Source of the DNA: a virus
Virus record (IMG/VR): IMGVR_UViG_3300009505_000624
Span: 1 to 25,631 of that record
Direction: 5' to 3' (one strand)
Length of the DNA stretch: 25,631 nt
A model generated the notes under the pieces. The model did not search any database. It saw nothing but the letters and a program-made list of their open reading frames with translations, and was not told the DNA's origin. Shown here piece after piece: positions 1 to 25,631 of the stretch; position 1 is the first letter of the stretch; each line of letters starts with the position of its first letter. The translations under genes and the position numbers were made by a program.

Positions 1-98
1 ACAAATGTCTGGAAAGTATTCTTCAGAGCATCTGGTAGAATCGTATCAACCACTGACTGTGGGCGATACTTCTCAACGTATAGAAAATCATTTTGCAT
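1..98 (-). CDS. 44: Clamp loader large subunit gp44, N-terminal fragment
   Basis: Only the first 32 codons lie in the window; the gene runs off the left edge. The start ATG is at 98-96, preceded by a GAGGAGA ribosome-binding site and a sigma70-like promoter at 126-154. The readable N-terminus contains VEKYRP followed a few residues later by ILPDALK. This matches the start of T4 gp44 (EQKYRP...ILPA) and the VEKYRP signature of RFC-type clamp loaders. In T4, gp44 and gp62 form the AAA+ ATPase that opens and loads the gp45 sliding clamp onto primed DNA. Its place downstream of 45 agrees with the T4 replication cluster. The ATPase motifs are outside the window, so the identification rests on the N-terminal motif and on context. 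Confidence 0.85.
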   Translation of the reverse strand, partial: MQNDFLYVEKYRPQSVVDTILPDALKNTFQTF

Positions 99-125
99 AA
101 TATAGTTTCTCCTCAATATTCATCT

Positions 126-154
126 ATTGTACTACAAGATAGGCGTTGTGTCAA
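126..154 (-). promoter_or_regulatory. Sigma70-like promoter for gene 44
   Basis: Read on the minus strand, TTGACA (154-149) is followed after 17 bases by TACAAT (131-126). The predicted transcript starts about 20 bases before the gene 44 start at 98. The -35 box overlaps the stop codon of the upstream 88-aa gene. Confidence 0.75.
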
Positions 155-417
155 GTATTGATTGGTCTCCAGCCTGTAACCGTGTTGGTGCGGAACGACC
201 GCCAAGCCTTTACGTCTATCCCCCAAACAGGGATGTCTGCTGTGCTACCATTAACAGCACTGACCTTAATACTTGAACCAGCTTGTTCGGAGATAATCTC
301 AGGGTTGAGAGTACAAGGCATCACCCTTGTACCCCCATCGTCCACTTTCTCATAAGTGACTTCGACCACACCCTCTTTGAGATGTTTAATCAAGTCATTA
401 ACAACAGACTGCAACAT
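151..417 (-). CDS. SH3-like beta-barrel small phage protein (DUF2693 type)
   Basis: An 88-aa protein whose start ATG overlaps the stop of dsbA (TAATG), so the two are probably translationally coupled. The pattern VEVTYEKVDDGGTRVMPCTL, then a short variable stretch, then VWGIDVKAWRSFR is typical of small T4-like phage proteins placed in DUF2693, which are described as having an SH3-like barrel. No enzymatic residues are evident. The function is unknown; its position between dsbA and the clamp loader gene suggests a role in DNA or transcription, but this is inference. The family call rests on motif memory. Confidence 0.7.
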   Translation of the reverse strand: MLQSVVNDLIKHLKEGVVEVTYEKVDDGGTRVMPCTLNPEIISEQAGSSIKVSAVNGSTADIPVWGIDVKAWRSFRTNTVTGWRPINT

Positions 418-677
418 TACCCAATCACCGTTTCATAAAGAGCTTCAACATCTTCCATCTCACCAACAGCTTCCGAAAGGTTTTGTTTGTGATAGATTTT
501 AGACATCTTACCAAGATACTTCTTTGGGATATCTACATCATCAGCAAGGTTGTTGATCGCTTCCTTAATGAACTCGCGTTCAGCTTCCATTCGGGTGTAT
601 GCATTACTCACTTCATCCATACATGTTTTGATACGTTTTTTGTCTTCATCACTAGACGGTAAAATAATATTGCTCAT
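417..677 (-). CDS. dsbA: Double-stranded DNA-binding protein DsbA (late-transcription enhancer)
   Basis: An 86-aa acidic/basic helical protein close in length to T4 DsbA (89 aa). The C-terminal half has GKMSKIYHKQN followed by a terminal ALYETVIG, paralleling GKMFNRLLALYHKDN and ELYDTVFSK in T4 DsbA. T4 DsbA binds double-stranded DNA and enhances late transcription together with gp55, gp33 and the gp45 clamp. Placement directly after gene 45 fits that role. The start ATG at 677 has GGAGCAG just upstream. A terminator hairpin lies between it and gene 45, so its expression may depend on read-through. Confidence 0.8.
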   Translation of the reverse strand: MSNIILPSSDEDKKRIKTCMDEVSNAYTRMEAEREFIKEAINNLADDVDIPKKYLGKMSKIYHKQNLSEAVGEMEDVEALYETVIG

Positions 678-694
678 TAAAACTGCTCCACATT

Positions 695-729
695 ACAAAA
701 TAGAAAGAGGCAGACACATCGTGCCTGCC
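695..729 (-). terminator. Intrinsic terminator after gene 45
   Basis: On the minus strand the arms GGCAGGCAC (729-721) and GTGTCTGCC (717-709) form a 9-bp stem with one G-T wobble around a 3-base loop. A T-rich stretch (TCTTTCTATTTT) follows. It lies 9 bases past the gene 45 stop and before dsbA. The T-tract is interrupted, so termination may be partial. Confidence 0.65.
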
Positions 730-737
730 GTTCAAAC

Positions 738-1403
738 TTAACCTGAGTATTTGCTGCCAGCTTCAGTAGCAACCCAATACTCAACAACAGAGCCTTTGAA
801 GTTTGAGATACCTTTAGATGATACATTCACCTTATAATCATCAGCCATGAACTTGAGATTTTCAGTCTTAAAGATGAACTCAAACTCAGCTTCAGTAACA
901 CCAACACTCAAACCAAACTCATTAGACGTTGGATTCTTAGTGTCAGTAGCAACCAAAGAGATAGAGCCATCAGCACCACGAACAACAACTTCTGGTAACG
1001 ATAACTGATTAGCGGCATTGACTACTTTCTTATAGTCAGCTTCACTCATATCAAAAGATACTTCTGGATCAGGTAACTCAAGATCCTTTTCTGGAGGTGA
1101 TACAACCATAGACGGATCAGTGTAAGTGTAACGTGAAGTGCTGTTACCACCGTTCTCTTTAATGGTTAATGACTTCTCACCAAAGTCCATTACCGCATCT
1201 TCGAACAAGCTAGTGAGACCGATAAACTGGTTCAGCTCATAGATAGCAAAGTCTTGCGGAAACGACTCACTCACAACAGCAGAAGCAAGGATGTTCTTCT
1301 GTGGCGATACTGTACGCAAAACATTACCTGTCTTGAACACAAGAGATGGATTAATGGTGGAAAAGTTTTTCAAAACGTCAAAAGTGTTATCGCTTAATTT
1401 CAT
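738..1403 (-). CDS. 45: Sliding clamp gp45
   Basis: A 221-aa protein, close to T4 gp45 (228 aa). The N-terminus MKLSDNTFDVLKNFSTINPS closely parallels T4 MKLSKDTTALLKNFATINSG, and IYELNQFIGLTSLF matches IYDLNGFLGILSLV. Later DPSMVVSPP and the C-terminal YWVATEA also parallel T4. gp45 is the trimeric DNA polymerase processivity clamp and, in T4-type phages, also the mobile activator of late transcription with gp55 and gp33. The start ATG at 1403 has a GAGGAAT ribosome-binding site and overlaps the stop of the upstream DUF3310 gene. It probably shares the glycosyltransferase promoter at 2829-2857 and is followed by a terminator. Confidence 0.95.
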   Translation of the reverse strand: MKLSDNTFDVLKNFSTINPSLVFKTGNVLRTVSPQKNILASAVVSESFPQDFAIYELNQFIGLTSLFEDAVMDFGEKSLTIKENGGNSTSRYTYTDPSMVVSPPEKDLELPDPEVSFDMSEADYKKVVNAANQLSLPEVVVRGADGSISLVATDTKNPTSNEFGLSVGVTEAEFEFIFKTENLKFMADDYKVNVSSKGISNFKGSVVEYWVATEAGSKYSG

Positions 1404-1921
1404 GGTGATTCCTCATTATTTAAATCGTGATTGTGTAATGCAATCAATGCATAGTGTAATACTTTCATCAAGTCATCTCGGTTATAGCCATTCTTTCTAC
1501 CATAACGCTGGACATACTTCAGGACATTCCCGAGAGCAAAACCCTCGCCATGCCCACAGTCAAGGATAAACTCTGTTGCTTGGAACTTGTTCTGCGAGTA
1601 ATGCGCACGATATGTAGAGTTTACATACTCTCGTAAATCCACAAGCAGTTGCCCCTCATTGAACTTATACAGATTAGGATTGAACGCTAAATCTCGATCA
1701 GCTCCATCACCTTTCTCAGCTTCTTGGTCATCATCTTCGGGTGGAGGAACCTGATCAAAGAAGCTGTCCCAACCTTTCTTATTATATCCTATTGGTTGAT
1801 TTCGGTCAACCTCAGAATAGTATTCATCGGTGTGCGCATAACGCAAACCTTGACCGTCTGCAGTCATACGGCTGGCTTCATCCCACTCAGCGGCAGTGGC
1901 ATCGTCAATACTTTTACCCAT
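1400..1921 (-). CDS. DUF3310 family protein
   Basis: A 173-aa protein with a poorly conserved, acidic N-terminal half containing VPPPEDDDQEAEKGDG. The conserved C-terminal half has FNEGQLLVDLREYV, then CGHGEGFALGNVLKYVQRYGRKNG and DDLMKVLHYALIAL. The arrangement GNVxKYVxRYxRKxG followed by DLxKxxHY is the hallmark of DUF3310, a small helical domain common in phages and sometimes loosely annotated as a nucleotide kinase. No P-loop is present, so a kinase activity is not supported here. Its start overlaps the glycosyltransferase stop (TAATG) and its stop overlaps the gene 45 start, so it is part of a tight three-gene unit. Confidence 0.75.
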   Translation of the reverse strand: MGKSIDDATAAEWDEASRMTADGQGLRYAHTDEYYSEVDRNQPIGYNKKGWDSFFDQVPPPEDDDQEAEKGDGADRDLAFNPNLYKFNEGQLLVDLREYVNSTYRAHYSQNKFQATEFILDCGHGEGFALGNVLKYVQRYGRKNGYNRDDLMKVLHYALIALHNHDLNNEESP

Positions 1922-2796
1922 TACTTCTTCCCCTTTTTCTTTTTCTTACTCTTATTCAGCACAGATTCATCAGCAGTTGCGCTGACACCTAATGCAGCCA
2001 GATCAGGCAAAGAACCACCAAAGTGGTATGAGCCAACATGAACCATCTTCATCCAAGGACAGAGCCATGTATCAACTCCAATCTTAGACATCCACTGACA
2101 GAACATATAGTCCTCTGACAAGTATCGCTTTGAGTCTGGGTCGATCAGTGCTTGGAAGTACATCATAATTTCACGAGAGCCATCAAAGTCTGTTGTCCGA
2201 ACATGGTCAGGCAGATAAGTGAAGTCAGGATATGCTTTCTCAAACTTCTCAAACGCTGACCTCTGGACCATCATGAACCCAGTGCCACCCTCAAGAACCT
2301 TACATGGCTGATCAATCCTAATCTGACCATCTTCAGCATCTTTGGGGTTGAATACAAAATCACCAACATACTTCTCAAGATCATTTGGATCTTTGTCAGC
2401 AAACCCTCTATCAACAGCAGTCTTAATTTTCTCCCAAGCAATCGTTTTCTTGGGATATGGACCACACATTATCTCTTTACGATCATCAGCCCCAGCATCT
2501 GGATCCATAAAGGCGGCAAGCGAAAGAACATCATGAGGATCAAACCCGATGTCTGAATCAATGAACATCAAGTGTGTCGAATCACTTCGCAAAAACTCAT
2601 CAACACAATAGTTTCGAGCGCGAGTGATAAGCGATTCATTAAACAGATAAAAGAACCTGAGATCAACTTCATATGCTTGACACAACTTTGCGAGATCAGC
2701 TGTTGCTTTGGCATACATACCATGGCAGTTACCGCCATACATCGGAGTAGCGACCATGATCTTTCTCTTGCGCAACTCTTCCAATTTTATTTCCAT
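1921..2796 (-). CDS. GT-A fold glycosyltransferase-like protein
   Basis: A 291-aa protein with the layout of a GT-A glycosyltransferase. KIMVATPMYGGNCHGMY near residues 12-28 forms the first beta strand and nucleotide-sugar loop. LITRARNYCVDEFL follows at about 56-69. LMFIDSDIGFDP at about 76-87 carries the DxD motif (D80, D82) expected to bind metal and sugar nucleotide. GGTGFMMVQR and SEDYMFCQW are further typical acceptor-side segments. The C-terminus ends in a lysine-rich tail. No membrane segment or signal peptide is evident, so it acts in the cytoplasm. The acceptor could be DNA, protein or a surface glycan. It has a GAGG ribosome-binding site and its own consensus sigma70-like promoter at 2829-2857, and it heads the unit leading to gene 45. 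Confidence 0.75.
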   Translation of the reverse strand: MEIKLEELRKRKIMVATPMYGGNCHGMYAKATADLAKLCQAYEVDLRFFYLFNESLITRARNYCVDEFLRSDSTHLMFIDSDIGFDPHDVLSLAAFMDPDAGADDRKEIMCGPYPKKTIAWEKIKTAVDRGFADKDPNDLEKYVGDFVFNPKDAEDGQIRIDQPCKVLEGGTGFMMVQRSAFEKFEKAYPDFTYLPDHVRTTDFDGSREIMMYFQALIDPDSKRYLSEDYMFCQWMSKIGVDTWLCPWMKMVHVGSYHFGGSLPDLAALGVSATADESVLNKSKKKKKGKK

Positions 2797-2828
2797 TATA
2801 GTACCTCAGTTAATTTTGTAATGGAGAG

Positions 2829-2857
2829 ATTATACAGCAAAACATGGAGAAAGTCAA
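2829..2857 (-). promoter_or_regulatory. Sigma70-like promoter for the glycosyltransferase-DUF3310-45 unit
   Basis: On the minus strand TTGACT (2857-2852), a 17-base spacer and a perfect TATAAT (2834-2829). The start codon is at 2796. The -35 box lies inside a hairpin at 2847-2874. Confidence 0.8.
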
Positions 2858-2874
2858 CCCGAAGGATGACTCTC
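2847..2874 (-). terminator. UUCG-capped hairpin after cobS, overlapping the next promoter
   Basis: On the minus strand GAGAGTCATCC, TTCG loop, GGTTGACTTTCTC. The stem has one mismatch and a 2-base bulge. The hairpin starts about 16 bases past the cobS stop. Only a short TTTT is found downstream, so it is either a weak terminator of cobS or a structure that insulates the promoter whose -35 box it contains. Confidence 0.45.
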
Positions 2875-2889
2875 CCCACACCAGTTTGA

Positions 2890-4059
2890 TTAAGCCGCTT
2901 CAGTTTCTTCTCGCTCAGCAGCATCTAATATTTCACCAACAGCTTCAGCATCAATCTTTGTATAGAGATCAAGGAACGATGTCTTTGTCTCATCATCAAA
3001 ACGGTTGATACACATATTGATAGCAGTCATTCGACCACCTTTGCCACCGAAGATCTTGTATGCCTTAGCAATGTGGACAAGGCGACGAGTCGAGATAACC
3101 TCATCAATTCCACCATCATAAAACGTCTTGCGGATGATGTCAGCCCAATCAACAAGTTTGGTTACAAACTCAGAATCATCAATACCGAGAGACGAAAACA
3201 GATCACCGATGATACGTTTCTCAGTAGCAACAGCAGGATATTCTTGCTCAAAGGTGACTGGGAAACGCTCAAGGAATGCTTCATTCAGCACGTTGGTGCC
3301 GATAAAGCGACCGTCATCAGATCCTTTACCTTTGGTGTTAGCAGTAGCAACAACATTGAAGCCAGCAGCAGGAGTGATATACTCACCAGTCTTCTTGATA
3401 AAATATCCTTTGCCTTCGAGGATAGACTGAAGACACATAATCTTTGCTGGATTACCCAGATCGATCTCATCCAGAAGTAATAAAGCACCACGCTCCATTG
3501 CCTTGATAACTGGACCTTTGAAGAAGCGAGTGTCACCGTCAACAAGGCGGAAACCACCAATCAGGTCATCCTCATCAGTCTCGATGGTAAAGTTTACACG
3601 GATCACTTCACGCTTCAACGCAGCACTAGCCTGTTCAACCGAGAATGTTTTACCATTACCAGACATACCAGTAATGAATACAGGGTAAAACATCTGGGAC
3701 TTGATAACTTGCTTCAGGGTTGAGAAGTTACCGAAAGGAACAAACAACGGATCCTTAGCAGGAACAAGATTCTCAGCGAAGCCATTAGTAATCACGTTCA
3801 TCTCAGAGACAAGTTTGTTTGGCTCAAGGTTTGTAACAGGAGCAGGAGCAGACACAGCGACAGGAGCAGGAGAGCTCACTGCAGTCGTTGCGGGAGCTGT
3901 TGAAGGCAGGTTATACAACCCACGGTCAACACGGAGAGCAGCTGCGAAATACTTGCTCGGGACTTTCACCCCAAGCTCACGAGCAACACGTTTGGTTTCA
4001 AGACTAGGAACAGGATTGCTCCCGTATTTTTCTTTCAACACAGAATAAAGGTCAGTCAT
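2890..4059 (-). CDS. cobS: AAA+ ATPase of the MoxR/CobS type
   Basis: A 389-aa protein. The N-terminal ~50 residues are a small helical region, followed by a Pro/Ala/Val-rich linker (about 51-78). The AAA+ core begins near residue 100: Walker A GMSGNGKT (131-138), Walker B LLLLDEID (193-200), sensor-1 VVATAN (236-241) and an arginine-finger-like segment AFLERFP near 261-267. This is the MoxR/CobS/NorQ pattern. T4-like phages of aquatic hosts often carry it labelled CobS, after the cobaltochelatase subunit. No other cobalamin genes are in the window. With the VWA protein at 4394-6631 it more likely forms a two-part ATPase/VWA remodelling machine. It has its own promoter at 4097-4125 and a GAGAGAGACC leader before the ATG. 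Confidence 0.85.
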   Translation of the reverse strand: MTDLYSVLKEKYGSNPVPSLETKRVARELGVKVPSKYFAAALRVDRGLYNLPSTAPATTAVSSPAPVAVSAPAPVTNLEPNKLVSEMNVITNGFAENLVPAKDPLFVPFGNFSTLKQVIKSQMFYPVFITGMSGNGKTFSVEQASAALKREVIRVNFTIETDEDDLIGGFRLVDGDTRFFKGPVIKAMERGALLLLDEIDLGNPAKIMCLQSILEGKGYFIKKTGEYITPAAGFNVVATANTKGKGSDDGRFIGTNVLNEAFLERFPVTFEQEYPAVATEKRIIGDLFSSLGIDDSEFVTKLVDWADIIRKTFYDGGIDEVISTRRLVHIAKAYKIFGGKGGRMTAINMCINRFDDETKTSFLDLYTKIDAEAVGEILDAAEREETEAA

Positions 4060-4096
4060 ATAGGTCTCTCTCAGTTATTAATCAATTTCAGAAGGT

Positions 4097-4125
4097 ATTC
4101 TATCATATCTCGGGACATAAGACAA
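4097..4125 (-). promoter_or_regulatory. Promoter for cobS
   Basis: On the minus strand TTGTCT (4125-4120), 17-base spacer, TAGAAT (4102-4097). The same boxes and spacing occur before cobT (6661-6689). A shared 18-base element lies exactly 24 bases upstream of the -35 box in both. Confidence 0.7.
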
Positions 4126-4149
4126 CAAAAAAGTTAGCCAATTTTCACC

Positions 4150-4167
4150 TTTTTTATACCGATTTGG
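4150..4167 (-). repeat. Shared upstream element, copy 1 (cobS)
   Basis: Minus-strand CCAAATCGGTATAAAAAA. An identical copy lies at 6714-6731 upstream of cobT, with the same 24-base gap to the -35 box. Probably a regulator-binding site or A-tract UP element used to co-regulate the two genes. Confidence 0.8.
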
Positions 4168-4200
4168 AATATAGGATATAACCAAAAGGTATATGAGAAT

Positions 4201-4217
4201 AGGTTATTTTTTAACCT
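4201..4217 (-). repeat. Short inverted repeat after the small membrane protein gene
   Basis: AGGTTA and TAACCT form a 6-bp stem around a 5-base A/T loop, just past the stop at 4223. No T-tract follows on the minus strand, so it is at best a weak transcript end. Confidence 0.35.
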
Positions 4218-4222
4218 GTTCA

Positions 4223-4384
4223 TCAATGACCGTGGATCCATTCCAGACCGAAAACAGCACCCAATACATAGAACAGTGGCGCAATGATAAACAGATCCAT
4301 CACAAAATGTAGAACAAAGGACAGGGCAAAAATCTCTTTCCAGTGTACTTTACAGATGTCAAACCATTCAATTATTTTCTTCAT
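4223..4384 (-). CDS. Small membrane protein between cobT and cobS
   Basis: A 53-aa frame. A tandem ATGATG gives two possible starts (4387 or 4384). The second is chosen because AGGGGA lies at better spacing from it. The protein begins MKKIIEWFDICKVHWKEI, then FALSFVLHFVMDLFIIAPLF and YVLGAVFGLEWIHGH. From about residue 18 to 47 it is almost entirely hydrophobic, enough for one long or two short membrane helices, with a basic N-terminus. The gene starts about 10 bases after the cobT stop and is followed by a gap and the cobS promoter, so it is probably co-transcribed with cobT. No family is recognised. Confidence 0.6.
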   Translation of the reverse strand: MKKIIEWFDICKVHWKEIFALSFVLHFVMDLFIIAPLFYVLGAVFGLEWIHGH

Positions 4385-4393
4385 CATATTCCC

Positions 4394-6631
4394 CTATGCA
4401 ATCGACTCAATCAAGTCACTCAACATTTTACGCGATCCTTTCCGAGAGCCATTCGCTTTCTTAAAGGCAGAGCGTATCTTGGCTTTTGAAGCGTCACTCT
4501 CAACCTCAAGAGCATTGTTACTCACCTCAAGATGTTTACCACCCATAATAAAGAACAGCTCATCATAACCATAGTCATTTTTAAGGACAACAAACTTTTC
4601 CTTTCTTGTTTTCTCATGAAAGTCTTTGGCGTCATACCAACCCATACCGTTCGGTGATTCGCGACACCACTGTCTAACGCTGGTGGGGATAATACGATAA
4701 CCAATAGTATTTGAGCCAGTGCGTTCGCGATAGATCTTCAGCAGCGCAGCTGTTGTCTCTTCAGAGTAACCAGTCACGCGATAACGTTTCTTGGTGACAC
4801 TATCATTTATATACATCACTTTGTCTTTACTATTGAAGCAACCACGAGTCCAAGTGTTGTAACCAGCATCAGGGTTTGGGAATGCCATAGGATGGCTATC
4901 ACCATCAGTCAAGAATATCGTGTTCACAATATCAAGACGATTCTTCTTCTGGAACTCAGCATGAACTTTTATACCAGCCATAATCGCATTGTCAAGTGGC
5001 GTACCACCCAGAGCCAAACATCTTGGTAAGTTGATGTCATACTTTCTACACTGCACCCAGTCATACTTTCTTCGACCGTTTGTCGAGCGAATGTCATAGT
5101 ATGCTCCAACCGCAAGAACAAACTTGACCATATCATTGAATGTTTTGCGATCCATATTATTATTAAAGAACTCAAGGAGACGAAAGGAAGAATCATAACG
5201 AAGCTGATAATCAACCTGTTCTTGTGTCGCGTGTTCCGATTCAAAATCATTCCAACTGTTTGTAAAGGCATATACACGATATGGGATTTTCACTTTACGA
5301 CAGAACAAAACTAAATTCAACATCTGGTCAATGGTGGCTTTTATGTCATCAATCATTGAACCAGACCAGTCAACATACATGATGATACCGTGACTCTTGC
5401 CATCTGGAGTCACAGTAATCTTGCGGAATATATCATCATTGTAACGATAGCTGTTCATTTTAACTGGATCAATAACACCAGTCTTTGCCATGGTTTGTCT
5501 AGAGTAAGCCGATGCACTTTTCTTCATCTCAAACTCTTTTGCCATATAGTTGACGCTTTGCTTGTTATTGACCATAAACTGCTTGGACAACTCATCACCA
5601 TTGGACATTATTCTCTCATAATTCCTAGTGACAGTCTCAGCGTTGCCATATGGCGAATTTGTTTGTAAGAAGCTGAGAACATCTTTAGAGCTAATGATCA
5701 GATCATCAACAGGCGAGTCATTCAAGAACACATTGGTTATTTCAATGTCACCACTGTCACCGTGCTCAGAAGCAATACTCTTTCTCAGCGATTCATCAGT
5801 CTTGGATGACATCTCATCATCTTCTGGTGATTCACCGCCAGCACCGCCACCAAGAGTCGACTCACCGTCTTCATCTTCGTTTTCTTCTGGCTCATCACTG
5901 CTGTAATCATCACCGTCAGATCCGTCAGACTCTCCCTCAGATTTTTCATCTTCATCTTCATCTTCGTCAAAGTCATAACCGCCATCTTCATCTTCAGACC
6001 AGAAGTCACCATCATCTTCATCATCTTCACCGCTCATGGATTCATTAGCAGCACTTTGATTCTGTTGATTTTCTTCTTCTTGTTTCTTCTTACAGAACTC
6101 ATACAAACGCTCAGTCAGATCAACAACCTCATCCCAAGTTTCTAGAGTCTCAATCTCATCAACCCAAACCTGCTCATCTGCTTCAATGCGAACACCAGCA
6201 GACCGACCACATTTGAAGTGAGTATTGATTCGGTCAATCAGACCATACTTGTTTATCTTATTGATGTCACCACCAAAAAAACCATCAGCAAGCATACGCT
6301 TATATGAAGAAATAAACGAAACGCGCAAACCCTGATAACGCTTCTGGATCAAACGCTCAATGCGGGCATCTTCAACCACATTAAGAAACGATCGAAACGT
6401 CTCACCACGTTGGTGAGTAGATTCATGCCAACCAGCTTCAGGAGTATAAAGAGCATGACCAACCTCATGACCAACCAAGTGATCATAAGTGTCAGACTTC
6501 ATATCATCCCAGAGCGGTAGAGTCAATATTCTGTCACGGACATTAAACGATGCAGTCTTAGCTTGCTTGTGAACGACTGAGATGTTCTCAGTAGCGAGCA
6601 GGCGAGCTAACATGTCTTTAGATGTATTCAT
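4394..6631 (-). CDS. cobT: CobT-like protein: HExxH peptidase-like region, acidic linker and VWA domain
   Basis: A 745-aa protein. The N-terminal region contains HLVGHEVGHALYTPEAGWHE with a zinc-metallopeptidase-type HEVGH (55-59). Residues about 188-284 are very acidic (runs of Asp/Glu/Ser), ending in a Gly-rich stretch. A C-terminal VWA domain begins near 411, with MIDAS motif DWSGS (421-425), then LGGTPLDNAI and FLTDGDSH supplying the other metal-ligand loops. This is the CobT/NorD-type partner of MoxR/CobS AAA+ ATPases. A longer in-frame start at 6670 exists, but it lies upstream of the predicted transcript start because the -10 box covers 6661-6666. The ATG at 6631 has GAGAGACC before it, just like cobS. 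Likely role: an ATPase-coupled remodelling complex on an unknown target. Confidence 0.85.
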   Translation of the reverse strand: MNTSKDMLARLLATENISVVHKQAKTASFNVRDRILTLPLWDDMKSDTYDHLVGHEVGHALYTPEAGWHESTHQRGETFRSFLNVVEDARIERLIQKRYQGLRVSFISSYKRMLADGFFGGDINKINKYGLIDRINTHFKCGRSAGVRIEADEQVWVDEIETLETWDEVVDLTERLYEFCKKKQEEENQQNQSAANESMSGEDDEDDGDFWSEDEDGGYDFDEDEDEDEKSEGESDGSDGDDYSSDEPEENEDEDGESTLGGGAGGESPEDDEMSSKTDESLRKSIASEHGDSGDIEITNVFLNDSPVDDLIISSKDVLSFLQTNSPYGNAETVTRNYERIMSNGDELSKQFMVNNKQSVNYMAKEFEMKKSASAYSRQTMAKTGVIDPVKMNSYRYNDDIFRKITVTPDGKSHGIIMYVDWSGSMIDDIKATIDQMLNLVLFCRKVKIPYRVYAFTNSWNDFESEHATQEQVDYQLRYDSSFRLLEFFNNNMDRKTFNDMVKFVLAVGAYYDIRSTNGRRKYDWVQCRKYDINLPRCLALGGTPLDNAIMAGIKVHAEFQKKNRLDIVNTIFLTDGDSHPMAFPNPDAGYNTWTRGCFNSKDKVMYINDSVTKKRYRVTGYSEETTAALLKIYRERTGSNTIGYRIIPTSVRQWCRESPNGMGWYDAKDFHEKTRKEKFVVLKNDYGYDELFFIMGGKHLEVSNNALEVESDASKAKIRSAFKKANGSRKGSRKMLSDLIESIA

Positions 6632-6660
6632 ATATCGGTCTCTCATCAAATTAGACGCCC

Positions 6661-6689
6661 ATTCTACCATATGAATAGGACTGAGACAA
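6661..6689 (-). promoter_or_regulatory. Promoter for cobT
   Basis: On the minus strand TTGTCT (6689-6684), 17-base spacer, TAGAAT (6666-6661), matching the cobS promoter box for box. It fixes the cobT start at 6631 rather than further upstream. Confidence 0.7.
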
Positions 6690-6713
6690 CAACTATTTTG
6701 ATTATTTTGGGGT

Positions 6714-6731
6714 TTTTTTATACCGATTTGG
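6714..6731 (-). repeat. Shared upstream element, copy 2 (cobT)
   Basis: Identical 18-base CCAAATCGGTATAAAAAA on the minus strand, 24 bases upstream of the -35 box, as for cobS at 4150-4167. Confidence 0.8.
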
Positions 6732-6761
6732 TTCTAAAAAGGGGATCTTTAGAACTTTTTT
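6731..6761 (+). repeat. Palindrome with a plus-strand T6 tail
   Basis: GTTCTAAA (6731-6738) and TTTAGAAC (6748-6755) form an 8-bp stem. On the plus strand it is followed by six Ts (6756-6761), like an intrinsic terminator, but no plus-strand gene exists nearby. It abuts the shared element, so it may instead be a binding site. Confidence 0.4.
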
Positions 6762-6837
6762 GTATAAAGGGACAAAAGTCCTGTATTATCAACAACTTAG
6801 CGAAATACGCTATCTTGCCCCTCTATTCTTGGTTTGA

Positions 6838-6930
6838 TTAGCTTAGTGTTATCAGGCAGTTAACAACCGTGAACATCACCGTTGTTTGAAATGCCCAACA
6901 CAAAATGCAATCTGATTTGCTTCTGTGCAT
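6838..6930 (-). CDS. Possible 30-aa hydrophobic peptide
   Basis: A short frame beginning at ATG 6930 with a perfect AGGAGG four bases upstream. It encodes MHRSKSDC, then ILCWAFQTTVMFTVVNCLIT, ending LS. A basic start followed by one hydrophobic stretch would suit a single membrane helix. The AGGAGG is partly enclosed by the right arm of an inverted repeat at 6938-6970, which could limit its translation. It lies directly after hsp20 and would be on the same transcript. Evidence is limited to the ribosome-binding site and composition; no family is recognised. Confidence 0.35.
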   Translation of the reverse strand: MHRSKSDCILCWAFQTTVMFTVVNCLITLS

Positions 6931-6937
6931 ACTTCCT

Positions 6938-6970
6938 CCTCGAAAATTATTTGATTTCTATTTTTCGAGG
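6938..6970 (-). repeat. Inverted repeat spanning the hsp20 stop codon
   Basis: CCTCGAAAA (6970-6962 on the minus strand) pairs with TTTTCGAGG (6946-6938), with a 15-base loop containing the hsp20 stop. No T-tract follows. The right arm merges into an AGGAGG ribosome-binding site for the small frame at 6838-6930. It could be an mRNA-stabilising or translation-controlling hairpin. Confidence 0.5.
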
Positions 6971-7363
6971 ACGCTTCTCTTCTGGTAAATTGACCTTTAG
7001 ATTTACTACAAGGATTCCTTTATCTAGAGTTGCTCCGACTACTTCGACATACTCTGACAGACGAAAAGTTCTTTGGAAACGTTTGGTAGATATCCCCTTG
7101 TGGAGATACTCAACACTATCACTATGGAATTGATCGCCAGTGATATTCAAAGTTCTTTCATCTTGTTCAATGGTTATATCTTTCATATCGAAACCCGCGA
7201 CCGCAACCTCGATGATATATTCGTGCTCATCGATCTTAACCACATTGTGTGGTGGGTATGTGTCCTTGGCGTTTCGATTAATGAATTCTAATTCATTGAA
7301 AAGGTGGTCAAACCCAACAAATGCTGCGCGTGGGAAAAGACTCGGTGTTTTAATACTCGTCAT
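6947..7363 (-). CDS. hsp20: Small heat-shock protein, Hsp20/alpha-crystallin family
   Basis: A 138-aa protein, the usual length for bacterial IbpA-type small heat-shock proteins. The alpha-crystallin domain spans about residues 36-130: PPHNVVKIDEHEYIIEVAVAG, FDMKDITIEQDERTLNITG, then the family-typical KGISTKRFQRTFRL and LDKGILVVNLKV. A short tail KIEIK resembles the C-terminal I-x-I motif. Such proteins bind unfolding proteins without ATP. Hsp20 genes are common in T4-like phages of aquatic bacteria. It has an AGGAGA ribosome-binding site and its own T4-type late promoter at 7426-7433, so it is expected to be made with the virion proteins and may help head or tail assembly. Confidence 0.92.
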   Translation of the reverse strand: MTSIKTPSLFPRAAFVGFDHLFNELEFINRNAKDTYPPHNVVKIDEHEYIIEVAVAGFDMKDITIEQDERTLNITGDQFHSDSVEYLHKGISTKRFQRTFRLSEYVEVVGATLDKGILVVNLKVNLPEEKRPRKIEIK

Positions 7364-7425
7364 AATGCTCTCCTATTTTTAAGCAAGATTAATAAGTGAA
7401 CCCGATTATTCGGCATCCACTCACC

Positions 7426-7433
7426 TATTTATA
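7426..7433 (-). promoter_or_regulatory. T4-type late promoter for hsp20
   Basis: Perfect TATAAATA on the minus strand, about 63 bases before the hsp20 start and just past the stop of the kinase gene. It is the gp55-dependent late -10 box also seen before head genes in this window. Confidence 0.8.
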
Positions 7434-7439
7434 CTGACT

Positions 7440-7988
7440 CTACAAAAGATTTTCAATAAAGCCAATAATTTTTTTCGTATCTTCAGGGACATTGTGATCA
7501 AAGGCATGGACGCATCCAGCTTCACCCATCAATATCTTTTCCCCAAACATATCTTCAATGTTAGCGACTTTGGTTACTCGCCCATTGATAAACGTTTCTG
7601 ATTGATCAGAACCTCTATCAGCATAACGCTGTTGGCGTACTGCGTCATCTGTCTTTAATACTACGATTGTTAAGTCATGTCCTGCTCGCTTAACAGCCTC
7701 AAAGAATTTGGAAGACGTGAGTCTGTCACCCTCAAAGACAACAACAGGCGATGGGTCATTTTCTAGATACTCAATAGCCATTGGCTGTACTGCCATCGAC
7801 AGCTTGTCAGTACCAGCAAACACTTCACCGTCTTCATACTTACCAAACAGACGGACATCGCCTGAAACATAACCATCAAGCAATTTTACAGGAGTATCTT
7901 TAGTCCACTCACGCTTAGACATCCACTCACGCATTAGTGTTGTCTTGCCAGTTCCAGGAATGCCAATAATACCAATCACTTTACTCAT
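7440..7988 (-). CDS. P-loop kinase, candidate hydroxymethyl-base kinase of the DNA modification cassette
   Basis: A 182-aa protein with N-terminal Walker A GIPGTGKT (residues 9-16) and a Walker-B-like VVVFEGDR (82-89). DAVRQQRYADRG follows at about 113-124 and could be an arginine-rich lid. The size and order of motifs match small kinases such as adenylate kinase or deoxynucleotide kinase rather than AAA+ proteins. Its start overlaps the stop of the TET/JBP oxygenase gene (ATGA), a sign of translational coupling. Phage base-hypermodification operons typically include a P-loop kinase that phosphorylates 5-hydroxymethyl pyrimidine in DNA; that role is inferred from context. A free-nucleotide kinase remains possible. 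Confidence 0.7.
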   Translation of the reverse strand: MSKVIGIIGIPGTGKTTLMREWMSKREWTKDTPVKLLDGYVSGDVRLFGKYEDGEVFAGTDKLSMAVQPMAIEYLENDPSPVVVFEGDRLTSSKFFEAVKRAGHDLTIVVLKTDDAVRQQRYADRGSDQSETFINGRVTKVANIEDMFGEKILMGEAGCVHAFDHNVPEDTKKIIGFIENLL

Positions 7989-9373
7989 GAGAAGAATCCT
8001 TCCAATGACGATTTAGCTTCAAGTGCTTCTGGATGATATTGTCGCAACATTCCCTCACCACCTTTGCTTTCTAGATAATCATACCATTCATTTTCATCCC
8101 ACATGCTTGGTGATACACCATTCCAAAAGTCTTTCCACAGTTTATGATTTTTATTAAGTCTACGATCATCAACATATTGTCTACGCAGTTTCTCATATTC
8201 CCATGAACCGACATCAAGCATCTTCTCGCGGAAATAACAAACAAGCGAGATACGCTCCATGTCTTCAATAGAAGTTCCAGCAGGTGGCTTGAGTTCAGTG
8301 TTGCCATGTATGCCACCATGATTGTTGATCAGTAATAGATCTCCTGGACGGATATTAATCCCCACACGATACTCAGGAAGAACAAGATATCCACCTTCCC
8401 AATTCTTTTGTTTGGCAACAACAGTTAGATTTGAGAAACCTTCATTCAAGTCACCAGCATCACGATGTGCCGCAGTACGAAAGTTCTTGTTGACAGTAAT
8501 CGTAGTGAACGGAGTGTCTTCACCAGCAACACGGAATCGTGGGTCTAGTTTGCTCGCAGCTTCGTTCTGAATGCCATAGCGAACAGGCAAGTGTTCTTTA
8601 AACTTATCAGCCAGTTGACGCATGAAAGGATAGCACTTCTCATAGACAGTATAATTGTTCTCTGTATACGCAGTCGCCCGACCATACGGAATACGAGGAT
8701 AACGATCAAAGAATCCAGCAATACCTGACAACACCATGTTAGCATATGTTGTCTCAGAGATATATTGCTTCTTGGTATCTGCGGCATCTTTCTGAGCAGC
8801 TTCGGCAGTCATGCCTTTCCATTCTTCAACCTTATCATTAAAGAATGTGTCATAAGGATAGCCGTTGTCGCTTATCTTAGAACGGATCCAGACGATACCG
8901 CGAGATTCACCCTCAACACCAGCAGCATGTTTTGCCTTTATAGCTTCAACAGGATCTGTATCATCTTCAAACAGCGAGACTTTGCGCTTGATATAATATT
9001 CCATTATCTCTAGCTGTTCTTCAGTAACCCAATCTCGACCGCCTTGCTTTGCTCCTTTTGGACCAGCAGCCATCCCACGGTTTTGTGTGGGTAATGCCGC
9101 ACCGAGTAATCCCTCATATGCGCCATGTTGCTGTTCTTCAGTGAATACACCTTTACGGAATTTGAAGATTATGTTATCTTCGCTATTCTCAGCACCAAAA
9201 CCAGCAGGTGCGTAGAAGTCGGTGTTCTCTTCACAGATAAAATCCCAGTCAGCATCTTCCATATACTTACCGAGCTTGTGTTCACAGTCATCTCTAAACT
9301 TAGCAGTAACAGTTCTGACACCAGTCCTATTATCTACACTAACATCATAATTTTCGTTTATTACACCAATCAT
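7985..9373 (-). CDS. TET/JBP-type 2-oxoglutarate/Fe(II) dioxygenase
   Basis: A 462-aa protein. The catalytic double-stranded beta-helix lies at about 285-385: TTITVNKNFRTAAHRDAGD holds the iron ligands H303 and D305, NLTVVA and GGYLVLPEYRVGINIRPGDLL are core strands, IHGN gives the second histidine (H356), and ERISLVCYFREKM carries the likely 2-oxoglutarate-binding arginine (R374). AHRDAGD with GGYLxxPxYxxGxNxRxGD is characteristic of phage members of the TET/JBP family, which oxidise the methyl group of thymine or 5-methylcytosine in DNA. The ~200-residue N-terminal region and ~80-residue C-terminal tail (rich in Trp, Tyr and Lys) are of unknown role. The gene overlaps both neighbours by 4 bases. 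Whether the substrate is T or 5mC cannot be read from the sequence; no cytosine methyltransferase is in the window. Confidence 0.85.
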   Translation of the reverse strand: MIGVINENYDVSVDNRTGVRTVTAKFRDDCEHKLGKYMEDADWDFICEENTDFYAPAGFGAENSEDNIIFKFRKGVFTEEQQHGAYEGLLGAALPTQNRGMAAGPKGAKQGGRDWVTEEQLEIMEYYIKRKVSLFEDDTDPVEAIKAKHAAGVEGESRGIVWIRSKISDNGYPYDTFFNDKVEEWKGMTAEAAQKDAADTKKQYISETTYANMVLSGIAGFFDRYPRIPYGRATAYTENNYTVYEKCYPFMRQLADKFKEHLPVRYGIQNEAASKLDPRFRVAGEDTPFTTITVNKNFRTAAHRDAGDLNEGFSNLTVVAKQKNWEGGYLVLPEYRVGINIRPGDLLLINNHGGIHGNTELKPPAGTSIEDMERISLVCYFREKMLDVGSWEYEKLRRQYVDDRRLNKNHKLWKDFWNGVSPSMWDENEWYDYLESKGGEGMLRQYHPEALEAKSSLEGFFS

Positions 9374-10380
9374 ATCATAAATCTCTCTAAGCCAACGTCA
9401 GCCATTTCATTTGTAAATGTGTTCATGTGGTCAATCTTTCCAGTATCGAGGAATAGTTCCATTTTACCCTTATTCACTGAATTTGTCAAGTATTCATTTC
9501 GTAGCGTTTCTTTCCTAGCATCCCACATAGGTGTCCAGTCAATACCATCCCAACCGTCACGCTCAACTTGTTGTATCTCCTCAGCCTGTCTATCTATATA
9601 ATATCCAAGATAGCGACCTCGACTCTTGCGAAACAACTTCTTAAAGGAACACAGCGCAGTCTCCATAGCAAAGAAGTCAGCCTTGTGTGCTGAGTTTGGA
9701 TGAGCAGCTTTAACCTCTTGTAAGATACTCTTACCCTCAGCTTCCATCCACTGTATCTCATCATCGCCCAGTTTCGTATTGACCCAATCATCTTTACCAA
9801 GAGCATAACAAAGACCATTACGATGCGAGCGCGATCCAGAGTAGTCATGTAACCATAAGCTAGGAACATCTACATTTAATCCAGCACATTGCTTTAGTGT
9901 TTGGATATAAAACCATGAAGTGTATCGCCCAAACTTGTGTAGAGAGTTTACTGCTTCCCACACCTTAGCAAAGTTTTCATATTTATCACCATCACACAAC
10001 TCATCAAACGCTTGCGCCTGAGTTCTCTCACCAACCCAATTCTTATAAGAAACAAACTGGTCAGCAAGGTGTCCTTTGTTCCACTTAGTGTCTGTTTGGT
10101 AACGCAACCTTGAATAGTTTTCGTTATTCCAATCTCGTAACCTCTCAACACCAACCAACTCCATGTCAGGGAACTCATTCCATATCAGGTATGATGATGG
10201 AAAGTTGTATGTTGTACCATATAACCAACACAACCAAAGACGCTGTTCTTGATTATACTCAAAGCGATCAAAGAAGTAATTTGTAAGGTATAGTGCAGAG
10301 TCGCAATCTTCTATCTCAAGGCTCCACTTAAACCAGTTAATGAATGCTGTTCTGCGGTGTTCACTTAAACGATAATCCAT
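9370..10380 (-). CDS. Probable amino-acid:DNA transferase / aGPT-pyrophosphorylase-like protein
   Basis: A 336-aa, largely helical protein rich in Trp and Tyr. Notable segments are LYGTTYNFPSSYLIWNEFP (53-71), KFGRYTSWFYIQTLK (149-163) and LHDYSGSRSHRNGLCYALG (177-195). No P-loop, zinc cluster or membrane segment is seen. The pattern resembles helical phage proteins predicted to attach amino acids or amines to hydroxymethyl-pyrimidines in DNA (amino-acid:DNA transferases and the related alpha-glutamyl/putrescinyl-thymine pyrophosphorylases). The family call comes from motif recall plus its position, overlapping the TET/JBP gene by 4 bases and the GNAT gene by 1 base. The function is therefore an inference, though the tight coupling to the oxygenase is directly visible. 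Confidence 0.55.
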   Translation of the reverse strand: MDYRLSEHRRTAFINWFKWSLEIEDCDSALYLTNYFFDRFEYNQEQRLWLCWLYGTTYNFPSSYLIWNEFPDMELVGVERLRDWNNENYSRLRYQTDTKWNKGHLADQFVSYKNWVGERTQAQAFDELCDGDKYENFAKVWEAVNSLHKFGRYTSWFYIQTLKQCAGLNVDVPSLWLHDYSGSRSHRNGLCYALGKDDWVNTKLGDDEIQWMEAEGKSILQEVKAAHPNSAHKADFFAMETALCSFKKLFRKSRGRYLGYYIDRQAEEIQQVERDGWDGIDWTPMWDARKETLRNEYLTNSVNKGKMELFLDTGKIDHMNTFTNEMADVGLERFMI

Positions 10381-11033
10381 TAGAAAAATTCCTCAAGTGT
10401 ATTAGGCTCATCACCAAGTATATAGTCGCGCATCCAATACTCACCAACACGGTCGATTGCCTCTTTCACAGTGGCAGTTTTCTTAACACCGAACCCATGT
10501 GACTCTAGCGATTCGCCTTGTAGCTGTTTAATAACTTTAGGATCGGTGGGGGTGACAAGATGGGGCATTTTCGTTACTGTATCTCTGAACATACACTGCT
10601 CTTTTATAGATGGGAATAGTGGTTGATCAGAACGCAATGAACCTGTAGGATCAACCGCCCAGAATATCAACCCATTTCTTTTATGCCACGTTATAGAAGA
10701 TGGAGTACATGATATTTTCAACCTTGTCATACCCTCACCAAAGGCATGACTCATCACCTTCTCCCAGATAGCTGTGGCATATCCCTTACCTTCATGCCCT
10801 TGTCGCGTGACGATCTCATATAGGTTGATGTAACGCGATCTCTGGCTGTATGTGGCAAATACAAAAGCAACCAACTCGCCATCTACTTCCCAAGCAAATG
10901 GTTGATTCTTTTGATAGTTCTTAAACCGAAACCAAAGGCTGTGCGATGAATTGAGAAACTTTGTATTCTTACCGTCTGGAGAATTTTCAATAGATTCTTC
11001 AATCATCTCTTGAGTACAGCGAACTAAGCGCAT
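10380..11033 (-). CDS. GNAT-family acetyltransferase with C-terminal extension
   Basis: A 217-aa protein. Residues about 30-125 form a GNAT core: FAWEVDGELVAFVFATY (strands 2-3), LYEIVTRQGHEGKGYATAIW with the acetyl-CoA loop RQGHEGKGYA (77-86), then RLKISCTPSSITWHKRNGLIFW, which fits strand 5 and the last helix. About 70 extra residues follow, ending in acidic EPNTLEEFF. The start overlaps the amidotransferase stop and the stop overlaps the next start (TAATG). GNAT enzymes transfer an acyl group from acyl-CoA to an amine. In this setting the natural target would be an amine put on a modified base, but a protein or metabolite target is not excluded. Confidence 0.75.
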   Translation of the reverse strand: MRLVRCTQEMIEESIENSPDGKNTKFLNSSHSLWFRFKNYQKNQPFAWEVDGELVAFVFATYSQRSRYINLYEIVTRQGHEGKGYATAIWEKVMSHAFGEGMTRLKISCTPSSITWHKRNGLIFWAVDPTGSLRSDQPLFPSIKEQCMFRDTVTKMPHLVTPTDPKVIKQLQGESLESHGFGVKKTATVKEAIDRVGEYWMRDYILGDEPNTLEEFF

Positions 11034-11719
11034 TGTAGATCCCTCACTAAAGCACCGCCCCGAAGCTGATGTGAGAATTTTATATTGTCGCCATTATAGC
11101 TGTGTGTAACATACATCTGTGTTCTGTGCGGCTTTTCAATACCGCTTCGTTGTAAGATATTCTTTGTTGAAGCAAACACCACACCGTCTTCACGTGGGCT
11201 AAACCATAGCGGTCTTGCTTCATTTCTAAAGGCAGTGAGCCTCTTATCTTTACTGATACTACAGACCGCCATACTAGCTGGACTAAAATCATCTAATGGA
11301 TTCATTCCAGCTTCAATCGACTTCAGTATAAGCTCGCTATCGTTTGCTGTCTCGGTTTGATATTTCCACTGACTCTGATCTTCTTGAGAGATAACACCAT
11401 TGTGGACTATGCTTTGTTCACCGTTTGAAAATGGTTGATTGTAACGCAGGTCAGATGTTGAGTAGCGAATATGCCCAATGAGATAGATACCGCCATCTTC
11501 GTTGACCATGCTGCTTATAGGATGCTTCTTTAGAAACTGGTCGCAAGGAATCCCTTCCTTAATGGTGTGAAGCTGAGAGTCTTTCACATAAGTGACACCA
11601 GTAGCATGCTTGCCTCTTATCATCGATTCACGAAATATACGCTCGACCAACTGTATATTCTCGATACCTCCACGACTTACAGAAGATCTCTTCAGCCATA
11701 CACCTATCACACCACACAT
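11024..11719 (-). CDS. Stand-alone class II glutamine amidotransferase
   Basis: A 231-aa Ntn-hydrolase. It begins MCGVIG, giving the catalytic Cys2 once the initiator Met is removed. RGKHATGVTYV and GIYLIGHIRYSTSDLRYNQP match the glutamine-binding and RxST motifs of GlmS/PurF-type domains. SIVHNGVISQ and NDSELILKSIEAG complete the usual signature. The protein has only the glutaminase half, without the synthase domain of GlmS, PurF or AsnB. It must pass ammonia to a partner or act as a simple glutaminase. It is the first gene of the cassette, 30 bases behind the consensus promoter at 11750-11778, so it probably supplies nitrogen for the modified base. The ribosome-binding site (AGGG) is weak. 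Confidence 0.85.
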   Translation of the reverse strand: MCGVIGVWLKRSSVSRGGIENIQLVERIFRESMIRGKHATGVTYVKDSQLHTIKEGIPCDQFLKKHPISSMVNEDGGIYLIGHIRYSTSDLRYNQPFSNGEQSIVHNGVISQEDQSQWKYQTETANDSELILKSIEAGMNPLDDFSPASMAVCSISKDKRLTAFRNEARPLWFSPREDGVVFASTKNILQRSGIEKPHRTQMYVTHSYNGDNIKFSHQLRGGALVRDLQCA

Positions 11720-11749
11720 AATATACCCTATAATTACAGAATTTTATTT

Positions 11750-11778
11750 ATTATACACTACATCGTACGAGAAGTCAA
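11750..11778 (-). promoter_or_regulatory. Sigma70-like promoter for the DNA-modification cassette
   Basis: On the minus strand TTGACT (11778-11773), 17-base spacer, perfect TATAAT (11755-11750). The first start codon follows at 11719. It would transcribe the five overlapping genes down to 7440. Confidence 0.8.
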
Positions 11779-11800
11779 CTAATCAGGATAAGTGCTGCAA

Positions 11801-12334
11801 TTACAACATGTTAGATTTGTTTCTCTTGCGCAGCCTGTCGAGTTTCTTCTTCTGCCTCTTAGCTCTTTCTACATGTACTGATGAAGCCCGACTCAAGAAG
11901 TTTATACCGATCAAATGATCATATTCATGCTGGAAACATTTTGATGTCATGTCACTCATATTTTTTGTTATTGTTTTGCCTTCATAGTTTGAGAATCTGG
12001 CTCTAATCGAGACAGGTCTTTTTACTGGGATAAACATTCCAGGATAACTCAGGCAACCTTCCTCTTCAGTCAAGACTTCATCAGAATAATTCACAATGGT
12101 AGGATTAAACACTGGAACAATTCCTTCTGGTGTGTCAGGAAACCCAATAACAAACACCGAAAGATTTATCCCACATTGGTTTGCTGACAGACCAACACCA
12201 CGTTGCTCGATCAATGTTGCTTTCAGTCTCTCGAACAATTCAACTGGATCCATCTGAGGATTTTCAAAGTCGAATGCTTGTGTTGGTCTTCTTAGACCCA
12301 TGTGTGTGTTTGGAACTAACTTGTATGGCTTCAT
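11801..12334 (-). CDS. def: Peptide deformylase
   Basis: A 177-aa protein with all three deformylase motifs: GVGLSANQCG (46-55, family GxGLAAxQ), EEGCLS (91-96) and QHEYDHL (135-141). The Fe/Zn ligands are C94, H136 and H140, with E137 as catalytic base. The enzyme removes the formyl group from new proteins. Deformylases are known from phages of marine bacteria. Unlike many phage versions it keeps a C-terminal tail, which is strongly basic (VERAKRQKKKLDRLRKRNK) and might bind the ribosome or RNA. The start overlaps the gene 46 stop, so it is translated from the recombination-gene transcript. Confidence 0.95.
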   Translation of the reverse strand: MKPYKLVPNTHMGLRRPTQAFDFENPQMDPVELFERLKATLIEQRGVGLSANQCGINLSVFVIGFPDTPEGIVPVFNPTIVNYSDEVLTEEEGCLSYPGMFIPVKRPVSIRARFSNYEGKTITKNMSDMTSKCFQHEYDHLIGINFLSRASSVHVERAKRQKKKLDRLRKRNKSNML

Positions 12335-14046
12335 GATGCGATCCTGCTGAATGATTTAACTTTCTCAAAACGTATCTGACTGCGGAACTTATCGGTCAAT
12401 ACATCTCCCTTGGTATGGGTGATGATAAAGACATTGGTGTCAGACATATTGTTCAGTAATTTAGTCAACTCGTCTGTGCCTGTAAGATCAAGCGAGTTAT
12501 CAAACACCTCATCAAGTATCAATAGGTTGGTGTTTGTGGAGTTTTTTAACTTGGCTATAGCTCTCCATGTAAGTAATAAGGCGATGTCAATACGAGTCTT
12601 TTCTCCCTCGGAGAAACTAGCATAAGAAAACTCATCGCGGTGGCGACTTTTAATAATCTCATTGAATTCCTCATCAAGCTCAAAGTTCACAAAGAAGTCT
12701 AGTGCAGACAGGTACTTATTGACCAGCTTGTTCATGATAGGAACATACTGTTTGATGATCTTAGACTTGATGCCACCATCTTTCAGCATAGTCGAAGCGA
12801 TCTCAAATAATGCTTTATCAGCAGATAGATCTGATGCTTGCTTCTTATAAACATTCAAGTCTTTCTTGAACTGCTCAAGTTTACCACTAGAATCACTATC
12901 AGCAGTAGCTTGTTGCTCAGCCTCTTGGATCTTTTTCTCTACACCACTAATCTGCTTACCGTACAAGTTTATCTGGGTCTGACAATCACGTATTTTATTC
13001 TGCGCGTCTTGTATCTCATACTGCACAGTATTCATCTCACTTAGTTCTTTGTGTAGAGCATCATACTCTTCAGTCAGCTGTCCAATAGCTTCTTGCGTTT
13101 TGTGTAGTATCTTAGTAGTATCATCAACCTTTTGCTTCTTAACTTTCATGTCAATGATCTGTTCGCAGGTCGGACAGTTATCATTCTTCTCATAAAACTT
13201 AATTCGCTTCTCGGCTTTTGATGACTTGTCTTCCAGCTTTTCAAGAAGTGTGGTCATCTTATTCGACTTTGCTTCAGACTTTCCTTTATGGGAGATCGAA
13301 TCAAGCAGAGTGTCAGCAGTCAGAGTAAGAGCAATACAGAGATTGTCAGCATCCTGCTTTGATTCGACATAACCTTGAGCTTCTTCTTTTAAGGAGCTGA
13401 TCAGCTTTTTAGCGTCAGATGTGACCTTCTTCAAGTAATCCTCTTGTACATCTATCTTCTCTTGAGTTATGTCGAGCTGATATTGAACATCGGATATACT
13501 TCGCTTGTTCTCAGATACTCGCTCTTTCAACAGCATATTCATAGTAGAGAATATCTGGATATCCAACAGGTCTTCAATCACCTCTCTACGATCACGTGTA
13601 GACAACTGCATGAATGGTGTGAATGAAGCATTACCCAAGATAACAATCTGAGTGAATGACTTGTAGTTCAACTTTAAAATAGTGTTCTCTAGAATAAGTT
13701 GATAGTCTCTGGCATTTCCAGGTTGATCGATCATCTTACCATTCTTGTATATCTCAAAGAATGCTGGCTTCATACCTCTACGAACCAAATACTCGGTTGT
13801 TCCGATACAAAACTCAATAGAAACTTCACAACCCTTCTCATTGATGCTGTTACAAAGCAAAGCCTTATTGACTTTGCGGAACGGCTTATTGAATAGTACA
13901 AAGGTCAGTGCATCCAGTATAGTCGACTTCCCCGCACCATTCTCACCTGTAATAACTGTGCTCGGAGAACGGTTCAGTTGTATCTCTGTGGCGACATTAC
14001 CTGTGCTGAGGAAATTTTTATACGATAACTTCTTGAATTCAATCAT
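12331..14046 (-). CDS. 46: Recombination nuclease subunit gp46 (Rad50/SbcC-like)
   Basis: A 571-aa SMC-like ATPase. Walker A GENGAGKS lies at 34-41, followed by a Q-loop region around ILGNASFTPFMQLSTRDRRE. A long coiled coil (about 165-410) is interrupted by a zinc hook CPTC (291-294). The C-terminal half has signature FSEGEKTRIDIALLLTWR and Walker B LLILDEVFDNSLD. Length and layout match T4 gp46 (560 aa). With gp47 it resects DNA ends for recombination-dependent replication and degrades host DNA. A consensus promoter (14078-14106) lies inside the end of gene 47. The immediate ribosome-binding site before ATG 14046 is poor. Confidence 0.95.
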   Translation of the reverse strand: MIEFKKLSYKNFLSTGNVATEIQLNRSPSTVITGENGAGKSTILDALTFVLFNKPFRKVNKALLCNSINEKGCEVSIEFCIGTTEYLVRRGMKPAFFEIYKNGKMIDQPGNARDYQLILENTILKLNYKSFTQIVILGNASFTPFMQLSTRDRREVIEDLLDIQIFSTMNMLLKERVSENKRSISDVQYQLDITQEKIDVQEDYLKKVTSDAKKLISSLKEEAQGYVESKQDADNLCIALTLTADTLLDSISHKGKSEAKSNKMTTLLEKLEDKSSKAEKRIKFYEKNDNCPTCEQIIDMKVKKQKVDDTTKILHKTQEAIGQLTEEYDALHKELSEMNTVQYEIQDAQNKIRDCQTQINLYGKQISGVEKKIQEAEQQATADSDSSGKLEQFKKDLNVYKKQASDLSADKALFEIASTMLKDGGIKSKIIKQYVPIMNKLVNKYLSALDFFVNFELDEEFNEIIKSRHRDEFSYASFSEGEKTRIDIALLLTWRAIAKLKNSTNTNLLILDEVFDNSLDLTGTDELTKLLNNMSDTNVFIITHTKGDVLTDKFRSQIRFEKVKSFSRIAS

Positions 14047-14056
14047 AATATACGGT

Positions 14057-15115
14057 TTACTCTATTGTAAGAGATTCATTATATAACGAACGGAGCAGAG
14101 AGTCAAGTCTTTGCTTTGGAACATTGTCAGGCAGACCACCAACATACTTCGAGAGTATAGTCATGGTGTCTTCAGCCTCATTCACTATATCCTCATCATC
14201 CTCTAGATCTAGATTCATATGGTCATCTACGATCTGGATGTTCAGAGGATCAACCTTATATAGCTTATCAATATACATGTCAAACCAATATGGATTATCA
14301 CACTTCTGCTTAATCACCTTGACATATGTATTTCTGAAACCCTCAAAATCAACATTAAGGATCTCGTCCATAGTCTTACCAGACTCATTATAAAATAGCT
14401 TGTGGAACATAGAATATGGATTACGGACAAACTCTAGATTACGAGTGTCAGTATCATAGATATGGAAACCTTTGGTGTCACCATAATCAGCCCATGTTAG
14501 CTCATAAGGGCATCCAAGATATTCAATATTCTTAGTAGTTGATTTATGGTGGAAGTGTCCAGAACATACAAGCTCAAACTTGGTAAAGTCAGAGATCTTC
14601 ATACCATGCTCATTCATGTTACCACGATCCATCAAACAGCCAGCGATCTCTAGGTGACCAAACAATACTTGTGCTGGAGTGTCTTCCATAGCCTGTATTG
14701 CTGCGGCATAGTTCTGGTTGTTTATCCAAGGCATTATATGAATGTCATGACCATCAAACTTCAGATCAGTTGGCTCTGCATAGTAATTGACATTACCTTT
14801 ATCAAACAGCTCGCGCATAGAGTTTACATCATTGGTATTCTTATATGGAACATCGTGATTACCGACTATGACGTGAAGCTCAATGCCTTCCTCTGTACAC
14901 TTGTCAATGAACATCTCTTTCATTCTACGGAGCGTGACATAATTTATGTATTTGCGTCTATCAACAATATCACCCAAATGGATGATCGTGTCAATGCCTT
15001 GCTCTTTTAAGTGAGGAAAGAAATGCTTGCTGTAAAACTTCTCGAAGTAATCCAAGAAGTTCACATTATCATTACGAATACCAAAGTGTGTGTCTGTGAC
15101 TAAGCCTATCTTCAT
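14057..15115 (-). CDS. 47: Recombination endonuclease subunit gp47 (Mre11/SbcD-like)
   Basis: A 352-aa calcineurin-like phosphoesterase, near the length of T4 gp47 (339 aa). Metal-binding motifs appear in order: DTHFG (8-12), HLGDIVDRR (46-54), GNHD (85-88), and later the FGHLE and CSGHFHH segments. The C-terminal part, from about 230 on, is the DNA/gp46-binding region and ends in an acidic stretch. It forms the nuclease complex with gp46. The gene lies directly behind a consensus sigma70-like promoter (15149-15177) placed in the gap after gene 55. Confidence 0.95.
   Translation of the reverse strand: MKIGLVTDTHFGIRNDNVNFLDYFEKFYSKHFFPHLKEQGIDTIIHLGDIVDRRKYINYVTLRRMKEMFIDKCTEEGIELHVIVGNHDVPYKNTNDVNSMRELFDKGNVNYYAEPTDLKFDGHDIHIMPWINNQNYAAAIQAMEDTPAQVLFGHLEIAGCLMDRGNMNEHGMKISDFTKFELVCSGHFHHKSTTKNIEYLGCPYELTWADYGDTKGFHIYDTDTRNLEFVRNPYSMFHKLFYNESGKTMDEILNVDFEGFRNTYVKVIKQKCDNPYWFDMYIDKLYKVDPLNIQIVDDHMNLDLEDDEDIVNEAEDTMTILSKYVGGLPDNVPKQRLDSLLRSLYNESLTIE
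14078..14106 (-). promoter_or_regulatory. Sigma70-like promoter for gene 46
   Basis: On the minus strand TTGACT (14106-14101), 17-base spacer, TATAAT (14083-14078), inside the last codons of gene 47 and about 32 bases before the gene 46 start. Confidence 0.75.
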
Positions 15116-15148
15116 GTAATACCATACCCTTTATCTGACAGTTGGTTA

Positions 15149-15177
15149 ATTATACTACAATACAAGCCGAGTGTCAA
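15149..15177 (-). promoter_or_regulatory. Perfect sigma70-consensus promoter for gene 47
   Basis: On the minus strand TTGACA (15177-15172), 17-base spacer, TATAAT (15154-15149): both boxes and the spacing are the ideal sigma70 consensus. It starts within the end of gene 55. Confidence 0.85.
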
Positions 15178-15725
15178 GCAGGGTCGTCCGAGACCTTCTT
15201 CTTCACCTTTCTACGCTTATTAGCCTCAAAGTCTTCAACAAACCGAGCCATATACTCCTCAGTCCACTCACTGTACTTCATATCATCGTTGTAGTCCTTA
15301 CCACCATCATGCTCTTGGCGGTCTGACGTATCGCCCATTACATTGGTGTGCTCGGCATACTTGATCTTGACATACAGGTTCTTTTTCTCTTTCTGGATTC
15401 TACGAAGAAACGCATAGTAGATAATCTGAGTGAAATAGGCAAACGGATTGTTTGACTTCTCGGGGTTGAAGTTATCAATATACTGCAGGCAGTTCTCGAT
15501 ACCATCGCAGATCATTTCATCACGAAAAGTATAGTTCACAAAGTTTGGTTTGTACGATAAGTGTGTAGCGATCTTCATGATACACTCAGCAATATAGTTA
15601 GGCACTACAGGTCTTGAATCGCCAACCTCTTTTGCTTCGATCACGCTTTCGCGGAACTCAGTCATCGCCCCTAAAAACTTTTTGTTGTCAACATAATATG
15701 GTTTTTTCTTCGCTTCTTTTGACAT
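15174..15725 (-). CDS. 55: Late-transcription sigma factor gp55
   Basis: A 183-aa protein, matching T4 gp55 (185 aa). The signature segment reads FVNYTFRDEMICDGIENCLQ, then YIDNFNPEKSNNPFAYFTQI and IYYAFLRRIQKEKKN. This is the highly conserved sigma region-2-like core of T4-type late sigma factors. gp55 binds host RNA polymerase and recognises the TATAAATA late box, examples of which precede several head genes and hsp20 here. It works with the gp45 clamp (also in the window) and a gp33-type co-activator, which was not recognised. The ATG at 15725 has a GAGGGAA ribosome-binding site. Confidence 0.95.
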   Translation of the reverse strand: MSKEAKKKPYYVDNKKFLGAMTEFRESVIEAKEVGDSRPVVPNYIAECIMKIATHLSYKPNFVNYTFRDEMICDGIENCLQYIDNFNPEKSNNPFAYFTQIIYYAFLRRIQKEKKNLYVKIKYAEHTNVMGDTSDRQEHDGGKDYNDDMKYSEWTEEYMARFVEDFEANKRRKVKKKVSDDPA

Positions 15726-15732
15726 AATTCCC

Positions 15733-16164
15733 TCAGTGTATCGCAGTATTCGCTACTGGTAGGTTTGTTGATTGGTTTGTAATTTTAAGTTTCTGTAACA
15801 GTTCTGTAATCTCATTAGCTGTCAATGACTCTTCTTTGTTTGAAGCTCTAGTGCTTGTGAAGAATGAGCCACCGCCATCTTCAGTCATTGATTCTCTTAC
15901 AGCTTCTAGACAGTTATTATAATACTCTATCATGTCCTCGTCAACCTCTGTTTTGACCAAAACTGTAGATTGTTTCAAGTGAAGCAAGTTCACTTTCTTG
16001 GTCAGTGGAACCCAGATAGTACAGATACAAACTGGAGCTGCACCTTGCCTATTCTGTATCGTGATTTGTACAGGATCGATGATATGTAAATGGGTCTCAT
16101 CTTCATGCGCCACTTCAGTGAGTAGAGTCTCACCGTTTATCAACTTAACTATATTAATGCTCAT
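15733..16164 (-). CDS. Unknown protein between uvsW and 55, possibly Sm-like
   Basis: A 143-aa protein. The ATG at 16164 is chosen because AGGGA lies at proper spacing; an in-frame TTG at 16170 is less likely. The start overlaps the uvsW stop. The N-terminal ~75 residues (INIVKLINGETLLTEVAHED, then HLHIIDPVQITIQ and TIWVPLTKKVNLLHL) look like a small beta-barrel of the kind seen in Sm-like or OB-fold proteins. The C-terminal half is helical and variable, with a Gly/Ser linker near GGGSF. Proteins of this pattern occur at this position in other aquatic T4-like phages, to my recollection, without known function. The fold call is a weak inference. Confidence 0.6.
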   Translation of the reverse strand: MSINIVKLINGETLLTEVAHEDETHLHIIDPVQITIQNRQGAAPVCICTIWVPLTKKVNLLHLKQSTVLVKTEVDEDMIEYYNNCLEAVRESMTEDGGGSFFTSTRASNKEESLTANEITELLQKLKITNQSTNLPVANTAIH

Positions 16165-17626
16165 TATCAATCCCTATGTTATACAACTTGTATGTAAAAT
16201 TCTCTTCATTATACATCTTAACTCTTACCGCAAAGTGCTTCAGGGTATGATTGTTATATGACTTCCAGCTAAGATCGTCTGATATGTCATACAGCGTTGC
16301 TACCTCTTTGTCGTCACCCTTTCTAAGTCCCCGACCAATCGACTGTAGATTTCTTACACGTGACTTACTAGGACTGGCAAAGATAACATTATGTAAGTTT
16401 CTAATGTTAATCCCAGTCGAGAAAGTACCGTAAGAAGCAATAATGATAGCATCTTTCTCTTTCTCAACAACTGCCCTAACCTGTTCTCTTGTGTCTGCAT
16501 CTACTCCACCATATATGAAAAATACTTCGCGACCTTCTTCAGCCGCATCTTTTATTTGGTTATACAATACCTTACCATGCTTTTCTACATATTGGAAGAG
16601 TAATAGTGTATTACCTTTTCGTGTCAAAGTCAAGTTCTTAATGAAGGCATTTCGTCTGTCATTCTTAACTATAAAATCCATCTCTTCTTGATAGGATTTT
16701 CTGTTCATTGATTTTCGAGCATCATCACCATACTTCAAGACAAGGCACTTAATTCTAAAGTCTGCCAGTGTATCGTTATCAATCAGTTCTTTGGTGGTGA
16801 TAACCTTCATAACTGGACCAAACAAACCCTCTAACACCAGCTTGTTCGTTACAGTTCCGTCTAGCGTACCAGTGAACCCGAAGCGATACTTACAGTCAAC
16901 CATCTTCTCCATTATCTTGGTCAGTGATGTTGCCTTGAATAGATGCGCTTCATCTCCAATTATAATATCAAACTGATCGAAGTATGATTTAGGTTGTTTA
17001 TATATGCTCTGCCATGTGCTGATAATTATTTTCGCTTCAGGGTCAGATTTAGCTTGACCTCCAGTCACTAAGTGGGTATAATATGGTTGTCCCTTTTCGG
17101 AATAGTCATTAAAGTCTCCATTGAGTTGTGCCACTAATGATGTGGTGGGTACAATAACCAGAGCTTTCTTACAGGTCTTTCTTAGATAGTATTTCAGCAA
17201 GCAGTAGATAATAAAAGACTTACCTGATGCTGTAGGTGAAAGGATCAAGGCTCTGTGATTGCGAACAGCGTGAGCAACTGCTCTTAACTGGTAGTCTCTT
17301 GGCTTATACTCTTTCTCTTCAAGAAACTTCTCCAACCCATTCAATGGTATGTCGATAGTGTCATCTAGACCATCATGTACTATGACTTCATAGTCTCTTT
17401 CTTTAGCAAACTTCTTTATCTTCTCTATCAGACCAACATATATCTGCATCGAATTGACATTGAAGAGTCGGATTTTACCATCCCACATCTTCGATCTTAC
17501 TGATGGAATGAATGATGCGTTGGGCACAAGAAACTCAAAGTAGCTTGAAAGTTCCATAGCGATACCACGATCACAGTCGACTTTCAGGTGCACTTCGTTC
17601 TTCTTATATATGTTGATCTGTTCCAT
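16154..17626 (-). CDS. uvsW: Recombination helicase UvsW
   Basis: A 490-aa superfamily-2 helicase, near T4 UvsW (503 aa). The N-terminal DNA-binding region contains FIPSVRSKMWDGKIRLFN, matching FNPRFRYGNWDGRIRLLD in T4. Helicase motif I PTASGKS (131-137), motif II DEAH (225-228), FGFTGTLDGT (motif III) and SIGRGLRKGDDKEVATLYD (motif VI) follow in order. UvsW branch-migrates and unwinds Holliday junctions and R-loops, and in T4 helps the switch from origin- to recombination-dependent replication. The ATG at 17626 lies 2 bases after the uvsY stop; an earlier in-frame start at 17653 would overlap uvsY and lacks support. Confidence 0.95.
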   Translation of the reverse strand: MEQINIYKKNEVHLKVDCDRGIAMELSSYFEFLVPNASFIPSVRSKMWDGKIRLFNVNSMQIYVGLIEKIKKFAKERDYEVIVHDGLDDTIDIPLNGLEKFLEEKEYKPRDYQLRAVAHAVRNHRALILSPTASGKSFIIYCLLKYYLRKTCKKALVIVPTTSLVAQLNGDFNDYSEKGQPYYTHLVTGGQAKSDPEAKIIISTWQSIYKQPKSYFDQFDIIIGDEAHLFKATSLTKIMEKMVDCKYRFGFTGTLDGTVTNKLVLEGLFGPVMKVITTKELIDNDTLADFRIKCLVLKYGDDARKSMNRKSYQEEMDFIVKNDRRNAFIKNLTLTRKGNTLLLFQYVEKHGKVLYNQIKDAAEEGREVFFIYGGVDADTREQVRAVVEKEKDAIIIASYGTFSTGINIRNLHNVIFASPSKSRVRNLQSIGRGLRKGDDKEVATLYDISDDLSWKSYNNHTLKHFAVRVKMYNEENFTYKLYNIGIDNEH

Positions 17627-17628
17627 AA

Positions 17629-18060
17629 TTAACCTGTAGTGAAGTGTGCCCAATCAATTGCGCTTTTGATTTGGAAACCACGACCATTAACACTTTTAAT
17701 GATAGACTCAAGATAACTAACCTTTTCTTCTTGCATACCCAATTGAAGGTTTGCTTGAATCATCTCATCGTCTGATTCTATATAGGTGTCTACCTCGTTC
17801 TTCAATAACTTCTTGTAGAATTGCTCTCTGCCAATATCATTAAGTTCGTCTTGATCAAGTTCCCCAAGATAATACTCAAGGAGCAACTTGCGAGTCTTCT
17901 TTGTCTGAGCTTTGAGTTTGATAAGGGCAACACGCTCGCCCATATAGATTTTAAGATACTTGTTGTGGATGACCGATATCTTAGCACTCTCAGCACCAAG
18001 TTCAGTTTCGTCAAGTTTACAGTCTTTGTCCCATTCAATAACAATTTGTTCTACGTTCAA
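17629..18060 (-). CDS. uvsY: Recombination mediator UvsY, TTG start
   Basis: A 143-aa highly charged helical protein, near T4 UvsY (137 aa). KLDETELGAESAKISVIHNK parallels the T4 segment with DSTKLQYEAANN. The C-terminal SVNGRGFQIKSAIDW parallels T4 AIKSRGFAIKHIQDM. UvsY loads the UvsX recombinase on gp32-coated single-stranded DNA. The start is TTG at 18060, six bases after a GAGG ribosome-binding site; the first in-frame ATG lies about 40 codons later and would delete conserved sequence. It is followed at once by uvsW and preceded by a consensus sigma70-like promoter at 18094-18122. Confidence 0.88.
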   Translation of the reverse strand: MNVEQIVIEWDKDCKLDETELGAESAKISVIHNKYLKIYMGERVALIKLKAQTKKTRKLLLEYYLGELDQDELNDIGREQFYKKLLKNEVDTYIESDDEMIQANLQLGMQEEKVSYLESIIKSVNGRGFQIKSAIDWAHFTTG

Positions 18061-18093
18061 TTTTCACCTCATAAAATAATTACATGCTTCAAT

Positions 18094-18122
18094 ATTATAT
18101 CGTATTACTGGATCGTAGTCAA
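18094..18122 (-). promoter_or_regulatory. Sigma70-like promoter for uvsY-uvsW
   Basis: On the minus strand TTGACT (18122-18117), 17-base spacer, TATAAT (18099-18094), about 34 bases before the uvsY TTG start. It marks the boundary between the late structural genes and the earlier recombination genes. Confidence 0.8.
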
Positions 18123-18626
18123 CTCATATTTCCTGTAGTTAAAGCTAACTTGGGCTGATAGATAATCAACGTCAGAGTTCTCTATGCTAAACTCTAAAGA
18201 TGAAAGGTTGGTTGGGTACATGTCAATAAATTTAACCTCAATGTTCGGTGTCATAGCAGCAGTCGTGATGATCATAGAACCATCAGAGTATATATTACCA
18301 GTGTTGTCTTTGGTTCTTCCGAGAGCCTTTGCTTGATCGAAACTATCTGGATAACCGAGTCCCATCAACCAATTATAAATTTCAGAAAAGTTTTTCATAT
18401 CTTCATCAACACGGAATGTTAACTGGAGCTGTCCAAAGTCCAACTTGTCACCTGGAATTGGGAGCTTGACAAATGGGTTGTTCATCTCAGTCGGTGCGCT
18501 TAAAGAGATATCAGGAATAGAAGCTGCGGTGCAAAAGTAGTTTACATGCGGCAATCTTTGTACGCTAAACCTGAAGCCTATTGGCGACAAGAAACTCTTG
18601 TTTGTTGGTTCTGATGGTGCAGTCAT
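18105..18626 (-). CDS. 3: Tail completion / tube-terminator protein gp3
   Basis: A 173-aa protein, close to T4 gp3 (176 aa). The central block ASIPDISLSAP, then LPIPGDKLDFGQLQLTFRVD and EDMKNFSEIYNWLM, parallels a T4 tail-terminator pattern (IPGI...LPGSTFEFDPLIVRFLVDEE...AYKWML). The C-terminal VSFNYRKYEL is the typical last strand of tail-tube-fold proteins. gp3 caps the tail tube and stabilises the sheath. Placement between gene 23 and uvsY agrees with gene order in T4-like phages of cyanobacteria. A paralogous tube-fold protein such as gp54 is the main alternative. It has its own late promoter (18661-18668) and an AAGGTAG ribosome-binding site. Confidence 0.75.
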   Translation of the reverse strand: MTAPSEPTNKSFLSPIGFRFSVQRLPHVNYFCTAASIPDISLSAPTEMNNPFVKLPIPGDKLDFGQLQLTFRVDEDMKNFSEIYNWLMGLGYPDSFDQAKALGRTKDNTGNIYSDGSMIITTAAMTPNIEVKFIDMYPTNLSSLEFSIENSDVDYLSAQVSFNYRKYELTTIQ

Positions 18627-18660
18627 CTTTTCTACCTTATGAATAATATGATACTATGTC

Positions 18661-18668
18661 TATTTATA
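18661..18668 (-). promoter_or_regulatory. T4-type late promoter for gene 3
   Basis: TATAAATA on the minus strand, immediately after the gene 23 terminator and about 35 bases before the gene 3 start. Confidence 0.8.
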
Positions 18669-18672
18669 AGCC

Positions 18673-18700
18673 AAAAAAAAGAGGCTCCGAAGAGCCTCTT
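18673..18700 (-). terminator. Strong intrinsic terminator after gene 23
   Basis: On the minus strand AAGAGGCTC (18700-18692), TTCG loop, GAGCCTCTT (18687-18679): a perfect 9-bp stem with a UUCG tetraloop, followed by a run of eight Ts (18680-18673). It lies about 40 bases after the major capsid gene stop. Confidence 0.95.
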
Positions 18701-18737
18701 ATAAAGTCGTCTGTTAAGACAGATCTTTTTATCAAAC

Positions 18738-20123
18738 TTATACCAAGTTAGCGATTTTCACTAAACGGTAGTATTTGTTTGCAGTTCCAGCAGTTAAGCC
18801 GTCACCGATGGCTGCTGCAGCACCAGTAGTTGCGAAAGGATTCGCAGCCATGCCGTAGCGAGTTTTAAAGCCGATTTTAGGTTGGAAAGTATTTTCACCA
18901 ACCGCACGAACCATTTGTAGAGGCACGTATGGGCAGTAGAAGATACCAGCATCAAAAGCACTATCGCCTTTGTAACCAATTGTGTAGTAGTTGTTAGTTG
19001 CATCAGCAAAGTATGGATCGATGTATACTTTAATACGACCGTTCAATACACCAGCGAAAGTGTTACCGCTGTCATCTACTTGCAAGTTGTTGTTCAACGC
19101 AGGAGCGTAGTCAAGAACACCAGCCATTTGAAGAGCAGAAGCTACATCAGATGAACAGATCATCACGTTACCTTTACCGCGACGAGTGTCTTTAGCGATT
19201 GCATTAGCATCACGCTCGATTTGGAACATTAAGCCTTTAAACTTCTCAACAGACCAGCGACCGTTAGAATCAGTATCTAAGTCGAAAGTACCGTTAGTAG
19301 TTACTTGACCTTGAGCACCAGCAGAAGCAGAATAGTTAATAGTACGAACTACTTCACGGTTGATTTCAGTAAGGATCTCAGTTGATAAGATATTACTTAA
19401 CTCTTGCTCAGCGTCTAGACCATGGACAGCTTTAAGATCTTGAGCTAATTCCATAGTGTATTCAGCTTTAAGCGCACGAGATACAGCAGTTACGCTTACT
19501 TTCTCGATCGAGAACGCCATTTCGTTGAATGCGTTAGCAGCGCCATCGCCTAATTTCTCAGCGTCAGCAGTAGACATACCAGTCGCAACGTTGTAGCCAG
19601 TACCGTTATTAGCACGATCAGCAGGATCAGTTCCAGCTTGAGCAACACCAGCAGCACTATCAATTGCACCGATAGAAGCAGTGTTACCTGCAGCAGAGCT
19701 AGAGAAGCCAGTATCAGCTTCAGCAAACATTGCTTCAGTGCCAGCTTGACCAGTGTAGCGTGAACGCATTGCGAAGATCAAACCAGTTGGACCAGTCATT
19801 GGCTGTACGCCAGCGATATCGTATGCGATTAAGTTAGGCATAGAGCGACGAACTAAACTGATTAAGACAGGATCGAAAGTATCGACTGAACCGTCACCAG
19901 CAGTAGAGCTTGAAGCACCCATAGCATTAACAGGAGCTGCTTCGCCTAAAAGCGAAGGAGCGTGTGCGCCACCCATTTGAGCAGATTGCTCAGCAGCAGC
20001 ACGTTCTTGGTTTTCTAAAAGAGTTGCAACAGTTGAACGCTTGTGTGCGTCAGTGATCGAAGGAAGATCAGCGTGCTCAAGCACAGGTTGCCACTTCTTT
20101 TGTAGACTATCAGATTGAATCAT
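18738..20123 (-). CDS. 23: Major capsid protein gp23
   Basis: A 461-aa protein (T4 gp23 is 521 aa). N-terminal MIQSDSLQKKWQPVLEHADL and the later LISLVRRSMPNLIAYDIAGV, QPMTGPTGLIFAMRSRY are characteristic of T4-type capsid proteins. The C-terminal half has KVYIDPYFA, NYYTIGYKG and GIFYCPYVPLQMVRAVG, also highly conserved. HAPSLLGEAAPVN contains a probable gp21 cleavage site after E61, comparable to E65 in T4. The protein forms the HK97-fold hexamers of the shell. It has a late promoter (20168-20175), an AAGGAGA ribosome-binding site and a strong terminator, so it can be expressed at high level as a single-gene transcript. Confidence 0.98.
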   Translation of the reverse strand: MIQSDSLQKKWQPVLEHADLPSITDAHKRSTVATLLENQERAAAEQSAQMGGAHAPSLLGEAAPVNAMGASSSTAGDGSVDTFDPVLISLVRRSMPNLIAYDIAGVQPMTGPTGLIFAMRSRYTGQAGTEAMFAEADTGFSSSAAGNTASIGAIDSAAGVAQAGTDPADRANNGTGYNVATGMSTADAEKLGDGAANAFNEMAFSIEKVSVTAVSRALKAEYTMELAQDLKAVHGLDAEQELSNILSTEILTEINREVVRTINYSASAGAQGQVTTNGTFDLDTDSNGRWSVEKFKGLMFQIERDANAIAKDTRRGKGNVMICSSDVASALQMAGVLDYAPALNNNLQVDDSGNTFAGVLNGRIKVYIDPYFADATNNYYTIGYKGDSAFDAGIFYCPYVPLQMVRAVGENTFQPKIGFKTRYGMAANPFATTGAAAAIGDGLTAGTANKYYRLVKIANLV

Positions 20124-20167
20124 TATAGGTTCTCCTTAAAATAAGACCTTTTATTAAATTACTTGAT

Positions 20168-20175
20168 TATTTATA
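20168..20175 (-). promoter_or_regulatory. T4-type late promoter for gene 23
   Basis: TATAAATA on the minus strand, about 45 bases before the gene 23 start and overlapping the gap after gene 22. Confidence 0.85.
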
Positions 20176-20180
20176 AAAAA

Positions 20181-21257
20181 TTACTTTTTAATGCTTTTTG
20201 AAATGGCATTCAAGTACGCATTCATGCTAGGATCAGCATGATCTGTCTCTTCAGTTAATTCATCTAACTCAAGAGGCTCTTCATCGACAACCACTTGCTC
20301 GCTGATAACTTCTTCACTTGGGAAGTAGCTTTCTTTGAGTGTCTCTAACTTAGCAGCATAAGAATCTTCGTCTTCAAAGTCAACGCCTTCAGACAAAGAG
20401 TTTAGCTTAACAGCTTGAGACTCTGTGATTCCTTCACAAGCAGATGTTAGAATCGCAGCTTTCTTTGATTCTACTAACTCTTTGCGAAGAACGATGTTTC
20501 TTTCCATTTCTTCATTAATTGAAGATTCAAGATCAGTGACTTTAGACGCTAATTCGTCAACAAGGTCAACTTTCTCTTCAGGAATATCGATGTAGTTCTC
20601 AGTGAACAGACTGCGTAAACCAGTCATAAAGTTCTCAACGATTTCCGCACGAACTCCTTGCTCAACTGCCAACTCATTCTCTTGCATCCACTCTTCAGCA
20701 ACATACTCAAGGTAGTCGTCTAAACGTGATGAAAGAGATTCATTAATTGTTGATGTTTCTGCTTCAAGCTCTGCTTCAAAATCAACAGTAACAGATTCGA
20801 GAATCTCGTTGACTTTAGATACTACAGCAGCTTCGAAGATAGTTGTAGCTTTTGATACAAAATCTTCTGAAAGATCTTGACCACCAAACATTGCTTCAAC
20901 ATCTTCAGCAATAGATACGTCTTCGGCACTGATCTGACGGATCTCTTTGATAGATTGTGTTTCGGTTTCTTCTGAAACTTCTTCAGCGTCAAAACCTTCA
21001 ACCTTCAAAGATGCCATGATCTTACCGTATGATGCGCTGATGTCGTCTTTCTTCATGCCTTTAACAGCATCCATCATTGCGTTGATCATACCGACCTTTG
21101 TTTTAGGAGCAGCAACTTGCGCTGGAGCACCCTTTTTAATTTCTACGCCAGCATCGTCAGCGACTTTCTCGCCATCAACTTCTGGAGCAGCTTTCGCTTC
21201 TTCGAGAGCGTCATCAGTTTGTTCAACTTCTACACCCTCTAGTTCTAAATCAGACAT
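20181..21257 (-). CDS. 22: Prohead core scaffold protein gp22
   Basis: A 358-aa, very acidic, mainly helical protein, longer than T4 gp22 (269 aa). It sits between 21 and 23 as in T4. Residues about 1-60 are low-complexity acidic sequence with a lysine/alanine stretch. The middle section has YLEYVAEEWMQENELAVEQG, then VRAEIVENFMTGLRSLFTEN, and IDIPEEKVDLVDELASKV. A coiled-coil-like stretch ending LRKELVESKK follows. These segments are typical of T4-type scaffolds, which form the prohead core and are cut to peptides by gp21. The start has AAAGGAG upstream and a late promoter at 21289-21296. Confidence 0.9.
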   Translation of the reverse strand: MSDLELEGVEVEQTDDALEEAKAAPEVDGEKVADDAGVEIKKGAPAQVAAPKTKVGMINAMMDAVKGMKKDDISASYGKIMASLKVEGFDAEEVSEETETQSIKEIRQISAEDVSIAEDVEAMFGGQDLSEDFVSKATTIFEAAVVSKVNEILESVTVDFEAELEAETSTINESLSSRLDDYLEYVAEEWMQENELAVEQGVRAEIVENFMTGLRSLFTENYIDIPEEKVDLVDELASKVTDLESSINEEMERNIVLRKELVESKKAAILTSACEGITESQAVKLNSLSEGVDFEDEDSYAAKLETLKESYFPSEEVISEQVVVDEEPLELDELTEETDHADPSMNAYLNAISKSIKK

Positions 21258-21288
21258 GGATTTCTCCTTTAATTAATTGAATACAGTC

Positions 21289-21296
21289 TATTTATA
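21289..21296 (-). promoter_or_regulatory. T4-type late promoter for gene 22
   Basis: TATAAATA on the minus strand in the short gap after gene 21, about 32 bases before the gene 22 start. Confidence 0.85.
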
Positions 21297-21301
21297 AAAA
21301 T

Positions 21302-21958
21302 TTATAATTTGGAAATAAAGTCTCTAAACACAGCCAACTTGGTCTCTTCAAGCTCTTTAGCGGAGCATGTCTTGACTTTGTTTTGGTAGTCAGCGATATT
21401 AGCTTCACGAATGATACCGTTCTCCCAAACCCATTCTTTACCTTCCATAATGCCTTGAACAAAAGCATCAGGAGCAGATGGATCAGCTACAATATCAGCC
21501 GCAGTCGCTAAGTAGAAGTCACTCTGAACTTCACCAACACCGCCTTTAGTTTGTTTGACTGAACCCATACCACGAGACGAGACACCTAGTTGTGCGCCTT
21601 CATCCATCAAAGATTTAACGATAGCACCATAAGGCGTTTCTGTCATGATCTTTGCTTTACCGAGAAAGTTAGAGCCATCACGCTTCAACTCAGTAATCAT
21701 ATGCGAAACGCGCTCAAGGTTTATACTTGGACCTTGTGGATGACCAAGCTCGCCATATGCACGATTCTTATCGACATACTCTTCAGAATATCGTTTAATC
21801 TCTTTATCTAGGATCTCTGCAGGATACACTCGACCGTTACGGTTCTGGATATCGCCTTGCAAGAAAACACCCTCAATGAAATATGATTTCTTACCATTTT
21901 CATCTTTGGCTTCTGTAAGATAATTAATATCTTCGTTTACTTCGCATATCAGCTTCAT
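21302..21958 (-). CDS. 21: Prohead core protease gp21
   Basis: A 218-aa protein, near T4 gp21 (212 aa). The segment GDIQNRNGRVYP is typical of the fold. GELGHP holds the likely catalytic histidine (H73), and LGVSSRGMGSV holds the likely nucleophile serine (S127 or S128), both in conserved contexts of herpesvirus-assemblin-type phage proteases. The enzyme is activated inside the prohead and cleaves scaffold proteins and gp23 after sequences such as LxE. The ATG at 21958 is 2 bases past the stop of the small upstream gene. It probably shares the late transcript that begins before gene 67. Confidence 0.95.
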   Translation of the reverse strand: MKLICEVNEDINYLTEAKDENGKKSYFIEGVFLQGDIQNRNGRVYPAEILDKEIKRYSEEYVDKNRAYGELGHPQGPSINLERVSHMITELKRDGSNFLGKAKIMTETPYGAIVKSLMDEGAQLGVSSRGMGSVKQTKGGVGEVQSDFYLATAADIVADPSAPDAFVQGIMEGKEWVWENGIIREANIADYQNKVKTCSAKELEETKLAVFRDFISKL

Positions 21959-21959
21959 A

Positions 21960-22217
21960 TCAGTAACCTGCGTTTGCTATAGCTGTGCCGAAGAAAGTTG
22001 TTGCGCCACGCAGACCTTGACCATCTGCTAAGTGGACTACAATGCCAGAACCTGCAGCAACATAAATTGTTCCTACATCACCGCCATCTGCAGCATTACG
22101 AACAGTTGCAACCGCAGCAGAAGTATGGCTGTTAAACAAATAGACTGCGTGCTGACCAGTTGTTTTGAAACCTGTCGTTCCTGTGGCTAGTGCCGTTGCT
22201 GTGCCTAATACTTTCAT
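21960..22217 (-). CDS. Unknown small beta-rich protein in the head-gene cluster
   Basis: An 85-aa protein rich in Gly, Ala, Thr and Val (VLGTATALATGTTGFKTTGQ, then GTIYVAAGSGIVVHLADGQ). Alternating hydrophobic residues suggest a small beta-sandwich. It has no charged tails, signal peptide or membrane helix. A strong GGAGG ribosome-binding site precedes the ATG at 22217, and the gene overlaps the gene 68 stop by one base. Its location between 68 and 21 and its strong translation signal suggest a virion or prohead component, for example a small capsid decoration protein, but no family is recognised. Confidence 0.75.
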   Translation of the reverse strand: MKVLGTATALATGTTGFKTTGQHAVYLFNSHTSAAVATVRNAADGGDVGTIYVAAGSGIVVHLADGQGLRGATTFFGTAIANAGY

Positions 22218-22699
22218 TACTTACCTCCGAACGCGATGTCAACCAACTGAAACATCCCTTCAGGTGATTTCTCTAACATCTTTTCAGCCTTTGCCGCATT
22301 AGCAGGCTTTAGTTTATTTAGCATGTTAACAAGAGCAGATGCAGTAGTCATGTCTATTGTCTCAGACTTACCGTTACCAAACTTAACCTTCTTTGCTGCT
22401 TTTTTCTTAACAATGTCGTTTAATTGATCTACAACTTTGCCCTCAGATAAGTCAGTTTCCTCATCTTGTTCGGCTTCAGTTTCTTCAGTGATCTCAGAAC
22501 GATCGCCATTAAACTGATGATCGCCAGCCACTGGATGTTTTGTATGATCCATTTTATGGGCAGCTTTAAACTTCTTTTCGCCTTCTGGTCGCGGCTCATA
22601 AGCATCTTTTTCAGTCTTATCGTTTGGTCTAGCACCTGATCCAGCTTTTCCAGGAACAGTTGCTTCAGCTACGAATGACTTGAATCTTTTGATAGGCAT
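22217..22699 (-). CDS. 68: Prohead core protein gp68
   Basis: A 160-aa highly charged protein, near T4 gp68 (141 aa). The basic N-terminus MPIKRFKSFVAEATVPGK has VAE, which could be a gp21 cleavage site. The middle is hydrophilic and rich in Lys, Asp and Glu. The C-terminal half TASALVNMLNKLKPANAAKA and EGMFQLVDIAF is helical. Identification rests on size, composition and position between 67 and 21 as in T4; sequence identity to T4 gp68 is weak by eye. It would be part of the prohead core. It has a GAGGATT ribosome-binding site and is 2 bases from the gene 67 stop. Confidence 0.7.
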   Translation of the reverse strand: MPIKRFKSFVAEATVPGKAGSGARPNDKTEKDAYEPRPEGEKKFKAAHKMDHTKHPVAGDHQFNGDRSEITEETEAEQDEETDLSEGKVVDQLNDIVKKKAAKKVKFGNGKSETIDMTTASALVNMLNKLKPANAAKAEKMLEKSPEGMFQLVDIAFGGK

Positions 22700-22701
22700 T
22701 G

Positions 22702-22887
22702 TTAATCCTCTGCGTCTTGATTATCTTGTGACATAAAGTTTGTTGAAACTTCATGCTTCTTAATTTCTACAGCGTCTTTAATTTTGTCCATCAATAAGTC
22801 ATTGACGACATCTTTAAAACCTGTCACATCACCTTCAGCTGCCATATTGATTGCATCTAAAGATGTTACTGTTTGCTCATCACTCAT
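22702..22887 (-). CDS. 67: Prohead core protein gp67
   Basis: A 61-aa acidic protein. The ATG at 22887 is chosen because GGAG lies 6 bases upstream; an in-frame TTG at 22899 overlaps that ribosome-binding site and is unlikely. AINMAAEGDVTGFKDVVNDL, then LMDKIKDAVEIKKHEVSTNF, ends in acidic QDAED. The pattern resembles T4 gp67 (helical region ending in a leucine/isoleucine-lysine stretch, then an acidic tail), but it lacks the very long Asp/Glu tail of T4. It belongs to the prohead core, to be cut by gp21. A late promoter lies directly upstream at 22909-22916. Confidence 0.75.
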   Translation of the reverse strand: MSDEQTVTSLDAINMAAEGDVTGFKDVVNDLLMDKIKDAVEIKKHEVSTNFMSQDNQDAED

Positions 22888-22908
22888 ATTAATCTCCAAT
22901 TTGTTCTA

Positions 22909-22916
22909 TATTTATA
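22909..22916 (-). promoter_or_regulatory. T4-type late promoter for gene 67
   Basis: TATAAATA on the minus strand, about 22 bases before the gene 67 ATG, leaving a very short leader with the GGAG ribosome-binding site. Confidence 0.8.
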
Positions 22917-22927
22917 AGAGAAACCTC

Positions 22928-24403
22928 TTACAATTCGTCATCTTCTCCATCGCCTTCATCAGCGATTTCTTTGTCCATCTCTTCAATATCTTCTTCAGAC
23001 TGCATCAACACGTTCTTACGGATCCATGCGGTAGAGAAGTATTTGCCTGTATACTGATCAACGTCTTGGAGCAATGATAATCTTTCACGCATCACTTCAG
23101 ATGTTTTCAACTCAGAGAAATGGTTATCTTCAGCGAAGTTGAAGCGGAGTTTCTGGCGCATCTCCTTCCACTCTTCTTTTGTAACAACACCCTTCAAGAG
23201 TAGTTGTTTTTCTAAGAGTATCAAGAACAACTCTGAGAAACGACTTCTTAAACGCTTGACAAACTTAGAAAACTTCAGCTCGTCTCTTGTTATCTCAGAA
23301 GCTCTGCCAAGATTAAATTGTCCGTCAGACTGCAATCTTGAAGATGGTACATTCAATGATTCATATAACTTGCGCTTGAAGTATTCGACATCATCCATCT
23401 CACCAAGGTTTTGTCCACCTGGAAGTGTGGTGATCTCTGTTCCGCTACTACCTTCTCTTCGTGGTAGCCAGTAATCTTCAAGCATTGTAAGAAACTTACG
23501 GTCATCGCGCACTTCACCAGTGTTAGCGTCATAGACCAATTTGTTCTTATGCTTAACCATCATATCGCGCAAGTATTGCTCAGCTTTCGCCTTTGGCAAA
23601 TTACCCACGTCAATATAAAATATTCTTCGTTCGGGCGCACGTGCGAGACGATAAATGATTGTAGCGTCTTCTAACATACGCAGCTGGTTCAATGGCTTCA
23701 CAGCTTTCTGTAAATGTCCAAGAACCATAGAATTCTTTTGATCCATAACACCGCTATGGATATATGCTATAGCATCAGGTGCAATTTTAACACCTTGATT
23801 GCCAGCACTTACTCCTTTACCAGAGTAAATGAAGTAATCATTATATTGCTTGCTTGTAACACCTTGTCTGTCCGCAGCTTTTGACTTCTTCTCAGTCCTA
23901 ACCTTTTTAATCTTCCGTGGGTCTATGTTTCTTAGTTCTTGTATTCCACGTCTAGGGTTAGCTGTGTCAATCATAATGTGGTAGTATAATCTACCATCCA
24001 CATACCAGTTACGGAAAATATCATAACCGCTTGTGTCAAAACACATCAGGTCTAAGATATCGTCAAACTCTTCTCTGATTCGATCTTTTATCTCATCAGG
24101 CTGATCTAGATCATCTGCTACCAATTCAACAGCAGCGTTGCTGTCTTCAAATACAACAGCTTCATTGATAATATCATCTACAGCTTTGTCACACTCACCT
24201 TGCTGTGACATCTCCCTATACTTTGTAATCAAAGCGACTTCTGTTTTAGCAGAGCCTTCAAGATCAACTGTAGTGCCGAAAGCACCGCCTGCATTTACAT
24301 CTATCGTACCATCAGTGTTAGGTGGTGGTGCGAACGATTGTACTGTCGGTGGTGCGTCTTCTTCTTTCTTTCCGATCTGAAAACCGAATAGTTCTATTGC
24401 CAT
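22928..24403 (-). CDS. 20: Portal vertex protein gp20
   Basis: A 491-aa protein, near T4 gp20 (524 aa). Conserved portal segments include DDIINEAVVFEDS, IRNIDPRKIKKVR-like LRNIDPRKIKKVRTEKK, YIHSGVMDQKN, LKPLNQLRMLEDATIIYRL (reading VKPLNQ here) and RAPERRIFYIDVGNLPKAKA. SLNVPSSRLQ and EITRDELKFSKFVKRLR follow. The dodecameric portal is the DNA entry point and tail-joining site, and the nucleus for prohead assembly. The ATG at 24403 is preferred over an in-frame TTG at 24412, which sits on the GAGGA ribosome-binding site. A CATAAATA late-type box lies at 24440-24447. Confidence 0.97.
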   Translation of the reverse strand: MAIELFGFQIGKKEEDAPPTVQSFAPPPNTDGTIDVNAGGAFGTTVDLEGSAKTEVALITKYREMSQQGECDKAVDDIINEAVVFEDSNAAVELVADDLDQPDEIKDRIREEFDDILDLMCFDTSGYDIFRNWYVDGRLYYHIMIDTANPRRGIQELRNIDPRKIKKVRTEKKSKAADRQGVTSKQYNDYFIYSGKGVSAGNQGVKIAPDAIAYIHSGVMDQKNSMVLGHLQKAVKPLNQLRMLEDATIIYRLARAPERRIFYIDVGNLPKAKAEQYLRDMMVKHKNKLVYDANTGEVRDDRKFLTMLEDYWLPRREGSSGTEITTLPGGQNLGEMDDVEYFKRKLYESLNVPSSRLQSDGQFNLGRASEITRDELKFSKFVKRLRSRFSELFLILLEKQLLLKGVVTKEEWKEMRQKLRFNFAEDNHFSELKTSEVMRERLSLLQDVDQYTGKYFSTAWIRKNVLMQSEEDIEEMDKEIADEGDGEDDEL

Positions 24404-24439
24404 TATGGTCAATCCTCATTATTAATAGGGGCAGCATAG

Positions 24440-24447
24440 TATTTATG
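24440..24447 (-). promoter_or_regulatory. Variant late promoter for gene 20
   Basis: CATAAATA on the minus strand, one base off the TATAAATA consensus, about 37 bases before the gene 20 start. It lies inside a small inverted repeat (GCAT...ATGC). Confidence 0.5.
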
Positions 24448-24472
24448 CGTACCCCCAGATCACGTTTTAGGA

Positions 24473-25018
24473 CTAGATGCCGCCAGCATTGCCAGTAGAG
24501 CCACCTGAAACTTCCCAGTAATCATACTGGAATGTTACGCTGTACTCTTGGATAGCTTCACTGTCCCAAGCCAAGTCGATAGTGCCGACTTCAGATGGGT
24601 ACAAACCAACAAAGTTGTAAACACGGAGAATAGAACCGTCTTTACCAAACTGTGTGATTTGAGCATTAGCTTTATATAGGCTTGGAGCAGAACCAGACTG
24701 ATTAACATTGCCTTGGGCAGTATTGATCGAGTTTGACCACGCTTCAAGAGAGTTACGGATTGCAAAATCTTCATCATTGATGATGGTCGGTGCCCATTCA
24801 GCATAAGTGCGATTACCAGCCAACTTGATTTGACGACCGAAGTATGGAACTTCAACCGTACCAAGTGTAGAGGCAGGGATCTGCGCAGCTTTCACCATGA
24901 ATGGTACTTGTGCATCAGCAACACCATTGATTGGATTTGTTATCTGGACTTGGAAGAGTGATGCTCGTGCACCACCCCCTGTTAAAGCTCCAGCAAAATC
25001 ATTTACATTGAACGCCAT
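24473..25018 (-). CDS. 19: Tail tube protein gp19
   Basis: A 181-aa protein, near T4 gp19 (163 aa). It begins MAFNVNDFAGALTGGGARAS, then LFQVQITNP, the N-terminal pattern of contractile-tail tube proteins. PASTLGTVEVPYFGRQIKLAG forms the inner hairpin segment and FVGLYPSEVGTIDLAWDSEA, EYSVTFQYDYWEV the C-terminal strands, all typical of T4-type gp19. It forms the hexameric tube inside the sheath. It lies between 18 and 20 as in T4, has a GGGAGA ribosome-binding site, and a CATAAATA late-type box overlaps the end of gene 18. Confidence 0.95.
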   Translation of the reverse strand: MAFNVNDFAGALTGGGARASLFQVQITNPINGVADAQVPFMVKAAQIPASTLGTVEVPYFGRQIKLAGNRTYAEWAPTIINDEDFAIRNSLEAWSNSINTAQGNVNQSGSAPSLYKANAQITQFGKDGSILRVYNFVGLYPSEVGTIDLAWDSEAIQEYSVTFQYDYWEVSGGSTGNAGGI

Positions 25019-25045
25019 TTTTTTATCTCCCGATACTTAACGTTA

Positions 25046-25053
25046 TATTTATG
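25046..25053 (-). promoter_or_regulatory. Variant late promoter for gene 19
   Basis: CATAAATA on the minus strand, overlapping the gene 18 stop and about 28 bases before the gene 19 start. Same one-base variation as the gene 20 box. Confidence 0.5.
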
Positions 25054-25631
25054 CGCGACCAACAATCTCAGAAAACTCAACGCCACTGCGTACAGCAACA
25101 AAGTTTAACTGAATAAAGTTGATTGAACGTGCTGGTTTGATATAGATGTCGCCAATGAACTCGTTACGATCTACTACTTCGCCAGTGTTATTTGTTCCGT
25201 CACATACAACAACGAAGTCAGTGATACCACGACGACCTTGGACATCACGCAAGAAAGGTTCTACCAAATTCTTAAATTGACTTCTTGTGAACTCATCATT
25301 GAATTCGAATAAAGTAAATTTAGAAGCAGTAGAGATAGCCTTCTCTAATACGATGAACAGTCTACGAACATTGATACGATCAAACGCAGATGGTTTGGCT
25401 AGTAACGTTTTGTCACCGAACAAGACAGTTCCCTGACCAGGAAATGTTACAACTGGGTTGATTCCTTTCTTGTAGAGAGCGTCACGATCGCCTTTAGTTG
25501 GATTAAATGCCAACTTGATAGCATTCTTGACATTACCACGATTGAAACCAGCAGGCGAGAACCATGGGTCACGTGTAGTATCAGTTTGAACCATAAGACC
25601 AGCAGTATCAGCGTTTAATGGAACATAGCGA
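25049..25631 (-). CDS. 18: Tail sheath protein gp18, C-terminal part
   Basis: The frame is open to the right edge of the window, so the gene is truncated at its 5' end; about 193 C-terminal residues are present. RDPWFSPAGFNRG is the conserved sheath motif, followed by GINPVVTFPGQGTVLFGDKT, DRINVRRLFIVLEKAI, FEFNDEFTRSQF and the C-terminal DIYIKPARSINFIQLNFVAV with SGVEFSEIVG. These are hallmark features of T4-type contractile sheaths, whose C-terminal domain links neighbouring subunits. The Met at 25594 is internal (RYVPLNADTAGL precedes it), not the start. Confidence 0.95.
   Translation of the reverse strand, partial: RYVPLNADTAGLMVQTDTTRDPWFSPAGFNRGNVKNAIKLAFNPTKGDRDALYKKGINPVVTFPGQGTVLFGDKTLLAKPSAFDRINVRRLFIVLEKAISTASKFTLFEFNDEFTRSQFKNLVEPFLRDVQGRRGITDFVVVCDGTNNTGEVVDRNEFIGDIYIKPARSINFIQLNFVAVRSGVEFSEIVGRA

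Follow-up and report, generated by a model that had tools for sequence, protein, structure and literature searches.

What do five overlapping genes of a T4-like phage do, on which base do they act, and when? They were read, all on the minus strand, in the window, i.e. the whole stretch of DNA analyzed, a 25.6 kb fragment of the phage genome. The cassette very probably rebuilds thymine of the phage's own DNA into an aminated and acetylated base. An earlier note had described the five overlapping genes behind a single promoter. We re-found the reading frames at the same coordinates and on the same strand (Table 1), with successive overlaps of 10, 1, 4 and 4 bases in the order GAT, GNAT, ADDT, TET and P-loop kinase. 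Since this order is conserved across many contigs, the cassette is not a chance arrangement. Pfam domain calls were accepted against the curated cut-offs, and all five proteins exceeded them, which bears out the gene identities given in that note. As to the promoter, a promoter-like site is present upstream of GAT and retained in relatives, as TTGACA-17-TATAAT in L005 and as TTGATT-17-TATAAT in L007 and L008, while the number of TTGACT-17-TATAAT-type matches in the region was not above chance.

Table 1. Features of the window (positions count from its first base)
Feature	Positions	Strand	Match or conservation
T4 gp45-type sliding clamp, proposed docking partner	738..1403	-	phrog_223 DNA polymerase processivity factor, 1.9e-74
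P-loop kinase, probable 5-hmdU DNA kinase	7440..7988	-	Ploopntkinase3 PF18751, 1e-18
TET, TET/JBP-type Fe(II)/2-oxoglutarate dioxygenase, probable thymine hydroxylase	7985..9373	-	Tet_JBP PF12851, 2.1e-24
TET tail SLEGFFS, clamp-binding-like	7988..8008	-	motif in 42/54 nonredundant TET C-termini
ADDT, probable 5-phosphomethyl-dU amino/amine transferase	9370..10380	-	PF18724, 2.3e-22
ADDT tail GLERFMI	9373..9393	-	loose motif in 28/48
GNAT acyltransferase, flexible C-terminal tail	10380..11033	-	Acetyltransf_1 (PF00583), 2.2e-10
GNAT tail TLEEFF	10383..10400	-	motif in 20/31
GAT, stand-alone class II glutamine amidotransferase, PurF/GlmS type, no synthase domain	11024..11719	-	Pfam GATase_6, 1.6e-8
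Promoter-like site TTGACT-17-TATAAT	11750..11778	-	upstream of GAT, kept in L005, L007, L008

The AF2 model of ADDT (pLDDT 93.1) gave the 5-PmdU glycinyltransferase 8z2m/8z2n as its top fold match in the PDB (probability 1.00, TM 0.52-0.67), the second-ranked match reaching a probability of just 0.05. ADDT combines a PF18724 match above the cut-off with the fold of a 5-PmdU transferase. The claimed resemblance to amino-acid:DNA transferases was confirmed in this way, and the structure search placed the protein inside the DNA-modification families. TET, which also matches phrog_24024 (1.5e-155), possesses the Fe(II)/2OG motif HxD...H...R besides its Pfam domain; the dioxygenase residues named before, H303, D305, H356 and R374, were invariant in 18 homologues. 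Likewise invariant were G9, P11, G14, K15 and T17 of the kinase, whose family is Ploopntkinase3 and not HMUD; HMUD2 was found in sister clusters instead. The top fold matches of the GNAT model (pLDDT 93.6) were the amine acetyltransferases SpeG, Ard1 and PaiA. GAT comprises 231 aa and represents the glutaminase half only, without a synthase or ligase domain of its own. It exhibits the N-terminal Cys nucleophile and the glutamine-site residues of class II (PurF-type) enzymes, C2, R85, N107, G108 and D127 being invariant in 36 homologues, and its profile matches in the PDB were PurF (3e-9), GlmS (8e-6) and AsnB (2e-4). Sequence searches of solved structures with ADDT, GNAT and TET as queries yielded no useful match, and a GAT-ADDT fusion was looked for without success.

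The gene neighborhoods of homologues disclosed that the set recurs. Of 23 independent ADDT loci whose flanks were long enough, 22 also had GAT, 20 the kinase and 18 TET. The smallest cassettes, TET-GAT-ADDT-KIN, were encountered in L087 and L143/L144, where GAT overlaps ADDT. In sister clusters an amidoligase joins GAT: L137 has the 5-hmdU DNA kinase HMUD2 fused to GNAT plus amidoligase, while in L139 HMUD2 resides between ADDT and the amidoligase and the Ploopntkinase3 kinase is absent. Sister loci also contain a TET-associated glycosyltransferase (PF20691) as partner, the slot being interchangeable with glycosyltransferase modules. We describe here the conserved set GAT-GNAT-ADDT-TET-KIN and how it exchanges with modules for an amidoligase or a glycosyltransferase, as well as the common tails treated below.

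The earlier note had proposed T or 5mC as the substrate. Because the window is a fragment, genome-wide absences were drawn from relatives, most of them incomplete. A cytosine-5 methyltransferase was missing in 23 of the 24 relatives searched, the only exception being G018/L151, whose cluster shows no TET; all TET-bearing relatives searched, including the complete C48C1, DLP6 and Cr30, lacked this enzyme. The TS family was absent from all records searched except Cr30. ThyX was detected in 9 of 15 relatives and is encoded by most of the long TET-bearing ones. Together with the 5-hmdU kinases of the sister clusters, the missing methyltransferase and the presence of ThyX argue strongly for thymine as the starting base. 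Of the former proposal, T was retained and 5mC was abandoned.

On this base, TET would hydroxylate T to 5-hydroxymethyl-dU, which the kinase would convert to 5-phosphomethyl-dU. ADDT would then swap the phosphate for a nitrogen nucleophile, likeliest ammonia released by GAT from glutamine, to give 5-aminomethyl-dU, and GNAT would acetylate the amine to acetyl-aminomethyl-dU. We have strong confidence in the order of the steps and moderate confidence in ammonia as the donor and acetyl as the final group. TET/JBP oxidation, phosphorylation and the subsequent introduction of an amine or amino acid had been predicted before and are supported by the match of the ADDT model to the 5-PmdU glycinyltransferase. 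GAT is closest to PurF, which delivers ammonia to a phosphate-activated carbon, and supply of ammonia is its likelier role. The amidation also predicted did not hold up, as GAT stands alone without an ATP-dependent ligase domain, and no amidoligase like that of the sister clusters was found in long relatives with the same architecture. Amidation by GAT alone was rejected and is unlikely in this cassette, because a ligase is lacking. As a counterpoint to ammonia, ADDT resembles a glycine-using enzyme, and an amino acid is a possible donor.

TET, GNAT and ADDT all finish in a flexible LExFF/LExFM tail resembling the C-terminus of the phage DNA polymerase, as compared with the polymerases of the close relatives G001 and G003, the window's own polymerase lying outside the fragment. 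These tails, read from the sequence, had been overlooked and are a new observation. In the ADDT model the last 11 residues, with a short terminal helix, had a pLDDT <50, and in the GNAT model the last residues scored about 57. Using patterns that were hand-made, chosen after inspection and afterwards tested on related genomes, we found that, across ten genomes, 22 of the 34 modification enzymes and polymerases bear the tail, compared to 10 of 1602 other ORFs. The motif occurs in 8/10 glycosyltransferases, 0/52 GATs and 1/41 kinases, and some gp55 homologues end loosely in the same way. In divergent phages the tail of the enzymes changes along with that of the polymerase (permutation p 0.0006), as seen in Cr30, G013 and Ag3, in enzymes unrelated in fold. 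In a small sample, all tail-bearing phages (C48C1, DLP6, Cr30, Ag3, G012, G013 and G017) had a phrog_223 match, and the TETs of HTVC112P, P12024L and S-CBWM1, phages without such a match, had no tail. Cr30, however, possesses a clamp, yet its ADDT and its kinase are tailless.

The C-termini of gp43 (ASLDFLFG in T4), gp55 and gp33 are established clamp-binding peptides (PMC2988020, PMC7892883). The cassette tails have the sequence features of such clients, namely a hydrophobic/acidic peptide at the extreme C-terminus that resembles the one of the cognate polymerase and sits on a flexible linker. Docking of TET, ADDT and GNAT is probable because their C-terminal peptides resemble that of the phage DNA polymerase, and there are good grounds to assume that these three enzymes sit on the gp45-type sliding clamp and would act behind the replication fork. 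The common tail suggests that modification of the phage DNA accompanies its replication. The kinase, expected to act on DNA as well, is mostly devoid of the tail. Taken as a whole, we assign a probability of roughly 0.68 to the reading that thymine is hypermodified after or during replication by TET, the kinase, ADDT with ammonia from GAT, and GNAT, with TET, ADDT and GNAT probably docked on the clamp.

This reading had to be weighed against others. A pathway beginning at 5-methylcytosine, in which 5hmC formed by TET would be decorated by the rest of the cassette, could invoke that 5mC is the classical substrate of TET-family enzymes and that the PF20691 glycosyltransferase partners TET in sister loci. 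We regard it as very improbable given the lack of a C5-methyltransferase in the TET-bearing relatives searched and the restriction of the TS family to Cr30 among these records, besides the ADDT fold and the HMUD2 kinases, which indicate 5hmdU; it was rejected on gene content. Action on RNA or tRNA is even harder to believe. It is generally known that folds of 2OG dioxygenases, GNATs and amidotransferases also occur in RNA modification, but ADDT and HMUD2 are DNA-modification families, the cassette tails resemble a DNA polymerase tail, and the slot can instead be taken by glycosyltransferase modules, which are typical for phage DNA. More serious, if still tentative, is a variant of the thymine pathway in which ADDT attaches a free amino acid, GNAT acylates the nitrogen of the latter, and GAT splits glutamine to serve another small-molecule step. 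The glycinyltransferase fold, the Pfam family name (amino acid:DNA transferase) and the amidoligase, which needs a carboxylate, next to GAT in sister clusters are in line with it. Against it, GAT adjoins nearly every ADDT of this clade even where neither GNAT nor amidoligase was detected, the surroundings of the more distantly related ADDTs in Cr30 and Ag3 yielded no GAT, and genomes of the present architecture show no ligase of the sister type.

The tails, in turn, might bind another partner in replisome or packaging, or reflect recent gene mosaicism. Clamp binding was deduced from sequence with patterns picked after inspection, and a few unrelated ORFs carry the pattern. This explanation is unlikely, though, as the same tail is present on the DNA polymerase and loosely on some gp55 homologues, both T4 clamp clients, co-varies with the polymerase despite unrelated enzyme folds, and is missing from TETs of phages without a gp45 match. 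If clamp docking and the thymine pathway are correct, ordinary thymine can be turned into an amino-modified base by a widespread route that dispenses with hydroxymethyl-dUTP, and enzymes travelling with the clamp would explain how phage DNA is modified ahead of attack by host nucleases. The timing of this modification, an old question, becomes directly testable, and the tail pattern offers an easy way to search phage genomes for more DNA-modifying enzymes bound to the clamp. We give an even chance to the broader idea that hypermodification of phage DNA is, as a rule, coupled to the replisome. Dioxygenase, transferase, acetyltransferase, kinase and glycosyltransferase would each have evolved the clamp peptide of the cognate polymerase to form an assembly line on the sliding clamp that acts on nascent DNA, here with glutamine-derived ammonia yielding 5-aminomethyl-dU and its acetyl form.

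Iyer and colleagues reportedly predicted in 2013 hypermodification systems based on phage TET/JBP enzymes with tailoring neighbors, and the cassette is of this kind. In ViI, M6 and PhiW-14, thymidine hypermodification proceeds from 5hmdU through 5-HMUDK to a transferase (PMC6449724). As in these phages and with the PaMx 5-PmdU glycinyltransferase (PDB 8z2m), 5hmdU would be phosphorylated in DNA before transfer and tailoring, and the ADDT family is common to the cassette and the ViI-like phage Ag3. However, the hydroxymethyl group probably stems from TET oxidation of T and not from a dUMP hydroxymethylase, the kinase family is different (Ploopntkinase3), a PurF-like amidotransferase is added, and in the long relatives neither a FAD amino-acid oxidase nor a clear radical SAM enzyme was found (one sub-threshold match in G007, E 0.009). 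The cassette was likened to the M6/ViI pathway but not filed as that form, because the TS-family dUMP hydroxymethylase was found in none of the records searched other than Cr30. The five-gene thymidine hypermodification set of Tonitrus (PMC11955845) shares the TET-like J-binding protein and the 5-hmU DNA kinase; it has ParB-like and aGPT-Pplase2 genes, and GAT or GNAT were not reported. The T4 alpha-glucosyltransferase, which binds gp45 (PMC13216743, PMC6024577), is likewise a DNA-modifying enzyme on the clamp, although in a T4 study from 2026 clamp binding did not account for its share of modification. It glucosylates 5hmC, whereas the cassette tail is common to dioxygenase, transferase and acetyltransferase. 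Glutamine-derived ammonia in DNA hypermodification has already been proposed for the carboxymethylcytosine system CmoX/CmoY, in which some CmoY homologues have a glutamine-hydrolysing domain (PMC12783734). That system starts from a handle on cytosine and employs an asparagine-synthetase-like ligase as a fused domain, while the cassette would use thymine and a stand-alone GAT beside ADDT.

All five genes described in the earlier note were recovered on the minus strand, overlapping by 10, 1, 4 and 4 bases, and every product matched a named family above the curated cut-off in the family profile search (5/5). The residues it had assigned to the Tet_JBP dioxygenase (TET) were invariant across 18 homologues; the nucleophile and glutamine-site residues of the class II amidotransferase (GAT) were kept in 36 homologues. 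A promoter-like site is present upstream; pattern counts by themselves were not significant, but the site is conserved in three relatives with differing spacer sequences. GAT and its homologues carry a nearly invariant C-terminal DLQ tail of their own, perhaps a docking peptide for the amino acid:DNA transferase-family protein (ADDT, PF18724). The P-loop kinase matched 288 mycobacteriophage records; its relatives are labelled terminase small subunit or adenylate kinase in PHROG 800 and mycobacteriophage records, which is possibly misannotation or possibly reflects a kinase domain common to gene 1 of those phages. In the records of DLP6, Cr30, HTVC112P and S-CBWM1, the TET/JBP dioxygenases go under the name 'SNF2 DNA repair protein'.

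The sample comprised 174 loci from three viral-contig scans and three named phages. Together with the window, these loci gave 65 clusters after merging of those with 150 identical bases in common. Co-occurrence was counted in the 23 ADDT clusters having 4 kb on each side, within which GAT was found in 22, the kinase in 20, TET in 18, GNAT in 17 and an amidoligase-like gene in 10. The cassette, very probably one for TET-initiated thymine hypermodification, is real and widespread. Two main designs were seen, GAT-GNAT-ADDT-TET-kinase as in the window, and GAT-amidoligase-GNATB-(unknown, 439 aa)-ADDT-TET-kinase. Judged by gene order, GAT is associated with ADDT rather than with GNAT or the ligase, because minimal TET-GAT-ADDT-kinase sets (L087 and L143/L144) keep GAT overlapping ADDT by 1-4 bases. 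Some cassettes contained a duplicated TET, a duplicated amidoligase or a split ADDT ORF (L131, L204, L093, L173, L034). The sole relative with a C5-cytosine methyltransferase (L151/G018) has the order GAT-ADDT-amidoligase-GNATB-kinase, with no TET found.

The window is a 25.6-kb fragment of a T4-like phage. It also holds two tail-tube (phrog_45) paralogues. The cassette is flanked by gp46/peptide deformylase and Hsp20, a slot that it also occupies in L005 and L007-L010. In other T4-like relatives TET shares this slot with a TET-associated glycosyltransferase, to which an epimerase may be added; at loci elsewhere, an epimerase and UDP-galactopyranose mutase come after TET. Since the contents vary around TET, gene content marks TET as the shared first step and the tailoring module as exchangeable. 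The glycosyltransferase version would, if its substrate is thymine, produce a base-J-like glycosylated hydroxymethyluracil.

Coordinates of the cassette genes and related features
Feature	Location	Strand	Remark
GAT	window 11024-11719	-	
GNAT	window 10380-11033	-	
ADDT	window 9370-10380	-	
TET	window 7985-9373	-	
P-loop kinase (Ploopntkinase3)	window 7440-7988	-	
T4 gp45-type sliding clamp	window 738-1403	-	
Tail-tube paralogues (phrog_45)	window 18105-18626, 24473-25018		
Conserved protein, ~435 aa	L032:7723-9042, L028:13564-14865		function unknown; between GNATB and ADDT, amidoligase design
TET + TET-associated glycosyltransferase (PF20691)	L012:11323-12126, L017:11350-12908, L045:11332-12138		same slot, often + epimerase; glycosyltransferases end in the same clamp-like tail
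GNAT + amidoligase + HMUD2 kinase	L137:9625-11727		natural fusion, 700 aa, ends VMDEWL
Dam-type adenine methyltransferase look-alike	L211-L219 (C48C1 33480-34364)		adjoins DNA polymerase; tail STLDAFFG
Small endonuclease VII-like and HNH proteins	L045:9678-10007, L037:11952-12617, L027:8005-8676		adjoin cassette; same tail

A search of 24 relatives revealed a C5-methyltransferase in only one (L151/G018) and none in the other 23, among them the complete phages C48C1, DLP6 and Cr30. TS-family enzymes, a source of hydroxymethyl-dUMP or -dCMP, occurred in Cr30 only among the records searched, and ThyX was present in 9 of 15. The AlphaFold model of ADDT (pLDDT 93) had one convincing PDB relative, the 5-phosphomethyl-2'-deoxyuridine (5-PmdU) glycinyltransferase of phage PaMx (8z2m, 8z2n; probability 1.00, TM 0.52-0.67), the next match having a probability of 0.05. 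At L139, a 5-hmdU DNA kinase of the HMUD2 family (2.8e-9) lies between ADDT and the amidoligase (9e-10), and at L137 such a kinase is part of a fusion protein. Gene content, ADDT fold and HMUD2 kinases all agree and argue strongly for thymine as the predicted substrate. Pathways leading from 5hmdU via a kinase to a transferase are already known (PMC6449724), and in Tonitrus, TET and a 5-hmU kinase have been reported together (PMC11955845).

By PDB profile search, GAT was nearest to PurF and GlmS and has no synthase domain. PurF delivers ammonia to a phosphate-activated carbon, the chemistry that 5-PmdU requires. GAT may thus pass ammonia from glutamine to the phosphate-activated carbon of 5-PmdU, yielding 5-aminomethyl-dU, which GNAT, whose fold resembled small-amine acetyltransferases in a structure search, would finally acetylate. 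A serious rival is that ADDT transfers an amino acid instead of an ammonia-derived amine. Amidoligase, FAD amino-acid oxidase and radical SAM enzyme were not found in genomes of the window's design, one sub-threshold radical SAM match residing in a genome of the amidoligase design; a glycine-then-lyase route to 5-aminomethyl-dU thus has no candidate lyase in genomes of the window's design. Because of these absences and the likenesses of GAT to PurF and of GNAT to small-amine acetyltransferases, we favour 5-aminomethyl-dU and its acetyl form as the likelier end product. A role for glutamine-derived ammonia has been suggested before, in fused CmoY homologues (PMC12783734).

The most surprising feature of the cassette is the clamp-like tails shared by three of its enzymes. 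In the window, TET ends in SLEGFFS, GNAT in TLEEFF and ADDT in GLERFMI. Scored at the C-terminal end of nonredundant homologues, the strict motif [ST]L[DE]x[FM][FLMI] was terminal in 42/54 TET, 20/31 GNAT and 8/10 glycosyltransferase sequences, and a looser form in 28/48 ADDT; GAT (0/52), kinase (1/41) and amidoligase (0/17) gave almost none. DNA polymerases of the relatives share the tail (SSLESFFG, KASLEDFFG), as does the T4 polymerase gp43 (ASLDFLFG). In ten genomes, the terminal motif was present in 22 of 34 polymerases and modification enzymes versus 10 of 1602 other ORFs. Those ten include three gp55 proteins, gp55 being itself a client of the clamp in T4, and an adenine-methyltransferase-like protein. 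By its tail, the Dam-like protein of L211-L219 may be a further clamp-bound DNA modifier. In the AlphaFold models, the ADDT and GNAT tails had low confidence and a short terminal helix.

Where the polymerase tail differs, the enzyme tails track it. In Cr30, polymerase and glycosyltransferase end in DLSSLFD and SDLSKLF; in the related genome G013, polymerase, kinase and ADDT end in MDEWLI, GMDEWL and SIEEWV; and in the ViI-like phage Ag3, polymerase, ADDT and HMUD2 kinase end in VNLLAMM, VNLMALL and RSLLDLM. Shuffling polymerase tails among genomes gave p = 0.0006 for this co-variation, the genomes being related, the tail patterns fixed after inspection and the Ag3 pattern derived from Ag3's own proteins. 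The clamp is present in C48C1, DLP6, Cr30, Ag3, G012, G013 and G017; HTVC112P, P12024L and S-CBWM1 had no clamp-family match and TETs without such a tail. ADDT and kinase of Cr30 lack the tail, although this phage has the clamp.

A literature search lacking the field's central papers disclosed no published clamp tails on TET, ADDT or GNAT. The T4 alpha-glucosyltransferase binds gp45 (PMC13216743, PMC6024577), but clamp binding did not account for its modification share. In T4, gp43, gp55 and gp33 each attach to the gp45 clamp through a hydrophobic, acidic C-terminus; these C-termini can replace one another, and in gp55 and gp33 they are carried on linkers (PMC2988020, PMC7892883).
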